This document shows, in pieces, positions 1 to 64,000 of a stretch of 64,000 bases of DNA. The stretch covers positions 1 through 64,000 of the forward strand of contig DATKRS010000029.1 of the NCBI GenBank assembly GCA_035532035.1, written 5' to 3'. The notes beneath the pieces were generated by a model. That model made no database searches, was not told where the DNA came from, and was given only the letters and a program-made list of their open reading frames with translations. Position 1 is the first letter of the stretch. Every line of letters begins with the position of its first letter. The translations under genes were made by a program, and so were the position numbers. The DNA is from Candidatus Dormiibacterota bacterium. Its GTDB lineage: Bacteria; Vulcanimicrobiota; Vulcanimicrobiia; Vulcanimicrobiales; Vulcanimicrobiaceae.

Positions 1-899
1 GGCTCGCGCCCGACGACCGCGCGCTCGTACGTCTCGGTGATGTGGCGCGCGATCGGACCGATCTCGCCGTTCCCTACGGTGCGCTGGTCGACCGACGCGA
101 CGTATGCGATTCCGGCGGCGGTGCCCGTAAAGAATATCTCGTCGGCGGCATAAAGCTCGCCGCGATCGATGGCGCGCTCCACCACCTCGATGCCCCGATC
201 GCGCGCGATCTCCATGACCGCACGGCGCGTGCATCCTTCGAGAACGTTCTGCGACGGGTCGGGCGTGTAGAGCACGCCGCCGCGCACGAGGAAGATGTTC
301 TCCGCAGAGCCTTCGGAGACGTGGCCGTCGTGCGAGAGCAGAATCGCCTCGTCGTAGCCGTTGCTCACCGCTTCGCTTTTTGCGAGCGCCGAGTTGACGT
401 ACAATCCCGTGACCTTGGCCCGCGGAGGAACCATCGTGTCGTCGGCGCGGCGCCACGAGCTGACGCACGCGCGCACGCCGCGCGATTTGTCGAGATAACT
501 CGTGAAGGGGATCGGAACGATCGCAAAGGCGGATGGCACGCCGTGCAAGCGCACGCCGACGTCCTGCGCCGCTTTGAAGATGCAGGGCCGCACGTAGACG
601 TCGGCTTCGAACGCATTGCGAAGGCACAACTCGACGGTCACGTCGATGAGCTCGTCGGTGGAGAGGGGAAGCTCCATGAGCAGGATTTTCGCCGAGGTGG
701 CCAAGCGCTCGTAGTGCTCGCGCAGTTGCACGAGGAAGAGCTCGCGCTCCGGCTCCGACCAGTACCCGCGGATCCCTTCGAAGCACCCGGTTCCGTATTG
801 CAGCCCGTGCGTGAGCAACCCGACCTTCGCCTCGTCGTAGCGCCGGAAGCCACCGGAGGCATAGACGACGGTCGCATCCAGATTTCGACTCGCGGCCAT
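1..899 (-). CDS. ilvE: Branched-chain amino acid aminotransferase (3' end beyond window)
   Basis: PLP-dependent fold-IV transaminase that interconverts Leu/Ile/Val and their 2-oxo acids in the cytoplasm. Reading the minus strand gives MAASRNLDATVVYASGG at the start, then the family signatures YGTGCFEGIRGYW, the lysine-bearing segment PPRAKVTGLYVNSALAK (Schiff-base Lys) and the cofactor region SEGSAENIFLVRGG, followed by LEGCTRRAVMEIA and FFTGTAAGIAYV. About 299 codons are present and the frame is open at the left edge, close to the usual ~305 aa, so only a few residues are missing. An in-frame ATG 20 codons upstream (959) would overlap the divergent gene; 899 is preferred because homology begins there, though neither start has a good Shine-Dalgarno. 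Confidence 0.93.
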   Translation of the reverse strand, partial: MAASRNLDATVVYASGGFRRYDEAKVGLLTHGLQYGTGCFEGIRGYWSEPERELFLVQLREHYERLATSAKILLMELPLSTDELIDVTVELCLRNAFEADVYVRPCIFKAAQDVGVRLHGVPSAFAIVPIPFTSYLDKSRGVRACVSSWRRADDTMVPPRAKVTGLYVNSALAKSEAVSNGYDEAILLSHDGHVSEGSAENIFLVRGGVLYTPDPSQNVLEGCTRRAVMEIARDRGIEVVERAIDRGELYAADEIFFTGTAAGIAYVASVDQRTVGNGEIGPIARHITETYERAVVGRE

Positions 900-957
900 G
901 AGCAACGATTGCGCCGCCGAGAGGGAATCGCCTGCGCCGAAGGTTACTCTTGAGTAC

Positions 958-3213
958 ATGCTGCGCTTGCTTCACATCCCGCTGCTCGCAACGCTGGCGC
1001 TGCTCGGCGCGGTTGCCGGCGCGACGTCGATTTGGCTTCCCACCGCCTGGCACATCTCAGCTCCTAGCGGCCCCGTCCGCGCGGTGGGACTCTTCCCACA
1101 AGGCATCGCGCTCTCTCCCGACGGCAAGCATCTTGCGGTCGTAGACTCGGGGGACGGCCCTCCGGCGTTGCTCGTGCTCGATGCGACGACGCTCGCGCAG
1201 CAACGCGCGATCCCGCTCCCCGGCGCATTCGGCAGGCCGCTCTGGCTCAACACGTCACGCGTTCTCGTTGCAGGCGAGAACGACGACGCTGTCGAGAACA
1301 TCAACGTCGCCACCGGCGGCGTATCGCGCGTGACGCTGCCGAAGGGCTCGTGGCCCGCACAGGTTGCGCTCTCGCCGGATCACCGGCTCTTTGCAACGTC
1401 GAACGACATGACCGCAAGCGTCGGGATCGGAGCGCTCCACGGTTCCGCACCTTCAATCGTGCACGTCGGCTCGAACCCGTCGGACCTGCTCTTCTCTCCC
1501 GGAGGGAGACGCGTCTACGTTGCCCTGCGCGCGGAGCGAAGCGTCGCCGTCGTCAACGTCGCGAATCACGACGTCGCGTACGTCGCCGTCGGCTTGCACC
1601 CCGACGCGCTCGCGCTCTCGAAGGACGGCACCCTGCTCTACGTCGCCGAAAGCGACGACGACGCGCTCGGCATCGTGGACCTTCGCACGCGTACGCGCGT
1701 TGCCGACATTGATTTATCGCTGCACGACGGGCGCACCAGCGGCTACGGCGCATCGCCGAACGCAATCGCCATCGGAGCGCGCGACGTATACGTCAGTCTC
1801 GGCGCCGAGAACGCGATCGCCGTCATACGCAACAGGACGCTCCTCGGGCGCATTCCAACGGGTTGGTATCCGAGCAGCATCGCTCTCGGACCGGGCGGAC
1901 GGCTCTACGTCAGCAACGCAAAAGGGGAGTCGAGCCCGGCGAACCCGCAGTTTCAACCGTACGCGCGCGGGCACCGCAACGGATACGTCGGCTCGAGCCT
2001 CGACGGCTCGATCCGCATCCTCGGCGCAGATGCAATCGACACGCGGCAGGTCGTCGCAAATGTCTCCCAGAGCTGGATCGCTCCCACGCACACCGTCGTG
2101 CGTCCCGACGGGCCGATCAAGCACGTGATCTACATCATCAAAGAGAACCGCACGTACGACCAGGTGCTCGGCGACGTCCCCAACGCCGACGGCGATCCCG
2201 GGCTCGCGTGGTTCGGCGCTCGGATCACGCCGAACCAGCACGCTCTCGCCACGCGCTTCGGCGTCTTCGACCGCACGTTTGCGGACGCGCAGATCAGCGC
2301 CGACGGCCACAACTGGTCGACGGCGGCATTTGCAAACGATTACGTCGAACGCTTTTGGCCGCAGAACTACTCGGGCCGCCGGTCCCTCTACGATTTCGAA
2401 GATGACTCGATGGCGGCGACGCCGCACAACGGATATCTCTGGGACGACGCCGCGCGCGGTGGCATCACCTATCGCGACTACGGCGAGTTCGTCACCAATC
2501 CGGCGAGCCTCTCGAGCGGTCGCGTCGTCTCGCACATGGCGCACCTGGGCGACGACGTCGTCGCTCCCCACTATCCCGGATGGAACTTAGAGATCAGCGA
2601 CCAGGTCCGGTACGAGGCCTGGAAGGCCGAGTTCGACCGATACGTCGCCGGCGACGATCTTCCGCAACTCGAGATCGTGCGTCTTCCCAACGACCACACG
2701 CAGGGCACGCGCCCCGGCGAGTTGACGCCGCAGGCCTACGTCGCGCAGAACGACTACGCGCTCGGCGAGATCGTCGACGCCGTTTCACGCTCTCCGTATT
2801 GGGCGACCACGGCGATCTTCGCGATCGAAGACGACGCCCAGAACGGGCCCGACCACGTCGACGACCAGCGCACGACGCTCTACGTCGTAAGCCCGTACGC
2901 GCTCGCCGGAACGCACCACGACGCATACACGACCGCGTCGGTCCTGCGCACGATCGAAGTGCTTCTCGGCTTGCCGCCGATGTCGATCTACGATGCCGTC
3001 GCGCCGCCGCTCTACGGCGCGTTCGGCTTCCGGCCGGTGCTCAGACCGTTCGACGTGCTTGCGCCTCGTGTCGACGTCAACGCGCGCAACGCGCGCACGG
3101 CCTACGGCGCAGCCGAGAGCATGCGGCTCGATTTCCGCCACGCGGACGAGGCCGATCCACGCATCCTCAACGATATCCTCGCGCACGCCGCACGCGCGCG
3201 CCCCCATCGCTAG
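958..3213 (+). CDS. Secreted bifunctional beta-propeller / phosphoesterase-family protein
   Basis: About 751 aa. An N-terminal hydrophobic segment (MLRLLHIPLLATLALLGAVA) reads as a signal peptide. Residues ~40-370 hold YVTN/YncE-like propeller repeats (DGTLLYVAESDDD, GLHPDALALS, GWYPSSIALGPGGRLYVS). The C-terminal half belongs to the phosphoesterase family of phospholipase C/acid phosphatase type (PF04185): KENRTYDQVLGD, DGHNWSTAAFANDYVERFWP and IFAIEDDAQNGPDHVDDQRT carry the metal-binding Asp/Glu/His positions. Such propeller-esterase fusions are usually annotated 'YncE family/alkaline phosphatase family'; the substrate is not known. The 958 ATG is chosen over 898 because it starts the signal peptide. 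The stop overlaps the convergent polX stop by 4 bp. Confidence 0.88.
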   Translation: MLRLLHIPLLATLALLGAVAGATSIWLPTAWHISAPSGPVRAVGLFPQGIALSPDGKHLAVVDSGDGPPALLVLDATTLAQQRAIPLPGAFGRPLWLNTSRVLVAGENDDAVENINVATGGVSRVTLPKGSWPAQVALSPDHRLFATSNDMTASVGIGALHGSAPSIVHVGSNPSDLLFSPGGRRVYVALRAERSVAVVNVANHDVAYVAVGLHPDALALSKDGTLLYVAESDDDALGIVDLRTRTRVADIDLSLHDGRTSGYGASPNAIAIGARDVYVSLGAENAIAVIRNRTLLGRIPTGWYPSSIALGPGGRLYVSNAKGESSPANPQFQPYARGHRNGYVGSSLDGSIRILGADAIDTRQVVANVSQSWIAPTHTVVRPDGPIKHVIYIIKENRTYDQVLGDVPNADGDPGLAWFGARITPNQHALATRFGVFDRTFADAQISADGHNWSTAAFANDYVERFWPQNYSGRRSLYDFEDDSMAATPHNGYLWDDAARGGITYRDYGEFVTNPASLSSGRVVSHMAHLGDDVVAPHYPGWNLEISDQVRYEAWKAEFDRYVAGDDLPQLEIVRLPNDHTQGTRPGELTPQAYVAQNDYALGEIVDAVSRSPYWATTAIFAIEDDAQNGPDHVDDQRTTLYVVSPYALAGTHHDAYTTASVLRTIEVLLGLPPMSIYDAVAPPLYGAFGFRPVLRPFDVLAPRVDVNARNARTAYGAAESMRLDFRHADEADPRILNDILAHAARARPHR

Positions 3214-4931
3214 CCCGCGCGCTTGAGCCGGAGGAACTCGAGCAGCTCGGGGAGCGGCTTTGCGTTGAGCACGCGTTCCTTCGTGAGGCCGGCGCGTCGT
3301 GCTTGTCCGAGCGCGAACTCCACGTTCTCGAGGTGCTCGACGCGATGCGCGTCGCTGTCGAGCGCGAAGATCGCGCCGAAGGTCGCAGCGTGCCGCGCCA
3401 CCGTTCCCGAGAGATCGAGGCGCGGTGCCTGGCCGTCGATCTCGAGCGCCGTTCCCGTGCGCGCCGCAGCTGCAAACACTCTATCGTAATCGAACTCGTA
3501 GCCGTCGAACTCCCCGAAGCGTCGTCCGGTCGGATGGCCGACGATCGTGACGTACGGGTTTTCGCACGCACGCACGAGGCGCGCCGTCATCTCGCTACGC
3601 GATTGGTCGAACGCCGAATGCACGCTCGCGACGACGAGATCGAAGAGCGCAAGCGCGTCGTCGGGATAGTCGAGCGAGCCATCGGGAAGAATGTCGACCT
3701 CGCTCGCACACAGCGTATATATTCGATGCTTCTCGCGCATCGCTTCGATGGCACGCCGCTGTTCGCGCATGCGCTCGGCGGTGACGCCGAAGCGCCCGCG
3801 TGAGGGCGAATGGTCGCTGATCGCGTGATACTCGTAGCCGAGCGCCGCCGACGCGGCGACCATCGCATTCAAATCGTCGCGTCCGTCGCTCCACGTCGTG
3901 TGCATGTGGAAGTCTCCGCGGATATCGCCGCTCTCGACGAGCGCTGGAAGCGCGTGCGCGAGAGCGAGCTCGATTTCGTCGAGACCGCTGCGCATCTCGG
4001 GCGCGACGTATTGCATGCCGAGCCGCTCGTAGACGCCGATCTCCTCCGCCGCGGTGGTGACGGCGCCGGTCGCGAGATCGGCGATACCGTTCTCCGAGAC
4101 GCGCAGACCTTTGCGCACCGCGTATTCGCGCAACTTGACGTTGTGCTCGCGCGAGCCGGTGAAGTGCTGCAGCAGATTACCGTAAAGATGATCGGGAAGC
4201 ACGCGGAGGTCGATCTGCAATCCTCCCGCGAGCCAGATGCTGGCCTTCGTCGGACCTTCCGCCAGCACGGCCTCGGCGCGCTGCCACGACGTGAAGCGCT
4301 CGATGACGGCGGGCGCATCGTCGGAGGTGCAGACGAGATCGACGTCGCCGACCGTCACCTCCTGGCGCCGTACGCTCCCGGCCGGCGCGAGCCGATGCAG
4401 CGGCGGCCCTTGCGCCAGGAACGTGGCAACCTCGCGCGCGATCGCGCGCGCTCGCGGCAACGGCGTCCGGCTCAGGCGGCCCTTGTACGCGAGCAGTCCG
4501 CGACGCCAATTATCGAGCGTCTTTCTCCCGAGTCGCGGAACGCCGTCGAGCCGTCCGTCGCGTAGCGCACTCTCGAGATCGTTGAGCGATGCGATGCCGA
4601 GATCGTCGTAGAGCATCGCCGCCGTCTTCGTCCCTATGCCTGCGACGCCGAGCAGCTCGAGCAGGGTCGGCGGAAAGCGCTCCAGCAATGCTGCGAGCGG
4701 CTCCGCGGTACCCGTCTTCACCAGCTGCTCGATGACGGCGCCTATGGACGTGCCGACTCCCGGCAGCTCGAGGTGCGCCCCGATAGCGACGAGACCGGCG
4801 AGTGGGGGTGCGTTCTCGATGCTCGCAGCAGCCCTTTCGTACGCCATGTACTTATAGAACGACTCGCCGGCCATCTCCATCAACGTGCGAATCTCGAGCA
4901 GCCGCGCCGCGACCTGTTCGTTGGAGAGCAT
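3210..4931 (-). CDS. polX: DNA polymerase X family protein (Pol beta-like plus PHP domain)
   Basis: About 573 aa, the standard length for bacterial PolX, a gap-filling repair polymerase with a C-terminal PHP nuclease. N-terminal helix-hairpin-helix elements LPGVGTSIGAVIEQL and GVAGIGTKTAAMLYDDLG bind DNA. The nucleotidyltransferase core has GSVRRQEVTVGDVDLVC, with both first metal-binding Asp residues, and a third Asp in LQIDLRVLP. The PHP domain starts at DFHMHTTWSDGRDDL and retains SDHS, ASEVDILPDG and a late DSDAH motif, so both activities look intact. Start is ATG at 4931 (MLSNEQVAARL); a GTG immediately upstream is an alternative. The window also holds an NHEJ cassette at 47-51 kb, a second end-processing repair system. 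Confidence 0.93.
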   Translation of the reverse strand: MLSNEQVAARLLEIRTLMEMAGESFYKYMAYERAAASIENAPPLAGLVAIGAHLELPGVGTSIGAVIEQLVKTGTAEPLAALLERFPPTLLELLGVAGIGTKTAAMLYDDLGIASLNDLESALRDGRLDGVPRLGRKTLDNWRRGLLAYKGRLSRTPLPRARAIAREVATFLAQGPPLHRLAPAGSVRRQEVTVGDVDLVCTSDDAPAVIERFTSWQRAEAVLAEGPTKASIWLAGGLQIDLRVLPDHLYGNLLQHFTGSREHNVKLREYAVRKGLRVSENGIADLATGAVTTAAEEIGVYERLGMQYVAPEMRSGLDEIELALAHALPALVESGDIRGDFHMHTTWSDGRDDLNAMVAASAALGYEYHAISDHSPSRGRFGVTAERMREQRRAIEAMREKHRIYTLCASEVDILPDGSLDYPDDALALFDLVVASVHSAFDQSRSEMTARLVRACENPYVTIVGHPTGRRFGEFDGYEFDYDRVFAAAARTGTALEIDGQAPRLDLSGTVARHAATFGAIFALDSDAHRVEHLENVEFALGQARRAGLTKERVLNAKPLPELLEFLRLKRAG

Positions 4932-4988
4932 CACCGGGTTCGTTCTTCCCGCACGGACGCGGCGCCCGCCGCGGCGAAGCTCGGCATC

Positions 4989-6092
4989 ATGAGGCCCCGG
5001 CTCGACCCGTCGATCTTCAATCTGCCCGTCGAAAAGATGCGTGACGGCTATTACTCCGATACGTATTTCAATCGGTCGCGCGAGATCCTCGAGCGCGACG
5101 GAGCGCATCCGGTCGTGCGGATGCAAGTCTTTCAGCGCTCGGACGCCGTGCTGTGCGGCATCGACGAAGCGCTTGCCATCCTCAGGCTCTGCAGCGGCCG
5201 GCGTCGACCGGACGGCACGTGGGCCGACGCGTGGAACGATCTGCGCGTCTACGCCCTTCCCGACGGCGCGCACCTTTCGCCGTACGAAACCGCACTCGTC
5301 ATCGAAGGCGACTACGGGCTCTTCGCGCACCTCGAAACGTGCTATCTCGGCGTGCTTTCACGCCGGACGCGAATCGCCACGAACGCACGCGACATCGTCT
5401 CCGCCGCAAACGGGAAGATCGTGCTCTTCTTCCCGGCTCGCTTCGACCACCATCTCGTGCAAACCGGTGACGGCTACGCCGCGTACATCTCCGGCGCGCT
5501 CGGCGTCTCGACCGACGCCAACGCGGAGTGGTGGGGAGCACGCGGCGTGGGCACCGTTCCGCACGCGCTCATCGCGGCGTACGGCGGCGACACCGTGCTC
5601 GCGACGCAGAAGGTCGCGCAGTACGCGCAGCCGGAGGCGCAGATCATCGCGCTCGTCGACTTCGACAACGATTGCGTCGCGACGAGCCTTGCGGTAGCGC
5701 GAGCCCTACGCGGACGACTCTGGGGGGTGCGCCTCGACACGTCGCGCACGCTCGTTGACAAGTCGCTCTGGAATCAGATGGGCACTTTCGTGCCGACCGG
5801 CGTAAACCCGCAGCTCGTCTGGAACGTTCGTCACGCGCTCGACGGTGAGGGCTTCGAAGACGTGCGCATCGTCGCGAGCGGCGGCTTTACGCCGCACCGC
5901 ATCGCCTCCTTCGAGCGCGCGGGCGTTCCCGTCGACGCGTACGCCGTCGGCAGTGCGTTCTTCGACAACTCCGGTCGCTTCGATTTCACCGCCGACATCG
6001 CCGCATTGCGAGAGAACGACGCGTGGAAACCATGCCATAAAGTCGGGCGCCCCGAACGCCCGAATCCGCGGCTCGAACTCGTCGAGATCTAA
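4989..6092 (+). CDS. pncB: Nicotinate phosphoribosyltransferase family protein
   Basis: About 367 aa. Starts with FNLPVEKMRDGYYSDTYF, the N-terminal signature of the nicotinate phosphoribosyltransferase fold that condenses nicotinate with PRPP in NAD salvage. Family motifs are GVGTVPHALIAAYGGD, ALVDFDNDCVATSLAV, RLDTSRTLVDKS (the Arg/Asp PRPP-site strand) and IVASGGFTPHRIASFE. It is shorter than E. coli PncB (~400 aa) and resembles the compact archaeal-type enzymes. Quinolinate phosphoribosyltransferases share the fold, but the N-terminal YSDTYF segment favours nicotinate. Transcribed divergently from polX with 57 bp between the starts; the last codons overlap the convergent DJ-1-like gene. 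Confidence 0.85.
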   Translation: MRPRLDPSIFNLPVEKMRDGYYSDTYFNRSREILERDGAHPVVRMQVFQRSDAVLCGIDEALAILRLCSGRRRPDGTWADAWNDLRVYALPDGAHLSPYETALVIEGDYGLFAHLETCYLGVLSRRTRIATNARDIVSAANGKIVLFFPARFDHHLVQTGDGYAAYISGALGVSTDANAEWWGARGVGTVPHALIAAYGGDTVLATQKVAQYAQPEAQIIALVDFDNDCVATSLAVARALRGRLWGVRLDTSRTLVDKSLWNQMGTFVPTGVNPQLVWNVRHALDGEGFEDVRIVASGGFTPHRIASFERAGVPVDAYAVGSAFFDNSGRFDFTADIAALRENDAWKPCHKVGRPERPNPRLELVEI

Positions 6093-6649
6093 GCGACGGG
6101 GACGACCGCCTGCGCGAGTTTTTCGAGCGCGGTACGATTGAACAGCGCCATATCCTCGCCCCCACGCGTCGAGACCCAGTTCGAGTCCGTTACCGTCGGC
6201 TGGTCGCGGTAGAGGCCGCCCGCATTGCGAATGTCGTCGGCGATGGAGTGTGCGCCCGTGAGCTGGCGTCCGCGTACGACCTGCGCGGAGATCAGCACCT
6301 GCGCGCCGTGCCCCACGGAGAAGATCGGCTTCTTCACCGCTTCGAACTCGTGAACGAATCGCTGAACGTCGCGGTTCGTACGGATTTGGTCGGGCGACGT
6401 GCCGCCGGGAACGAGCAGGGCATCGAAGTCGTCGGCGGTGCAATCGGCTACCAGCTCCTCGGCGCGCGCGCTCGCGCCATCGTCGAGACCGCGCTTGCCG
6501 CGGATACGCTGGCGAGAACGCTCCTCGACGCCGACGATCGTGACGATCGCCCCGGCATCTTCGAGCGCGCGCCGGGCCTCGGAAAGGTCCTGTTCTTCGT
6601 AGCCGTCGCCGATCAGCGCGGCGATTCGCTTGCCTTCAACTCCCTGCAT
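6089..6649 (-). CDS. DJ-1/PfpI superfamily protein lacking the nucleophile cysteine
   Basis: 186 aa, full length for a PfpI/YhbO-type protein. KRIAALIGDGYEEQDLSEA carries the conserved Glu of the family and LVPGGTSPDQIR is the usual Gly-rich turn. The nucleophile elbow, normally (A/S)xCHGxQ, reads FSVGHGAQ: the cysteine codon is GGG (glycine) while the following His and Gly are kept. The C-terminal GAHSIADDIRNAGG and NWVSTRGGEDM regions match the family, so the fold should be intact. Deglycase, glyoxalase or peptidase chemistry that needs the cysteine is not expected; a binding or regulatory role is possible. Convergent with the phosphoribosyltransferase gene. Confidence 0.87.
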   Translation of the reverse strand: MQGVEGKRIAALIGDGYEEQDLSEARRALEDAGAIVTIVGVEERSRQRIRGKRGLDDGASARAEELVADCTADDFDALLVPGGTSPDQIRTNRDVQRFVHEFEAVKKPIFSVGHGAQVLISAQVVRGRQLTGAHSIADDIRNAGGLYRDQPTVTDSNWVSTRGGEDMALFNRTALEKLAQAVVPVA

Positions 6650-6665
6650 CGCGCCCTACGATTCG

Positions 6666-7430
6666 CTAGAGCCCGCGAATCAACCCGCCGTCGACGGCAA
6701 TGGTCTGGCCCGTGACGTATCGCGCGGGCTCGCTACAGAGGAACGCAACCAGCGGCGCGTACTCCTCGGGCTGCGCAACGCGGCCCATCGGAACCTCGCG
6801 CTCGGCGGCGCGGAGCATCTCCTCGTCGCTCCCGTAGAGCTGCCGCAGGCGGTCGGTAGCGACGCGGCCGGTCGCAACCGCGTTGACGGTGACGCCTTCC
6901 CGAGCCACCTCGTTCGAGAGCGTCTTCAGCGCCGCGACGAGCGCCGTGCGAAACGCGTTCGAAAGCACGAGGTTGTCGATCGGCTGTTTCACCGACGTGG
7001 AGGTCAAGGCGACGATGCGACCCCAGCGGCGCGCGCGCATTCCGGGAAGAACGCCGTCGACGAGATCGAGCATCGCGCGCAGCGTCGAACGGTAGGCGAC
7101 GTCCCAATCGGCAGGCGCGACCTGCAGGTAGCTGCCCGGTTTCGGTCCCCCGCCGTTCGCGACGAGAATATCGATTCCGCCGAACGCCGCTTCGATGCCG
7201 GCGAACATGGCGCGCACGCTCGCGCCATCGGCGAGGTCAACGGCGAATGCACGCGCCTCCCGCGCTCCCGCAGCACGTGCCCGCTCTGCGACCTGCTCGA
7301 GCAGCTGCGTACGGCGCGCGGCCACGGCAAGCCGGACGCCCTCACCCGCGAGAGCGAGCGCCACGGCCGCACCGATTCCCGAGCTCGCGCCGGTGACGAG
7401 CGCGACTTTTTCGCGAATGCCGAGGTCCAT
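6666..7430 (-). CDS. SDR-family oxidoreductase with altered catalytic motif
   Basis: 254 aa short-chain dehydrogenase/reductase. The cofactor loop [19 protein letters not shown] and [13 protein letters not shown] are present, and the C-terminus [17 protein letters not shown] is typical of FabG-like SDRs. The catalytic segment reads [21 protein letters not shown]: the usual YxxxK is replaced by SxxxR, a pattern seen in an SDR subgroup carrying SVKQPxxNLxLSN. Redox activity by the standard Tyr-Lys mechanism is therefore doubtful. ATG at 7430 (MDLGIREK) is chosen because the upstream in-frame extension has no homology character and overlaps the rpsO promoter. It lies 16 bp upstream of the DJ-1-like gene on the same strand, so the two may be cotranscribed. 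Confidence 0.88.
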
Positions 7431-7465
7431 GCGCGGGTCTATCGCGCTCAGGGCCGCCCCTCCCC

Positions 7466-7495
7466 TTGCGAATCGAGCATCTCCCCTGATATAGT
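7466..7495 (+). promoter_or_regulatory. Putative sigma-70-type promoter of rpsO
   Basis: TTGCGA (7466-7471) and TATAGT (7490-7495) are separated by 18 bp, about 72 bp ahead of the rpsO GTG, in an otherwise GC-rich stretch. The only gene behind it on the plus strand is rpsO. Recognised by eye only. Confidence 0.5.
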
Positions 7496-7566
7496 AGCGC
7501 GGTCGCCGAGGCGGCGCCGGGCGCTGCACTCGAGCGAGACTTTCCTGAGCAAGGAGCCACGCAACC

Positions 7567-7836
7567 GTGCCCCTCACCAAAGAGCAGAAGGCGGAGATCG
7601 CCGGCACGTACGGCCGCACCGCCGCGGACACCGGGTCCGCAGAAGTTCAGATTGCGGTGCTCACGGCATCGATCAATCAGCTCACCGAGCACTTGAAGAC
7701 CCACAAGAAAGATCACCACAGCCGGCGCGGCTTGCTGCTACAGGTCGGGCGGCGCCGTAGCCTTCTGAACTACATCCAGCGCACCGATCTCGAGCGTTAC
7801 CGCAAACTCATCGCCGAACTCGGCCTGCGGCGCTAG
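7567..7836 (+). CDS. rpsO: 30S ribosomal protein S15
   Basis: 89 aa, the exact family length. S15 binds the central domain of 16S rRNA early in 30S assembly. The sequence has [23 protein letters not shown] and [22 protein letters not shown], the most conserved rRNA-binding segments. The start is GTG at 7567, preceded by AAGGAG about 10 bases upstream. In most bacteria rpsO is followed directly by pnp; here ggt on the opposite strand sits between them, and the rpsO stop overlaps the ggt stop by 4 bp. Confidence 0.97.
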
Positions 7837-9521
7837 TATCCGGCCGCGCCGCCCGGGGGGCGGCGGCGATCGCTCGCGCCTTCGAGCAGGCGGGTGCGCG
7901 AATCGACGACGATTGCCTGTGCCGAGCCCCACGTGGCGATCTCGCGTAACGCGTAACCTTCTGTGCGCAGGCCGCGCAGCGTCGCGCCCGTGAGCGCGCC
8001 GGGCTCGTATTGAATCTCGTCGGGAAGCCACTGCATGTGAATCCGCGGCGCGTCGACCGCCTGCGCAACGTTCATGCGATGTTCGAACACGTCGAGCAGG
8101 GTTTCGAGCACGATCGTGATGATGCGCGATCCACCGGGACTGCCGGTGACCATCACGAGCCTCCCGTTCCTGGTCACGATCGTCGGCGCCATCGACGAGA
8201 GGGGGCGCTTGCCGGGCGCGATGGCGTTGGCCTTGCCTTGCACGAGGCCGTACATGTTCGGCGCGCCGGGTTTGCTCGTGAAGTCGTCCATCTCATCGTT
8301 GAGGAAGAATCCCGTATTACCGGCGACGACCCCGGCGCCGAACCAATCGTTGAGCGTGTACGTCACCGCAACCGCATTCCCGCGCGCGTCAACGATCGAG
8401 TAATGCGTCGTCTGCGCGTGCTCGTGCGCGAGCGCGGCGAGCCCGGGATGGACGTCGCTCGACGGCGTCGCGCGCGACGGGTCGATCGACGCGCGGAGCC
8501 GAGCCAGGTATGCCGGCGCGAGCAACTGCGCGACCGGATTGCGCACGAACGCGGGGTCTCCGAGCGCGGCGTTGCGGTCGGCGTAGGCGCGCCGATCCGC
8601 CTCGACGACGTAATGCGTCTCGCGTAAGCCGTGCCAGGGCCACTGCGAGAGAGGGTAGGGCGCGAGGATGCCGAGGATCTCGCAGAGCGTGACTCCTGCG
8701 GAGCTCGGCGGCGGCGCAGCGGAGAGCAGGTAGCCGTGATAGCTGCAATGCAGCGGCGAGGCTTGGACGACGCGGTACCGCGCGAAGTCTTCCATCGTGA
8801 GTACGCCGCCGCCGGCGTTGGCCGCAGCGACCACCGCTCGCGCGATCGGCCCGCGATAGAAGGCACGAGGCCCGTCGCGTGCGATGAGCGCGAGGGTCGC
8901 TGCGAGCTGCGGCTGGCGGAAAAGCTCTCCCACGCGCGGGGGCGTCTGCATCGCCCAACGCGCCGCCGCGTAACCGCCGGGCATCGCGCGGAACGGAATC
9001 AGGTCTCCGGCGCCGAGTCGAAAGCCATCGCGTGCGAAGGCAATCGCGGGCGCCATCAGCGCGGCACGCGACATCGTGCCGTACTCGCGGCGCGCGGTCT
9101 CGAGGCCGAGCACCGAACCGGGCACGCCGACTGCAAGCCACCCCTTGCGTGACTTCGCCGGCTCCACGTTGCCGTGTGCGTCGAGGTACATGGTACGCGT
9201 CGCACGCGACGGCGCGACCTCTCGAAAATCGATGAAGCGCTCGCGACCGTCGTGCATGCGAACGATCATGAAGCCACCGCCGCCGATGTTGCCGCAGCAC
9301 GGGTCGACCACAGCGAGCGCATAGCCTACCGCGACCGCCGCATCGACCGCGTTCCCGCCCTCGCGCAGCACCTGCAGGCCGACGTCGGACGCGAGGCGCT
9401 GCTCGGTGACAACCATCGCATGTCGCGCGACGACGGGGCGCGCGCCATGCCACCCGCCGGCAGGAAGGCTCGTCATTGCCGCAACGATCAGCATCGGAGC
9501 GAGAGCGCGAAGACGTATCAC
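7833..9521 (-). CDS. ggt: Gamma-glutamyltransferase (gamma-glutamyltranspeptidase)
   Basis: About 562 aa. Ntn hydrolase that transfers or hydrolyses the gamma-glutamyl group of glutathione, usually in the periplasm after self-cleavage. The processing/nucleophile Thr lies in [55 protein letters not shown], and [10 protein letters not shown] with [12 protein letters not shown] match the large and small subunits. A hydrophobic N-terminus ([23 protein letters not shown]) reads as a signal peptide; GTG at 9521 is placed ahead of it, but an in-frame ATG at 9614 or an internal ATG cannot be excluded. The gene separates rpsO from pnp and is antiparallel to both. Confidence 0.92.
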
Positions 9522-9664
9522 GCGTTGCCGACTATGCGTGCCGCGCGCCAAGCTCCTGCCCGGCGCGAGGCAGCATTGCGCCGCCGCTCGCCCGGTCCCG
9601 TTGGCGCGCCGCATGCAATACTCGTACCCGTGCCAAATGTCGCACGCGAGCCCTTCGTCCCAAT

Positions 9665-9720
9665 GCCGGAGAGTCGCCACGGACGCAAAGGCCGTCCGGC
9701 AGCCAGACGGACTCGCCGGC
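9665..9720 (+). promoter_or_regulatory. Structured leader upstream of pnp with competing hairpins
   Basis: Bases 9665-9675 pair with 9710-9720 as an 11-bp stem with one A-G mismatch. Inside, CGGAC (9680-9684) pairs with GTCCG (9694-9698). The same GTCCG can instead pair with CGGAC at 9708-9712, which would also break the outer stem. This mutually exclusive arrangement lies about 95 nt ahead of the pnp GTG and suggests a regulated 5' leader. It contains GACGCAAAG and GGCAGCC in the order seen in c-di-GMP-I riboswitches, but the 5' half of that motif was not found. The same DNA is also close to the ggt promoter side. Confidence 0.4.
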
Positions 9721-9814
9721 AACCCGGCCCGTACCACCCAATAAAGGTCCGTGCTCCGCGACCCCAGAAGGGCCGCGGTGATTCACTAAAAGAGAAATTA
9801 TACTAGGAGTAATC

Positions 9815-12151
9815 GTGCCCGAATCCGTGACCCTTACGGTCGGCGGGCGCACGATGGTCATCGAGACGGGTGAACTCGCGAAGCAAGCAAACGGCTCCGC
9901 ACTGGTTCGTTATGGTGATCAAAACGTCGTGCTCTGCGCCGTCACCGCCTCCGAGCATCCTCGCGAAGGCATCGACTTCTTCCCCCTGACCTGCGATTTC
10001 GAAGAGCGCATGTACGCCGCCGGAAAGATTCCCGGCGGCTTCATCAAGCGCGAAGGGCGTCCTACAGAGCACGGCGTGCTCAGCTCGCGCCAAATCGACC
10101 GCCCGATTCGCCCGCTCTTCCCCGACGGTTTCCGCAACGACGTGCAGATCGTCGCGACAGTGCTCTCCATAGATCCCGAACTGGATGCTGACGTGATCGG
10201 CGTATGCGCCGCAGGCGCCGCGCTCGCATTCTCCGACATTCCGTTCGAGAAGACCGTCGCCGCCGTACGCGTCGGCCGGAACGAGAACGGCGACTACGTC
10301 TGCAATCCCACGCTGCCGGAGTATGTGACCGGCGGCATGGACATCGTGATCGCGGGAACGGATGACGCCGTCATGATGGTCGAAGGCGGCGGAAACGAAA
10401 TTTCCGAGGACGATTTCCTCGGGGCCATTGCATTCGCGCACGAGGAGATCAAGAAGATCGTCGGCGCGATCGATCGGCTCGCGAAGAAGGTTGCCAAACC
10501 CAAGCGCGAGTTTCCCAGGCACGTACCGTCGGCCGATCTCGAGAAGTGGGTGCGCAAGAACTTTGCAAAGGACGTCGCCAAAGCGATGCGCGTGGTCGAC
10601 AAGACGGAGCGCGAGCACGCGTTCGACGCGATCTCGCTCGACGAAGCGCTGGATCGCTGCGGCAAGAAGGACGACGACGTTCGGGCAGCCCTCGAGGAGC
10701 CGCTCGGCAAAAAGGACTTCCAGAAAATCGTGAAAGCGATGGAGGAGGAAGAGCTACGCACGATGGTCGTCGACGAGAAGATTCGTCCCGACGGCCGCAA
10801 GCCGGACGAAATCCGTCCGATCTGGTGCAAGGTCCACTACGTACCCCGCGTGCACGGATCTGGAGTCTTCACGCGCGGCCAGACGCAAGTCTTCACCGCC
10901 GCAACGCTCGGCTCGACGTCCGACGCGCAACGCCTCGACGGAATCGTCGCACTCGAGAACAAGCGCTACATGCACTTCTACAACTTCCCGCCGTACTCGG
11001 TCGGCGAGACGCGGCCGATGCGCGGTCCTGGGCGGCGTGAGATCGGTCACGGTCACCTCGCGGAGCGAGCGTTGCTCCCGGTTCTTCCGGCGAAGGACGA
11101 CTTTCCGTATACGCTACGGCTCATGAGCGAGACGCTCGAGTCGAACGGCTCCTCGTCGATGGCGTCCGTGTGCGCGTCGACGCTCGCGCTCATGGACGCG
11201 GGCGTTCCGATTCGCGCGCACGTCGCCGGCGTCGCCATGGGCCTCATCCTCAAGGACGGAAAGTACAGCGTGCTCACGGATATTCAGGGCTTGGAGGACG
11301 CGCTCGGCGAGATGGACTTCAAGGTCGCGGGAACCAAGAAGGGCATCACCGCGATTCAGATGGACATCAAGGTTCAGGGCGTCACGCTCGAGATCATGCG
11401 CGAGGCAATGACGCAAGCACGCGCGTCGCGTTTCTTCATCCTCGAAAAACTCGAGGAAACGATCGCGCAGCCGCGTGAGGAACTCTCGAAGTACGCGCCG
11501 CGGATGATCGTCATGAAGATCAACCCCGAGAAGATCAAAGACGTCATCGGACCCGGCGGCAAGATCATCAACAAGATCATCGCCGAAACCGGCGTCGAGA
11601 AGATCGACATCGAAGACGACGGCAGCGTCTTCATTACGTCGCTCGACGGGGAATCCGGCGACAAGGCCAGAGCAATCGTCGAATCCATCACGAAAGACAT
11701 CGTAATCGGCGAGACGTACGTCGGTAAGGTTACGCGCATCATCAACATCGGTGCGTTCGTGCAGATCGCGCCCGGCAAAGAGGGGTTGGTCCACATCAGT
11801 CAGCTCGCGCCCACGCGCGTCGAGCGCGTTGACGACGTGGTGAAAGTCGGCGACGAGATCAAGGTGAAAGTGATGGAGATCGACGGGCAAGGCCGCATCA
11901 ATCTCTCGCACAAGGCACTGCTCAACGGGGCGTCGAGCGACGGCGATCGGCCACGCTCGCGCGAGCCGCGCGAGATGCGCCATGCGGCTCCGTCGGACGC
12001 GGCTCCGTCGGACGCGGCTCCGTCGGGTGCGGCTCCATCGGGTGCGGCTCCATCGGGTGCGGCTCCATCGGGTGCGGCTCCGGCCGGTGGAGGCGACGCT
12101 CCGCCCATGCGGCGACGCCGACGGCCGCAGGGTCGCCGTCACGACGAGTAA
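9815..12151 (+). CDS. pnp: Polyribonucleotide nucleotidyltransferase (PNPase)
   Basis: 778 aa. Phosphorolytic 3'-5' exoribonuclease of the RNA degradosome. Two RNase PH-like domains are present; the second has the conserved TQVFTAATLGS and KDGKYSVLTDIQGLEDALGEMDFKVAG with the metal-binding Asp pair. KH (PGGKIINKIIAETGVEKIDIEDDG) and S1 (YVGKVTRIINIGAFVQIAPGKEGLVHISQ) RNA-binding domains follow. The C-terminus is an unusual tail of seven AAPSD/AAPSG repeats and an Arg-rich end, encoded by a 15-bp tandem repeat. GTG start with AGGAG (9805-9809) five bases upstream. Its 3' end overlaps the next SDR gene. Confidence 0.97.
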   Translation: MPESVTLTVGGRTMVIETGELAKQANGSALVRYGDQNVVLCAVTASEHPREGIDFFPLTCDFEERMYAAGKIPGGFIKREGRPTEHGVLSSRQIDRPIRPLFPDGFRNDVQIVATVLSIDPELDADVIGVCAAGAALAFSDIPFEKTVAAVRVGRNENGDYVCNPTLPEYVTGGMDIVIAGTDDAVMMVEGGGNEISEDDFLGAIAFAHEEIKKIVGAIDRLAKKVAKPKREFPRHVPSADLEKWVRKNFAKDVAKAMRVVDKTEREHAFDAISLDEALDRCGKKDDDVRAALEEPLGKKDFQKIVKAMEEEELRTMVVDEKIRPDGRKPDEIRPIWCKVHYVPRVHGSGVFTRGQTQVFTAATLGSTSDAQRLDGIVALENKRYMHFYNFPPYSVGETRPMRGPGRREIGHGHLAERALLPVLPAKDDFPYTLRLMSETLESNGSSSMASVCASTLALMDAGVPIRAHVAGVAMGLILKDGKYSVLTDIQGLEDALGEMDFKVAGTKKGITAIQMDIKVQGVTLEIMREAMTQARASRFFILEKLEETIAQPREELSKYAPRMIVMKINPEKIKDVIGPGGKIINKIIAETGVEKIDIEDDGSVFITSLDGESGDKARAIVESITKDIVIGETYVGKVTRIINIGAFVQIAPGKEGLVHISQLAPTRVERVDDVVKVGDEIKVKVMEIDGQGRINLSHKALLNGASSDGDRPRSREPREMRHAAPSDAAPSDAAPSGAAPSGAAPSGAAPSGAAPAGGGDAPPMRRRRRPQGRRHDE
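11984..12088 (+). repeat. Seven tandem 15-bp repeats in the 3' end of pnp
   Basis: Seven consecutive 15-bp units based on GCGGCTCCGTCGGAC run from 11984 to 12088, in frame with pnp, giving AAPSD twice, AAPSG four times and AAPAG once. Units 1-2 are identical, units 4-6 are identical, and 3 and 7 are variants. The multiple-of-three unit keeps the reading frame when copy number changes. Confidence 0.95.
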
Positions 12152-13001
12152 GCCGGATCCGGGCGCCGCGCTCGTTACCGGCGCGTCGAGCGGCATCGGC
12201 TACGCCGTCGTCGACGAGTTGCTGCGCGCGGGCACGATCGTCTATGCCGGCGTCCGCACGGACGCGGACGCCGCGCGCCTCGCCGAGATCGAGGACTCGG
12301 TGCGACCGCTGATTCTCGACGTGACCGTTCCCGAGCAGATCGCGGCTGCCGCGCAACGCATCGCTCGCGACGGCGTGCCCTTACGCGCCGTGGTCTGCAA
12401 CGCGGGCATCGCGCTCGGCGGCCCGCTCGAGTTCTTGCCGTTGGAGCGCCTGCGTTACCAACTCGAGGTCAATCTCGTCGGGGCGCTCGCGGTCGCGCAA
12501 GCCGCTCTGCCGATGCTGCGCCAAACGCACGGGCGACTGCTCTTCGTCGGGTCGATCTCCGGACGCCTAACTCCACCGTTCGTCGGCCCCTATGCGGCGT
12601 CGAAGGCGGCGCTTGCAGCACTGACCGACGCGCTGCGTATCGAGCTCGATGCGTCGGGCAGCGGCATCAGCGTCTCGCTCTTCGAGTTCGGAAGCGTCAA
12701 GACGCCGATCTGGGAGAAAGGCGGAAGCTCTCTCGAGCGTTTGGAGGCTCAGGCCTCCCCCGAGCAGCGGCGGTACTACGGCTTCGTGCCCGGCGCGATG
12801 CGCGCGAACCTCGCGCACGAAAGCAAGCACGGCGTCGACGTCCGCGTCGTCGCGCGCGCGATCGCGCGCGCAGCGCTCGGCCCGCGGCCACGCGAACGCT
12901 ACGTCCTCGGCGGCGGCGCCAAAGCGGGAGCGCTCGTCGCTGCGTTCTTGCCGGTTCGCGCGCGCGGCACACTGATGCGCAGAGTCATGCGCCTGCCGTA
13001 G
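12087..13001 (+). CDS. SDR-family oxidoreductase coupled to pnp
   Basis: About 304 aa if the GTG at 12087 is used. Classical [18 protein letters not shown] (NAD(P) loop), VVCNAGIALGG (NAG), FVGSISG (catalytic Ser) and PYAASKAAL (YxxxK), so the catalytic set is complete. The substrate is unknown; the C-terminal part (GGGAKAGALVAAFLP) resembles SDRs annotated as 1-acyl or sterol-type dehydrogenases only loosely. The start is uncertain: the first recognisable domain residues follow the pnp stop, yet no ATG, GTG or TTG lies between 12090 and the glycine loop. The gene must therefore start inside the pnp repeat tail (65-bp overlap) or use a rare start codon. A 13-bp gap separates it from ubiD. Confidence 0.83.
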   Translation: MEATLRPCGDADGRRVAVTTSKPDPGAALVTGASSGIGYAVVDELLRAGTIVYAGVRTDADAARLAEIEDSVRPLILDVTVPEQIAAAAQRIARDGVPLRAVVCNAGIALGGPLEFLPLERLRYQLEVNLVGALAVAQAALPMLRQTHGRLLFVGSISGRLTPPFVGPYAASKAALAALTDALRIELDASGSGISVSLFEFGSVKTPIWEKGGSSLERLEAQASPEQRRYYGFVPGAMRANLAHESKHGVDVRVVARAIARAALGPRPRERYVLGGGAKAGALVAAFLPVRARGTLMRRVMRLP

Positions 13002-13014
13002 GAGCCTCGATCAC

Positions 13015-14502
13015 GTGCCGTACGATTCGCTGCGCGATTTCGTCGATGCCCTGAAAGCCTCGCAGCAGCTTCACACGATCTCGGCGCCGGTCGACCCCAA
13101 GCTCGAGATCGCAGAGATCACGGATCGCGTCGTGAAAGCCGGCGGCCCGGCGCTGCTCTTCAGCGACGTGAAGCGCTCCGCGTTCCCGGTGCTCACCAAC
13201 CAGTTCGGCACGCACCGGCGCATGGCGATGGCGCTCGACGCCGAGCACCTCAACGAGGTCGCCGCACGCATTCACAAGCTCGTCGACCTCTCGCCGCCCG
13301 GCGCCTCGATCGGCGAGAAACTCGGCGCGATGATGCGTCTCGCGCCGCTCGCGAACGCCATCCCGCGCGTCGTGCGCGACGGAAGTTGCCACGACGTCAT
13401 CGAGCGCGAGCCCGATCTGCGCAAGCTGCCCGTGCTCACCACGTGGCCGCTCGACGCAGGACCGTTCATCACGCTGCCGCTCGTGATCACGCAAGATCCG
13501 CAGACGCGAGCGTACAACGTCGGCATGTATCGCATGCAAGTCTACGGTCCTCGCGAGACCGGCATGCACTGGCAACGCCACAAACACGGACGCGCGCATG
13601 CCGATGCATGGGGCGCGCGCATTCCCGTCGCGGTCGCGATCGGCACGGAGCCGGCGCTGACCTACGCGGCGACGGCTCCGCTGCCGCCGATGCTCGACGA
13701 GTTCGCGTTCGCCGGACTCCTGCGCGGGAAGCCCGTGGAGCTCGTGAAGGCTACCACGGTCGACCTCAACGTGCCGGCACATGCGGAGTTCGTGCTCGAA
13801 GGGTACGTTGACAACGCGGATCTGCGCGTCGAGGGTCCGTTCGGCGATCATACCGGCGTCTATAGCCTCGCCGATCGTTACCCCACGTTTCACGTCACCT
13901 GCGTCACGCACCGCCGCAATCCCATCTACGCGGCGACGCTCGTTGGAAAGCCGCCGATGGAGGACGCCTGGCTCGGCAAAGCGACGGAACGCATCTTCCT
14001 TCCGCTGCTGCGCATGGTCGTACCAGAAGTCGTCGAGATGAACTTGCCTGTCGAAGGAGGCTTTCACAATCTCGCGCTCGTCTCGATCAAGAAGTCCTAT
14101 CCCGGCCAAGCGAAGAAAGTCATGAACGCGTTGTGGGGGCTCGGCCACATGATGATGCTCACGCGCGTGCTCGTCATCGTCGACGCCGACGTCGACGTGC
14201 ACGACGTGCGACAGACCGCGTGGTTCGTTCTGAACAATCTCGCACCCGAGCGCGACGTGGTGATGATGCCGGGGCCGGTCGACGACCTCGACCACGGCTC
14301 GTACACGATCGCGTACGGCACGAAGATCGGCATCGATGCGACGCGCAAGAGCGCGGCCGAGGGGTACACACGCGAATGGCCGCCGGACATGGTGATGGAT
14401 CCGCAGACGCGGGCTCTCGTCGAGCGCCGCTGGCGCGAGTACGGCCTCGACCGCATCGCTGCGATGCTGCAACCCGATCCTTGGAGCGGACAAGGACGAT
14501 GA
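13015..14502 (+). CDS. ubiD: UbiD-family decarboxylase
   Basis: 495 aa, typical UbiD length. UbiD enzymes use prenylated FMN to decarboxylate aromatic or unsaturated acids, classically in ubiquinone or menaquinone synthesis. The sequence shows YDSLRDFVDALKASQQL at the N-terminus, GTHRRMAMAL, the central block VEGPFGDHTGVYSLADRYP, and NLALVSIKKSYPGQAKKVMNAL, all characteristic of the family. GTG start at 13015. The stop overlaps the ubiA start (ATGA at 14499-14502), which supports a quinone-pathway operon. Whether the product is a ubiquinone-type or a futalosine-type menaquinone decarboxylase cannot be decided from this window. Confidence 0.93.
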   Translation: MPYDSLRDFVDALKASQQLHTISAPVDPKLEIAEITDRVVKAGGPALLFSDVKRSAFPVLTNQFGTHRRMAMALDAEHLNEVAARIHKLVDLSPPGASIGEKLGAMMRLAPLANAIPRVVRDGSCHDVIEREPDLRKLPVLTTWPLDAGPFITLPLVITQDPQTRAYNVGMYRMQVYGPRETGMHWQRHKHGRAHADAWGARIPVAVAIGTEPALTYAATAPLPPMLDEFAFAGLLRGKPVELVKATTVDLNVPAHAEFVLEGYVDNADLRVEGPFGDHTGVYSLADRYPTFHVTCVTHRRNPIYAATLVGKPPMEDAWLGKATERIFLPLLRMVVPEVVEMNLPVEGGFHNLALVSIKKSYPGQAKKVMNALWGLGHMMMLTRVLVIVDADVDVHDVRQTAWFVLNNLAPERDVVMMPGPVDDLDHGSYTIAYGTKIGIDATRKSAAEGYTREWPPDMVMDPQTRALVERRWREYGLDRIAAMLQPDPWSGQGR

Positions 14503-15374
14503 GCCGCGTCACCCCGAGCGTGACGAAGGGCATCATATTTCTGCGCGAGATACGCATCGAGCACACGCTCTTCGCGCTTCCCTTCGCGTACGTGGGCGCG
14601 CTGCTCGCCGCGCGCGGCCTCCCCTCGCCGTGGGCGCTGCTCTGGATCACGCTCGCGGTGCTCGGCGCTCGTACCGCAGCGATGTCGGCGAACCGCTATC
14701 TCGACCGCGATATCGATGCGCGCAATCCGCGTACGGCTCGGCGCGCGGTCGCGAGCGGACGGCTTTCGCCGGCAACGATGCTCTGGGCGGCGGGCGCCGG
14801 GCTCGCACTGCTTGTCGTCTCCGCGTGGATGCTCAATCCACTCTGCGTCAAGCTTTTACCCATCGCCGCGCTCGGCGTGCTCGCGTATCCGTTGTGCAAA
14901 CGCTTCACGTGGCTCACGCACTTCGTGCTCGGCGCGGTCGATGCGCTCGCGCCGCTCGGCGCCTATATCGGCGTTGCCGGGCGCGTGAGCCCGAGCGCGC
15001 TCTTGCTCTTTGCCGCGGTAACGTTCTGGGTAGCGGGCTTCGACGTTATCTACGCGCTTATGGACCTCGACGTCGATCGCGCGCAGCGGTTGCGTTCGCT
15101 GCCCGCGCGCTTCGGCGCGTCGCACGGCCGGGTGCTCGCCGTCGCACTGCAAGTCCTCACCGCCATCGCACTCGGCGGGGCAGGCGCCACCGCCGGCGCT
15201 TCGCCGCTCTACTACGCCGGCGTGGCTGCGGCCCTTGCGGTTGCGGCATACGAAGGACAGCTCCTGCGCCGCGCGGAGAACCTCTTCGTGGTCAACGAGC
15301 GCGTCTTCACGGCCAACATGGCATTCTCGGTGCTCTTCATGATCACCACATTCGCGGGGATGACGGTGCGATGA
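14499..15374 (+). CDS. ubiA: UbiA-family polyprenyltransferase
   Basis: 291 aa polytopic membrane prenyltransferase. Attaches a polyprenyl chain to an aromatic ring in quinone synthesis. The two Asp-rich Mg-diphosphate motifs are clear: NRYLDRDIDARNPRT (first) and DVIYALMDLDVDRAQ (second), separated by hydrophobic helices. Length and the IEHTLFALPFAYVGAL opening match the 4-hydroxybenzoate/menaquinone (MqnP-like) type. ATG overlaps the ubiD stop by 4 bp, and its own stop overlaps the next ATG in the same way, so translation of the three is probably coupled. Confidence 0.93.
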   Translation: MSRVTPSVTKGIIFLREIRIEHTLFALPFAYVGALLAARGLPSPWALLWITLAVLGARTAAMSANRYLDRDIDARNPRTARRAVASGRLSPATMLWAAGAGLALLVVSAWMLNPLCVKLLPIAALGVLAYPLCKRFTWLTHFVLGAVDALAPLGAYIGVAGRVSPSALLLFAAVTFWVAGFDVIYALMDLDVDRAQRLRSLPARFGASHGRVLAVALQVLTAIALGGAGATAGASPLYYAGVAAALAVAAYEGQLLRRAENLFVVNERVFTANMAFSVLFMITTFAGMTVR

Positions 15375-16531
15375 AACGCGCCGCCTTTCTCGGCGCCGCC
15401 GGCGCTGCCGCACTGGCGGCGCGCGCGAGCGCGCAGGTCCCGATCAACCCCGTACAGATCGCGCGGCAGCTCACGATCGGCGTCAACGTCCCGCTCTCGG
15501 GAGCGCTCGGGCAGTTTGGCGCGCAAGTGGTCGAGGGCGTCAAAGCCGCGATCGACGAGAGCAACATGCTCACCGCGCTCTCGGGAACGGTCTTCGGGAT
15601 TCGCCCGCTCGACGACCAGAACTCGGCCTCGATATCGATGGGAAACGTCTCCGTCGCCGCGGCCGATCAAACGATCGTCGGCATCGTTGGCAACCTGACT
15701 GCCGACGTCACCCTCGCGACGCTCACGCAGTACGCGAACAACGGCTTTGCCGTCATCGTCCCGAGCGTCCACGCAGACGCGCTTACCCAACGCGGGTATC
15801 ACAACATCTACCGCTTGCCGACGCGCGACGACGTCGCCGGCCGTCTCTTCGCGTCCACGATCTTCCGCCGCCAGCCGTCGACGTTCGCGCTCGCGGTAAC
15901 GCTCGACGGCGACTACGGTCCGGGCGTCGCACGCGGTTTCGTGCAGCAAGCAAAGGCGGACCGGCGCAACGTGGACGTCGTCACGCTTCCGGTAAACGCC
16001 TTCGATCCGGCTGGAGCCGCACGCGCGATCCTCGCGCGCGACGCGGATTACCTCTTCCTCTGCGGAACCGTTGCGCAGCTCGGACCCATCATTCCGGCGC
16101 TCGCGAGCGCCGGGTACAACGGCCTGTACGGTTTGAGCGACGGCTTCTACACGCAGGACACGATCACCAAATATGGCTCGAAGCTCGGCAACGCAATCGT
16201 CTACGGCCCGCTTCCTCCCCTCGCGCGTGCCACGGGCATCTTTCAGCAGCTCGCGGATCTACGGCGCGAGGTCTCGAGCGTGACCGCGCTCATCGCTTAC
16301 GGGTACGCCGCGGCACAGATCGTCATCCAGGCCTCGCAGCGGACGAACGCCCTCACGCGCTACTCGTTGCTCTCCACGATGCAGATGCAAGGCGGCTTCA
16401 ACACGCTCGTCGGCCCCTTCAGCTTCGACCTCAACGGTGACTCGCTGCTACCGAATCTCTATTTCTTCAAGATATCGGGAACGACGTTCGACTACGTCGA
16501 GCCGGCGATCCGCAACGGATTCATCGTCTGA
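15371..16531 (+). CDS. Periplasmic ABC-type substrate-binding protein (Leu/Ile/Val-binding fold)
   Basis: 386 aa. N-terminal MKRAAFLGAAGAAALAARASA is a signal peptide with one Arg, so Sec-type rather than clear Tat. The body is a type I periplasmic binding protein (LivJ-like, PF13458): LTIGVNVPLSGALGQFGAQV, GIVGNLTADVTLAT, VIVPSVHAD, LDGDYGPGVARGFVQQ and LFLCGTVAQLGPIIPAL. No permease or ATPase genes lie alongside, so it may serve a transporter encoded elsewhere or act as a sensor. The ATGA overlap with ubiA is unusual context for such a protein. Confidence 0.9.
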   Translation: MKRAAFLGAAGAAALAARASAQVPINPVQIARQLTIGVNVPLSGALGQFGAQVVEGVKAAIDESNMLTALSGTVFGIRPLDDQNSASISMGNVSVAAADQTIVGIVGNLTADVTLATLTQYANNGFAVIVPSVHADALTQRGYHNIYRLPTRDDVAGRLFASTIFRRQPSTFALAVTLDGDYGPGVARGFVQQAKADRRNVDVVTLPVNAFDPAGAARAILARDADYLFLCGTVAQLGPIIPALASAGYNGLYGLSDGFYTQDTITKYGSKLGNAIVYGPLPPLARATGIFQQLADLRREVSSVTALIAYGYAAAQIVIQASQRTNALTRYSLLSTMQMQGGFNTLVGPFSFDLNGDSLLPNLYFFKISGTTFDYVEPAIRNGFIV

Positions 16532-16545
16532 CCGAGCCGCCCTCT

Positions 16546-16725
16546 TTACCTTCTGTTCGGGAAGATGCGGTCGAGTTTCTCGCTTGACGCGAGGCGCAGC
16601 GGCGTCTCCTGCTTCGTCGCCGTCGTCGGCGCCTGCAGGTCTGCATCCTCGACGGCGAGGCTGAAGCGCAGGCGCCAGGCGCCGAGCGTGAGACTGAAGT
16701 GCGTACCCATGATTTCCATCGTCAT
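16546..16725 (-). CDS. 59-aa protein of unknown function at the end of the GntR/ABC operon
   Basis: Reads MTMEIMGTHFSLTLGAWRL and continues to DRIFPNRR. No known domain is recognised and there is no membrane segment. The ATG overlaps the permease stop as ATGA (16722-16725) and is preceded by TTGGAGG six bases upstream, so a genuine coupled gene is likely despite its length. It is the fifth and last ORF of the operon that starts at 19211. An in-frame ATG at 16743 would give a 65-aa version. Confidence 0.62.
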   Translation of the reverse strand: MTMEIMGTHFSLTLGAWRLRFSLAVEDADLQAPTTATKQETPLRLASSEKLDRIFPNRR

Positions 16726-17771
16726 GCCTCCAATCGGCGCCATTGAAGCAGTGAGAGCGAAGAGTAGATCACCGTCAGCGCGAGCAGTATCGCAGCGCGC
16801 AGGAGCGGCGGCGAAGCGAGCAGCGAGAACGTATCCCCGAACGTTGCGGTGCTGTCGCCGGGAGCCGCGCTGCCCGAGAAGTGCATGTACACGAGCGGGT
16901 CGAGCAACGAGACGTAGCTGAGCGCGACGCCGGCGGCGTGCAGGAGCGGATTTCCGGCTATTGCCAGTGCCTGACCGATCGGTGGAACCACGAGCGCCGC
17001 GAGCCAGCCAAGCCCGATCACGGCGCCGAGCCCGCGCTTCAAAGAACTCGAACACGCGGTGAGCAGCGCGTACCAGGCAAAAGGCAGGAACACCGTCAGT
17101 GCGAGCACCGGGAGCGTCGCCGAGTCGACGACGACGTGCGGTATCTCGAAGAGCGCCGTGCACAGCACGAGGAAAATCACGGTGAGCGCCATAGACGCGA
17201 GCATGGCGAGTGCGTCGACGCCGAACAGTCCGAGCGCCATACGTTCGCGGCCGATCGCCTTCGTCCACGCGATCTCCAGGTGGTTCGTGTTCTCTTTCGC
17301 GAGCGGTCCCGCGAGGACTGTCGCGACGATGAGCGCGACGAACGACGCGAACAGCAGCAAGTAGCGCGCCGAGACGGGCTCGTCGGTCGTGACCTGGACC
17401 TCGTTGCTCGTCGGGCTGACCCGCGTCGCGTGCACGCCGACGCTGCCGATCTGCACGTTGTGGCTGCGGCTGACGGTCACGTCGGGTCCCGTGATGGTGA
17501 TGGTTTTGCCCTGCCATCCGCGGTCGACGATCACGATGTGGTCGCCGCGCGATCTATCGTCGATCGTCGTTCGCATCGAGCCGTCGCTCTGACGCTCGTG
17601 CGTTACGCGTACGCCGGGCTTGTTCATCTCTTGATCGACCCAGCTGTACGTTCCGGAGATCTGCCCGTTGAACGCGATGCGCAACAGCGCGGCGATCGCA
17701 AACAGGCAGCCGAAGACGATGGCGAGGACCTTGAGCGTCGTGCGAACGCGCAGCCACTCGGGATAGAACAT
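16722..17771 (-). CDS. ABC-2-type transporter permease
   Basis: 349 aa. One N-terminal transmembrane helix (TTLKVLAIVFGCLFAIAALLRI) is followed by a ~130-residue extracytoplasmic region rich in beta strands (ITITGPDVTVSRSHNVQIG). Then come five or six hydrophobic helices in the C-terminal half, starting ARYLLLFASFVALIVATVLAG. This is the DUF-like permease architecture found with GntR-controlled ABC exporters. The start at 17771 lies 2 bp after the ATPase stop. Substrate unknown; lipids, peptides and cell-envelope stressors are common for YtrA-type operons. Confidence 0.82.
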   Translation of the reverse strand: MFYPEWLRVRTTLKVLAIVFGCLFAIAALLRIAFNGQISGTYSWVDQEMNKPGVRVTHERQSDGSMRTTIDDRSRGDHIVIVDRGWQGKTITITGPDVTVSRSHNVQIGSVGVHATRVSPTSNEVQVTTDEPVSARYLLLFASFVALIVATVLAGPLAKENTNHLEIAWTKAIGRERMALGLFGVDALAMLASMALTVIFLVLCTALFEIPHVVVDSATLPVLALTVFLPFAWYALLTACSSSLKRGLGAVIGLGWLAALVVPPIGQALAIAGNPLLHAAGVALSYVSLLDPLVYMHFSGSAAPGDSTATFGDTFSLLASPPLLRAAILLALTVIYSSLSLLQWRRLEA

Positions 17772-17773
17772 GA

Positions 17774-18676
17774 TTACGAACCCTCCACGACGTCGGCGGT
17801 CGCCGACGCCGGAGCGACAGCGTAAAGAAAGATATCTTCGAGATTGAGATCGATGATGCGAACGCCCGTACCGCCGGCCGCCTCGAGTTTTTGCGCGATC
17901 TCGTTTGGCCCGTCGAGGACCATGATGCGCACGATGCGGCCGCTGCGATCGACGCGGCCGACGCGAGCGTCTGCGGCGATGCCGTTGAGCGAGTAGCTCT
18001 CGTTCGGAAAGATCGCCTCGACGATCTTGCGCCCGGACTTCAGATCGTCGATCGCGCCCTCGAGCACGAGACGGCCGCGATCCAGCACTGCGATGCGCTC
18101 GGCCGCGCGCTCGACCTGGCCGATCTGGTGCGACGAGAAGAGCACGGTCGCGCCGCGCGCTGCTTCGTTGACCATGAGGTTGAGCACGTGACGCTGGTTG
18201 ACGGGGTCCAAGCCGCTCGTCGGCTCGTCGAGCACGAGCAAATCGGCTTGTCGCGCGAAGGCGATGCCGACGGCAACCGCCGTCTTCATGCCCTTCGAGA
18301 GCGAACGCGCACGCTTGCGCGGATCGATGCCAAAGGTCTTGAGGAGATCGTAGGCGCGCGATGCGTCGAAGCGCTTGAACGCGCGGCGGTTCATCTCGAC
18401 GAGCTCGTGGACGCGCATCCAGTCGTAGAGCACGTCGCGCTCGGGGATGTAGACGATCGCTTCGAAGAGCGCCGGCACGAGGGGCTTCCCAGCGAAGGTG
18501 ACGCTGCCGGCGTTCGCCCGCGCGAGCCCAAGCATGCATTTGAACGTCGTCGTCTTGCCGGCGCCGTTTGGGCCCAAGAGCCCGAAGATCGTACCGGCCG
18601 GAATCTCGACCGACAGATCATCGACGGCGGCTTGAGAGCCGTACTTCTTGCTCAAATGCGAAATCGCGATGTTCAT
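17774..18676 (-). CDS. ABC transporter ATP-binding protein
   Basis: 300 aa. Walker A GPNGAGKTTTF, a signature motif degenerate as SLSKGMK, Walker B LLVLDEPTSGLDP and switch His in LFSSHQIGQ. A ~70-residue C-terminal extension after the ATPase core (GRVDRSGRIVRIMVLDG onwards) resembles the regulatory tail of CcmA/YtrB-type exporters. It sits between GntR and the permease with an ATGA overlap to gntR, as in YtrA-type operons. Energises the permease encoded 2 bp downstream. Confidence 0.92.
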   Translation of the reverse strand: MNIAISHLSKKYGSQAAVDDLSVEIPAGTIFGLLGPNGAGKTTTFKCMLGLARANAGSVTFAGKPLVPALFEAIVYIPERDVLYDWMRVHELVEMNRRAFKRFDASRAYDLLKTFGIDPRKRARSLSKGMKTAVAVGIAFARQADLLVLDEPTSGLDPVNQRHVLNLMVNEAARGATVLFSSHQIGQVERAAERIAVLDRGRLVLEGAIDDLKSGRKIVEAIFPNESYSLNGIAADARVGRVDRSGRIVRIMVLDGPNEIAQKLEAAGGTGVRIIDLNLEDIFLYAVAPASATADVVEGS

Positions 18677-19068
18677 CTTTCCTCCGAGAACCAGCGGTCG
18701 AGAACGGCGTCGACGACGTCGCGCACGTCCGCGCGCGTCAAGCCCATTGCCTTTGCTTCGCGTACCGCGCCCTCCATGGCGCGACGTGTGACGTCGCTTG
18801 CGGCGGCTCGCGTGGACGACACGCCGTCACCTTTGACGAAGGAGCCGCGTCCGGGCGACGTTTCTATGACGCCGTCGCGCTCCAAATCGCGATAGGCACG
18901 GGCGACGGTATTCGGGTTGATCGTCAGGTCGAGTGCGAGTTGCTTCACCGTCGGCAGCTGCTCGCCGGACTGCAGAACGCCCAGCGCCGTCGAGCGCTTG
19001 ACCTGCTCGACGATCTGCTGGTAGATCGGCACGCCGCTGCGTGGATCGACGGTAAGCACGACCGGCAC
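18673..19068 (-). CDS. GntR-family (YtrA-type) transcriptional regulator
   Basis: 131 aa from the GTG at 19068. The winged helix is clear: GVPIYQQIVEQVKRSTALG, LPTVKQLALDLTINPNTVARAYRDLERDG (HTH) and GRGSFV (wing). The C-terminal domain is only ~40 residues (AMEGAVREAKAMGLTRADV), which defines the short YtrA subfamily that controls neighbouring ABC operons. An in-frame ATG at 19101 would overlap the upstream 42-codon ORF; GTG 19068 falls just past that ORF's stop and is preferred. Its likely operator is the nested palindrome at 19235-19260 over the operon promoter, implying autoregulation. Confidence 0.9.
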   Translation of the reverse strand: MPVVLTVDPRSGVPIYQQIVEQVKRSTALGVLQSGEQLPTVKQLALDLTINPNTVARAYRDLERDGVIETSPGRGSFVKGDGVSSTRAAASDVTRRAMEGAVREAKAMGLTRADVRDVVDAVLDRWFSEER

Positions 19069-19082
19069 TGTCGTAGATCCGC

Positions 19083-19211
19083 CTAGAGCCTCGGACCCCA
19101 ACCCTGGAAGAACGGATCTTCACGCGGGCAGGCGATCGGCGAGCGATGCTCGGTAACCCGGACTTCCGGGCGAGGGGCGATGTACTCGGTCAAGAGGGCG
19201 GTTGCGTTCAT
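19083..19211 (-). CDS. 42-aa upstream ORF ahead of gntR
   Basis: Starts MNATALLTEYIAPRPEV and ends PFFQGWGPRL. It begins 24 nt after the palindromic operator, has a strong Shine-Dalgarno (AAGGAG, seven bases before ATG) and stops 14 nt ahead of the gntR GTG. It has the strongest ribosome-binding site in the operon. No membrane segment or repeated regulatory codons are seen. It may be a small functional protein or a translated leader that controls gntR. Not recognised as a known family. Confidence 0.6.
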   Translation of the reverse strand: MNATALLTEYIAPRPEVRVTEHRSPIACPREDPFFQGWGPRL

Positions 19212-19234
19212 GGCGGCTCCTTGTTCTAGGGCGA

Positions 19235-19260
19235 TGTTGTACTAGTACAATAGTACAACA
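19235..19260. promoter_or_regulatory. Nested palindrome: probable GntR operator
   Basis: TGTTGTACTA (19235-19244) is repeated perfectly inverted as TAGTACAACA (19251-19260) around GTACAA. A second perfect palindrome, TTGTACTAGTACAA, lies at 19237-19250. Spacing and the TGTACTA half-site fit YtrA-type GntR operators. It overlaps the -10 of the operon promoter, so binding should block transcription. Confidence 0.75.
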
Positions 19261-19275
19261 GAGGAGCGCCGTCAA
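19247..19275 (-). promoter_or_regulatory. Promoter of the GntR/ABC operon
   Basis: On the minus strand, TTGACG (19275-19270) is followed after exactly 17 bp by TATTGT (19252-19247). The -10 falls inside the palindromic operator. The first ORF begins 36 bases further on. Confidence 0.65.
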
Positions 19276-19299
19276 GCCCTTTCCTGGATTTCTTTTAGT

Positions 19300-20670
19300 T
19301 CAGCCTTGCTGTTCGATAAGCCGCCGGTCCGTGCTCGTGAGGACGCCGAACCGCGGGTCGTCGAGGGCGAAGATGCGATCCTCGTTGCTCATCGTGCGGG
19401 CCAGCCGCCGGATCGCCATCCCGTGCTCGCCCTCTACGGCGAGCGCCAGCGCCAGATCCTCGGGGCGTACGGGCCCGGTTGCCGCGATTGCCAGCTCTTG
19501 CCGGGCGGCAGCCGCCCAATGGAGCCGCCCGTACGCGTAGGCGAGGAGTGCCGCGCCTTCGGCGCGGCACGCACGGCACGCTTGCGCGTAGTGAGTAAAC
19601 GCGACGATTGCCGGTCCCTGCCGCCCCCGCGCCTCCTCGGCTAGACCGAGCGTAATCCAGAGTTCGTAGCGGGTCGGCGCAACGGCCAGCCCTTCGTGCG
19701 CCTCTGCGATCGCCTCACCGTACCGGTGTTCCAGATACGCCACCCATGCAAGCCACGACGTTGCTGCGATCGAGAGCGGGTTGAGGCGTTGCGCGGTCCG
19801 AAGCTCGACCTCCCCTTCGGTGATGTGCCCGCGCGCGACGAGCGCGATGCCGTACCACACATGTGCTGCCGCATCACTCGGGGCGAGAGCGACGGCTCTT
19901 TGCAGGTCTCCAACTGCACCCCTTCCGCTACCGGAGTCGAGCGCCAGCAACCCGAGTGCGGCATAGGCTCGGCCGCATCGTGGGTCGAGCGCGAGCGCTC
20001 TGCCCGCATCGGCGCGCGCGCGCGCGCGATCGTCTCGCGACGGCGACGCGCCATAGCCGTAATCCGCCATTACCGCATAGGCGCTTGCGCGTGCGCCGAA
20101 GGCCTGCGCGTCGCGAGGATCCTGCGCGATCGCGCGAGAGAAGAGCGCCACACTGTGCTCGACGCCGCTGCGCGTTCGCAGCGTCAGGAAAAAGTTGCCC
20201 ATCGTGAAGAGCTGCGCCGGTGCGGACATCGGCGGCGTCGCCGGCTCGCGAGAGAGGCCGTGCGCCCACGCGCCGATCGCAAAGACGAGCAACGCAGCCA
20301 TTGCCGCGAGCGCCATGCGGCCCGCGCGCCGCGGCACGTGCTCGGGCGTGGGAATCGCGTCGAGCCGGCGCACCGCAAACGTAAAGCGATATCCGCGTCG
20401 CGCGATCGTCTCGATCGCCCCCGCGCAGCGGCTTGCACGAAAGAGCTTGCGAAGAACGTAGACGTTCTGGGTGAGATTCGCCTCCTCGACGTAACCCTCG
20501 GGCCAAACTCGCCCGAGCAGCCCCTGCTTCGAGACGATCTCGCCCGCGCGCTCGACGAGGGCGAGCAGCGTCTCAACCACTTTGGGGCCGAGCGCGATCG
20601 GAGCGCCGTCGCGATAGAGCAGCAGGCGCTGCGCATCGAGCCGGAACGGGCCGAACTCGTAGACCACCAT
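19300..20670 (-). CDS. Membrane-anchored winged-helix regulator with TPR domain (CadC-like)
   Basis: About 456 aa. Residues 1-100 form an OmpR/PhoB-type winged helix: YEFGPFRLDAQRLLLYRDG, EANLTQNVYVLRKLF and IARRGYRFTFAVR. One transmembrane helix follows (RMALAAMAALLVFAIGAWA, ~115-135), then an extracytoplasmic region with TPR-like repeats (AYAALGLLALDSGSGRGAVG, AHVWYGIALVARGHITEGEV). This is the ToxR/CadC plan: a DNA-binding domain tethered to the membrane and controlled by an outer sensor. ATG at 20670 (MVVYEFG) is chosen over the upstream start seven codons earlier. Targets unknown; it faces away from the plus-strand gene at 20836. Confidence 0.85.
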   Translation of the reverse strand: MVVYEFGPFRLDAQRLLLYRDGAPIALGPKVVETLLALVERAGEIVSKQGLLGRVWPEGYVEEANLTQNVYVLRKLFRASRCAGAIETIARRGYRFTFAVRRLDAIPTPEHVPRRAGRMALAAMAALLVFAIGAWAHGLSREPATPPMSAPAQLFTMGNFFLTLRTRSGVEHSVALFSRAIAQDPRDAQAFGARASAYAVMADYGYGASPSRDDRARARADAGRALALDPRCGRAYAALGLLALDSGSGRGAVGDLQRAVALAPSDAAAHVWYGIALVARGHITEGEVELRTAQRLNPLSIAATSWLAWVAYLEHRYGEAIAEAHEGLAVAPTRYELWITLGLAEEARGRQGPAIVAFTHYAQACRACRAEGAALLAYAYGRLHWAAAARQELAIAATGPVRPEDLALALAVEGEHGMAIRRLARTMSNEDRIFALDDPRFGVLTSTDRRLIEQQG

Positions 20671-20835
20671 GGCGAGAGGTTCGCGCACCACCGCGCCGAG
20701 GACTTCTTTGCTTGCGCCGCGTTTGTCGTCGCCGGCGACCCGTGACTTCCGGCCTAATTCCCGCCGGGTCGCGAGCCCAGGGAAGGGAGTCCGGCGAGGG
20801 CGCGCCCAATACCGCCGTCCGGACCGCCCTTATCC

Positions 20836-21720
20836 ATGGAACCGAGCAAACCGTACACTCTCGGTCACGCTCGAGCGTGGCTCTCCGTCAACGCCGTGGT
20901 GATCGCTATAGCGATCGTCCTGCTGCTCCTCTTTGCGATCTTCCTTCGGTTGACGATGCACCCCGTGCAGCTCGCCGTCGCCGTCTTCAGCTCCATCGTC
21001 GTCTCGGTCGCAGCCCTCGCGATTGCCGTGCTCGGCATTGCCGCTGCGGTGCGGCGCGCCAACATCGCAGCGCGAAGCGCCGCGAGCGAAGCCGCAGCTC
21101 TGGGCGATCGCAGCGAGCGGGAGCTCACGGCGACGCGCGAGCACGCCGAGACGTCGATTCGCGCCGCCGCCGATGCCGTCGTGAACAAAACGGAGACCGC
21201 CGCATTCTTCGAGCGCCTGCGTTTCACGCAGATGCTGCTCGACGGGCGCGACGTACGCGAACCTGCGGAGTGGCTCGACAACCTCTTCTTGAGCAATGGC
21301 GGCGACATCCGAAAGATTCGCGACGAGCTCAAGCGCGATCTCGTCTTCGGGAACATCGACGCAACCCGCAACGCTCTCGCCATCTACAATGCGATCGCCG
21401 CGATTGCCGAGTATTACTATTCGAACTTAGTCGTTCCGGAGATCATCCTTTCGCGCATGGCCGTGCGCGCGCAGCTCGCCGCGTTCTATTTTGGGCCCGC
21501 CTTCAGCGCACTCGGCATGATCAACCGTACGGCGTCGCACAACGTGCAGCGTTTTCTCAACGACACGAAGCTCTACACGCGCAAGAACGAGCCTTGGCTC
21601 GAGCAGTTGGTTCCGGAGTTCTATCAAGAGTCGGAAGCGCAGAAGGGCGCTGCGTTCCCCGTTACGGGGACCGAAAGCGTCGACAAGATCGCGCAGTTCA
21701 AGCAGAGCGTCGGCGGCTAG
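20836..21720 (+). CDS. Hypothetical protein with two N-terminal transmembrane helices
   Basis: 294 aa, not recognised. Two hydrophobic helices (NAVVIAIAIVLLLLFAIFL and the segment near VSVAALAIAVLGIAAAV) are followed by a coiled-coil-like Ala/Glu/Arg stretch (AARSAASEAAALGDRSEREL) and a cytosolic helical domain with conserved-looking DLVFGNIDATRNALAIYNAI, and by YFGPAFSALGMINR. The layout (membrane anchor, coiled coil, helical domain) resembles DUF4760-type proteins; a second membrane-helical protein of that type is at 41732-42301. Divergent from the CadC-like regulator with 165 bp between starts. Confidence 0.75.
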   Translation: MEPSKPYTLGHARAWLSVNAVVIAIAIVLLLLFAIFLRLTMHPVQLAVAVFSSIVVSVAALAIAVLGIAAAVRRANIAARSAASEAAALGDRSERELTATREHAETSIRAAADAVVNKTETAAFFERLRFTQMLLDGRDVREPAEWLDNLFLSNGGDIRKIRDELKRDLVFGNIDATRNALAIYNAIAAIAEYYYSNLVVPEIILSRMAVRAQLAAFYFGPAFSALGMINRTASHNVQRFLNDTKLYTRKNEPWLEQLVPEFYQESEAQKGAAFPVTGTESVDKIAQFKQSVGG

Positions 21721-21735
21721 GAGTTTGCCGAACTC

Positions 21736-22338
21736 CTAGAAGCGTTCCATCGCGTCGGCGAGCGCGCCGCTTCCTTCCCGGCGCAGCGCTGCAACCGCCC
21801 CGCGCCGATCCGCGACCGTCCGGTTCTGCGAGAGTTTGTAGCTCGCTTCCAGCCTCGTCACTGGAATGTCGAATGCCACGATCGCGTCGAGGAAGGCCTC
21901 CAGACGCTCGGGGCTCAGCTCGCGAACGTCCCACGCGTCGCGGACGTCTCCCTCGTAGCGACGGCTCAGCGCGGTAACGAGGTCGAGCACCCGCTCCCGA
22001 TCCTCGACGAGACGGGGCGTTCCGTACGCGTGGACCGTCATGTAGTTCCACGTCGGCACGTTGTCGCGGCTTTCGTACCAGCGTGGCGAAACGTACGCGT
22101 GCGGCCCGGAGAAGACGACCAGCGCCTCTGCGGCTCCCCAAGCGCGCCATTGCGGATTTGCGCGCGCCATGTGCGCGCGCAAGATCATCGCATCGCCGTC
22201 GCGCTCGACGAGAAACGGCACGTGCGTCGCCACGCAGTCGCCGTGTTGCGCCGAGACCAGGACGGCAAACGCGTGCTCTTCGACGAAGCGCGCAAGCTCG
22301 GAGACATTATCCACGCGAAAGGCGGCGGGAACGTACAT
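21736..22338 (-). CDS. FMN-binding PaiB-family protein
   Basis: 200 aa, full length for the PaiB/'FMN-binding negative transcriptional regulator' family (PF04299). It starts MYVPAAFRVDNVSELARFV and contains ATHVPFLVERDGD, LRAHMARANPQWRAW, VVFSGPHAYVSPRWY, VPTWNYMTVHAYG and IVAFDIPVTRLEASYKLSQNR, all landmark segments. In Bacillus PaiB represses sporulation and degradative-enzyme genes; structurally these are split-barrel flavoproteins. No partner gene is visible here. Confidence 0.93.
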   Translation of the reverse strand: MYVPAAFRVDNVSELARFVEEHAFAVLVSAQHGDCVATHVPFLVERDGDAMILRAHMARANPQWRAWGAAEALVVFSGPHAYVSPRWYESRDNVPTWNYMTVHAYGTPRLVEDRERVLDLVTALSRRYEGDVRDAWDVRELSPERLEAFLDAIVAFDIPVTRLEASYKLSQNRTVADRRGAVAALRREGSGALADAMERF

Positions 22339-22380
22339 CGTGCGTCAATGCGCGAACGATCCACCGGTTCCTTGCCGAGG

Positions 22381-23484
22381 CTAGAGCTGGGCGCGATAGC
22401 GCCAGACGCTCACGCTCAACAGCACCGCGGTAAATGCGAAAAGCGCGAGGAAGTGCGGCCATAGCACGCCGAGGCCACTGCCCTTGATGAGCGCGCCACG
22501 CGCGATCACGCCGAAGTGGTTGATCGGATTGAAGAGTGCGACCGGCTGCAGCCATCGCGGCATCGCTTCGATCGGCGTGAACGCGCCCGAAAGCGAGGCG
22601 AGCGGCGGGTTGAGAAAGAAGAGCACCAGCTGCGCCTGGCGTGCCGACCGCACGATGGTCGCGATGAACATCCCGAGCCCGATTCCCGAGAACATGCACA
22701 GGCCGGCGCCGGCGAGAAAGACGGCCAAGCTCCCGTTGAACGGTAGGTCGAAGACCCAGCGCAGCATCGCGAGTGCGATGAGGCCCATGGCGAAGAGCGC
22801 CGTGAAGAGTGGAACGATCTTCGCGACGATGATCTCCGCCGCGCTGGCCGGCGACATCAAGAGCTGCTCGAGCGTTCCCGCCGCGCGCTCTTTGACGATC
22901 ATCTGCGAAGAGAAGAGCGTTCCAACGAGGATGAGCAGCAACCCCAAGATGCCCGTCACGATGAACCATGATCCCACGAGACCGGGATTGTAGAGATAAT
23001 CCGGCTCGAGCAGGACGCCGCCCGCCTGCGGCGCGCCCGCGACGAGGCGGTCGTAGGCCGCGACGACGCCTCGTGCGTACCCCTGCGCGATCGCCGCCGT
23101 ATTTGCGTTCGTCGCGTTGAGCAGGAACTGCACGGTCGCGGTTCTGCCGCGAAGCATGTCGCGCGCAAATCCATACGGAATAACGACGCCGCCGTCGAGC
23201 GTGCCGCGCGCAATCGCATCCCCGACGGCCGCGCCCGAATCGTAATACCCCACGACGCGAAAGCTTCTGCTCTCCGAGAGCGTGGCGACGAGCTCGCGGC
23301 TCTCCGGCGTCGCGCTGAGGTCCACGACGCCCAACGGAAGATTCGTTACCGTTGCACTGAGCACGAAACCGAAGACCAGCAGCTCGAGCACCGGAGCGAC
23401 CACGAGCGCGATCATGTACCGCCGGTCGTGCAGCATCTGCGCAAACTCTTTGACGATCAACGCCCGCAGCCGCCGCCCGGCCAT
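22381..23484 (-). CDS. ABC-2-type permease of the HlyD/ABC exporter
   Basis: 367 aa from ATG 23484 (MAGRRLRALIVKEF). YbhR-like: one N-terminal helix, a long extracytoplasmic loop (LSATPESRELVATLSESRSF onwards), then five helices including MIVKERAAGTLEQLLMSP (coupling region) and SGAFTPIEAMPRWLQPVALFNP near the C-terminus. Its ATG overlaps the preceding permease stop (TGATG). It completes an adaptor/dual-ATPase/two-permease exporter like E. coli YbhGFSR, implicated in drug or cation export. Confidence 0.92.
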   Translation of the reverse strand: MAGRRLRALIVKEFAQMLHDRRYMIALVVAPVLELLVFGFVLSATVTNLPLGVVDLSATPESRELVATLSESRSFRVVGYYDSGAAVGDAIARGTLDGGVVIPYGFARDMLRGRTATVQFLLNATNANTAAIAQGYARGVVAAYDRLVAGAPQAGGVLLEPDYLYNPGLVGSWFIVTGILGLLLILVGTLFSSQMIVKERAAGTLEQLLMSPASAAEIIVAKIVPLFTALFAMGLIALAMLRWVFDLPFNGSLAVFLAGAGLCMFSGIGLGMFIATIVRSARQAQLVLFFLNPPLASLSGAFTPIEAMPRWLQPVALFNPINHFGVIARGALIKGSGLGVLWPHFLALFAFTAVLLSVSVWRYRAQL

Positions 23485-24587
23485 CAATCCTTCACCTGCA
23501 TGGCGCGCATGTTCCGCCACGCGATCCCGTAGAACAGAAGTCCGAATCCCCCAATCGCCGCGACGCTGGACCACATCGCCGGCCATCCGCCCCCTTGCAG
23601 AAACGCATCACGCACGATCTTGATGTAGTAGGTCCCCCACACGACGTTCGACATCCACCGCAATGCGATCGGTATATTTTCGATCGGAAAGAGCAATCCG
23701 GAGAGGATGAAGACCATCAAGAATCCGCCGGCAGCCACGGCTTGCATCGCGGCGACTTGGCTCGGTATCGCCGAGCCGACCATCGTGCCGAAGGCCGCCA
23801 CGCAGAATGCGTAGAGCAACGACGCGACGACGAACGGCGTCGGATCGCCGACGAACCCGAGGCCGAAATACGTAAGGAGCAGGGCGATGAGAATCACCCA
23901 CTCGCAAAATGCGATCGCCACGATCGCGAGAATCTTGCCGAGCAGGTACTCGTGCGCGGGAATGCTCGACGCGTACACCTGCAGAATCGTCTTCTCCTCG
24001 CCTTCCTTCGACATCGCGAGCGCGGCAAGAAGCGTCGGAAAGAGCGTCAGCGCCAGTACGAAAATGCCCGGCCCGTAGAACTTCTTCGAGTCGCCGCCCG
24101 GGTTATACCAGAGGCGAATCGCCGCGCGCACGGGCTGCCGAGCGGCCTCGTCGAGGGTCGCGTTGTACGCATCGACGACTTCGCTCGCATCGCCGGCGGC
24201 GAGCTTGGCCGTGTTGGCATCCGATCCGTCGACGAGCAGCTGCACGGGCGCGGGCACGCCCCTCGCGACGTCGCGCCCGAAGTCCGGCGGGATGACGAGG
24301 GCCGCGCGCGCGCGATTGGAAGCGAGCGCGCGCTCCGCGCTTTCGTTCACGGGCCACGAGATGACAGTGAAGGTGATCGAGGCGCGAAACGCATCCACGA
24401 GCGCGTTCGAGGCGCTCGAGCCGTCGAGGTCCTGCACGACGATGGGCATTTCGTTGACCGTGAGCGAGATGGCCGTTCCCATGATGACCAGGAGAAAGGC
24501 CGGCAGCACGAGCGCGAGCACGAGCGTGAGGCGGTCGCGAAGGACCTGGATGATCTCCTTTCGCGTTTGCGCGAAGACGCGCCGCAC
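23484..24587 (-). CDS. ABC-2-type permease of the HlyD/ABC exporter
   Basis: 367 aa from GTG 24587, which begins one base after the ATPase stop. YbhS-like organisation: N-terminal helix (TLVLALVLPAFLLVIMGTAI), an extracytoplasmic domain (QLLVDGSDANTAKLAAGDAS), five C-terminal helices and the conserved coupling segment SKEGEEKTILQVYASSIPAH. It is a paralogue of the next permease; the two would form a heterodimeric channel. Confidence 0.92.
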   Translation of the reverse strand: MRRVFAQTRKEIIQVLRDRLTLVLALVLPAFLLVIMGTAISLTVNEMPIVVQDLDGSSASNALVDAFRASITFTVISWPVNESAERALASNRARAALVIPPDFGRDVARGVPAPVQLLVDGSDANTAKLAAGDASEVVDAYNATLDEAARQPVRAAIRLWYNPGGDSKKFYGPGIFVLALTLFPTLLAALAMSKEGEEKTILQVYASSIPAHEYLLGKILAIVAIAFCEWVILIALLLTYFGLGFVGDPTPFVVASLLYAFCVAAFGTMVGSAIPSQVAAMQAVAAGGFLMVFILSGLLFPIENIPIALRWMSNVVWGTYYIKIVRDAFLQGGGWPAMWSSVAAIGGFGLLFYGIAWRNMRAMQVKD

Positions 24588-24588
24588 G

Positions 24589-26496
24589 TTACGAGACCCC
24601 GGCCTTCTCGACCGCGCCGATGAACACGTCTTCGAGCGAGAACCGAGCTTCGCGCGCGCTGATGACGTGAATCCCGCCGCTCTGGAGCTCGCGCGTCACG
24701 CTGGGTTGCGCCGACGCGACGTCGTCGACGACGACGTGCAGCCGATCGCCGAAGAGCGATGCGTCGTATCGCTTGCGCCGAAGGAGATCGGCGGCAACTT
24801 GCGGCCGATCGACGCGCAGCTCGAGCAAATGTCCCGCCTGCCGGCTACGGATCTCACTCGGGCTTCCTTCGACGGCAAGCCTTCCCCCGATCATGAATCC
24901 GAGCCGATTGCACTGGTCCGCCTCTTCCAAATAGTGCGTCGTTACGAGAATTGCCGCGCCGCTGTCGGCGAGTGCCTGAATCACTCCCCACAACGCGCGA
25001 CGCGCGAGCGGATCCACGCCGGAGGTCGGCTCGTCCAAGAAGATCACGCTCGGCTCGTGCATGATCGCCGACCCGAAGGCAACGCGCTGCTTCCAACCGC
25101 CGGGAAGGCTGCCGGTGAGGTCGCGCTCCTTGCCGCCGAGCCCCGAGAAGCGGAGCACCCAGGCGATCTTCGCGGCCGCCTCTTCCGGCGCAACGTCGTA
25201 CACGCCGGCAAAGAACTCCAAGTTCTCGCGAATCGATAGATCGTCGTAGAGCGAGAAGAGCTGCGACATGTAGCCGATGCGTTGGCGAACCTGTTGCGCT
25301 CGCAGGTGATCGCCGGCTCCCGCCAGTCGTGCGCGCCCCTCCGTAGGCTCGAGCAAGCCGCAGAGCATTTTGATCGTCGTCGTCTTCCCCGCGCCGTTCG
25401 CGCCCAGGAGCCCGTAGATTTCGCCGTAGCGCACCTCGAAGCTCACGCCGTCAACCGCGACGAAATCGCCGAAGCGCTTCGTGAGCCGCTCGGCGCCGAT
25501 CGCGACCTCGCCGCGCGGCTCGCGATGCTCGTGACGAGCCGGGAACGGAGCGTCGGGCGCTCGCTGTCCGAGCGAACGCATCGATGCGACGAACACGTTC
25601 TCGAGCAACGGGTCGTCCACGCGAATTTCCTGCACCGCGATTTTCGCATCGCTCGCGGCGCCTTCGACGATCGCGCGCGCCGCATCGGTATCGGCAGCGA
25701 GGACGTCGAGGTGATCGCCGAAACGCTGCACGTCCACGATCGTGCCTGCGGCGACGGCGGGACCGAGCGCCTGCGTTGCGGCGCGCAGGTCGTCGACGCG
25801 CACCACGAGGCGCCGTGCGTGCAGGCTCTCGCGCAGCTCGCTCGGCGTGCCGAGGCGATAGATCTCGCCGCGATGCACGAACGCGACACGCGTGCATCGC
25901 TCCGCCTCGTCGAGATACGGCGTCGCCACCACGATCGTCAGGCCTTCGGCGCACAGATGCGCGAGGGCGTCCCAGAACTCGCGGCGCGACACCGGATCGA
26001 CGCCGGTCGTCGGTTCGTCGAGCAAAAGCACGTCCGGCTCGGAGACGAGCGCGCAGACGAGCGCGAGCTTCTGCTTCATTCCGCCGCTGAGCTCGTCGGC
26101 GAGGCGATGAGCGAACTGCCCCATGCCGAAGATCTCCAGATAGTGGGTGCCGCGGCGCGCGATCGTCTCCGGCGGCGTCAGCCGCAGATCCCCCACGTAA
26201 CGGATGTTCTCCGCAACCGTCAAGTCGGGGTAGAGCGTAAAGCCCTGCGTGAGATATCCAGTTCGCAACCGCGCCGCGCGCGCCGGCTGGTCGAAGACGA
26301 GCGCGTCGCCGCTCGTCGCATTCGCGACGCCGGCGACGATCTGCAGCGTCGACGTCTTCCCGGCGCCGTCGGGCCCGACGAGCCCGAAGATCTCGCCGGC
26401 AGCGACGTCGAAGGTGATTGCGCGCACGGCTTCGACGGTTCCGTAGCGCTTGACGAGATTGCGTACGCGAACTGCCGGACCGGCACTCGCGCTCAC
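24589..26496 (-). CDS. ABC exporter protein with two fused ATPase domains
   Basis: 635 aa with two full nucleotide-binding domains, as in YbhF. Domain 1: GPDGAGKTSTLQ (Asp in place of the usual Asn in Walker A), LSGGMKQK, LLLDEPTTGVDP. Domain 2: GANGAGKTTTIK, a drifted signature TGSLPGGWKQR, and VIFLDEPTSGVDP. The second signature departs from LSGGQ while Walker A/B are intact. GTG start overlaps the HlyD stop by 4 bp (GTGA). Drives the two permeases that follow. Confidence 0.93.
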   Translation of the reverse strand: MSASAGPAVRVRNLVKRYGTVEAVRAITFDVAAGEIFGLVGPDGAGKTSTLQIVAGVANATSGDALVFDQPARAARLRTGYLTQGFTLYPDLTVAENIRYVGDLRLTPPETIARRGTHYLEIFGMGQFAHRLADELSGGMKQKLALVCALVSEPDVLLLDEPTTGVDPVSRREFWDALAHLCAEGLTIVVATPYLDEAERCTRVAFVHRGEIYRLGTPSELRESLHARRLVVRVDDLRAATQALGPAVAAGTIVDVQRFGDHLDVLAADTDAARAIVEGAASDAKIAVQEIRVDDPLLENVFVASMRSLGQRAPDAPFPARHEHREPRGEVAIGAERLTKRFGDFVAVDGVSFEVRYGEIYGLLGANGAGKTTTIKMLCGLLEPTEGRARLAGAGDHLRAQQVRQRIGYMSQLFSLYDDLSIRENLEFFAGVYDVAPEEAAAKIAWVLRFSGLGGKERDLTGSLPGGWKQRVAFGSAIMHEPSVIFLDEPTSGVDPLARRALWGVIQALADSGAAILVTTHYLEEADQCNRLGFMIGGRLAVEGSPSEIRSRQAGHLLELRVDRPQVAADLLRRKRYDASLFGDRLHVVVDDVASAQPSVTRELQSGGIHVISAREARFSLEDVFIGAVEKAGVS

Positions 26497-27542
26497 GACG
26501 GCGGTCGTGCGCTCGGCCAGGTTCCGCTGATGAGGATCTCGCCGTCGGCCGGCATGCCCGGCTTGGCGAAACCGAAGCCCGAGCGCAGCGCGAGCTTCAC
26601 CCCGAAGACTTCTCTGACGCGGTCGTTGCGAAAGTATGTGTTCTCCGGAGTAAACGTCGCTTGGGGGTCGATGCGCAGCACGTACGCATCGATCGGTCGA
26701 TCGGGATTGGAGTCCAAATAGACGCGTGCCGGCTGGCCGATTTTGACTCTTCCGATCTCCCCCTCCGGAATGAAGCCGCGCAGGTAGACGCGATCGAGAT
26801 TCAGCAGCGTCGCGACGGGCGTACCAGCGGCAACGACCTCTCCCGGCTCGACCGCCCGCGTAATGACCGTCCCGGAGAACGGCGCACGGACGACGAGATC
26901 GCTTCGGTTCGCTCGCGCTTCTGCGAGCTGCGCGGCCGCTTGGCGCATCTCCGCCGACGCGCTCGCGATCGTCGCGCGCTGCTGTGCGATCTGCCGCTCG
27001 ACCGCCGCCGTTTGCGCGGCACGCAGTGCCACGGACGCTGCCGCTTGTTGCGCGCTCGCAATTGCGGCGCGCTCCTGCTCTTCCGAAATGTCGCCCGTGC
27101 GGAAGAGCGCGACGTCACTGCTCTCGTTGAATGCAGCTAGCCGGTACAACGCGCGGCTTTGGGCGAGATCCGCATCGGCCGCTGCGACCTGTGCGCCGAG
27201 AACGCCGACCTGCTCTTGCGCCGCTCCCACGCGCGCCGCGGCAGCCGCCGTGGCGGCCCGCGCTTGTGCTTCGCGAGCACGCACTTGCGCGCCATCGATC
27301 ACGACGATCACCTGACCGGTGCTGACGCTATCGCCTTCGCGAACGCGAACCTCTGCCACGCGGCCGCCGATGTTCGGCGCAAGCGCGGAGTCGTCGCCTT
27401 CGATTCGCCCCGAGAGCGTAATGACGTTGCTTGGAGAGCCGCCGCCGGAGAGCAAACGCCAAGCGACGATACCGGCGAGGACGATTGCTGCAACGGCGAG
27501 CAACCCCAGTACGCGGCGTGCGAGAACGTTCCGTTGCGACAT
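26493..27542 (-). CDS. HlyD-family membrane-fusion protein
   Basis: 349 aa. One N-terminal membrane anchor (RRVLGLLAVAAIVLAGIVAW), a lipoyl-like half (GGRVAEVRVREGDSVSTGQV), a long Ala/Gln-rich coiled-coil hairpin (residues ~85-200), the second lipoyl half (VVRAPFSGTVITRAVEPGEV) and a beta-barrel ending in GEILISG. This is the periplasmic adaptor of tripartite exporters, YbhG-like, and points to a two-membrane envelope. It is the first gene of the four-gene operon. Confidence 0.92.
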   Translation of the reverse strand: MSQRNVLARRVLGLLAVAAIVLAGIVAWRLLSGGGSPSNVITLSGRIEGDDSALAPNIGGRVAEVRVREGDSVSTGQVIVVIDGAQVRAREAQARAATAAAAARVGAAQEQVGVLGAQVAAADADLAQSRALYRLAAFNESSDVALFRTGDISEEQERAAIASAQQAAASVALRAAQTAAVERQIAQQRATIASASAEMRQAAAQLAEARANRSDLVVRAPFSGTVITRAVEPGEVVAAGTPVATLLNLDRVYLRGFIPEGEIGRVKIGQPARVYLDSNPDRPIDAYVLRIDPQATFTPENTYFRNDRVREVFGVKLALRSGFGFAKPGMPADGEILISGTWPSARPPS

Positions 27543-27610
27543 GCGAAAGCAAGGTTTGGCATGGCTGACGGTCTTTTCCCTCTCCAGGGCACAACTGCGT
27601 CTTCGACGCG

Positions 27611-28786
27611 CTACTTCAGGTGAAAGGCACCGAGCCCGGCGTTATCGATGGCCGTGCGGCGCTCCCGCGAAAACCGCCTGGCGCTCAAAAATCCAACGTC
27701 GTGCCGCGTCTCGCCTGCGAGAGCGAGATCTGCGACGACTTCCCCAACGGCGCTCGCGAACTTGAATCCGTGCCCCGAGAATCCACCGCAGAGCACGACG
27801 TTGCGATGCTGCGGATGGACGTCGATGACGAAGTGCTCGTCCGGCGTGAGCGAGTACATGCACGCTCGCCCTTCGCGAAACACCGCTGAAGCGCCCGGCA
27901 TCCACGCGTCGAGCGCGCGCGCGACCGGCACGACGTCGCGCTCCACATCGACCGTGCGGTCGAGACCGTCTGGGTGTGCCACGGCGCCGTAGCCGTGCAA
28001 CGCCGCTTTGACGCCATCGCCAAGGTCGGGAAAGCCGTACAACGGCGCGGGAAGCGACTGGCGATCTAGGAGAAACGCGGGGAAGCGCGTCGCGTCGTAA
28101 GCATCGGTCGCGGGCGAAAACCAGAGCTGCACGTTGCGCTGCACGCGCATCGGAACGCCGGCACGTGCCATCTCGGCTTCGAACCACGGTCCGAGCGCGA
28201 GCACGAGCGCGTCAGCCTGTAGCCGCGTGCCGTCCTCGAGCGTAACCTCGACGCCGTCGTCGCTCGCGCTCCAGCTTTCCATCTTCGTCTCGAAGCGCAA
28301 CTCCGCTCCGGCATCTTCGGCAACGTGCGCAAACGCACGCACGGCAACTTCGGGGACGAGGAGTCCGCCCAGCGGCTCGAAGAGTCCGACCTCGCCGTCT
28401 TCGACACGCAGAGCCGGATAGCGGGCGCGTACGTCGCGCGTATCGAGGGCGTCCACATTCAAGCCGTGCTCGCGCGCGGCGGCAAGCGTTCCTTGGAGAA
28501 TCGCCGAGCCTTCTCTGCCGGCGAGCAGCAAGCCGACGAGGTGAAGCAGGCGTTCGTTCGCGCGGTGCTCGAGATCGCGCCAGAGCTCGTACGCGCGCAG
28601 CAAGAGCGGAACGTACGCGGCGTCCTCGTAGTACGCCTGTCGGATGATGCGGCTCTTGCCGTTGGAGGCTCCGAAGGCGTGACCGCGCGCGAATCGCTCG
28701 ATGCCGCGCACGTGTGCGCCGCGCAGCGCGCACTGCATCGCCGCGCTGCTTCCCATCGCACCGAGGCCGACGACGATGACGCGCAT
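27611..28786 (-). CDS. FAD-dependent sarcosine oxidase / N-methyltryptophan oxidase-type enzyme
   Basis: 391 aa, the standard length of monomeric sarcosine oxidases. N-terminal dinucleotide fold VIVVGLGAMGSSAAMQCALRG, then the family block ASNGKSRIIRQAYYEDAAYVP. The covalent-FAD cysteine is placed in GRACMYSLTPDEHFVID, and GGFSGHGFKFASAVGE closes the FAD site. Such enzymes oxidise N-methylated amino acids to aldehyde, amine and H2O2. The exact substrate is not readable. 68 bp from the HlyD start on the same strand. Confidence 0.92.
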   Translation of the reverse strand: MRVIVVGLGAMGSSAAMQCALRGAHVRGIERFARGHAFGASNGKSRIIRQAYYEDAAYVPLLLRAYELWRDLEHRANERLLHLVGLLLAGREGSAILQGTLAAAREHGLNVDALDTRDVRARYPALRVEDGEVGLFEPLGGLLVPEVAVRAFAHVAEDAGAELRFETKMESWSASDDGVEVTLEDGTRLQADALVLALGPWFEAEMARAGVPMRVQRNVQLWFSPATDAYDATRFPAFLLDRQSLPAPLYGFPDLGDGVKAALHGYGAVAHPDGLDRTVDVERDVVPVARALDAWMPGASAVFREGRACMYSLTPDEHFVIDVHPQHRNVVLCGGFSGHGFKFASAVGEVVADLALAGETRHDVGFLSARRFSRERRTAIDNAGLGAFHLK

Positions 28787-28799
28787 ACCTAGGGAAGCT

Positions 28800-28974
28800 C
28801 TAGCCCGCGAACAGGGCGTTCATGTCGGCGAACGGCGGTGCGTCGTCGGCGCCTCGAAACCGAGCGATTCCAGAAACTTCGCGTCCCCGCACGCCATGGA
28901 TTCGGAATCACGAACGCGTGATTGCGGTGATGCAAGGCGCGAAACCTCGCTGCCTTCTCTGCCTGTACGGCCAC
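28800..28974 (-). pseudogene. Wrecked isocitrate lyase/PEP mutase-family gene
   Basis: The minus strand opens with GTG at 28974 as VAVQAEKAARFRALHH and then HAFVIPNPW, the N-terminus of the isocitrate lyase/PEP mutase family (usual continuation DAGSARLLESLGFEA). The continuation is there but shifted one base: GDAKFLESLGFEAPTT. A third frame then gives PPFADMNALFAG and TAG, which looks like a family C-terminus. About 200 central residues are missing. Two frame changes plus a deletion make this a decayed gene rather than a sequencing error. Confidence 0.68.
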
Positions 28975-29081
28975 TGGCTTCGCCTCCGAGGAATGCTCGT
29001 GGTGTCGTGGCGTTGTTCTCGCTCTGGAAGCGTTTCCCGCCGAGGGAGTTTGCGCGGCAGTACGAAATCCAACGACCTCCT

Positions 29082-29684
29082 ATGCACGACTCGCATCGCC
29101 ACAAGCCCGGAGAGGGCGCAAAGCAGCATGAGATCTTCTCGCACGAGCGCGCCGCCGTGCTGGACGAGCCAGAACGCGAGCAATGGACTCCGGCGGCCGC
29201 ACTCGTCGAGTTGCTCGACGCTCCTTCGCAGGCGCGCGTTCTCGATTTCGGCACCGGTACCGGCCGCTATGCGATCGCGCTCGCGCGGGCACGGCCCGAC
29301 CTGCACGTCGTCGCGTACGACGTGCAACCCGAAATGCTCGACATCGTTCGCCGCCGCGCGGCGGACGCGCACGTCGAGAACCTCAGCGGCGCGGACTGGG
29401 CAGAGGCGCAGCGCCGAGCACCATACGATCGCATCGTGGCGCTCAACGTGCTCCACGAGATCGATAATGTCACGCTGCATCGCCTCGCGCCGCTGCTGGC
29501 GCCCGGCGGCAGCGTCTTGTTCGTCGACTGGGACGCGACCATCGATCGTCCCACGGGTCCGCCGGCCGAGCATGCACATAGTCCGAGCGAAGCGCAAGAG
29601 CGTCTGACGCGCAACGGCCTTGCGCGCGTCGAGCGGATTCGCGACGTGCGCTTCCCGTACCACTTCATCCTGCGAGCCTCTTGA
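29082..29684 (+). CDS. SAM-dependent methyltransferase (class I)
   Basis: 200 aa from ATG 29082. Rossmann-fold methyltransferase of the Methyltransf_11/25 type: ARVLDFGTGTGRYAIALARA (motif I), VVAYDVQPEMLDIVRRRA (motif II acidic residue), IVALNVLHEIDN (motif IV) and LLAPGGSVLFVDWD (post-motif). The His-rich start (MHDSHRHKPGEGAKQHE) is atypical and could bind metal. Acceptor unknown. Its TGA overlaps the TTG start of the downstream P-type ATPase, so the two are translationally coupled. Confidence 0.88.
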   Translation: MHDSHRHKPGEGAKQHEIFSHERAAVLDEPEREQWTPAAALVELLDAPSQARVLDFGTGTGRYAIALARARPDLHVVAYDVQPEMLDIVRRRAADAHVENLSGADWAEAQRRAPYDRIVALNVLHEIDNVTLHRLAPLLAPGGSVLFVDWDATIDRPTGPPAEHAHSPSEAQERLTRNGLARVERIRDVRFPYHFILRAS

Positions 29685-32017
29685 CGCTTAAGCCTCAAGA
29701 AACCCAAGGTCTTTCGAGCGCGCAGGCGGCTGCGCGGTTCGCCCAGTTTGGGCCGAATGCGATACAAGAATCTCAGCCGGGGATTCTCGGGCAGTTCGTT
29801 GCCAAGCTGTGGGGACCGATTCCGTGGATGCTCGAGGGAACCGTGGCACTCGAGGTCGCGACGAAGCGCTATGCAGAAGCGGCCGTCGTTCTCGTCTTGC
29901 TGCTCGTGAACGCCGTCATTGCCTTTCTCCACGAGCATCGCTCGCGCGAAGCGGTCGAGGTGCTCGAACGGCGACTGGAGATTCAAGCGCGCGTACTGCG
30001 CGACGGGCGCTGGCAGCGAATCGCGAGCCGGCAACTCGTTCCCGGTGACGTCATTCACGTACGCATGGGCGACGTCGTGCCGGCGGACTGCACGATCGCC
30101 GACGGTGCGGTTTCGGTCGACGAGGCGGTGCTGACCGGCGAATCGGCCGCACGGACTCGTGCGAACGGTGAAAAGCTCTATTCCGGCTCGACGGTCAAAC
30201 ATGGCGAAGCGACGGCGGAGGTCGTCGCAACCGGTGCCCGCACCGCCTTTGGGAACGTCGTGCTCCTGGTCGCACACAGCCGTGAAGGCGGGCACCTGCA
30301 CGACCAGGTCTTTTCGGTCGTCAAATACCTCCTGCTGCTCGACGGCGTGCTCGTGATCGCGTTCTTCGCATACGGCCTCGCGCACGGAACGAGCGCTGTG
30401 GACATCGTCTCGTTCGCCCTGACGCTGCTGATCGGGGCCATTCCCGTCGCTCTTCCCGCGACGTTTACGCTCGCCACCACGCTCGGCGCTTCGGAGCTCG
30501 CACGCCGCGGCGTGCTCGTGACGAGGCTCTCCGCGATCGAAGACGCTGCAACGATGGACGTTCTATGCACGGACAAGACCGGAACGCTAACGCAAAACGC
30601 GCTCGCGCTCCAGTCGATTCTCCCTGTTGCCGGAGCATCCGATGCCGACGTGCTCGAGGCGGCTGCCGCCGCGAGCGACGAAGCGAGTCAGGATCCGCTG
30701 GACCTTGCGGTGATCGGCTCGCTCGCACAGCATCACATCGCGCGCAACGGATTGGGAGTGAGAGCCGCCTATCATCCCTTCGACCCCGAGCTGAAGTACG
30801 CGCAAGCCGACGTTCGCGTCGGCGGAGCGATCGTTCGTGCGTGTAAGGGCGCGATCGCGGCGATCTACGCACTCGCAAACGCGGCGCCTGATGAAGCGGA
30901 AGTTGCCAAAGCGAGCGCCGGCGGCGCGCGCGTTCTCGCCGTGGCTCGCGACGACGGCAAAGGCTACCGCGTCTTGGGATTGCTCGCCTTCGGCGATCCG
31001 GTTCGTCCCGACGCCGCCACGCTCTTAGCCCGCCTGCGAGAGCTGGGCGTGCGCGTGATCATGCTCACCGGCGATGCGTTGCCGACGGCGCAGAGCGTCG
31101 CAGAAGAACTCGGCCTCTCGGGAAGAGCGCTGCACGCCTCGGAGTGGCGGGCGCTACACGGCCTTCCGCCCGACGTCGACGTTCTCGCCGACGTTCTTCC
31201 CGAGGATAAATACGCGATCGTGCAGGCGCTACAAGCTGCGGGACATCGGGTCGGCATGACGGGAGACGGTGTGAACGACGCGCCGGCCCTGCGCGCGGCG
31301 CAGGTCGGCATTGCCGTTGCCAGCGCTACGGACGCGGCGAAGAACGCAGCAAGCATCGTTCTGACGAATCCCGGGCTCGCGGAGGCGGTTGCAGCCGTGC
31401 AGGAAAGCCGCGCGATCTTCCGCCGCATGATGGTCTACGTCACCAACAAGATCGGCAAGACGATCGAGATCTCGGCGCTGCTCACCATCGCCGCCTTCTC
31501 GACGTCGATCGTCCCGCTAACGCCCTTGTTGATGATTCTGCTGATCTTCGGCAACGACTTCGCGACGATGGCGATCGCGACAGACAACGCCCGGGGCTCG
31601 CCCGTGCCGGATCGATGGAATCCACGCCGGATCATCGGCGGAGCCTCTGCGATAGGGGGCGCATTGCTCGTGCTCTCGCTCGGTGTATTTGCGCTGCTGA
31701 CGGCATCGCTGCATTTGCCCGTGCCACAGATTCAAACCGCAATGTTTCTGTTGCTCGTCGTGACGAGCCAGGGGATGATCTACGTCATTCGCGCAACGCC
31801 AAAGGTACCGCCCAAGGCCTCGTTGCTTGCGGCGTCGCTCGCGGACGTTTGCACGTGTTTCGTGATCGCCGTCTTCGGCATACTCGTGGCGCCCATACCG
31901 GCGACGCTCGCCGCGGCCATCGTAGGCCTCGGAGCCGCCTACGTCGCCGTCATCTATGCCGGTAAGGCTGCGAGCACCATTCTGAAGCGTGCTGCGCCGC
32001 TCATCATCCGATCGTAG
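29681..32017 (+). CDS. P-type ATPase, proton-efflux (P3A)-like
   Basis: 778 aa, short for P2-type pumps and right for plasma-membrane proton ATPases. Phosphorylation motif DVLCTDKTGTLTQN, actuator loop VLTGESAA, hinge MTGDGVNDAPALRAAQVGIA and the membrane segment IGAIPVALPATFTLAT are present. There is no metal-binding N-terminal domain and no CPC, which argues against a heavy-metal pump. The N-terminus (LKPQETQGLSSAQAAARFAQ) is the cation-ATPase N domain. TTG start at 29681 overlaps the methyltransferase stop. Its 3' end overlaps the convergent dehydrogenase by 64 bp. Confidence 0.9.
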   Translation: MTLKPQETQGLSSAQAAARFAQFGPNAIQESQPGILGQFVAKLWGPIPWMLEGTVALEVATKRYAEAAVVLVLLLVNAVIAFLHEHRSREAVEVLERRLEIQARVLRDGRWQRIASRQLVPGDVIHVRMGDVVPADCTIADGAVSVDEAVLTGESAARTRANGEKLYSGSTVKHGEATAEVVATGARTAFGNVVLLVAHSREGGHLHDQVFSVVKYLLLLDGVLVIAFFAYGLAHGTSAVDIVSFALTLLIGAIPVALPATFTLATTLGASELARRGVLVTRLSAIEDAATMDVLCTDKTGTLTQNALALQSILPVAGASDADVLEAAAAASDEASQDPLDLAVIGSLAQHHIARNGLGVRAAYHPFDPELKYAQADVRVGGAIVRACKGAIAAIYALANAAPDEAEVAKASAGGARVLAVARDDGKGYRVLGLLAFGDPVRPDAATLLARLRELGVRVIMLTGDALPTAQSVAEELGLSGRALHASEWRALHGLPPDVDVLADVLPEDKYAIVQALQAAGHRVGMTGDGVNDAPALRAAQVGIAVASATDAAKNAASIVLTNPGLAEAVAAVQESRAIFRRMMVYVTNKIGKTIEISALLTIAAFSTSIVPLTPLLMILLIFGNDFATMAIATDNARGSPVPDRWNPRRIIGGASAIGGALLVLSLGVFALLTASLHLPVPQIQTAMFLLLVVTSQGMIYVIRATPKVPPKASLLAASLADVCTCFVIAVFGILVAPIPATLAAAIVGLGAAYVAVIYAGKAASTILKRAAPLIIRS

Positions 32018-32970
32018 GCCTCCTGGGCTCGCTCCAACGGCATCGTCTCGATCTGCGCGCGAACGCCGGCGAGGACGCTGAAGTTCATCGTATCCTCGGA
32101 GTCCGCGCACGTTCCCGACGGCCACGCCTTGACGGACTTGCGCCCGCCGATCATCGCGACGGTATTGAGCGAAAGGGCTTCGCCGGATGCGCCGACGACC
32201 AGGAGTTGCCCGTCGACGCCTAGGCCGGCAATGACGGGCTCCATGGCCTTCGCCGCGGTCACCGTCGAAAGGACCACTCGAGCACCGCCGAGCTTTTGAA
32301 GCTCCGCGCCGACGTCGAGGGCTTGACTGTCGAGATACCGCGTCGCTCCGAGTTTTCGCGCGAGCTCTTCTTTGTCGCCTCCGCGGGCGATTGCAACGGT
32401 CTGAAACCCCATCTTCGCCGCGTACTGCACGGCAAGATGCCCGAGACCGCCGATGCCGAGAATCGCAACCAGATCGCCCGGGCCTGCTCCGCTGTGGCGC
32501 AACGCGTTGAACGTCGTGACGCCGGCGCACATCAACGGGGCCGCCTCGGTCGCGGACAGCGCTGCTGGAATGCGCGCGAGCGCGACAACCGGGACAATCG
32601 CATACTCCGCGTAACCACCGTCGTAGGCCATGCCGGGAATTTGCAGGTTGCGGCACGTGATAAAGTCGCCGCGGCGACAGCGATCGCAACGTCCGCAATG
32701 CCCCCCGTGCCAGCCGACACCGACCCTGTCACCGACACTCCATCCGACAACGCCGTCTGCGAGCGCGTCTACCGTTCCCGCAATCTCGTGGCCGGGAACT
32801 CTCGGGTACGTGAGGCCCGGCCACTCGCGATTCACCACGAGCGCGTCGCTGTGGCAAATGCCGCACGCCTCCACGCGAATGCGCGCGGTGCCCGAGGCCG
32901 GCTCTGGAATGCTGCGCTCGATCAACTCGAGGCGAGGCTCTCTGCCGGGCGGAACGTGGACTGCACGCAT
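31954..32970 (-). CDS. Zinc-dependent alcohol dehydrogenase (MDR family)
   Basis: 338 aa from ATG 32970, preceded by AGGAGAGG. Catalytic-zinc ligands are in EACGICHSDALVV and GHEIAGTV; structural-zinc cysteines are in HCGRCDRCRRGDFITC; the cofactor loop is LAILGIGGLGHLAVQYA-like (AILGIGGLGHLAVQY). The conserved WHGGHCG and CAGVTTFNALR match AdhP-type ethanol dehydrogenases. A complete, probably functional enzyme oxidising primary alcohols with NAD. Its last 21 codons run antisense inside the P-type ATPase end. Confidence 0.92.
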   Translation of the reverse strand: MRAVHVPPGREPRLELIERSIPEPASGTARIRVEACGICHSDALVVNREWPGLTYPRVPGHEIAGTVDALADGVVGWSVGDRVGVGWHGGHCGRCDRCRRGDFITCRNLQIPGMAYDGGYAEYAIVPVVALARIPAALSATEAAPLMCAGVTTFNALRHSGAGPGDLVAILGIGGLGHLAVQYAAKMGFQTVAIARGGDKEELARKLGATRYLDSQALDVGAELQKLGGARVVLSTVTAAKAMEPVIAGLGVDGQLLVVGASGEALSLNTVAMIGGRKSVKAWPSGTCADSEDTMNFSVLAGVRAQIETMPLERAQEAYDRMMSGAARFRMVLAALPA

Positions 32971-33623
32971 CGTTGATCCTCTCCTCCATTGCTTTTCTAT
33001 GCCAACGTAGACCTGGCGCGTTGTCCGACGTTCACTCCGCCATCGAGCGCCGACCTCGCAACACGTACCAATCGTAGGGTTTTGCGAGCCTGCGAGCCTG
33101 AAGAGCAAGAGCTGGTGAGCCTGGTTCGATCATAGATATTCGCTTTTCCGGTTTTAAGTCCCCAATACTCTCCGGGGTGCTCTTACATCCCAAACATTGA
33201 CTTCCCACTGCCTTACCCTCCGGCGAAGTAACAAATGCTCAAACGCCAACTGTCCAGGCTGGATCCCGCCTGGACGCTCGCGCCCCACCCCGGCTCCCGG
33301 GCACGCGGGCACGCCTCCGCAAACTACGCTACGCAATGCGCGTGGCGATACGGCCTGCGAGGCGCAATCGCCCCTTTCCGGATTTGATTGCCACTGGGTA
33401 CTCGCGCTACGCCCACGTGGAGTTCGCCGACAACGAGCGCAGCACGCTCACGGCTCACAGTCTGCATCCGATTGAATCCGCACCTACAGTGCCGTTCCGA
33501 TTTCGATGCTGAGCCCCCGATCGCGGGATCGGCACCCGCGCTGGAACCCACCTGATGGAGGCGCTTGAACGCGCGCAGCGTGGCCGGGTGCTTAGCTCGC
33601 CATGAAAGCGGGGAAGAAAGATC
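32971..33623. other. 653-bp gene-free region at the left edge of the accessory tract
   Basis: No supported gene. It holds a dispersed-repeat copy (33144-33185), a perfect 8-bp inverted repeat GTCCAGGC/GCCTGGAC with an 8-nt loop (33252-33275) and a 6-bp hairpin CCGATC/GATCGG (33517-33532). Base composition drops here compared with the flanking dehydrogenase. The sodB promoter should lie in its last 100 bp but no clear boxes were recognised. Confidence 0.6.
33144..33185. repeat. Dispersed repeat copy A (TTTTCCGG...TTAA...CCC)
   Basis: 42 bp matching copy B at 42629-42670 at about 30 of 42 positions, both beginning TTTTCCGG and ending CTTA or CTCTTA. Shorter relatives of the central core occur at 43611 and 44772. 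No coding content. Confidence 0.5.
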
Positions 33624-34262
33624 ATGAAAGTCTATTCTGCACCAAAAGTCTTCGTGCCGAAGAAATGGGATCTCGCAGGGCTGCACGGCATTTCGGATGC
33701 CACACTCGAGATGCACTTCGGCCTGTACGAAGGCTACGTCAAGAACACGAATCTTCTGAACGAGCGTCTGGCTGAGATCCGGGAACGTGGCAAGGCGACG
33801 GGCACCGACCCGGTCTATGCCGATCTGGTGCGCGGTCTCGGGTTCGAGTACAACGGCATGCGCCTGCACGAGCTGTACTTCGACAACATGACCAAACATT
33901 CCGAACCCGTCGGTTCGGACAGGTTGAGCAAGGCCCTGGGCGAAGCCTACGGCGGTTTCGACGAGTGGAAAAACGATTTCTCGGCTGTCGCCGGCATGCG
34001 CGGCGTGGGCTGGGCGATCGCTTATTACGACACGACGACCTTGGAAATCACCAATCACTGGATCAACGATCACGAAAATGGTCACATCGCTGGTTCCGTT
34101 CCGATCGTGGTTCTCGATGTTTGGGAGCATGCGTTCATCAAGGACTACAAGCCTGCCGACAAGGACAAGTACATCGAGGCATTCTTTGCCAATCTCGATT
34201 GGAAAGCGTGCGAAGCGCGCCTGCCACTGCCATCGCTCAAGATGTCGCATAGCAGTACGTAG
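33624..34262 (+). CDS. sodB: Superoxide dismutase, Fe/Mn family
   Basis: 212 aa. Dismutates superoxide. Metal ligands by position are H31 (in LEMHFGLYEGYV), H82 (MRLHELYFDN), D165 and H169 (VLDVWEHAF). The spacing is right, but the N-terminal block is divergent: TLEMHFGLYEGYV in place of the usual HHxxHxxxYV pattern, with no FNNAAQ-like Gln segment. It belongs to an atypical FeSOD branch. Codon choice and base composition are less GC-rich than the genes at 1-32 kb, consistent with acquisition. The MREEP-type redox neighbour is absent; an NRAMP transporter lies 0.4 kb downstream on the other strand. Confidence 0.92.
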   Translation: MKVYSAPKVFVPKKWDLAGLHGISDATLEMHFGLYEGYVKNTNLLNERLAEIRERGKATGTDPVYADLVRGLGFEYNGMRLHELYFDNMTKHSEPVGSDRLSKALGEAYGGFDEWKNDFSAVAGMRGVGWAIAYYDTTTLEITNHWINDHENGHIAGSVPIVVLDVWEHAFIKDYKPADKDKYIEAFFANLDWKACEARLPLPSLKMSHSST

Positions 34263-34296
34263 TCGGCCGCATGAGGTACGCGCGGAAGACTTGCGG

Positions 34297-34335
34297 GAGG
34301 CGAGACGGGGCGAAGCAGCGGCAAGGTCTCGCCTC
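34297..34335 (+). promoter_or_regulatory. Perfect 10-bp inverted repeat after sodB
   Basis: GAGGCGAGAC (34297-34306) pairs perfectly with GTCTCGCCTC (34326-34335) around a 19-nt loop, 34 bp after the sodB stop and 18 bp before the next small gene. No U-run follows, so it is not a standard intrinsic terminator; it may stabilise the sodB 3' end or separate expression of the two genes. Confidence 0.5.
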
Positions 34336-34353
34336 TGAACGAGAGAGACGTTG

Positions 34354-34539
34354 ATGCGCAAAGTCGTCGCGTTCCTCTCGGTCGTTGGGCTCATTGCGGG
34401 CGTCGTCTTCCTGATTGTGCCGATTGCCGCGATCCCCGACGAGGCGCTCGTCGGCGTCGGCGCAACGGTCGCCGCGATCCTGGGCATAGTGCGGGAGATC
34501 CGCGGAGCGATCAATCGCTCCCGCGGCGCGCGGCTTTAG
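34354..34539 (+). CDS. 61-aa membrane protein of unknown function
   Basis: Starts MRKVVAFLSVVGLIAGVVFL and has two hydrophobic stretches (residues ~4-28 and ~34-48) with a basic C-terminus ending NRSRGARL. The first hydrophobic stretch could be a signal anchor. It lies 91 bp after sodB behind a stable hairpin and has a purine-rich GAGAGAGACG upstream. No family recognised. Confidence 0.55.
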   Translation: MRKVVAFLSVVGLIAGVVFLIVPIAAIPDEALVGVGATVAAILGIVREIRGAINRSRGARL

Positions 34540-34706
34540 CAGACTGGTAGCAGTAGCGTGCGACCACGATGCGGTCGAATCGTAGAACGTTGGCTCCTTG
34601 TAGCCGGCGTCGAGTGACGTGATGTTGCCCTGGGGGCCGCAACATCGACATGCGCACGCGGGCCGCTGCGAACCGCAGCCGCAACGAGAAGCGCGTGGGT
34701 GGCTCG

Positions 34707-35975
34707 TTAGGAGCCCTTTGCCATGAAATAGAACATTCCGACGGCAGCTCCACCCATGAGCACAACCGTCGCCCAGCCCCATGCGATCGCGAGCATCGAA
34801 CTGCGCCACTCGCCCATCCTCCGGTCTGATGCGAGCCAGACGATTACGGCGATGAGCGGCACTGCTGCGATGCCGTTGAGGACCGCCGACCAGAAGAGCG
34901 CGCTGATCGCATTGATCCGCAGCAAGTCGATGAAGATCCCGATGATGATTCCACCCGCAATCACGGCGTAGAACTGACGGGCCCGCGCGGGTGGCTCGTT
35001 CAAACCTTGGCGGAACTTAAACGTTTCGGCCGCAACGTACGCTGAGGACCCCGCCAGTACGGGCACGGCCAAGATCCCCGTGCCGACCATGCCCACGGTG
35101 AAGAGCATCGCGGCAAACCGCCCCGCGAGCGGCTGGAGCGCTCGCGCCGCCTGCTCCGCCGTCTGAATGTTGCGTATGCCGTGGGCACCGAGCGTCGTTG
35201 CGGTCGTCACGATGATGAAGAATGCAACGACATTCGAGAAGATCATCCCCGCGTTGATGTCCGTATGACAGTCGCGGATCGCCTGCGCATTGGTTCCTCG
35301 CCGGGCGACGATCGTGGTCTTCCCTTGATTCTTCTCCTCCTCGACCATGAGGGAGGCTTGCCAGAAGAACAGGTACGGCGTGATCGTTGTCCCAAGCACG
35401 CCAACCAGCGTCGCGAGAACGCTGGAGTCCAAGCGCATGTGCGGCACAACCAAATGCGCGAGCACGCGCGACCACGGAGCATGCACGACGAAGGCGGTGA
35501 TGACGTACGCGAAGAGCGACAGCGTCAGCCATTTGAATATGCGCGCGAGGACGGCGTATGAAAGCCACACCTGTGCCGCGATGAGTCCGACGCCGAAGAG
35601 CAGCGTCCACGCATCCGGCGGCAACGGAATGACGAGATGAGCCGCCGCGGACATTCCCCCGATATCTGCCCCGACGTTGAACGTATTTGCGATGATCACG
35701 AGCGTCGCCAGCGAGTAGGCTACCGGCGGGACGAGGCGTTTGCGCATCGCCGCGGCGAGGCCCTCGCCCGTCACGAGCGCGATGCGCGCGCACATGCCCT
35801 GTACAACGGCCATCATCGGCGTCGAGATCAGCGTGAGCCACAGGAGTGAGTAGCCGGTTGAAGCTCCGGCCACCGAATACGTGGAGATCCCGGACGGATC
35901 GTCATCAGCGGCCCCGGTGATGAGGCCGGGACCGAGTACTCGGAAGAAGCGTATGAGCCGCGACGGGCGGCTCAA
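34707..35975 (-). CDS. NRAMP-like divalent cation transporter with altered metal-site motifs
   Basis: 422 aa, about 11 transmembrane helices, clearly of the NRAMP/MntH fold (FRVLGPGLITGAADDDPSG at TM1). The canonical DPGN of TM1 reads DPSG and the TM6 MPH motif reads TPY (in TTITPYLFFWQASLM), so the Met and Asn ligands that select transition metals are absent. NRAMP-related proteins with such changes are known to move Mg rather than Mn/Fe; that assignment is inferred here. TTG start at 35975 lies 2 bp after the stop of the 52-aa membrane peptide gene, so they form one unit. Confidence 0.85.
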   Translation of the reverse strand: MSRPSRLIRFFRVLGPGLITGAADDDPSGISTYSVAGASTGYSLLWLTLISTPMMAVVQGMCARIALVTGEGLAAAMRKRLVPPVAYSLATLVIIANTFNVGADIGGMSAAAHLVIPLPPDAWTLLFGVGLIAAQVWLSYAVLARIFKWLTLSLFAYVITAFVVHAPWSRVLAHLVVPHMRLDSSVLATLVGVLGTTITPYLFFWQASLMVEEEKNQGKTTIVARRGTNAQAIRDCHTDINAGMIFSNVVAFFIIVTTATTLGAHGIRNIQTAEQAARALQPLAGRFAAMLFTVGMVGTGILAVPVLAGSSAYVAAETFKFRQGLNEPPARARQFYAVIAGGIIIGIFIDLLRINAISALFWSAVLNGIAAVPLIAVIVWLASDRRMGEWRSSMLAIAWGWATVVLMGGAAVGMFYFMAKGS

Positions 35976-35977
35976 GG

Positions 35978-36136
35978 TCAGATGCGCGCCCCTCGACCGG
36001 TCAACAGGTTAATGACGAGGATGACCAGCGCCACCACCAAGAGCAGGTGAATCAGGCCGCCTCCGAAGTGCAGCAAGAAGCCGGCGAGCCATAACACGAA
36101 AAGCACGCCGACGATCGTCCACAGCAGATTTGCCAT
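35978..36136 (-). CDS. 52-aa lmo0937-like membrane peptide
   Basis: Starts MANLLWTIVGVLFVLWLAGF and ends LLTGRGARI. Two closely packed hydrophobic helices (residues ~4-20 and ~28-45) with His-Phe-Gly-rich turn between. The pattern LLWTIVGVLFVLWLxGF matches small bacterial membrane proteins annotated lmo0937 family. A strong Shine-Dalgarno (GGGAGGTGAT) precedes ATG 36136. It is directly coupled to the NRAMP-like gene. A paralogue heads the NHEJ operon at 50524-50685. Too short for routine gene callers. Confidence 0.78.
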   Translation of the reverse strand: MANLLWTIVGVLFVLWLAGFLLHFGGGLIHLLLVVALVILVINLLTGRGARI

Positions 36137-36441
36137 CAGGATCACCTCCCGAGTTTACGTTTGCAGCCGCGCTATGTTCCGCTCGTTCCTTTCCGTGACA
36201 TCATGTCCTCCTTTCGGAAGTTTACCCCCGAGCAAGAGAGGCGCAACCAAGTGCCTTGGCTCCGGAAATGCTCGCACGACGCCAATGAACGTATCCCTGG
36301 ACGTGTCATCTGCGATCGGGTGTACAGAAGAGTCGCTCCAGCGCGTCGAACTGCGCGACGGCGCTGCTAAAGCCGTTCGAAGTTGGAAAATGTCGTTGTG
36401 CTGTCAGCGCAGAACCTGATGAGAGGAGGGAGCTAGGTTTC
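36137..36441. other. 305-bp divergent intergenic region
   Basis: Lies between the minus-strand peptide/NRAMP unit and the plus-strand lipid kinase, so it must hold both promoters. No coding sequence is convincing; a plus-strand ORF at 36161-36370 is Arg-rich low-quality coding and is left out. GAGAGGAGGGAG at 36421-36432 is the probable ribosome-binding area of the kinase gene. Confidence 0.5.
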
Positions 36442-37320
36442 TTGTTGAACGGTGCGCGACGGTTGCTCGTTTTCGTAAACGCGCGCGCTTGGGGCGGACG
36501 AGGCGTGGGTGACGGCGAGGCCTTTGAGGCAAAGCTGCGACAGTCGGGTTTCGCCGTTACGCTCGAACGCGTCGAAAGCCTGGAACAGTTGAATGCAGCG
36601 GCCCTACGGCTCGCGCCGGATCACGATGCGATCGTGGTCGGCGGGGGCGACGGATCGATGCGGACCGCGTTGCCCGCGATTCTCAAAGCGAAGTTGCCAG
36701 TGGCGATTTGGCCGCTCGGGACCGCCAACGACTTCGCACGCTCGCTCGGCATCGAGTGTGAGGACGACTGCCTGCAGGCACTTCGGGATTGGGTCGAACG
36801 TCGGGTCGACATTGCCGAGGTCAACGGTCAATCATTTCTCAACAATGCAACGCTCGGATTACCTGCGGATGCGACGAGGCACCTTACGCCCGACTTAAAG
36901 CAACGCCTCGGCATTCTTGCGACTCTCTCCCTCATTCCCATGCTCTGGCACAATGCCAAGCCATTCGAGGCGGAAATCGAAGCCGATGGCCGAGTCGAAC
37001 GGCGGCGAATCATTGCCGCGCTTGTGGGCAACGGCAAGTACGATGGCGGTTTCCCAATTCGCTACTCCGGCTTGGCCGACGCCACACTCCACGTCACCCT
37101 CTGTCTAGCGCGCACTCGATGGGCGCTTCTTCCAATTCTCTGCAGCGTTGCACTCCGCAGGATGGCCACGTCACGCCGAATCGAAACGTTCTCTGCGAAC
37201 TGCGTCGCGATTCGGACGGCTGCGGTGCAACTCGTCGGAGCTGACGGCGACATCGTAACGCAAACGCCCGCGACTTTTACAGTGCGTCATGGAGCACTTC
37301 GCGTCTTAGTGCCAGCGTGA
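36442..37320 (+). CDS. Diacylglycerol kinase-family lipid kinase
   Basis: 292 aa from TTG 36442 (a second TTG is the next codon). YegS/DagK-type catalytic domain (PF00781): LVFVNARAWGGRG, the ATP-binding VVGGGDGSMRTALPAI and WPLGTANDFARSLG, followed by VRHGALRVLVPA at the C-terminus. Phosphorylates a lipid such as diacylglycerol or sphingoid base. The central LLPILCSVALRR region is consistent with membrane association. Preceded by GGAGGGAG. The last ~70 bp of the gene recur at 41539-41610 as an isolated fragment. Confidence 0.9.
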   Translation: MLNGARRLLVFVNARAWGGRGVGDGEAFEAKLRQSGFAVTLERVESLEQLNAAALRLAPDHDAIVVGGGDGSMRTALPAILKAKLPVAIWPLGTANDFARSLGIECEDDCLQALRDWVERRVDIAEVNGQSFLNNATLGLPADATRHLTPDLKQRLGILATLSLIPMLWHNAKPFEAEIEADGRVERRRIIAALVGNGKYDGGFPIRYSGLADATLHVTLCLARTRWALLPILCSVALRRMATSRRIETFSANCVAIRTAAVQLVGADGDIVTQTPATFTVRHGALRVLVPA

Positions 37321-37417
37321 ATGCGCATTCGCGGACCATGTGCGTGCGTGAACGTGCGTTCAGACTATGCCTTCGCGACTTTACGAGCAACGACCGCGAT
37401 GCCGTAAAGGCGCGTCA

Positions 37418-38947
37418 TCAGCGGCCTTGCGCTACTTTCGCGATTAGTGCCGTACGGTTATTTACCCCATATGCTTTAAACACTGGTTTTATGTGATTGC
37501 GGATCGTATGCTGACTCCGCCCAAACTTCTGGGCGATCTGCGGCACCGTTAGGCCGCTGCACAGTGCCTCGAGCACCCGTTGCTGCATCGGCGGAAGCCG
37601 CACCGGACTCGCTGACAGGAGCCCGCGATACTCGTCGCCGAGCCACGAACTCATGTAGTTTCGAAGATGCTCGTGTGCCAGGTTCATATACGCCTCATCA
37701 CGCGTTACCTCGTACAAGCGCAGTGCGCACCGGCCGGCGCGCCAATCATACCCATGCTTGCGGAATGTCTCGAGGGCTTTCTTCAGTGACTCGACACCGA
37801 CTTTACGATGACCGCTGCTAAGATCCACGACCCCTTCGGAGTATTGAGCCAGAGCGGCGAGACGCGGGTCGCCCTTGAGATGCAGATTCGGCGCCTTGAC
37901 GTCTTCATTTTCACTAAAGCGTGCCTGATAATATGCCGCCTTCGCGGGGTCGATCGAAACGAACAACTCGGCAAGGAGGAGGAGACCAATCCGTGCATCG
38001 TCTCGGACCGTGGTCCAGTCGATATTTTCCGCATATTCCTCGGCTTCGGCCAGTTCTTGACGCGACCACAGTTGCTCGCCCTTGCAACGTAACAGTTCCG
38101 CTCGTTCGGCCGCCGCAATTGCGCGCCCCACATCGTTCGTGGCCTTTCTCGAACACAGACGCAAGTAGCGAAGAGCGTTGAAGTAATCCCCTCGAAGCGC
38201 GCAGGCCCAACCAAGCGCTTTGAGCGCCTGAAACCGTCGATCGTCCAGGTCCGGCGACCAGTCAATGCCGGCGAGTTGCCGCTCCACTTCGGGAAGCGCT
38301 TCAGGAAGATAGGTCTCACGGGCAAGGTACGCAAGCGTATCCGTCGCCCACGCCCGGATATCCATGCCCTCGATGCCGTTCGGATCGATTCGACGAAGCA
38401 GCTCAAGCAGTATCCGCGCTTCTTCGCGGTGACGCCCTTCTTGATCGAGAATGAAACCTTCTAGTTGCAATGCGCGCAACTGCGCAGATTCGGAGCCGTA
38501 CGATCGCGCGAGCGGAAGCAACTCCCGGGCGGCGTCGGGGCGTCGCTCGTATGCATACCGCCGCGCCCGATAGAACGCGATATCGCAGATGAGTTCAGGA
38601 GCCTTGATTCGACGCGCCGTCGTATCCGCAAAGTCGAAGAATTCATCGGCGAGTGAGTAGTTGCGCCCATGGGCGTAGGCGGCTCCCAACAACATGGCCC
38701 GCCTGGCCGAAAGCGGCCCTTTACCCGCGGGGCTTCTCTCAAGCAGTCTGATGGCCGCCGGCGCGTCGTCGTGCTTGAGATAGATACGTGCGCGCAGAAA
38801 CGTAGCTTCAAGGGGAGGGTTCTTCCCCGACTCGTCGTCGTAGAGCCAAGCGGCGTCCTTAAACCGGGCGGCGTCCCAGAGTCGCCGCATCCGAGTATCG
38901 AGATCGCGAGGTGGGGTAACGCGTTGGCGTCGGGGCGAGATACTCAT
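37418..38947 (-). CDS. LuxR-family regulator with N-terminal TPR-like region
   Basis: 509 aa. Residues 1-430 are helical repeats (RARIYLKHDDAPAAIRLLER, LGAAYAHGRNYSLADEFFDF, ALGWACALRGDYFNALRYL), i.e. a TPR/MalT-like sensor arm. The C-terminus is a LuxR/FixJ HTH: PMQQRVLEALCSGLTVPQIA, FGRSQHTIRNHIKPVFKAYG. There is no receiver domain and no ATPase Walker motif, so it is not a full MalT/LAL protein. A 55-aa glycine-tailed peptide gene lies 68 bp upstream on the same strand, with palindromes ahead of it; the pair may be functionally linked. Confidence 0.87.
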   Translation of the reverse strand: MSISPRRQRVTPPRDLDTRMRRLWDAARFKDAAWLYDDESGKNPPLEATFLRARIYLKHDDAPAAIRLLERSPAGKGPLSARRAMLLGAAYAHGRNYSLADEFFDFADTTARRIKAPELICDIAFYRARRYAYERRPDAARELLPLARSYGSESAQLRALQLEGFILDQEGRHREEARILLELLRRIDPNGIEGMDIRAWATDTLAYLARETYLPEALPEVERQLAGIDWSPDLDDRRFQALKALGWACALRGDYFNALRYLRLCSRKATNDVGRAIAAAERAELLRCKGEQLWSRQELAEAEEYAENIDWTTVRDDARIGLLLLAELFVSIDPAKAAYYQARFSENEDVKAPNLHLKGDPRLAALAQYSEGVVDLSSGHRKVGVESLKKALETFRKHGYDWRAGRCALRLYEVTRDEAYMNLAHEHLRNYMSSWLGDEYRGLLSASPVRLPPMQQRVLEALCSGLTVPQIAQKFGRSQHTIRNHIKPVFKAYGVNNRTALIAKVAQGR

Positions 38948-39015
38948 CAGGGAACAGATTCACGGGGGAAGGCTGCCGCTCATGCGTAGCCCTCCCCTTC
39001 GGCTAACTCGGGTGG

Positions 39016-39183
39016 CTAGTTACCCCCTCCCCCTGTTCCTCCGCCGTCGGCCGGAATGCCGCCGCCGTCCATGATGCGAGCATGGCCAGAAACGTGCCCA
39101 GCGTGCCCGATAAGGACCGGGTTGAGCAGTGAGCCGACCAGGATGAGAAAAGCCGCGATAAAGCCCATGAGAAGAGCCTCCAT
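39016..39183 (-). CDS. 55-aa peptide: membrane segment plus His/Gly-rich tail
   Basis: Starts MEALLMGFIAAFLILVGSLL, one hydrophobic segment (residues 3-25), followed by IGHAGHVSGHARIMDGGG and a C-terminus ADGGGTGGGGN. Hydrophobic head plus glycine-rich tail is reminiscent of secreted signalling or bacteriocin-type peptides, but no family is recognised. Located directly upstream of the TPR-LuxR gene and behind a cluster of three inverted repeats. No clear Shine-Dalgarno, which lowers confidence. Confidence 0.5.
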   Translation of the reverse strand: MEALLMGFIAAFLILVGSLLNPVLIGHAGHVSGHARIMDGGGIPADGGGTGGGGN

Positions 39184-39231
39184 TGCCCAAAAAGGGCAGA
39201 TTGCCAGCCATATGGCTAGCCTAGTAGGCTA
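39184..39231. promoter_or_regulatory. Cluster of three inverted repeats ahead of the 55-aa peptide gene
   Basis: In 48 bp: TGCCC-AAAAA-GGGCA (39184-39198), the perfect 12-bp palindrome AGCCATATGGCT (39206-39217) and TAGCCTAGTAGGCTA (39217-39231, 7-bp arms, one central base). They abut the peptide start codon and look like operator sites; the adjacent TPR-LuxR protein is a candidate binder. Confidence 0.5.
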
Positions 39232-39278
39232 CAACTAAAGTGGGGTCCAACCTATCGCCCGGACGTAGAGGGCGGCCA

Positions 39279-39801
39279 ATGTTGCGCAGGCGCTGCTCGT
39301 AGTCGCCTTATCTGCAGCCGTCGCGGCGGGCTGCACGCCTCGTACGGTCGATTTGAGCGCGGTTCAGCAGTACGCGAAGACCACGGCCGCCGCGTCGGCT
39401 GGCTCTGACGCTGTTGCGAACGGCTATTACGAGACGTGCGCGGGTCGGATCGCGTTACTGGGCGGCGTGCTGCATCCGTACGTGATGGCGCACCAGGCCA
39501 AGGCTATCGACGTGGAGCGCGTCGCTGCGCGCGATTGGTTCGGATATGGTCGCTGGGATGCGCCATACTGGTTCATCGAACCGGAACCCGGTTTGAAGAA
39601 GGGGATAACCTTCGCGAGCGGTGCCAAACGTGGGCCGATCTCGGTTCTCCGGAACTGCTGGATCTTCGAGCACACCACGACGCTTTTGGTTACTCAGCGG
39701 ACGAACGAGCCGCCGCCGCGGGGTACTCCGCCGCCCAGCGGCGGGCGTCGCTCCTCGACCCGAAAGGCCCCAACTGCTGCACCGCACCCATATGCCCCTG
39801 A
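39279..39801 (+). pseudogene. Frameshifted lipoprotein gene
   Basis: ATGTTGCGCAGG (39279) starts a frame that is lost after four codons, but the next frame gives LLVVALSAAVAAGCTPRTVD, a textbook lipoprotein signal with lipobox AAGC. That frame continues AVQQYAKTTAAASAGSDA and GYYETCAGRIALLGGVLHPY, then degrades. A shift near the GAAGAAGG at 39597 restores plausible coding (DNLRERCQTWADLGSPELL, HHDAFGYSADERAAAAGY) to a TGA at 39801. Two shifts suggest a decayed gene. Function unknown. Confidence 0.45.
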
Positions 39802-39834
39802 TGCTCGGTCAAGCTTGCGCGCGGGAACGAAAAG

Positions 39835-40875
39835 CTAGGTGCTGTAAACGACGGTGGCCTCGGCCGATCCCAACGCCTGGTCGGGCGCGATCGATTGGAT
39901 GATGACGTGAACCTGGCCACCGCCTAGGGCGTTCATGTTCACATCTGCCGAGAAGTAGCCGTTCGAATCCGCGTAGGTTTGCGTTTTGAAGGTTCCCGTA
40001 GTTATCGGAATGATACCGAACGCCGTGGCTTGACTCGTTGCAACGATCGTCACGCGTGAATTCGGTAGCGTGCGCCCCGAGAGGGTAAAGGCGTTGCGCA
40101 CCTGCGAGCCAGGCAACGGTGAGATGCCGTTGACGAAGTTGCCCCCCATCGAGCCCGTTGTGAACGTCCAGCCCTTGTCAAAACCGATGCCGCTTTCGGT
40201 TTGACCCGTCACGTCGACCGTGTGTCGGGCGGGGGGAAGCGCGTAGGACGGCGTGAAGTCGAATCGCGTTCTGCTCATATACGATAGCGAACTCACGTCG
40301 CGCCCATCGAGGAGGATCCTGATCGAATTGGGGTTGACGGGCTCGCTGAACGTCGCCCAAATCGCCGGACGATTCGATCGCGCTGCGTTTTCGGGATTCA
40401 CTTGTGTGAGGCTGAAGGACGCGGCCGGAGGCGGAACGTTGGCTCCGCCCGACTCACTATTAATGTAGACGGTTTGGTTGCTCTGGCTCCAGTTCACGGC
40501 AGCCCCGAGCGATTGCGCGATGAATCGTAGTGGTACGAGCGTGCGCGCGCCGATGATGAACGGCGCCACATCCATATACACAGTGCTTCCGTTTACGACG
40601 GCGGCGGTCGAACCGATATGCAAGCCGATACTACGGCCATTGCCTTGTGCGTTGATCTGACCGTTGGCATATACGACGCTGGCACCCAAGCGTTCGAAAA
40701 CGCCACGCAGCGGCACGAAGACGCGGCCCGCGTTCTGGATCGGCGGCTGATCGAACGGGACTACCTGACCGTCGACTTCGACCGTAACCGTTGCCGCCGA
40801 AGCGTGGTGCGGCGCGGCGCTGAACGTGAGGCCGATCGCAAGGGCGAGATACGGGAGACGTTTGTATAGGGACAT
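39835..40875 (-). CDS. Secreted copper-amine-oxidase N-terminal (stalk) domain protein
   Basis: 346 aa. Signal peptide MSLYKRLPYLALAIGLTFSA to AHHASA. Residues ~30-150 are a copper amine oxidase N-terminal domain (PF07833): VTVEVDGQVVPFDQPPIQ, RVFVPLRGVFERLGASV and RTLVPLRFIAQSLGAAVNW. A Ser/Asn-rich Ig-like region follows (PAIWATFSEPVNPNSIRILL, SPLPGSQVRNAFTLSGRTLP), probably an adhesion or cell-wall-associated fold. No catalytic copper site. ATG 40875 preceded by GGAGGAG. Cell-surface structural role inferred. Confidence 0.87.
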   Translation of the reverse strand: MSLYKRLPYLALAIGLTFSAAPHHASAATVTVEVDGQVVPFDQPPIQNAGRVFVPLRGVFERLGASVVYANGQINAQGNGRSIGLHIGSTAAVVNGSTVYMDVAPFIIGARTLVPLRFIAQSLGAAVNWSQSNQTVYINSESGGANVPPPAASFSLTQVNPENAARSNRPAIWATFSEPVNPNSIRILLDGRDVSSLSYMSRTRFDFTPSYALPPARHTVDVTGQTESGIGFDKGWTFTTGSMGGNFVNGISPLPGSQVRNAFTLSGRTLPNSRVTIVATSQATAFGIIPITTGTFKTQTYADSNGYFSADVNMNALGGGQVHVIIQSIAPDQALGSAEATVVYST

Positions 40876-40983
40876 TCGATGCGGTGCTCCTCCGAGATGT
40901 CGGTTGGCTCTATCTCAGACGAGTATACCCGTGGTTGGCGCATACGCCCGCCTGCTTGGGCGCGAGGATGCCGCCGCCTTTGC

Positions 40984-41379
40984 CTACCACTGCGCGCAAC
41001 CCAGCGGCCTTCCCATGCCGGGAATATGCCGCTCGACGGCACAAATTTGCCCCACCGTAAGAGCACCGTGCGATCGCGCAGACCAGTCGGCGGGAGTCGG
41101 CGCATCGTTACCGCCCGTCGCGACCACGCGCCACCGACCCGCAATCTTCTTTGCAAAGATCTGGCCACCGGCTACCGGCGAGATGAAGAAATCGACGTAA
41201 CCGGCAGTACCGACGACGATAACCGTACCGATTTGGTATCGCCGATGATAGTACGACTGCGCAAGTGCCGCCACTGCGGCCATGTCGCGTGGCGGCCCGA
41301 TGTGCGGCGTCGTCGTATCGGCGATCGCGTTCCCTCCGACCGCAAGACACATTACCGCGGCAACGCGACATCGCGACAT
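40984..41379 (-). CDS. Secreted hypothetical protein
   Basis: 131 aa from ATG 41379, which starts a signal peptide (MSRCRVAAVMCLAVGGNAIA, cleavage before DTT). The mature part has PPRDMAAVAALAQSYYHRRY, VGTAGYVDFFISPVAGGQIF and AGRWRVVATGGNDAPTPADW, a compact alpha/beta pattern like small secreted 'nuclear transport factor'-type or DUF proteins, not identified further. In-frame ATGs further upstream translate through the CATCCGA tandem repeat and are not believed. Confidence 0.65.
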   Translation of the reverse strand: MSRCRVAAVMCLAVGGNAIADTTTPHIGPPRDMAAVAALAQSYYHRRYQIGTVIVVGTAGYVDFFISPVAGGQIFAKKIAGRWRVVATGGNDAPTPADWSARSHGALTVGQICAVERHIPGMGRPLGCAQW

Positions 41380-41403
41380 TCCCGACGTCATCGAATCCGC
41401 CAT

Positions 41404-41454
41404 CATCCGACATCCGACATCCGACATCCGACATTCGGACATCTCCCGACATCT
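41404..41454. repeat. Tandem CATCCGA repeat
   Basis: Four perfect copies of CATCCGA (41404-41431) followed by three degenerate units (CATTCGGA, CATCTCCCGA, CATCT). Related units occur at 42562-42609. Lies just upstream of the secreted hypothetical gene on the minus strand. Confidence 0.9.
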
Positions 41455-41536
41455 ACGTACTGGCGATGCTCGGCCTCGCGCATTGGCTCTCGGCATGGCA
41501 CGATTGGGATTGGCGATTCTTTGAATGGCTCGAGCC

Positions 41537-41610
41537 AGCGCAAACGCCCGCGATTTTTACCTTGCGTCACGAGGCACTTCGCGTCTTAGTGCCAGCGTGA
41601 ATGCGAATTC
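41537..41610 (+). pseudogene. Stray copy of the 3' end of the lipid kinase gene
   Basis: From 41539 to 41610 the sequence matches 37259-37330 at about 90 percent, including the stop codon and ten bases beyond. In frame it encodes QTPAIFTLRHEALRVLVPA versus QTPATFTVRHGALRVLVPA of the kinase at 36442-37320. Nothing upstream of 41537 resembles the kinase, so this is a truncated duplicate. Confidence 0.75.
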
Positions 41611-41731
41611 GATCAATAAGATATCCGAGCTCTCGCTCGGCACCGCGCCCAGCGGGTTGTCGATATTTCATCCGCCGCGACGTTGCGGTCTAGCGATCTG
41701 TCCGGCCCGGCGGGGTCGCGGAACGGCTGCA

Positions 41732-42301
41732 TTAGGTCAGCGAAGCATCTGCACTGTCGGCAGCCGCCTGGGCCTTCTCAATCAGCCGATCCAGACCCGA
41801 GCGCTCCTGGAATTTTTTCGGGTAGCGCTTCGCCAGCTTGAGCATCTTCCGGTCGCGCGCCGTCCGGTAGACGAGATACTCCACGTCGGCCAAGAGTGGC
41901 GTGCCGGTGCGCTCGCGCATAACGCGATAGACCGGACGCACGGCTCTCCAGACGAGCGCTGCGGTCCCGACGTGGGCGACGAACATCTCTTCGTTGAGCA
42001 CGCCGAGGTTCAGGAGGCATGCGACGGCTTGAAAGTGCGTCGCAAGGCGCCTAATCCGATCGTCGAGCTCGGGTTGCGTCGCCGCCCGTAACGCCTGCGG
42101 ATCGTTGAAGTCCGTTGACTCGATGAAGCGTCGCGCCTCGATGATTTCGGCGGAGTTCATCTCGTGCATCAGGCGAAGATAGCAGTCGAGCTGATTGGCC
42201 AGGCGCAGATGCTTGATCTGCACCACCGCCGCGACGGCGCCGATCAAAAGGATGAGCGCGCTCGCAATCGAGCCAAGCGCCGCGACCGCTTCCCACGTCA
42301 T
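41732..42301 (-). CDS. DUF4760-like membrane protein
   Basis: 189 aa. One N-terminal transmembrane helix (EAVAALGSIASALILLIGAV) followed by a cytosolic helical domain: LANQLDCYLRLMHEMNSAE, AVACLLNLGVLNEEMFVAHV and RPVYRVMRERTGTPLLADVE. This matches the general DUF4760 pattern of single-helix proteins found near mobile or defence regions; function unknown. ATG 42301. Isolated by 130 bp or more from neighbours in a remnant-rich tract. Confidence 0.72.
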   Translation of the reverse strand: MTWEAVAALGSIASALILLIGAVAAVVQIKHLRLANQLDCYLRLMHEMNSAEIIEARRFIESTDFNDPQALRAATQPELDDRIRRLATHFQAVACLLNLGVLNEEMFVAHVGTAALVWRAVRPVYRVMRERTGTPLLADVEYLVYRTARDRKMLKLAKRYPKKFQERSGLDRLIEKAQAAADSADASLT

Positions 42302-42561
42302 GAGGATCTACTCGACCCTAATGACTACGTATCGTTTCATGCGTGCTACGTTTCGCGCGGATGGCGCCGGATCACTTCAACGGGCATTCCCCATAATGTG
42401 TGAGTCTGTATAAAGCAGGCTTTACTCGTGACGCGCTGACGGGGCCTCAAAAGCGCCCCGCTACAACCCGGTTAGCATCGATGATCTGAGCTCCGCGCGC
42501 CATGCTGCACGACGCCCCAAAGTTCTTTCGGCACCGCCATAAGCCGCACTCCGCACTTCCG

Positions 42562-42609
42562 CACTCCCGACATCCCGACATCCCGACATCCCGGCATCCC
42601 CGACATCGG
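42562..42609. repeat. Tandem CATCCCGA repeat
   Basis: CACTCCCGA then CATCCCGA (42571), CATCCCGA (42579), CATCCCGG (42587), CATCCCCGA (42595) and CATCGG. Same flavour as the CATCCGA array at 41404-41454, 1.1 kb away, but unit length is 8 instead of 7. Next to a transposase remnant. Confidence 0.85.
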
Positions 42610-42628
42610 CTCCATCGCAAAAACTCGG

Positions 42629-42670
42629 TTTTCCGGCCTTAAATCCCAAGTATTCCCGAGGTTGTGCTTA
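42629..42670. repeat. Dispersed repeat copy B
   Basis: Begins TTTTCCGG and contains TTAAATCCCAAGTATTCCC. Pairs with copy A at 33144-33185 (about 71 percent). It ends ten bases before the recognisable part of an IS3-type transposase remnant, so it could belong to an element end. Confidence 0.5.
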
Positions 42671-42679
42671 ATTGATACC

Positions 42680-42802
42680 CTAGGTGCAGTCCGCCGAGCG
42701 GCACGAGCGTGGCGACGCGAGTACAACGAGGTTCGCCCGCACCGGTCGCTGGGCAACAAAACGCCGCAAGCCTTTGCGGAGACGGCACTTGCGGCGACTT
42801 GA
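42680..42802 (+). pseudogene. IS3-family transposase (OrfB) C-terminal remnant
   Basis: The frame reads AWRREYNEVRPHRSLGNKTP and QAFAETALAAT then TGA. WRxxYNxxRPHxxLGxxTPxxFA is the C-terminal end of IS3-group DDE integrase/transposases. About 30 of the usual ~280 residues remain. Downstream, CCCCGTGGTCCAACGACGGGG resembles the right end of such elements. Confidence 0.8.
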
Positions 42803-42984
42803 CAACCTAAACTCACAATCCCCCGTGGTCCAACGACGGGGTACATCGCATGACCTACAGCGCGGCACCCGGCGCCACGACGGCCGTCGGACGAATTTCG
42901 GACGCCTCATTTCATAGGATGGTCCCAACTTTCCAACAGGGACTCGCCGCACTCTTGGGAATGACGACATTAGAGGAGATTCGC

Positions 42985-43425
42985 ATGATCGCACAACCGA
43001 GGAGCAGCCTCTACTGCTCGTTGATATGTCTCGCAGCGCTCGCAGTGATTCCGGCATGCGGTTTTTCGACCGCTCACCTCACTAGCATCACGACCGCCAA
43101 AGACAGCGCCATGACGACGCCGACGAGTACGTTCGCAGCCACCGACACGGTGTACGCGCAAGCGGGAATCGCGAACTCACCCGGCACAGTCACGGTGCAG
43201 TGGCACCTGATCCTCGAACACGTCGCGGGATACCCCGCCAATGCCCGGGACGGTGAAGCCGATAGATCCCTCGATATTCCGGCGAGCGAAAACGTGAGCA
43301 CGTACCATCTCACGCCGCCGGCCGCCGGCTGGCCCGCGGGTACGTATGAAATCGAAGTCGATATGATGGTCGACGGTCAGCAAAAGGACCAGAAGACGGC
43401 TGAGTTTACCGTATCTCCGAGCTAG
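42985..43425 (+). CDS. Putative lipoprotein, hypothetical
   Basis: 146 aa from ATG 42985, with GAGGAG eight bases upstream. The N-terminus (SLYCSLICLAALAVIPACGF) is a lipoprotein signal with lipobox IPAC. The mature part has TVYAQAGIANSPGTVTVQWH, NVSTYHLTPPAAGWPAGTYE and VDMMVDGQQKDQKTAEFTV, an Ig-like beta sandwich of the kind found in secreted proteins with DUF4878/Big_10-like folds; not identified. An upstream ATG (42850) has no signal and is not used. Confidence 0.72.
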   Translation: MIAQPRSSLYCSLICLAALAVIPACGFSTAHLTSITTAKDSAMTTPTSTFAATDTVYAQAGIANSPGTVTVQWHLILEHVAGYPANARDGEADRSLDIPASENVSTYHLTPPAAGWPAGTYEIEVDMMVDGQQKDQKTAEFTVSPS

Positions 43426-43895
43426 AGTCTGCATGCGCCGGGCCTAGGAATGCTCGTTCAATGCTTCCAGAAAATGATTCCCCGGTGACGTTATGCGACA
43501 TGCCCCCTGCGCCCGCCGCGCATGGCCCGACGCCGAGGGCAACGCCCACGAGGGCTTAGCGCGACGCGATCTTCGCTGAGCGCATGCGCCTTGATGCATG
43601 ATGCATCCGCCCTTAAATCCCAATAATCGAAAATTCGAAGCGCCTCATCGGCACTGCCTCAGTAGAGGTGGAATCCACCTTGCTGGGCTCTACGCCCAGA
43701 AACCCACAGCTCCCGCTGACCACCTTTTCCAGCGCACGTCAGGCTGCCGCGCGGACCAAAGCTTTGCGTATCAACCGAGCCGACGAGGTTGTGTTCGTCC
43801 ACTGCAACCGATGAATGGGGCGAAGCAGGCGTGCATTGTAATGACCCCCGCCAGAGCTGGACACCGAATAAGCTAATCGGCTAGAAAGTGTCAGA
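43426..43895. other. 470-bp remnant-type region without a supported gene
   Basis: Contains a dispersed-repeat core (43611-43628), a 15-bp odd palindrome AGGTGGAATCCACCT (43666-43680) and a 6-bp hairpin CTGGGC/GCCCAG (43683-43699). Short open frames exist, one ending ALRINRADEVVFVHCNR at 43812, but none has a start, a ribosome-binding site or a known family. Confidence 0.5.
43611..43628. repeat. Dispersed repeat core, copy C
   Basis: CCTTAAATCCCAATAATC, sharing CCTTAAATCCCAA with copy B (42637-42649). Only the core is conserved here. Confidence 0.45.
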
Positions 43896-44094
43896 ATGGC
43901 AAAGCAGCAGTCCCGGGCCGCCGAGGAGCCGGAGAAGTTCGAACGCTGGACGGCGCAGCGCAAGGTCGCGATCATTCTCAATGGGCGACAGGACGCCCGG
44001 CTGGTACACGGAATAGCGAGCACGACCCTCGACGCTTGGCGGCGTTTGGGCGCAAGCGAGCGTGCCGTTTTTGCTAAGGAGCGTAGTAAGGAGA
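43896..44094 (+). pseudogene. Transposase OrfA-like N-terminal remnant
   Basis: ATG 43896 gives AKQQSRAAEEPEKFERWTAQ then RKVAIILNG. This resembles the start of small helix-turn-helix OrfA/DUF1153-type proteins of IS3-group elements, (E)RWTAKRKxAVVLxLL. The usual continuation (EAARxxGLTVAEVExW) appears only as TTLDAWRRLG, so the middle is lost. The frame then runs into the next gene. Truncated and probably inactive. Confidence 0.5.
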
Positions 44095-44100
44095 GTAGTG

Positions 44101-44505
44101 ATGAGTTGGTATCTCGCAGTGTTGAAGAAATATGCCGACTTCAGCGGTCGTGCAAGGCGAACAGAGTATTGGTATTTCGCGCTATTTAACTCATTGATTT
44201 TCGTGGTGCTCGGTATTATCGCCGGCGTCATGGGGTCATTCAGCAACACAAACAACGGCGTTGCCGCGACTCCGGCAATAATCATTTTCGCACTCTACTA
44301 CCTGGCGGTGCTCGTGCCGTCGCTTGCTGTCTCGGTTCGCCGGCTTCACGATACGGGCAGGAGTGCGTGGTGGTTGCTCATCAGCCTGGTCCCGTTTATC
44401 GGAGGGATTTGGTTCCTCATACTGTTGCTCCTCGACAGCGTTCCCGGCGCCAACCAGTGGGGCCCCAATCCGAAAGAGGTTCCGGTCGCCGCGACAAGCT
44501 CGTAA
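44101..44505 (+). CDS. DUF805 family membrane protein
   Basis: 134 aa. Starts WYLAVLKKYADFSGRARRTE then YWYFALFNSLI, the DUF805 hallmark, and contains SVRRLHDTGRSAWWLL and LLDSVPGANQWGPNP, also hallmark segments. Four transmembrane helices. ATG 44101 with AAGGAGAG ten bases upstream. Function of the family is unknown; it is often near phage or mobile genes. It lies on the mosaic side of the tRNA-Leu gene. Confidence 0.9.
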   Translation: MSWYLAVLKKYADFSGRARRTEYWYFALFNSLIFVVLGIIAGVMGSFSNTNNGVAATPAIIIFALYYLAVLVPSLAVSVRRLHDTGRSAWWLLISLVPFIGGIWFLILLLLDSVPGANQWGPNPKEVPVAATSS

Positions 44506-44529
44506 GCGTTTGCTGTAGGATCGACTCAC

Positions 44530-44802
44530 GTGAACGCGGCGCGGGCCGTGCAACCCGCAGGGACCTCTAGGCCACTGACGACGACCGTGAACAACAACAG
44601 CGCCGTACCTATCGTCGTCGGCGTTTCCGCGCACCGCGACCTCGCTGTCGAAGCCGAGGCACCGCTGCGCGAGCGCTTTGGTGAGATACTCGACCGGCTC
44701 GCGTCCACCACGGTTTCCGGAGTCATACGACGGGTTGCGATACCATACAGCGCTGTACGAGCGACTGCAACAGTAAATCCCAAATATTCCGATTTATTGT
44801 GA
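44530..44802 (+). pseudogene. Truncated gene with a SLOG-like N-terminal segment
   Basis: GTG 44530. Residues 26-58 read VPIVVGVSAHRDLAVEAEA and PLRERFGEILDRL. The V(G)VxGHRDL pattern opens nucleotide-binding SLOG/Rossmann domains found in several conflict-system proteins. The homology stops after about 40 residues; the rest (SGVIRRVAIPYS onward) runs into dispersed-repeat copy D and then TGA. A full protein would be several times longer. Assignment is by pattern only. Confidence 0.35.
44772..44791. repeat. Dispersed repeat core, copy D
   Basis: AGTAAATCCCAAATATTCCG, sharing TAAATCCCAA and TATTCC with copy B. It lies at the point where the truncated SLOG-like gene loses homology. Confidence 0.45.
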
Positions 44803-44833
44803 TAGAGCAACCCAGCCTCCCAGCCTGCAGCCT

Positions 44834-44917
44834 TGCCCAGAAAGGGACTCGAACCCCCACGGTGTTGCCACCACTGGTACCTGAAACCAGCGCGTCTACC
44901 AATTCCGCCATCTGGGC
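44834..44917 (-). tRNA. tRNA-Leu (CAG)
   Basis: Minus strand from 44917. Acceptor GCCCAGA pairs with TCTGGGC. Anticodon stem CTGGT/ACCAG encloses TTCAGGT, anticodon CAG. A long variable arm (TGGTG-GCAA-CACCG) is typical of class II leucine tRNAs, and the T loop TTCGAGT is normal. The discriminator is A (44834). CCA is not encoded. Its 3' end faces the accessory tract to the left, the usual orientation for an integration site. Confidence 0.95.
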
Positions 44918-45016
44918 CTAGCAAGGGACGGCCTCGCATTCGTCCCGCCTCGCGGCTGCCCTGCCTCTCCGGCTCGAGAGAAGGGCGGTCCGGCGGGGTG
45001 GCGTGAAACCCCGGTA

Positions 45017-46012
45017 ATGGCCTTCGGTTTCAAGCGTTCGCGCATGCTCCGAAGCACCAAAGGCGTGGTCCTCCCCCTCTCGCGTACGGCGTTTTCCCGC
45101 GAGCTGGATCCGTATTCGCGCGCCGTAACGACCGCAGCCGAGCGGGTGAGTCCAGCCGTGGTTGCGATCGAGATCGGCGCGGGCCGGCGCGTCGGCAACG
45201 GCAGCGGCTTCATCTTCACGAACGACGGCTTCGTGCTAACGAATAGTCACGTCGTCGACGGTGCGGAGCGCATCGAGGTCGCGCTCCTCGACGGGCGCCA
45301 GTTCGACGCCGAACGCGTCGGCGACGATCCGCACACGGACCTCGCCGTTCTGCGCATCGGGGGACGCGATCTCTCTCCGGCCGCGCTCGGCGATTCGAGC
45401 TCCCTGCGCCCGGGGCAGCTCGTCGTCGCGGTCGGAAATCCCTACGGTCTTGCGACGAGCGTGACCGCAGGCGTCGTCAGCGCGCTCGGGCGCTCGCTGC
45501 GCTCGCAATCCGGACATTTGATCGACAACATCATCCAAACCGATGCCGCGCTCAACCCCGGCAACTCCGGTGGCCCGCTCGTCACCGCGCACGGCGACGT
45601 CATCGGCGTCAACACGGCGATCCTTCCCGGGCAAGGCCTCTGCTTCGCGATCGCGATCAACACCGCGACGTTCGTCGCCGGCTTGCTCATTCGCGACGGA
45701 CGCGTTCGCCGCGGGTATCTCGGCATCGCCGGCGCCGACGTCGCGCTCTCGCCGGCGGCGATGAAGCGCTTTCACTTGAACGACCCGCGCGGCGTGCTCG
45801 TCGTCTCGGTCGAGCCTCGCAGCCCGGCCGACAAGGCGCATCTCACCGACGGCGACGTCATCGTCAGCCTCGACAAAAGTCGGCTCTTCGGTGTCGACGA
45901 GCTGCACAAGCAACTCACGTCGCTCGAGATCGGCCGCGGCTACACGCTCGAGGTCCTTCGCAAAAAGGAACGCCTGAACGCCACCGTTCGCCTCGTAGAA
46001 TCGCCCAATTGA
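45017..46012 (+). CDS. HtrA/DegP-like S1C serine protease
   Basis: 331 aa. Trypsin-like domain with triad H in [11 protein letters not shown] in [10 protein letters not shown] and S in NPGNSGGPL, followed by one PDZ domain ([38 protein letters not shown]). DegS-like length. No clear signal peptide or membrane anchor: the N-terminus [16 protein letters not shown] is basic, so a cytosolic or non-classical location is possible, unlike DegP. The last codons overlap the TTG start of the MFS gene (TTGA). Confidence 0.92.
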
Positions 46013-47172
46013 GACGGCTGATACCGATTCTCGGTATCACGTTCGTCGACATCATCGGTTTCAGCATGCTGATTCCGATGCTGCCGTACTTCGTCACGCA
46101 CTTCGGCGCCTCAGCGTTCGTCGTCGGGCTTCTCTTCGCAACTTTTTCGCTCTGCCAGCTGCTCTCCGCACCACTCTGGGGAAGCGTTTCGGATCGCATC
46201 GGGCGTAAGTTCGTGCTCGTCACGAGCCAGATCGGGGCGACGATCGGCTGGACGATGCTCGCATTCGCACCGAACATCGGATGGGTCTTCGTGGCGCGCA
46301 TCGTCGAGGGAGTCTCCGGCGGAAACATCGGCATCACGCAAGCCTACGTCGCCGATCTCGTTGCGCCGAAGGAACGCGCGCGCGCCTTCGCGCTCATCGG
46401 CGCGACCTTCGGCGCGGGCATGGTGTTCGGCCCCGTGATCGGCGGCGTACTCTTCCTCAAGCACGGCTTCGCTGCACCGTTCCTTGCCGCGGCCGCCCTA
46501 CAGCTGCTCACGCTGCTTCTGACGCTCGTCTTCGTTCCCGAGTCGCGCCGGCACGAGGATCGCGAGCGCGTCACGCTCCGTCAAGCACTCGCGTTGCTCC
46601 GCGATCCGGTGCTTGCCCGCGCGCTCGCGCAACGGCTCGCACTCTCACTCGGTCTCTACGGGTGGTACTCGGTCATCGCCCTGTACCTGCAGCGCCAGCT
46701 CGGCTTTGCGCTGGCGCGCACCGATTTCTTCTTCGCCGCGTTTGCCGCGGTGAGCGTGATCATGAATGCGGGCGCGGTCGGCGGCGTCTCGCGGCGCACG
46801 GGCGACCGCCGCATGTCGAACATCGGTTTGGCAAGCCTCCTCGCCGGCTTCGCCATGCTCGCATTCGTCCACAGCGTTTCCCTCCTCGTCGTCTCGATGG
46901 TGCTCTTCGCGTTTGGATCGGCGCTCTCGCAAAACGGAATTACAGCGCTCATCAGCAACGCCGTGAACGATCGCGAACAGGGAACGGTGCTCGGCGTCGG
47001 GTCGTCGCTCGATTCCCTCTCCGGAATCGTCGCGCCGCCGATCTCGACCGGACTGCTCGGAGGCGCGGGACCGAGCTTCGCCGGTCTGGCTCCGTCATTC
47101 TTCGTCCTCGCCGCGCTCGTCATGGGCATCGTCGCCGCACGACGCGAGGCCCGGCGGACGACACCCGTCTAA
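46009..47172 (+). CDS. MFS transporter (TetA/DHA1-like)
   Basis: 387 aa with 12 predicted helices. DHA1 features: [18 protein letters not shown] in TM1, the loop 2-3 motif [16 protein letters not shown] (motif A) and motif C-like [18 protein letters not shown] in TM5. Drug:proton antiport is the usual role; the substrate is unknown. TTG start overlaps the protease stop by 4 bp. It converges on the Ku gene, leaving 8 bp. Confidence 0.9.
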
Positions 47173-47180
47173 ACGCTCGT

Positions 47181-47999
47181 CTACGCGGCGCCGCGCTTGC
47201 GGCGCGACGCGCTCTCTTTTCTCTCGCCGCGCTCTTTGAGGCTGCGCTCGAGCACGTCCATGAGGTTCACGACTTTGCCGCGCACCGGCGCCGCCTTCTT
47301 CGCCTTCGGCAGCTCCTTTCCGGAGACGCGCGCCTCGATGAGGGCGAGCACCGTCTCGCGGTAGCGGTTTGGGAACTTCGCCGGCTCGAACTCTTCCACG
47401 CTCATCGAGTCGACGAGCATCTTTGCCATCTTCAGCTCGGCCGGCGGCAGCTTTTCGCGCCCGGGGAGATCGAGCTCGCTGCGATCGACGATCTCTGTCG
47501 ACCAGCGCATGAGATCGAGCACGAGCGCCGAGCCCGACGGTTTGACTGCTGCGATGTACTCCTTCGTTCGAATCACGACCCGCGCGACCGCGACGCGCGC
47601 GGTCTGCTCCAGCGTCTCGCGCAGCAGCGCGTAGGCGTGACGGCCTTGCTTCGTCGGCTCGAGATAGTACGGCTGATCGAAGTACATCGGATCGATCTTC
47701 TCGAGTTCGACAAACTCGAGGATGTCGATGGTATGCGTCACCTCGGGATCGATTCGCTCGAAGTCGGCGTCCGTCAGCACGACGTGCTCGCCTTTCTCGT
47801 ACTCGTACCCCTTGACGATTTCGTCCCAGGGAACGGGCTTGCCGTCGACGCTGCAGATGCGCTCGAACTTGATGCGCCCTTCGTCCTTCTTATGCAGCAT
47901 GTGAAACGAAAGCTCGTTGCTGTGCACCGCTCCCGTCAGCTTCACCGGGATCGTGACGAGGCCGAAGGAAATAGAACCGGACCAAATCGCGCGCGCCAT
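47181..47999 (-). CDS. ku: Non-homologous end-joining protein Ku
   Basis: 272 aa, the usual bacterial Ku size. Homodimeric ring that binds double-strand break ends and recruits LigD. Starts MARAIWSGSISFGLVTIPVK, the family hallmark, with LSFHMLHKKDEGRIKFERIC and YFDQPYYLEPTKQGRHAYAL in the core, and a Lys/Arg-rich C-terminus (ERGERKESASRRKRGAA). GGAGGT four bases before ATG. It begins one base after the LigD polymerase stop. Confidence 0.96.
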   Translation of the reverse strand: MARAIWSGSISFGLVTIPVKLTGAVHSNELSFHMLHKKDEGRIKFERICSVDGKPVPWDEIVKGYEYEKGEHVVLTDADFERIDPEVTHTIDILEFVELEKIDPMYFDQPYYLEPTKQGRHAYALLRETLEQTARVAVARVVIRTKEYIAAVKPSGSALVLDLMRWSTEIVDRSELDLPGREKLPPAELKMAKMLVDSMSVEEFEPAKFPNRYRETVLALIEARVSGKELPKAKKAAPVRGKVVNLMDVLERSLKERGERKESASRRKRGAA

Positions 48000-48000
48000 C

Positions 48001-48957
48001 TTACCTCCAAAGCTTTCGAACGCGCTCGACGGTTCGCGAGAGCTGCGTCCGCTTCCAACTACGCCCGCTCCATCGGTCTCCCTCCCGCGCGAGCGCCTTG
48101 GGAACGGTGCGAATCGTATATTTCCCAAAGGCGTCGGCAGGCACCGGCGTCCTCGACCGGCGGAAGGACTCGACCTCGCTCCAGTCCAGCGGCCAGGATG
48201 CGGGAGCCCCGTCACGCGCGCGGACGGAGAAGGGCGCGACGAGCGTCTTGCCGTGCCCGACCTGCACGTAGTCGATATAGACCGCAGCCGAGCGCCGCTT
48301 CGCGATCGTGCGCTCGAGCGTGACGAGCTTGCCGCAGATTCCGCCGACGTGCCGCGCCACGAGCTCGGCAAAGACCTTCGCCTGCTCGTACGAGTGGCCG
48401 GGGGCGAGTGGAACGACGACGTGCAGCCCCATGCCGCCCGACGTCTTCACGAGGGGCGTCAGGCCGATGCCGGCGAGCGCTGCGCGCAGCTCGAGCGTGA
48501 CGATCGCGAGCGTTTTGAGCGTGCAATCCTCGCCCGGGTCGAGGTCGAAGAGCACGAAATCCGGCTCGTCGAGGGATCCCACGCGCGACGTCCAGACGTG
48601 CAGGACGATCGCAGCGAGATTGGCGAGGTAGATCAGCGATGGCGCGTCGTTGCACAATACGTATGTGATCTTCGATCTGCGGCCGCCGGGGCTCGAGAGC
48701 GTCACGCGGTGTACCCACTCCGGGATTCCTTGCGGAACGTTCTTCTCGAAAAACGAGCCGGCATCGATGCCGTTGGGAAAGCGCTCGAGCGTCAGCGGAC
48801 GGTCCTTCAAATAGGGTAGCATGACGCCGGAAACGGCGTGATAATACGTGATGAGATCGCGCTTCGTATAGCCGTCCCGCGGCCAGAGTACCTTGTCGAG
48901 ATTCGAGAGCGAGAGCGTGCGGTTCTCGACACGAACCTCGGTGCGCTTCTCCGCCAT
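48001..48957 (-). CDS. ligD: LigD polymerase/primase domain protein (stand-alone)
   Basis: 318 aa. Archaeo-eukaryotic-primase-type NHEJ polymerase: SNLDKVLWPRDGYTKRDLI, RPLTLERFPNGIDAGSFFEK, FVLFDLDPGED (catalytic Asp pair), VKTSGGMGLHVVVPL (catalytic Ser/His region) and PFSVRARDGAPASWPLDW. Fills or adds nucleotides at broken ends. In Mycobacterium and Pseudomonas this is one domain of a three-domain LigD; here it is a separate protein whose ATG overlaps the ligase stop (TAATG at 48959-48955). Confidence 0.94.
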   Translation of the reverse strand: MAEKRTEVRVENRTLSLSNLDKVLWPRDGYTKRDLITYYHAVSGVMLPYLKDRPLTLERFPNGIDAGSFFEKNVPQGIPEWVHRVTLSSPGGRRSKITYVLCNDAPSLIYLANLAAIVLHVWTSRVGSLDEPDFVLFDLDPGEDCTLKTLAIVTLELRAALAGIGLTPLVKTSGGMGLHVVVPLAPGHSYEQAKVFAELVARHVGGICGKLVTLERTIAKRRSAAVYIDYVQVGHGKTLVAPFSVRARDGAPASWPLDWSEVESFRRSRTPVPADAFGKYTIRTVPKALAREGDRWSGRSWKRTQLSRTVERVRKLWR

Positions 48958-50540
48958 TATTGCGGCATCTCCCGAACGACGTCCTTGGCGCTCTTGTCTG
49001 CACGCACGCCGAGGAACGCTGCCTGCCGCACCAACCCGTCGCGCGTCCATTCCGCAAAGCGCACCTCTGCGACGAGCTTCGGCTCGACCCAGTGCGCGCC
49101 ACGCAGCACGTCACCCCGCGCGAAGGGCGAGGTCTTGCGCGCGAGCTTCTTCAGCGTCGCATGTAGTTCGCGCAGCACGCGCTCGTTGAATCCCGTTCCG
49201 ACGTTGCCGGTATAGACGAGCTTGCCTTTCTCGTAGACCCCCAGCAACAGCGAGCCGAATCCGGTTCGCGAGCCTTGCGGATCGGTCCATCCGCCGATTA
49301 CGAACTCTTGCTCGAGGTGCGCTTTGATCTTTAGCCAGTCGCGGCTCCGCCGCTCCTGATACGTCGAGTCGCGCCGCTTCGCGACGACGCCTTCGAGCCC
49401 GCGCTTGCGCGCGAGTGCAAAAAATGCTTTGCCTTTACCGACGATATGCTTGGAATATAGGACGAGATCTTCGTCGCGGACGAGTTGCTGGAGGAGCGCT
49501 TTGCGGCTCTCGAGCGGCTCCTTGCGCAGGTCCCTGCCGTCTGCGTAGATGAGATCGAACGCCACGTAGACGAGCGGCGCTTTGGTTTTGGCGGCTTCTT
49601 GCAGCTGCTGAAAACTCGAGCTGCCGTGCGCGTCGAGCTTACAGATCTCGCCGTCGACCTCGATCGGGACGCTCGAAAACGCGTCCGCGAGGCCTGCCAT
49701 CTGCGGAAAACGTTTGAGAAGATCAAGCGCGTTCCTCGACGTCAACGTCAGCGTTCCGTCCTCGGCAACGGTGCAGATCGCACGGTACCCGTCCCACTTG
49801 ATCTCGAAGAGCCAGTCGTCGTCGTCGAAGGGCTCCTTGACGAGCGTCGCCAGCATCACCGACGTCAAGGCCGGAAGGCGATCGCGCGCCGCCGCCGTGC
49901 GCGGCGCCGCCGCGTGCCGGGATTTCGGTCGCGACTGCCACGTGCGCGACTTCGGGTCGCGTCCGATCTCGTCGAGCGACTTGCCGCTCTTGACCGAGCG
50001 CGAGTGCCGTTTGATATCCCACGACGTCTTCGCGTATTCGTCGCGATCCTTGAAGAGCAGCCACGGGTCGCCGCTCTCCCCCTCGCGCGGCTTGATACGA
50101 ACGAGCGTGAAGAGCCCTTTGAGCTTCTCGCCCTGCATCACGAACTTGATCTTGCCGTTTGCGATCTCGTGCGTCGGATCCGCTCCTTCGGCGAGATCGT
50201 ACGTACCGCGATCCCAAACGATGACGCTTCCCGCACCGTACTGTCCCTTCGGAATCGTGCCTTCGAAGTCGCGATAGGAGAGCGGATGATCCTCCACGTG
50301 CATTGCGAGACGCCGCTCGCCTGCGACCATGGTCGGCCCCTTCGGCACCGCCCACGACGCCAGCGTTCCGCCGGCCTCCAAGCGAAAGTCCCAGTGCAGC
50401 CGCGTCGCGTGATGCATCTGTACCACGAACCGGTGGTGGCGCGCTGAGCGCTCGCGCGCACCCGAAGGCTCCGGCGTCTGCGCGAAGTCGCGCTTGGCGC
50501 GGTAGATCGCGAGCGATCCCCGCTTAGCGCGCGCGGGCAC
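48957..50540 (-). CDS. ligD: ATP-dependent DNA ligase LigD with N-terminal phosphoesterase domain
   Basis: 527 aa. Residues ~30-190 are the LigD 3'-phosphoesterase: RFVVQMHHATRLHWDFRLE, WAVPKGPT, EDHPLSYRDFEGTIPKGQYG and WDRGTYDL, containing the metal-binding His/Asp set. After a basic linker the ligase domain has FEIKWDGYRAICTV (adenylated Lys), EVDGEICKLDAHG, YVAFDLIYADGRDLR, LEGVVAKRRDSTYQ and WLKIKAHLEQEFVIGG. PE-LIG without POL. GTG 50540 overlaps the upstream membrane-peptide gene by 17 bp. Confidence 0.94.
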   Translation of the reverse strand: MPARAKRGSLAIYRAKRDFAQTPEPSGARERSARHHRFVVQMHHATRLHWDFRLEAGGTLASWAVPKGPTMVAGERRLAMHVEDHPLSYRDFEGTIPKGQYGAGSVIVWDRGTYDLAEGADPTHEIANGKIKFVMQGEKLKGLFTLVRIKPREGESGDPWLLFKDRDEYAKTSWDIKRHSRSVKSGKSLDEIGRDPKSRTWQSRPKSRHAAAPRTAAARDRLPALTSVMLATLVKEPFDDDDWLFEIKWDGYRAICTVAEDGTLTLTSRNALDLLKRFPQMAGLADAFSSVPIEVDGEICKLDAHGSSSFQQLQEAAKTKAPLVYVAFDLIYADGRDLRKEPLESRKALLQQLVRDEDLVLYSKHIVGKGKAFFALARKRGLEGVVAKRRDSTYQERRSRDWLKIKAHLEQEFVIGGWTDPQGSRTGFGSLLLGVYEKGKLVYTGNVGTGFNERVLRELHATLKKLARKTSPFARGDVLRGAHWVEPKLVAEVRFAEWTRDGLVRQAAFLGVRADKSAKDVVREMPQ

Positions 50541-50685
50541 GGTTGCGAAGCAGATTTATGACGAGTAAGACGATCGCCACGATCAAGAGGACGTGAATGG
50601 AAATCGTCAGGAGATGAAAGATCAGCCACCCAACGAGCCATAGGATGAAGAGAACGACGACGAGCGTCCAAAGCAACTGACCCAC
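50524..50685 (-). CDS. 53-aa lmo0937-like membrane peptide heading the NHEJ operon
   Basis: Starts VGQLLWTLVVVLFILWLVGW and ends VINLLRNRARAR, with two tight hydrophobic helices. A paralogue of the peptide at 35978-36136: both have LLWT(I/L)V at the start, LWL(A/V)G in the middle and VINLL near a basic end. GTG 50685 follows GGAGGATAT. It overlaps the ligase gene by 17 bp, so the peptide and ligase are coupled. Membrane role in repair is not known. Confidence 0.72.
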   Translation of the reverse strand: MGQLLWTLVVVLFILWLVGWLIFHLLTISIHVLLIVAIVLLVINLLRNRARAR

Positions 50686-50762
50686 TGCATATCCTCCGTT
50701 CCCGCTCTTCGCGGCCGCGTCACGCATGAGCGCCGGACCCCACAGCGAAACTTGGTCGAACG

Positions 50763-52514
50763 ATGCCCGAGTTCCGCTTCTCGCCACGCCCGAATCGGGC
50801 GCACGAAATCCCCTGGCTGCCGTGGGGCGCGCGGGCCTTTGAGGCAGCGGAGCGAGAGCGCAAGCCGGTCTTGCTCTCGATTTCGGCGGTCTGGTGCCAC
50901 TGGTGCCACGTCATGGATGAAACGACGTACTCGGACCCCGGCGTCATCGACGCCATTCGCGAGCACTTCGTTCCCGTTCGCGTCGACAACGACGAGCGCC
51001 CGGACGTCAACGCGCGGTACAATATGGGCGGTTGGCCGACGACCGCCTTTCTCGCTTCGGACGGGACGGCGCTCACCGGTGCAACCTATCTCCCGCCGCC
51101 GCAGATGCGGCGCGTGCTCGGTGAAATCGCGACGTGGTACGCGCAGCACGAAGACGAGATCGCCGAGCGCGCACGCGCACCACATACCTCCGCGCGCGTC
51201 GATCTCACGCCCGCAGATCGCGCGAAACCAGAACAGGTGCGACGCATCGCCGAGACGATCGCCTCGGCGTTCGACGAGGAGTTCGGCGGGTTCGGCGAGG
51301 CTCCAAAGTTTCCGCAACCCGAGCTGCTCGAGTTTCTCGTCGTAGAGGCACGCGCGACCGGCGACGACCGCCTGCGCGCGATGGCCGTGCGCACGCTGCT
51401 CGCGATGGCGAGAGGCGGCATGTACGATCACGTCGAGGGCGGATTCTTTCGATACTCCACGACGCGCGACTGGTCGATTCCGCACTTCGAAAAGATGGCG
51501 GAAGAAAACGCCGGGCTCGCTCGCGTGCTCTCGCTCGAACTTCAGCAGACGCGACACGACGAGCTTCATGCCACGCTGCGCTCTCTCGTCGGGTACGTGA
51601 CGAACGTACTGCGCGACCCGGCGACGGGCTTCTTTGCCGGCAGCCAGGACGCCGACGAAGAGTACTACGCGCTGACGCTCGACGAGCGTCGAGCCCTCGC
51701 AACGCCGTACGTCGATCGGACCGTGTACTCCGACCGCAACGCCGCGCTCGCTGGAGCGCTCGTGCTCGCAGGAGCTACGCTCGACGACGCGGCGGTCGCC
51801 GATGCCGGCGTGCGCGCGCTCGACGTACTTCACGAGACTATGCTCGACGACGAAGGCCTGCTCTATCACGTACGACGCCCCGGTGAAACGCCGTCGATTC
51901 GCGGTCTTCTCGGGGACCAATCCGCGTATCTGCGCGCGCTGCTCGAGGCGCACGAAGCCTCCGGGAGCGCTCGCTTTCTCGAACGCGCCCTGGCGGTAGC
52001 CGGCGCAGTCGAGCGACGCTTCGCCGCGGACGACGGCGGCTTCTACGATCACGCAGGTATCGAAGCGGAGCTCGGACGCCTCGCGCTGCGCGACCGGCCG
52101 CTCGTCGAGAACGCGATCCTGGCTGAGTCGTTCATGCGCATTGCCGCGCTCTGCGGGCAGGAACGCTACCGCGACGTCGCAGAGCGTACGCTGCGCGTGT
52201 ACGAACAGAGCGCCCAGAGCGCCGGCCCGTTCGCAGCGGCGTACGCGCGCGCGCTGCGCCGCTTCCTCGCGCCCCCGGTCGAGGTGCGCATCGTCGGTAC
52301 AGAGGCGGAGACCGCGGCATTTCGAGAGGCCGCTCGCCGCCTGCCTTCACCTTTCGTCGCGGTACGCACGATCGAGCCGGGCGATTCCGCTGCGCTCGGG
52401 CTTGCGTCGGCACCGACGCCGGCAGCGTACGTGTGCGCTCGAGAGCGGTGTGGCGCGCCGGCGCGCGACGCGGGCGCGCTACGCGCCGCCTACGACGCGC
52501 TGCTCCAACCTTAG
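50763..52514 (+). CDS. DUF255 (YyaL/SSP411-type) thioredoxin-fold protein
   Basis: 583 aa. The N-terminal thioredoxin-like domain has the DUF255 hallmark SAVWCHWCHVMDETTYSDP and YNMGGWPTTAFL. The C-terminal two-thirds is an (alpha/alpha)6 glycosidase-like toroid (EFGGFGEAPKFPQPELLEFL, GGFFRYSTTRDWSIPHFEKM, YHVRRPGETPSIRGLLGDQS). The CHWCH pair could be redox active; the biological role of the family is unsettled. Short for the family (often ~680 aa). Its TAG overlaps the GTG of the downstream transferase. Confidence 0.93.
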   Translation: MPEFRFSPRPNRAHEIPWLPWGARAFEAAERERKPVLLSISAVWCHWCHVMDETTYSDPGVIDAIREHFVPVRVDNDERPDVNARYNMGGWPTTAFLASDGTALTGATYLPPPQMRRVLGEIATWYAQHEDEIAERARAPHTSARVDLTPADRAKPEQVRRIAETIASAFDEEFGGFGEAPKFPQPELLEFLVVEARATGDDRLRAMAVRTLLAMARGGMYDHVEGGFFRYSTTRDWSIPHFEKMAEENAGLARVLSLELQQTRHDELHATLRSLVGYVTNVLRDPATGFFAGSQDADEEYYALTLDERRALATPYVDRTVYSDRNAALAGALVLAGATLDDAAVADAGVRALDVLHETMLDDEGLLYHVRRPGETPSIRGLLGDQSAYLRALLEAHEASGSARFLERALAVAGAVERRFAADDGGFYDHAGIEAELGRLALRDRPLVENAILAESFMRIAALCGQERYRDVAERTLRVYEQSAQSAGPFAAAYARALRRFLAPPVEVRIVGTEAETAAFREAARRLPSPFVAVRTIEPGDSAALGLASAPTPAAYVCARERCGAPARDAGALRAAYDALLQP

Positions 52515-54157
52515 TGCAGCCGCCGCGCCGGCGTTGGAACGCCCACACGTGCGCGCTCGTCCTCGTGATGGCGCTCGGGGCGGCGCTGCGCTTCTACGAC
52601 ATCGCCGGCGTTCCGTCGGAGCTGATCGCCGACGAGCTGAAACATTACGACAACGCGCAGAGCATCGTCACGACCGGTCGCGACATCGACGGAAGGCTCC
52701 TGCCGTTCTTCTATTCGTCCTTCACGCGCCATCCGCCGATGTACGCCGTCGTCGGCTACGCGTCGACGCTGATCTTCGGGAGAAACGCGTTCGGCCTGCG
52801 ATTCCCCGCCGCCGCGTTCGGCCTCATCGCAATCCTCCTCATGTACGCGATCGCCTTCGAACTCACGCGCCGGCGAGACGTCGCACTCATTACCGCGCTC
52901 CTGCAGGCGACGCAGCCGATCTTCGTGCACTTTTCTCGCATCGCGTGGGAACCGGCAACGGAGCTGCCCTTCCTTCTCGCGGGTCTCTACGTATTGGTAC
53001 GGACGTTTCGCCGCGCCGACGATGGCGGCGATGCCGAACTGACCTTTGCGCGCTTCGCGCTTGCCGCGTTGCTGCTGGCGCTGACGTGCTACACGTACAT
53101 GGCGGCGTGGTTCTACGCGATCGTGCTCGCCGGGGCGATCCTCGCGCTCAACGCGAAGCGGCTGCGCTCGCGCCGCGTGCTTCCACGCATCGCCGGAGCG
53201 ACCGCCGTGTGGGCCGCGCTCGCGGCGCCGGCGTTCTGGATGCTCTTCTGGAACGCGTCGACCGCCGATAGGACGCAACGCATGGCGACGTTCGCTCACG
53301 GCGTGTCGCTGCCGGCGCTTGCGACCTTCGTTGCGAACTACGCGGCGCAGTTCCGATGGTCGTACCTGGTCACGACGGGCGACCCGCAAACGGGAACGAC
53401 GTGGCGCTACTTGGTCGGTTTCGGCGCATTCTATTGGTGGGTCGTGCCGCTTGCGATCCTTGGCGTGCTCTGCGCACGCGCGTACGTCACGCAGCCGTGG
53501 GCGCGCGGTTGGCTGTGGGTCTGGCTTCTCGCCTACCCGCTCGGCGGGGCGCTGACTACCGACGGAATACCCAACGCTCCCCGAACGTTGGCGGGAGCGC
53601 CGGTCTTCTGCGTGCTGGCGGCAATCGGCTTCGCCTGGCTCACGGATGCAGCCAAAGCCCACGAACCGTCGAACCGCAAGGGGCTGGCCGTGCCCGCGTT
53701 GCGGGGGCTTCTCGGCCTCAACGTCGCGATCTCGGTCCTGCTCTTCTCTCTCTACTACTTCACGCAGTACATCCACGTCTATCCCAACGCGTGGGACTCT
53801 GGAACGCGCGCGACGTTCGCGTTCATCCGCGCTCACGAGCACCGCTACCGGCGCGTCTGCATCTCGATCTACCCGGCATGGTACGCGCTCGACACGTACG
53901 TACGCTACTATCTCGCGGGGTCGCCGCTGACGACGATCGAGAACGTCGACAGTTCCGCGTGCTTTCTGCCGGGGACGCTGCTCGTTACGGACGACGACCA
54001 TCGCGTCAGCCGCCGCGCCTTCACGCCGTTAGCGGTCGTACGCGACGTCAACGGTGCGGTATTTGCCGTCATCTCGGGCCGGCCGCTGAACGCTAGCGCA
54101 CGAACGCGTTCCAGTACCAGCATCCCCACAGGCCCACCAGCACCGACCAGACGATGA
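52514..54157 (+). CDS. GT39-like membrane glycosyltransferase
   Basis: 547 aa. PMT/ArnT-like GT-C fold: first helix CALVLVMALGAALRFYDIAG followed by the acidic loop VPSELIADELKHYDNAQ, then about ten more helices (FPAAAFGLIAILLMYAIAFEL, LPFLLAGLYVLVRTF). A C-terminal extracytoplasmic domain follows (IYPAWYALDTYVRYYLAGSP). Transfers a sugar from a polyprenyl-phosphate donor to protein or lipid on the outer face. GTG start at 52514 overlaps the DUF255 stop (TAGTG). The 3' end runs 65 bp into the convergent membrane transferase. Confidence 0.85.
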   Translation: MQPPRRRWNAHTCALVLVMALGAALRFYDIAGVPSELIADELKHYDNAQSIVTTGRDIDGRLLPFFYSSFTRHPPMYAVVGYASTLIFGRNAFGLRFPAAAFGLIAILLMYAIAFELTRRRDVALITALLQATQPIFVHFSRIAWEPATELPFLLAGLYVLVRTFRRADDGGDAELTFARFALAALLLALTCYTYMAAWFYAIVLAGAILALNAKRLRSRRVLPRIAGATAVWAALAAPAFWMLFWNASTADRTQRMATFAHGVSLPALATFVANYAAQFRWSYLVTTGDPQTGTTWRYLVGFGAFYWWVVPLAILGVLCARAYVTQPWARGWLWVWLLAYPLGGALTTDGIPNAPRTLAGAPVFCVLAAIGFAWLTDAAKAHEPSNRKGLAVPALRGLLGLNVAISVLLFSLYYFTQYIHVYPNAWDSGTRATFAFIRAHEHRYRRVCISIYPAWYALDTYVRYYLAGSPLTTIENVDSSACFLPGTLLVTDDDHRVSRRAFTPLAVVRDVNGAVFAVISGRPLNASARTRSSTSIPTGPPAPTRR

Positions 54158-55238
54158 GCGCAACCCCCCAGCGCGGCAACCGCTCGCGTGCGGTAAGCAT
54201 CATGAGCGCAACGAGGAAGGGAACGAAGTCGAGCGCGTGCCGCATGCCGAACTGCGCGAATCCGTTGACGTAATACAGGAGGTTCGGGAGCGCCGTCAGG
54301 ATCGCGGCCGCCCAGAGCGCAGCGACCAAACGCGTCGGCTTACGGGCGAAGAACGCGAGGACCAGCGCCGGGCTCGTCCACGTGAGTGCCACGCCGCTCA
54401 TTCCCGGTACCAGCCACGGAAACACCGGCGTCCACGACGGCAGCTGAACGAAGAACGAGCGCAGCTGGTAGCCGAGATACTGCAAACGAAACGGCGATCC
54501 ATAGGGAAGCCCCGCTTGATCTTGGTGGTACCACGCGCTATAGCCGATGTCGCTCCACGTTCCCCACCGCAGTTCGTTGTACGCAACCCATAGGATCGCA
54601 ACCGGCACGAGGACCGCAGCCGCGGACGCGATAACGCGCGCGCGCTCGCTCGCGCGCGCTTCGGCGACCATGAGCGCGACGTAGACCGGCACGGCGAGCA
54701 CGAGTGAGAACCGCGACTCGAATGCGCAGGCGGCCCAGAGCATGACGAGCCACGGCCGCCGCTTCCCGGCGAGCTCGACGAGCGCAAGAAACGTAAAGCA
54801 CACCGCGCCGACGTGGGCGACGAACCATACGTCGCCGAGCATCGCGCACCACAGCAGATCCGTCCCCGCCAAAAGGAAGGCGCAGATCCAGGCGTTCGTC
54901 GCCGGGCGCAGGCCGAAGCGCTCGCCGAGCTTCCACGCGGCGCCGACTGCGACCGCTGCGAGCGCGACGGCCAGCAACGTCTGATTCGCACCGCCGAAGA
55001 TCGCGACGAACGGCAGCAGCAGGATCGCCGGAAAGGGCGCTTCGATGATGTAGTAGAGACCGTTGTAGGGCAGTGCGTCGATGAACGCTCCGGGCCAATG
55101 AATCCACACGTGTCCTTGGAGTACCGCCTGCGCGAGAAGAACGTAGTTGTCGTACGGCGTCGAGCGCCCGTGCGAGACGACGAGCGTGAAGACGCCTGCG
55201 ATGATTCCCGCGAGCACGCTGCGCGGCACCCGCCTCAC
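54093..55238 (-). CDS. Polytopic membrane protein, glycosyltransferase-like
   Basis: 381 aa from GTG 55238, which overlaps the preceding stop (GTGA). About 10 helices. After helix 1, the loop SHGRSTPYDNYVLLAQAVLQ is a GT-C-type first extracytoplasmic loop (acidic D in YDNY). LYYIIEAPFPAILLLPFVAIF and GGANQTLLAVALAAVAVGAAW resemble DUF2029/GT87-type mannosyltransferases. Paired with the DUF2723 protein, it may build the same surface glycan. Confidence 0.72.
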   Translation of the reverse strand: MRRVPRSVLAGIIAGVFTLVVSHGRSTPYDNYVLLAQAVLQGHVWIHWPGAFIDALPYNGLYYIIEAPFPAILLLPFVAIFGGANQTLLAVALAAVAVGAAWKLGERFGLRPATNAWICAFLLAGTDLLWCAMLGDVWFVAHVGAVCFTFLALVELAGKRRPWLVMLWAACAFESRFSLVLAVPVYVALMVAEARASERARVIASAAAVLVPVAILWVAYNELRWGTWSDIGYSAWYHQDQAGLPYGSPFRLQYLGYQLRSFFVQLPSWTPVFPWLVPGMSGVALTWTSPALVLAFFARKPTRLVAALWAAAILTALPNLLYYVNGFAQFGMRHALDFVPFLVALMMLTARERLPRWGVALIVWSVLVGLWGCWYWNAFVR

Positions 55239-56731
55239 GGACGCGCCAACCGATAGACCGGCGATCCCGGCGAAAGCGGAACGATGCGAAGGCCGGCGAC
55301 GCTCGTCGCATTCGATGGCCCTACGACGAAGACCGGGCGCGTCCGTCGCCACGCCGGCACGTCGGACGCGACGTCACCGATCCACGCAGCTACGACGATG
55401 CGCCCGCCGAGCGAGCGTTCAACGTATGCCGCGTACGCAAGCGCCGGCGCGTCGAGCCAGTTCGCCACGAGCACCGCGTCTTGCGGCGTTCGCTGCTGCA
55501 CGTCGGAGATGACCGCACGCGCGCGCTCGTCGCCGGCCAACGCAAAGATCCAGCGATTTTCGACCACGAGCACTACCGCCGCCGCGAGTAGAGCTGCCGT
55601 GACGAGGGCGCGCAGCTGCGGTATGCGGTGCGCGACGAACTCCGCTGCGTCCCCGGCAAAGATCGCCGCGACGACGAACGAGGCGAGAAGGTAGCGCCTG
55701 GGCTCCGACTCCGGCGGAAAGCCGAGAGCGAACGGAATGCACGGAATGCCGAAGAGCAAGAGCGTAGCGGCTCTGACGTGATCGCGCATCCAGGTCGTGC
55801 AGACGCCGGCCGCCGTCGCCGCCGCCCCCAGGGGCGTGAGCTCGCGCATCGCTTCGACGGCGTACTCCCCGAGCGTGAGCCGGTGCGCGGCGTGGTTCGC
55901 GACGCCCGCGAGAGCGCGCACCGGGTCGAACGCTCCGCCGGTCACGAGCGTGAGGAAGCCGCCCAGCGACGCGGGGTGATCGTAATCCCAGAACGGTGCG
56001 CCGGCCGGAAGCCCCAACAGGCGCGTCGGATCGACGGCGTGCGCGCTCACGTACGCGCTTCGCAGTGGGAGATACGCGTACCAGGCGCCAGCGGAGACGA
56101 CGGCAATTGCAACGGCGGCCAGCGGTTCCCACGGACGCGAGGCACGCACGTGCATGATCGCCAAAAAGAGCAGCGCGGGAAGTGCGAGCAGCAGCACGGG
56201 GTGTATCGCCACGCCCACGCCCCAGACGGCGGCCGCGGCGTAGAGATCGCGCGCGTCGCCGCGACGATGCCAGCGCAGCGCGAAGAACACCGTTGCTGCG
56301 AGCGCGCACGTCGCAAGCGCGTGCACCTCAGCGTACGTAGCGCGCGTCCACGCAATGGACCCGAAGGCGAAGAGCCACGCGCAGGCACTCGCGATCCACG
56401 CCTTCGCGCCCTCGTCCTCGACGCTCCGCGCGACGAGCCACGCGGCGACGCTCATCGCGAGCACGCTCATGAGGCTCATGCGCAGCGCGACCGAGCCGAA
56501 CGGCACGAGGTGCGAGAAGACGTAACCGATCACGACGTACGCGGGGAAGCCGGCCGGATGTGCGATTCCGAGAATCCAGGGCACGGTGTCCATCTCACCG
56601 GTGTCCCAAAACCAGACGTCGCGGCGCGCGCTCGCGGCGTAGATGCACAGCGGCACGAGCCAAGCCAAGACCGCGGGCAGCCAAGCGAAGCGTAGCAGCC
56701 GAAGCGAAGCGAAGTGCCGAGCGGCGCGCAA
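55235..56731 (-). CDS. DUF2723 membrane protein (protein O-mannosyltransferase-like)
   Basis: 498 aa. The N-terminal block VWFWDTGEMDTVPWILGIAH then PAGFPAYVVIGYVFS is the DUF2723 signature (WDSGEF...GIxHPPGxPLY), with the acidic GT-C catalytic position. About ten helices follow, then a C-terminal soluble domain (DAVLVANWLDAPALAYAAYV). Family members are thought to glycosylate surface proteins or lipids. ATG 56731 lies 11 bp after the upstream secreted-protein stop. Confidence 0.85.
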   Translation of the reverse strand: MRAARHFASLRLLRFAWLPAVLAWLVPLCIYAASARRDVWFWDTGEMDTVPWILGIAHPAGFPAYVVIGYVFSHLVPFGSVALRMSLMSVLAMSVAAWLVARSVEDEGAKAWIASACAWLFAFGSIAWTRATYAEVHALATCALAATVFFALRWHRRGDARDLYAAAAVWGVGVAIHPVLLLALPALLFLAIMHVRASRPWEPLAAVAIAVVSAGAWYAYLPLRSAYVSAHAVDPTRLLGLPAGAPFWDYDHPASLGGFLTLVTGGAFDPVRALAGVANHAAHRLTLGEYAVEAMRELTPLGAAATAAGVCTTWMRDHVRAATLLLFGIPCIPFALGFPPESEPRRYLLASFVVAAIFAGDAAEFVAHRIPQLRALVTAALLAAAVVLVVENRWIFALAGDERARAVISDVQQRTPQDAVLVANWLDAPALAYAAYVERSLGGRIVVAAWIGDVASDVPAWRRTRPVFVVGPSNATSVAGLRIVPLSPGSPVYRLARP

Positions 56732-56742
56732 CGTGCGCCGCC

Positions 56743-57387
56743 TTACAGAAACGTGGAGCGGGGTAGTGCCGCCGGAAAGCGATACTGGCTGAAGACGATG
56801 CGCTCGCGCGCCATGCCGCCGCCGACCGTCGCGCTCACGGAGGCGCTGAGCGGTACCCAGTAACGGCCCTCCCTGCCGAACGCAATGCGCCCGCTGCCGG
56901 CAGCGATCGCGCCGCTGCTGTGAAAGTCGACGAACCGGGGAAGGTAGCTTTGGCCGTCGATCGTGACGCGATCGACGGCGAAGCCGCTCGAGGAATGCAG
57001 CAGCGGTATCGTTTGAAAGACGTAGTCCAGGTGGCCGCCGTCCCGCACGGCGTCGAGAAAGAGCAGCTCGTACGCATCCGGTCGCGGCGCAACCGCCGCC
57101 ACCGAGTATACGTCGCCGCGTCGCGCAATTCGGACGATCTTGCGATGGACCGAGACGGCGTTGATCGAGATGGTTTCGTCTCGAACGTTGATGCCGCTAC
57201 GGTAGACGCGATGCTGCTGCTCGATGTTCGTCGGCCCGGCTTGAGAAATGCTGTAAACGAAGATCATCGCCTTCGGCGGCACGAGATTCGCCAATGCGGT
57301 TGCGTAGCGCTCGAGCACGAGCTGCGAATCGAGCGGAGCGGGGAGCGCTCCCACGAGCAACGCCGCCAATACGAGGACGGTTTTCAC
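56743..57387 (-). CDS. Secreted hypothetical protein
   Basis: 214 aa from GTG 57387, overlapping the alaS stop (GTGA). Signal peptide VKTVLVLAALLVGALPAP. The mature part begins LDSQLVLERYATALANLVPP and has VYSISQAGPTNIEQQHRVYR, RFVDFHSSGAIAAGSGRIAF and MARERIVFSQYRFPAALP; this beta-rich pattern resembles outer-membrane lipoprotein-sorting (LolA/LolB-like) folds, but the match is weak. Function unknown. Confidence 0.72.
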   Translation of the reverse strand: MKTVLVLAALLVGALPAPLDSQLVLERYATALANLVPPKAMIFVYSISQAGPTNIEQQHRVYRSGINVRDETISINAVSVHRKIVRIARRGDVYSVAAVAPRPDAYELLFLDAVRDGGHLDYVFQTIPLLHSSSGFAVDRVTIDGQSYLPRFVDFHSSGAIAAGSGRIAFGREGRYWVPLSASVSATVGGGMARERIVFSQYRFPAALPRSTFL

Positions 57388-59981
57388 GCGAGCACCGCCT
57401 CGCGAATCGCCTGGAGCGCGGCGCTCGCGCCGCCCGGCTTCTTTCCTCCGCCCTGCGCCTGCGCCGCCTGGCCGCCGCCCCTTCCGTCGACGAGCGGCGC
57501 AGCGAGCTTGACGAGATTGCCCGCGTGGACGCCGAGTTTTACGTGATCTTCGCTCGCCGACACCAGCAGGCTCACGGTTCCATCGTCGACGCCCGCAAGG
57601 GCGATGACGCCGCTCGGGAGGCGCGTGCGTATCGCATGGCTCAAGTGGCGCAGTGCGTCCGGCGTCGCGTCCGGGACGACCGCGCCGACGAACGTTCGAT
57701 CGCCGCTGCGCTCGGCATCTCGCACGTACTCCTGTGCGTCCGCCGCGGCAAGACGCGCGCGCAGCTGGCCGACCGCGTTCTGCAGCTCCTTGACGTCGCG
57801 TTGCAGCCTTCCGACGCGCTCGCCCAACTCTTCCGGCGACGACGCCAGCGACGATGCAAGCTCGCCGACGAGCTCCTGCTGCCGCTGGACGAACGTTTCG
57901 GCGGCATTCGAGACGCACGATTCGATCCGGCGTATGCCGCTCCCAATCGAAAACTCGCTCAGGATAACGAACAGTCCGAGTTCGCCCGTCGAGTGGGAGT
58001 GCGTTCCTCCGCAGAACTCCACCGACGGTCCGGCCTGCACGACGCGCACGCGCTCGCCGTACTTCTCACCGTGCATCCAGATCGCGCCGGTCGATCTCGC
58101 CTCTTCGATCGGCAGCTCGCGCGTGACCAGGGGCGAATCGTCGCGAATCATCTCGTTGACGCGGTGCGACACGTCGCGTCGCTGCTGCGACGTCAAGCTT
58201 CCCGAGGCCCAGCGGAAATCGAAGCGCATGCGATCGATGCCGACCCACGAGCCCGCTTGCGCAACGTCCTCGCCGAGCACGTCCTTCAGCGCTCGCTGCA
58301 AGAGATGCGCCGACGTATGGTGACGCCGGATCTCACGTCGCCACGAGTCGTGCACCAAGGTGCGCGCACGCTGTCCGACCGCAAGTTCGCCGGAGGTCAC
58401 GACGCCGTAGTGCGCGATTGCGTCGCCAAGATACTGTGCGTCCTCGACCTCGAAGGCGGCGTCCGCACCGAAGATCACGCCGCGGTCGCCAATCTGGCCA
58501 CCGCGCTCCGCATAGAATGACGTCCTATCGAGCACGATCGCTCCGCGCTCGCCCGCCACGAGGCGTCCCACCGACTTTTCGTCGCGCAGCAATGCGACGA
58601 TCTCGCCCTCGTTCTCCAATCCGTCGTATCCGGTGAAGACGCTGGTGATTGCCGGCAGCTCGGCGAGCGTCACGACCGCGCGCTTACTTTCGGCGTCGCG
58701 GCGAGCGCGCTCGCGCTGTTCCTCCATGGCCGCGTTGAACCCGGCTTCGTCGATCCTGACGCTGCGTTCGGCCGCGATCTCCCGCGTCAGCTCCATCGGA
58801 AAACCGTACGTGTCGTGCAGCACGAAGACGTCGCCGCCGGAGAGTCGCTTATCGTGCGCGCGCTGCAGAAGATCGTCCAGCAACGCCATCCCGCGCTCGA
58901 GCGTGCGCTCGAAGCCGGCCTCCTCTTGTGCGAGGGTACGCGAGATGCGCGACACGTGTTCCCGTAGCTCCGGGTAACCGGCCGCCAGCGATGCGACCAC
59001 GACGGGAACGAGCGCCGTCAAGAAGCCGCTTGGATAGCCCAAGAGCCTCCCGTTACGAACCGCGCGACGAATGAGAAATCGCAGTACGTACCCGCGATCC
59101 GTGTTCGATGGAAAGATCCCGTCGTTGATGAGGAATACCACTGCGCGAGCGTGATCGGCGATGATGTTGCGGCGAACGCGCCGTTCCCGTTCGTCGAGCT
59201 GTGCGGAGCTCGGCGGCAAAGCGGCAGTCAGGTCGGCGAAGAGATCCGTGTCGTACATGGAGACCTTGCCGTTACAGAGCGCGAGCATGCGCTCTAGGCC
59301 GGCTCCGGTGTCGATCGCTTTGCGCGGCAGCTCCACCAGCTTGCCGTCCGCTCCTCGATTGAATTGCTGAAAGACGACGTTCCAGAACTCGACGAAGCGG
59401 TCGCCTTTGTTCGGTGCGTCATCGTGCGGCCCGCTCGCGTGCTCTGCGCCCGTGTCGTAGAAGAGCTCCGTCGATGGACCACACGGGCCGGTGGGGCCCA
59501 TCGTCCAGAAGTTCTCTTCGTCGCAGCGCGTCACGCACGACGCGCCCAGCCCGATCTCATCGCGCCAGATGTGCTCTGCTTCGTCGTCGCCGGTATGCAC
59601 CGTGACGTGGATCTTCGCCGGGTCCAAGCCGAGCACGCGCGTGGAAAACTCCCACGCATACGCGATTGCTTCGCGTTTATAGTAATCGCCGAAGCTAAAG
59701 TTCCCGAGCATCTCGAGGAACGTTCCGTGTCGTCCGGTACGCCCGACGTTCTCGATGTCGCTCTTGGCGCCGGCAACGCGTAAACAGCGTTGCACGGTGA
59801 CGACCCGCGGCGCGGGCGCCGGGCGCTCGCCGAGGAAGACGGGCACGAACTGCTCCATCCCCGCGATCGTGAAAAGCGTCGTGGAGAGTGCGTCGGGGAT
59901 GAGGCTCGCCGAGGGCACGTGAACGTGCCCTTTCGATACGAAAAACTCGACGAACGCTTGCCGAAGCTCTTGACTCTTCAT
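57384..59981 (-). CDS. alaS: Alanyl-tRNA synthetase
   Basis: 865 aa from ATG 59981. Charges tRNA-Ala and edits Ser/Gly mischarging. The N-terminal class II core has MEQFVPVFLGERPAPAPRVV, QRCLRVAGAKSDIENVGRTG and FLEMLGNFSFGDYYKREAI. The editing domain has the zinc motif RRHHTSAHLLQRAL and CGGTHSHSTGELG. The C-terminal C-Ala domain ends DGRGGGQAAQAQGGGKKPGG. All catalytic sections are intact. It starts 54 bp after sigB on the same strand and overlaps the next gene. Confidence 0.97.
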   Translation of the reverse strand: MKSQELRQAFVEFFVSKGHVHVPSASLIPDALSTTLFTIAGMEQFVPVFLGERPAPAPRVVTVQRCLRVAGAKSDIENVGRTGRHGTFLEMLGNFSFGDYYKREAIAYAWEFSTRVLGLDPAKIHVTVHTGDDEAEHIWRDEIGLGASCVTRCDEENFWTMGPTGPCGPSTELFYDTGAEHASGPHDDAPNKGDRFVEFWNVVFQQFNRGADGKLVELPRKAIDTGAGLERMLALCNGKVSMYDTDLFADLTAALPPSSAQLDERERRVRRNIIADHARAVVFLINDGIFPSNTDRGYVLRFLIRRAVRNGRLLGYPSGFLTALVPVVVASLAAGYPELREHVSRISRTLAQEEAGFERTLERGMALLDDLLQRAHDKRLSGGDVFVLHDTYGFPMELTREIAAERSVRIDEAGFNAAMEEQRERARRDAESKRAVVTLAELPAITSVFTGYDGLENEGEIVALLRDEKSVGRLVAGERGAIVLDRTSFYAERGGQIGDRGVIFGADAAFEVEDAQYLGDAIAHYGVVTSGELAVGQRARTLVHDSWRREIRRHHTSAHLLQRALKDVLGEDVAQAGSWVGIDRMRFDFRWASGSLTSQQRRDVSHRVNEMIRDDSPLVTRELPIEEARSTGAIWMHGEKYGERVRVVQAGPSVEFCGGTHSHSTGELGLFVILSEFSIGSGIRRIESCVSNAAETFVQRQQELVGELASSLASSPEELGERVGRLQRDVKELQNAVGQLRARLAAADAQEYVRDAERSGDRTFVGAVVPDATPDALRHLSHAIRTRLPSGVIALAGVDDGTVSLLVSASEDHVKLGVHAGNLVKLAAPLVDGRGGGQAAQAQGGGKKPGGASAALQAIREAVLA

Positions 59982-60035
59982 GGGGCGCAAGAGGCAAGCT
60001 TAGAGCCCGTCGCCGATCGAACCTTCGGGGGCTCC

Positions 60036-60839
60036 TTACTCCTTGAGGACTGCCCGAAGCTTGTCGAGCGCCTTCGCTTGGAGTCGTGAGACATGCATCT
60101 GCGAGACGTTGAGGCGCTGGGCGATCTCCGTCTGCGATACCGATTCGAAGAAGCGCAGGTGGATGATCACGCGCTCGCGACCGGAGAGCACCGAGAAGGC
60201 GCGCTCCAAGTTCGTACGATCCTCGAGCAGCTCGAGTCCGGAATCCGTCGTCCCGACGGTGTCGCCGAGCGTCTGCGATCTCCGGTCGCCGTCGCTCGAA
60301 ATCTCCGAATCGAGCGAGAGAAGGTTGTACGCCTGCCCGAGCTCCTGCGCCTCGAGGATATCTTCTTCGCTGGCATCGAGATGCTTCGAGAGCTCGGCCA
60401 CCGTCGGACTGCGCCCCAGCTCAACGGCAAGCTTTTCGCTCGCGCGGTTGACCGCAAGATTCAGCTCCTGAAGCCGGCGTGGAACCTTGACCGCCCAGCC
60501 TTTGTCGCGGAAGTAGCGCTTGATCTCGCCGACGATCGTCGGCGTCGCGTACGTCGTGAACTCCACTCCCCGCTCGAGCTCGAAGCGGTCGATAGCTTTG
60601 AGCAGTCCCACCGTCCCGACCTGCACGAGATCGTCGATCGGCTCGCCGCGGTTGGCGAACTTCAGCGCGAGAAACCGCACGAGGTTGAGATGCGTGACTA
60701 CGAGGTCGTTCCGAAGACTGTCGTACGCACCGTCCTCGCCACCCGGCTGCCCACGATTTCGGCGCGCTTTTTCAAAGCGAGCGAACAGGTGCCGCGTACG
60801 TTCCCGAGTGGAACGCCCCTCGCGAGACCGCTCCGGCAC
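60036..60839 (-). CDS. sigB: RNA polymerase sigma factor, SigB/SigF subfamily
   Basis: 267 aa. Group 3 sigma factor: region 2 VTHLNLVRFLALKFANRGEP and DDLVQVGTVGLLKAIDRFEL, TTYATPTIVGEIKRYFRDKG, region 3 VPRRLQELNLAVNRASEKLA and region 4 LSGRERVIIHLRFFESVSQT then QRLNVSQMHVSRLQAKALDK. This is the SigB/SigF/SigG type controlled by anti-sigma partner switching. GTG start one base after the rsbW stop. Controls a stress regulon; its targets are not identifiable here beyond likely autoregulation. Confidence 0.95.
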   Translation of the reverse strand: MPERSREGRSTRERTRHLFARFEKARRNRGQPGGEDGAYDSLRNDLVVTHLNLVRFLALKFANRGEPIDDLVQVGTVGLLKAIDRFELERGVEFTTYATPTIVGEIKRYFRDKGWAVKVPRRLQELNLAVNRASEKLAVELGRSPTVAELSKHLDASEEDILEAQELGQAYNLLSLDSEISSDGDRRSQTLGDTVGTTDSGLELLEDRTNLERAFSVLSGRERVIIHLRFFESVSQTEIAQRLNVSQMHVSRLQAKALDKLRAVLKE

Positions 60840-60840
60840 G

Positions 60841-61263
60841 TCAGCTCGGCAAGCGCTTGAACATGACGAGGTCGGTACCGCCGTCGGAACGCGTGTCGTA
60901 GTCGACGCTGTCCACGAGCGCCCGAATGAGGAAGATACCGAGGCTTGCGGCGGAGCCTTCGTCGGCGGTCACGACGTTCACGGCCTCCGGCTGGACCGGG
61001 CCGCCGAAGTTTCGAACGCGGATGCGCAATCCGTCGGAGACGCTCTCGCACAAGAGATCGACGCGGTCGCCGCCACGCGCGATTGCGTGCACCAGCGCCT
61101 CGGCGACGGCGAGCTTGACGTCTTCGATTTCTTCGATTGAGAACTGCAGGCGCGAGGCGACCGCCGAGACGGCAAGTCGCGCGATCGATACCCATTCGGC
61201 CTTCGCCGGAATGCGCAGCTCGACGACGTCCGTCGCCGCTTCGTGCCGCGCCTGCGCGTTCAT
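60841..61263 (-). CDS. rsbW: RsbW-like anti-sigma factor with altered N-box
   Basis: 140 aa GHKL/HATPase_c protein of the RsbW/SpoIIAB type, expected to bind the adjacent sigma factor. IEDVKLAVAEALVHAIARGG is the N-box helix: the catalytic Glu of the RsbW family (in AVSE...) is kept but the Mg-binding Asn (as in EACTNAV) is His. The G1 box reads VRNFGGPVQ, where Asp would be normal, and the later GxG lid is ASLGIFLIRALVD. ATP binding and kinase activity may be impaired. ATG overlaps the rsbV stop (ATGA). Confidence 0.9.
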   Translation of the reverse strand: MNAQARHEAATDVVELRIPAKAEWVSIARLAVSAVASRLQFSIEEIEDVKLAVAEALVHAIARGGDRVDLLCESVSDGLRIRVRNFGGPVQPEAVNVVTADEGSAASLGIFLIRALVDSVDYDTRSDGGTDLVMFKRLPS

Positions 61264-61604
61264 ACCAGGGCCTTGAGCGCGGCGTCTTCGCTATCGAAGA
61301 TCCCGAAGATCATCACGAGCCCGGTGATGTCGAATATCTTCTTGATCTGTGGATTCGTACACACGAGGTTCACCGATCCGCCGTGCTCGCGCACGCGCTT
61401 GAGCCCGCCGATGAGCACGCCCAGACCGGTGGAATCGATGTAGCGAACTTTCTCGAGATTGATGACGAGATTGTAGACCCCACGGTCGATGAGATTGCTG
61501 ACGGCATCCTTGAGCTTGGGCGAGGTATAGACGTCGATCTCTCCCGAGAGATCGACCACCGAACAATCGCCCTTTGCTTCGCGGACGTTGACCTTGATGT
61601 CCAA
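61260..61604 (-). CDS. rsbV: RsbV-like anti-anti-sigma factor (STAS domain)
   Basis: 114 aa from TTG 61604, preceded by AGGGAA. STAS domain: SVVDLSGEIDVYTSPKLKDA, LVINLEKVRYIDSTGLGVLI and VCTNPQIKKIFDITGLVMIF. The phosphorylatable Ser sits in DSTGLG as in RsbV/SpoIIAA. When unphosphorylated it should sequester RsbW and free the sigma factor. Because the RsbW here has a damaged ATP site, how the switch is set is uncertain. It begins 10 bp after the YtxH-like gene. Confidence 0.94.
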   Translation of the reverse strand: MDIKVNVREAKGDCSVVDLSGEIDVYTSPKLKDAVSNLIDRGVYNLVINLEKVRYIDSTGLGVLIGGLKRVREHGGSVNLVCTNPQIKKIFDITGLVMIFGIFDSEDAALKALV

Positions 61605-61614
61605 TTCGTGTTCC

Positions 61615-61974
61615 CTATTCTTCTGTCTTGTAGCGCAGCTCGTCGCGAAGATGGTCGGCATTTGCCGTGCCTTCCTCAACGGCGGCACCGAAGTTGCCGC
61701 GCGCGTTTTCGACGACGTGTCTGCCCCGTTCGTAGAGATCGGTTGCGTTCGCCTGCCACTGCGCGGCGGCGTCGGCTACCTTGTCGCGGACGTCGGAGAC
61801 CTTGTCCCGAAGATCCTCGCTCGCGTCCTTCGCGAAGCTCGAGGCCTCCTTCGCCTTGCCCACGACCATGTCGCGCGCGTCCTCGCGCGTCAACGCAAGC
61901 GCGACGGCCGCGCCGATCGTAGCACCGATAACGAAACCGCCGAAAAAGCCACTGCCGTGGCGATCATTTGCCAT
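61615..61974 (-). CDS. YtxH-family protein
   Basis: 119 aa. One glycine-rich transmembrane helix at the N-terminus (GSGFFGGFVIGATIGAAVAL) followed by a long amphipathic/coiled-coil tail rich in Ala, Asp and Lys (KEASSFAKDASEDLRDKVSD). This is the YtxH pattern of general-stress membrane proteins. It overlaps the DUF948 gene by 11 bp, reproducing the YtxG-YtxH pair of Bacillus, which is under SigB control there. Confidence 0.87.
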   Translation of the reverse strand: MANDRHGSGFFGGFVIGATIGAAVALALTREDARDMVVGKAKEASSFAKDASEDLRDKVSDVRDKVADAAAQWQANATDLYERGRHVVENARGNFGAAVEEGTANADHLRDELRYKTEE

Positions 61975-62383
61975 GATGTACCAACTCCTCGGAACCTTCC
62001 CTTACACTCTTTCCCGTGACCAAGCGCCGCAAACCCGCGCTTACGCCGGTCAACGCTGCCCCGATGTTGACGATGGCCGGCGATATCGCTTGACGCACGA
62101 GCGCCGTCGTCCCGGAGACCGACCCCGCTACGCTCTCGAGCGCGCCGACCGCACCGCCGAGCCGTGCCAGCGTCTCGTCGGCCGTCGCGGAGATACCTTC
62201 GACGTGTTCCAACGCCTCGCCGACGGGTTTTCCGATGCCCGCGATCTGGCGATCGACTTCGTCGAGCGTCTTTCCGAGACGCACGAAGAGCCGCGCAAGC
62301 GCGAGCATCGCGACGAAGATTCCGGCACCGACCAGAAAGATGCCGGCACCGGCGCCGACATCGAGAACGCTTGGCCAATCCAT
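61964..62383 (-). CDS. DUF948 (YtxG-like) membrane protein
   Basis: 139 aa from ATG 62383 (MDWPSVLDVGAGAGIFLVGA). One N-terminal helix, then a heptad-like region RLGKTLDEVDRQIAGIGKPV, VGEALEHVEGISATADETLA, as in DUF948/YtxG general-stress proteins. ATG lies one base after the nifS stop. With the YtxH-like gene it forms the same pair as Bacillus ytxG-ytxH. Confidence 0.84.
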   Translation of the reverse strand: MDWPSVLDVGAGAGIFLVGAGIFVAMLALARLFVRLGKTLDEVDRQIAGIGKPVGEALEHVEGISATADETLARLGGAVGALESVAGSVSGTTALVRQAISPAIVNIGAALTGVSAGLRRLVTGKSVREGSEELVHHGK

Positions 62384-62384
62384 A

Positions 62385-63491
62385 TCAGGTCCGGCGCAGT
62401 TCTGACACCGCGACGGGCATGACCTGCAGGACGCGATCGACCTCCTCCTGCGTCGTGGACGAACCCATGGAGAAGCGGACGGCCTCCTCGCCGTTTCCAT
62501 CCTGGAGCGCGGCTATCACGTGGCTCGGCTCCGCGATACCCGACGTGCAGGCGCTTCCCGGCGAGACTGCGATGCCGTCGAGGTCGAGACGTACGCAGAG
62601 CGCCTCGGCCTTCACGCCGGCGACCGAGAGGTTCGCGATGCCCGCGAGACGCGGGTTGGCGCCGTTGACGCGGAGCAGCGCCACGCTCGCGAGCAGCCCG
62701 ATCTCGAGCCGGTCTCTCAGGGGCTCCACGAGGGAAACCCGCTGCCGGCGCTCCGATTCCGCCAGTTCCAGCGCCGTAGCGGCCCCGGCAGCTGCGGCAA
62801 CGCTTTCGGTCCCGGAGTGCTTCCCGAACTCCTGGCCGCCACCATAGACGATCGGCTCGATCGCAACGCTCTCCCGAACGCAGAGGATGCCGAAGCCCGC
62901 GGGTCCGCCAAACTTGTGCGCGGCGAGCGAGATCGCGTCGGCGCCCAAATCCGCAAGCGGTAACCAGCCTGGTGCTGCGATCGCATCCGTATGGAAGAGT
63001 ACTCCGCGCTCGCGCGCGAGCGCCGCGAAACGAGCAACCGGTTGGATCGTTCCGATCTCGTTGTTTGCATACATGATGCTTGCGAGCACGGTATCGGGGC
63101 GCAACTCTGCAGCGAAACGTTCCGGATCGACGAAGCCGTGCCGATCCACCGGCAGCAACGTCACGTCGTATCCCTCGTCGCGCAAGCGGTCGAGCGCGTG
63201 CAAGATCGCGTGATGCTCGATCGCGCTCGAGAGGACGTGCCGGCCGTTGCCGGCTCTCGCCATTCCTATGATGGCCAACGAATCGGCTTGCGAGCCGCCG
63301 CCGACGAAGAGCACCTCCTTGCGCCTCACGCCCAGCACGCGCGCGATGCGTTCGCGCGCCTCCTCGAGCACCGTCCGAGCGCGCCGTCCCTCGCGATGCA
63401 GCGAGCTCGGGTTGTAGGTCCCGCCCTCCAGATAAGGGAGCATGGCTGCCAAGGCTTCGGCACGCAACGGCGTCGTCGCGGCGTAGTCCAT
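62385..63491 (-). CDS. Cysteine desulfurase (NifS/IscS-type)
   Basis: 368 aa, aminotransferase class V. Removes sulfur from cysteine for Fe-S cluster or thiolated-tRNA synthesis. MDYAATTPLRAEALAAML start, LSSAIEHHAILHALDRLR, MYANNEIGTIQPVARFAALA, PLP-lysine region SLAAHKFGGPAGFGILCV, and the sulfur-carrying Cys in VSPGSACTSGIAEPSHV. Group I enzymes have this SxxCxSG loop. ATG 63491. The neighbour downstream is DUF948, upstream is rarA. No iscU or mnmA is adjacent. Confidence 0.94.
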   Translation of the reverse strand: MDYAATTPLRAEALAAMLPYLEGGTYNPSSLHREGRRARTVLEEARERIARVLGVRRKEVLFVGGGSQADSLAIIGMARAGNGRHVLSSAIEHHAILHALDRLRDEGYDVTLLPVDRHGFVDPERFAAELRPDTVLASIMYANNEIGTIQPVARFAALARERGVLFHTDAIAAPGWLPLADLGADAISLAAHKFGGPAGFGILCVRESVAIEPIVYGGGQEFGKHSGTESVAAAAGAATALELAESERRQRVSLVEPLRDRLEIGLLASVALLRVNGANPRLAGIANLSVAGVKAEALCVRLDLDGIAVSPGSACTSGIAEPSHVIAALQDGNGEEAVRFSMGSSTTQEEVDRVLQVMPVAVSELRRT

Positions 63492-63539
63492 GTATATTCG
63501 GGATTGCGTCACAGGGCTTTCCAAGGAGGCAGCGTTAGC

Positions 63540-63653
63540 ATGGCGTCGTGCGAAGCTCCATTGCACACTCCGAGAAGTAGCAACGGGAACCGGCGGTCCG
63601 ATATCAATCGGGCCGCCTCTTTTTTGCCGGCTCGTAGTACGTACGGCCGATGA
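63540..63653 (+). CDS. Possible 37-aa ORF on the plus strand, antisense to rarA end
   Basis: ATG 63540 preceded by AAGGAGG; reads [16 protein letters not shown] and ends ARSTYGR. It spans the intrinsic terminator at 63592-63625, which would truncate its transcript inside the ORF. The ribosome-binding site may be chance. Listed because terminator and RBS share the plus orientation with no other plus-strand gene nearby. Confidence 0.25.
63592..63625 (+). terminator. Strong intrinsic terminator oriented on the plus strand
   Basis: GGCGGTCCGAT (63592-63602) pairs with ATCGGGCCGCC (63607-63617) in 11 bp with one G-U, loop ATCA, followed by TCTTTTTT (63618-63625). The T-run follows only on the plus strand. 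The rarA stop codon is the loop (tca, 63604-63606, read on the minus strand). Confidence 0.8.
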
Positions 63654-64000
63654 GGTTCTCCGGGAGAAAGACTTGGGCGACGTCGTAATCGTCGTGGGTG
63701 TAATGGTAGTCGCGTCCGTAGCCGAGATCGCGCATGAGCCCCGTCGGCGCGTTGCGTAGATGCAGCGGCACCGGTTCGTTGCGCGTTGCCTGCACGTCCT
63801 CCATTGCGGCGAAGTACGCTCTGCCAACGGCATTGCTCTTCGGTGCGATCGCCAGATAGAGCGTCGCGTGCGCCAACGCGTAGAAACCCTCCGGCAACCC
63901 GACGAAGTGCACCGCTTGTTGCGCGGCGACAGCCACACGAAGACCCGCTGAGTCGGCGAGTCCGACATCTTCCGACGCGAGGATCACGAGCCTGCGTGCG
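63604..64000 (-). CDS. rarA: Replication-associated recombination protein A, C-terminal part
   Basis: About 131 codons of the 3' end; the frame is open at the right edge. In frame the left-hand end of the protein reads [20 protein letters not shown], then [39 protein letters not shown] and [20 protein letters not shown], the MgsA/RarA C-terminal tetramerisation region. The full AAA+ clamp-loader-like ATPase (~430 aa) works at stalled forks. It is the first gene of the minus-strand run and its stop lies in a plus-oriented terminator loop. Confidence 0.93.

Follow-up and report, generated by a model that had tools for sequence, protein, structure and literature searches.

DUF5670 membrane peptides at the head of split-LigD end-joining operons in an Eremiobacterota family, and their probable link to the general stress response

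In nonconventional non-homologous end joining (NHEJ), the domains of LigD are found on separate proteins (PMC7719229). In Sphingopyxis, ku-ligD is listed with csbD and envelope genes in the EcfG regulon (PMC7083833), which places NHEJ under a general stress sigma factor together with envelope genes, as we propose here for a different group of bacteria. In Listeria, lmo0937 appears among the sigma-B-dependent genes in the regulon tables of two studies (PMC7690807, PMC2813243). The open-access literature searched contained no paper on DUF5670, none on Eremiobacterota and non-homologous end joining, and none combining partner switching, non-homologous end joining and a sigma factor.

The DNA analysed here (the window, 64,000 nucleotides) comes from a family of the Eremiobacterota, a phylum with few cultured members. 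Its NHEJ operon lies on the reverse strand. At its head is a membrane peptide of 53 residues with a GTG start (50524..50685), followed by PE-LIG, which contains the phosphoesterase and ligase domains of LigD (48957..50540; LigD_N and ligase profiles), by POL, the LigD primase-polymerase (48001..48957; LigD_Prim-Pol), and by Ku (47181..47999), all identified using Pfam and NCBIfam. The coordinates confirm the tight packing, with overlaps of 17 bp and one base, that the sequence-only reading had described. The peptide frame runs from GTG at 50685 to the stop at 50524, with GGAGG immediately upstream, and overlaps PE-LIG (GTG at 50540) by 17 bp; base 48957 is common to the PE-LIG stop and the POL ATG (TAATG), and a single base separates the end of the POL stop (48001) from the Ku ATG (47999). 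A DUF255 thioredoxin-fold gene (Thioredox_DsbH) is found divergently on the forward strand (50763..52514), and tblastn detected a divergent relative in 44 of the 66 family NHEJ loci.

Ku and all the LigD domains are thus on different proteins in the window, as in nonconventional NHEJ. The same reading had contrasted the split with the single three-domain LigD of most bacteria; the split is already documented, in PMC7719229 and in loci L276-L280. PE-LIG and POL are separate ORFs in 64 of the 66 family loci, the exceptions being G029, where they are fused, and G054, where POL was not detected. The family differs from the arrangements described in PMC7719229 in that the order PE-LIG, POL, Ku is nearly constant, while the head genes vary.

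By profile matching, the head peptide is a member of the known family DUF5670/lmo0937, scoring 35.1 bits against DUF5670 in Pfam (PF18919, cut-off 23.5) and 36 bits against lmo0937_fam_TM in NCBIfam (NF033488, cut-off 30). It shares both sequence family and size with lmo0937, for which stress control is reported; the position at the head of an NHEJ operon is a feature of the window, no such link being described for lmo0937 in the tables cited above. A second DUF5670 peptide (52 residues, 49.9 bits) is encoded on the reverse strand at 35978..36136, 2 bp upstream of an Nramp-family transporter gene (34707..35975, reverse strand, identified by profile matches). The earlier proposal of a paralogue coupled to an NRAMP-like gene at 36 kb, and hence of one small-membrane-protein family attached to two unrelated operons, was therefore correct, and both neighbourhoods recur in relatives. 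A SpoIIE-phosphatase-like gene is close to DUF5670 genes outside NHEJ in 11 loci from 3 genera (one representative scanned). The peptide is under purifying selection, with dS greater than dN in 20 out of 20 within-genus pairs compared (0.43 and 0.044 for G000/G081). A tree of the peptides, based on 52 columns, gave no resolution, with 4 of 95 inner branches starred.

Of the NHEJ loci of the same family, 75 were considered (74 fetched, plus the window); the PE region is absent from the piece in 9, and the other 66 were retained. DUF5670 is immediately before PE-LIG in 25 of these 66 (24 found by script, plus L130, which is beyond the distance limit of the script and was added by hand), and a chance neighbourhood was therefore rejected. 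A 26th linked genome, G083, was counted separately, since its locus is at a contig end. The expectation that close relatives share the arrangement holds in part: within the window's genus (g1), the peptide is at NHEJ in G000, G081, G083 and G084 and absent there in G078, G079 and G080, G082 not being assessable. A scan of 149 genomes of the phylum, with coordinates judged by eye, shows NHEJ headed by DUF5670 in the window's own family and nowhere else.

Many of the family NHEJ operons are headed by a second small single-helix membrane protein, here called WxPW, and 36 of the 53 WxPW matches with E of 1e-10 or better are located at NHEJ (hand count). Four examples were compared with known families and fell below every curated Pfam and NCBIfam cut-off, the best being New_glue at 25 bits against 31. 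WxPW is an apparently unannotated small membrane protein that occupies the same position as DUF5670. A naive clustering of the ORFs lying upstream was overwhelmed by shadow ORFs. In the NHEJ tree, L090, which has no membrane helix, and L113, a doubtful case (WxPW profile match 2.3e-7), were set as lacking WxPW; these two and L116 are excluded from the promoter set below.

The upstream regions of these genes were searched for promoters. Upstream of DUF5670 genes outside NHEJ, the leading spaced pair is GTTT-N16-GGGT, found in 11 of 37 genus representatives (shuffled top 7), and GTTT-N13-17-GGGTA is present in 15 of 79 such upstreams, compared to a shuffle mean of 0.16. We take the GTTT-N16-GGGTA motif to be sigma-B/F-like, by comparison with the sigma-B/SigF consensus. 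A matrix was trained on 16 sites, all at DUF5670 genes outside NHEJ (6 from genus g12, and 2, L211 and L216, from another family), with 5% and 1% control levels set on 435 other gene upstreams. A stricter training was limited to one site from each genus (7 in all) and came with a control on the reverse strand; for L130/G081 the 16-site scoring was upstream of PE-LIG and the stricter scoring upstream of the peptide. With the 16-site matrix, 21 of 35 WxPW-headed NHEJ upstreams are above the 5% level and 10 above the 1% level, and the stricter training retains 12 of the 35, from 10 of 16 genera. NHEJ upstreams not headed by WxPW show a weak enrichment (5 of 31 above the 5% level, or 4 of 31 with stricter training). 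Success is uneven by genus, with 1 of 7 loci above the 5% level in g33 and 2 of 9 in g37, and when spaced pairs were counted de novo on the NHEJ upstreams, the motif did not emerge.

In the window's genus, a sigma-B-type site is found in two of the three peptide-less NHEJ operons (G078, 17.1; G079, 13.6; the third, G080, has none, at 3.5), and in none of the four headed by the peptide (G000, 1.6; G081, 0.9; G083, -0.9; G084, 0.4), whose scores are reached by 40-60% of controls. The window's own NHEJ operon has no recognisable site, its best score of 1.6 being reached by 40% of controls. The window does encode a sigma-B-type factor accompanied by RsbW- and RsbV-like genes, 9.4 kb from the NHEJ operon and on the reverse strand: a first gene that is YtxH-like by eye only, with no Pfam match at 1e-5 (61615..61974), an RsbV-like STAS anti-anti-sigma factor (61260..61688), an RsbW-like anti-sigma kinase (HATPase_c_2, 60841..61263), and a sigma-B/F/G-type sigma factor (60036..60839; TIGR02980, 287 bits, cut-off 234). 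Upstream of this operon is a sigma-B-like site, GTTT-N15-GGGAA (62008..62036, reverse strand), with 0.9% of control upstreams as high, and a marginal site, GTTG-N16-GGGTA (36220..36249, reverse strand), precedes the 36-kb peptide, with 2.1% as high. Single sites prove little, since the window has 2 one-mismatch matches to GTTT-N16-GGGTA and about 3 are expected by chance. Among 30 loci with the sigma operon, 11 have the motif upstream of it; they represent 5 genera, and 5 of them belong to the window's genus. The sigma factor was found in 93 of 99 family genomes, and is on one contig with Ku in 45 of 75 Ku genomes, 44 of them with a separation of 9.8-26.2 kb (hand count).

On the basis of these sequence comparisons, we consider it probable that the NHEJ operon of this family belongs to a sigma-B-type general stress regulon, and that DUF5670 is a general-stress envelope peptide and not a tether for NHEJ. 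One promoter of the GTTT-N16-GGGTA type would drive small stress-envelope proteins, WxPW and/or DUF5670, with PE-LIG, POL and Ku presumably downstream on the same transcript, so that stress or stasis would raise the capacity for end joining at the same time as envelope protection. The site of action of the peptide would be the envelope, as for the copies outside NHEJ, and not the repair enzymes. Sigma-B control of the operon would follow from the motif in relatives, whereas the window's own NHEJ head is motif-negative; in the window's genus, peptide translation may be coupled to that of PE-LIG through the 17-bp overlap. The parallel with Sphingopyxis is partial, in that Sphingopyxis uses EcfG (PMC7083833), while the Eremiobacterota relatives show a sigma-B-like motif, with stress peptides directly before the NHEJ genes.

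The peptide had originally been suggested to tether NHEJ or to report stress to it. The stress link is supported by the promoters in relatives and by the listing of lmo0937 in the sigma-B tables, but the tethering is not. An accessory that holds PE-LIG, POL or Ku at the membrane, or signals envelope stress to these proteins, would fit the recurrent placement right before PE-LIG and the presence of WxPW at the same place. However, such a factor should occur exclusively with Ku, and of 23 relatives in which Ku was not detected, 15 carry DUF5670. It is usually a single copy, which some genomes have at NHEJ and others have elsewhere. Of the 26 linked genomes, 19 have only the linked copy and 7 have another, compared to 60 of the 73 unlinked genomes (Fisher p 6e-7, uncorrected for relatedness). 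The peptide therefore behaves like a general function whose gene is frequently located at NHEJ, and a peptide dedicated to NHEJ is disfavoured. On the NHEJ tree, 11 changes of the peptide label are required, so that NHEJ often does without the peptide, and DUF5670 was not found in the flanks of 17 LigD loci from other taxa (L265-L281), some of these flanks being only a few bases and the profile being built from Eremiobacterota sequences only. An accessory role is thus unlikely. A version in which WxPW and DUF5670 together make up a membrane module, gathering split LigD and Ku at the cytoplasmic membrane under stress, is highly improbable; if it were true, the general stress response would include end joining as a step associated with the membrane.

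The same 11 changes, compared to 20.3 for shuffled labels, show that the label is clustered, and many linked loci are of common ancestry. This is what would be expected if a small stress gene had settled a few times before NHEJ and been kept by inheritance, with no functional meaning, as is the coincidence of the peptide with an absent stress promoter in the window's genus; against this, the same promoter type is enriched both at scattered DUF5670 genes and at the NHEJ operons of relatives, and we regard a neutral neighbourhood as unlikely. It is also rather unlikely that the peptide ORF serves chiefly as an expression device, with translation re-initiating at the PE-LIG start and so setting LigD dosage. 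In G000, G081 and G084 the 17-bp overlap and a PE-LIG GTG with no Shine-Dalgarno-like stretch before it suggest translational coupling, and these loci also have no stress promoter. Among the 25 linked loci the overlap is limited to these three, and most of the others start PE-LIG past the peptide stop (by 11-28 nt in 17 loci, some with an additional start, and by 52 and 68 nt in two; in three the script located no PE-LIG start). Moreover, dN well below dS implies that the amino-acid sequence matters, although a role for that sequence is compatible with a role in expression.

Stress control of the family operon remains our preferred reading. That NHEJ genes are often directly behind genes for small stress-like membrane proteins suggests that DNA-break repair in these uncultured bacteria is part of the general stress response. 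The unexplained DUF5670 family gains recurrent genomic neighbours, namely NHEJ, Nramp and a SpoIIE-type phosphatase, and the comparisons argue from sequence that end joining in bacteria can fall under a sigma-B-type stress response.

The NHEJ operon of the window occupies positions 47181–50685 of the minus strand, in the order peptide, PE-LIG, POL, Ku. Its first gene (GTG at 50685) encodes a 53-residue peptide that scores above the curated Pfam and NCBIfam cut-offs for DUF5670/lmo0937, a family of small membrane peptides. It is followed by PE-LIG (GTG at 50540; LigD phosphoesterase plus ligase), POL (ATG at 48957; LigD primase-polymerase) and Ku (ATG at 47999), all assigned by the same two databases. 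The sequence-only reading had described a 17-bp overlap of peptide and PE-LIG, a one-base overlap of PE-LIG and POL, and a Ku start one base after POL, and the window sequence agrees on each. It had also called the peptide a paralogue of one near 36 kb; this too belongs to DUF5670, and lies 2 bp before an Nramp gene (the pair spans 34707–36136, minus strand). A DUF255 thioredoxin-fold gene (50763–52514, plus strand) is the divergent NHEJ neighbour, as in 44 of 66 family loci.

Division of LigD is the rule here. Separate ORFs encode PE-LIG and POL, ahead of Ku, in 64 of the 66 family loci, and LIG and POL are likewise separate in loci L276–L280, from other taxa. A single ORF spans PE, LIG and POL in G029 (L113), whereas almost all relatives have them split, and a search for POL in the G054 locus did not find it. 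In G028 (L101), a locus cut before PE, LIG and POL share one ORF, and in G072 (L064) about 3.7 kb of extra sequence separates POL from Ku. According to an excerpt of PMC7719229, LigD domains on separate proteins form a recognised class, and the three-domain form is found in about 920 of about 1,300 NHEJ genomes.

The linkage of DUF5670 to NHEJ is real and frequent within the family. Ku was detected in 75 of 99 family genomes (E 1e-5) and DUF5670 in 86 (E 0.001). The NHEJ regions of the 74 other Ku genomes were compared with that of the window, the PE region being present in 66 of the 75. DUF5670 stands directly before PE-LIG in 25 of these 66 loci (24 found by script, L130 added by hand), and also in G083, at a contig end, giving 26 linked genomes. 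A quick tree built from the three NHEJ genes (PE-LIG, POL, Ku) needs 11 changes to account for this arrangement, against 20.3 when shuffled. The expectation that close relatives would share it holds in part: within the window's genus the peptide is beside NHEJ in G000 (the window's genome), G081, G083 and G084, and not in G078, G079 and G080, with G082 cut. The 17-bp overlap was seen in this genus only. Coordinates read by eye in 149 genomes across the phylum gave no DUF5670 at an NHEJ head outside the family. Two genomes of a different family in the class, G124 (C97) and G125 (L213, C35), have DUF5670 on the strand opposite to Ku, about 3 kb beyond it.

In 20 of 20 within-genus pairs dS exceeded dN for the peptide gene, and the peptide is therefore selected as a protein. 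The peptide might tether NHEJ, as the sequence-only reading had suggested, but this is disfavoured. Nineteen of the 26 linked genomes have no DUF5670 copy besides the one at NHEJ; an additional copy is present in 7 of 26 linked genomes versus 60 of 73 unlinked ones (not corrected for relatedness). Of the 23 family genomes in which Ku was not detected, 15 also carry DUF5670; this set leaves out G083 and includes some incomplete genomes, but also G049, G051 and G053, listed as 95–98% complete. The copy pattern fits one general-purpose DUF5670 copy per genome, which may live at NHEJ. Away from NHEJ, Nramp genes recur near DUF5670 in 10 loci of 6 genus codes among the 79 copies (the window and L186, L140, L153, L193, L171, L147, L211, L169 and L160), and a SpoIIE-phosphatase-like gene lies near DUF5670 in 11 loci of 3 genera (one representative scanned).

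Many genera encode a second small membrane protein at NHEJ (among L063–L136), here termed WxPW, with a single helix, a W(H/Q)PW motif and a Ser/Thr/Asn-rich tail. Where both occur, WxPW is encoded ahead of DUF5670; in loci lacking DUF5670 it immediately precedes PE-LIG. The script flagged it in 38 of 66 loci, including a false call in L090 and unusual ones in L113 and L116; none of the six loci compared in the window's genus has it at NHEJ. Four examples matched no curated family in Pfam or NCBIfam. A profile search found WxPW in 68 of 99 family genomes at E 0.01, weak matches included; by hand count, 36 of the 53 matches with E 1e-10 or lower are at NHEJ and the other 17 lie elsewhere, among them those near DUF5670 without NHEJ in G076 and G064.

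The commonest spaced pair upstream of non-NHEJ DUF5670 genes is GTTT-N16-GGGT, which we take to be the sigma-B/SigF consensus. Counting pairs in the same way upstream of the NHEJ operons themselves did not yield it. A matrix built from 16 sites at non-NHEJ DUF5670 genes was then applied to unseen NHEJ upstreams, with levels set by 435 control upstreams. The top 5% of controls was reached by 21 of 35 WxPW-headed upstreams versus 5 of 31 others, and the top 1% by 10 of 35 versus 3 of 31. The 21 cover all 16 genera represented, but a multi-member genus had several opportunities to pass: in genus g33 only 1 of 7 loci passes the 5% level, and in g37 only 2 of 9. Under stricter training, in which each genus contributed a single site and reverse strands served as control, that level was passed by 12 of the 35 WxPW-headed upstreams, spread over 10 of the 16 genera, and by 4 of the 31 others. 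Strong sites precede two of the three peptide-less NHEJ operons of the window's genus (G078, 17.1; G079, 13.6; the third, G080, scores 3.5) and none of the four peptide-headed ones (G000, 1.6; G081, 0.9; G083, −0.9; G084, 0.4). The test for such a promoter at the window's own NHEJ operon was therefore negative, and this is a chief weakness of the stress-operon reading. Upstream of the 36-kb peptide the best site is marginal, with 2.1% of controls scoring as high; that of the window's sigma operon is better (0.9%).

This sigma operon lies 9.4 kb beyond the NHEJ-head peptide. On the minus strand at 60036–61688 (operon span to 61974) are a sigma-B/F/G-type factor, over its family cut-off, and RsbW- and RsbV-like genes. 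The factor is matched at E 1e-60 in 93 of 99 family genomes, and is over the cut-off in 92. By hand-read coordinates it shares a contig with Ku in 45 of 75 Ku genomes, at 9.8–26.2 kb in 44 of them and 49 kb in one. Of 30 sigma-operon loci, 11 carry the motif immediately ahead of the operon's leading gene, five of them in the window's genus, and two of the 30 are too short to judge; as background, 105,895 bp of the opposite strand gave 12 sites of equal strength.

In the literature, a sigB-mutant study (PMC7690807) tabulates lmo0937 with negative fold values, a section on sigma-dependent genes (PMC2813243) has it as a table row, and the EcfG regulon of Sphingopyxis, as excerpted from PMC7083833, lists ku-ligD, csbD and envelope genes. 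On the sequence comparisons made here, the favoured reading of the window's operon is a general stress operon, which would unite envelope peptides and end joining.
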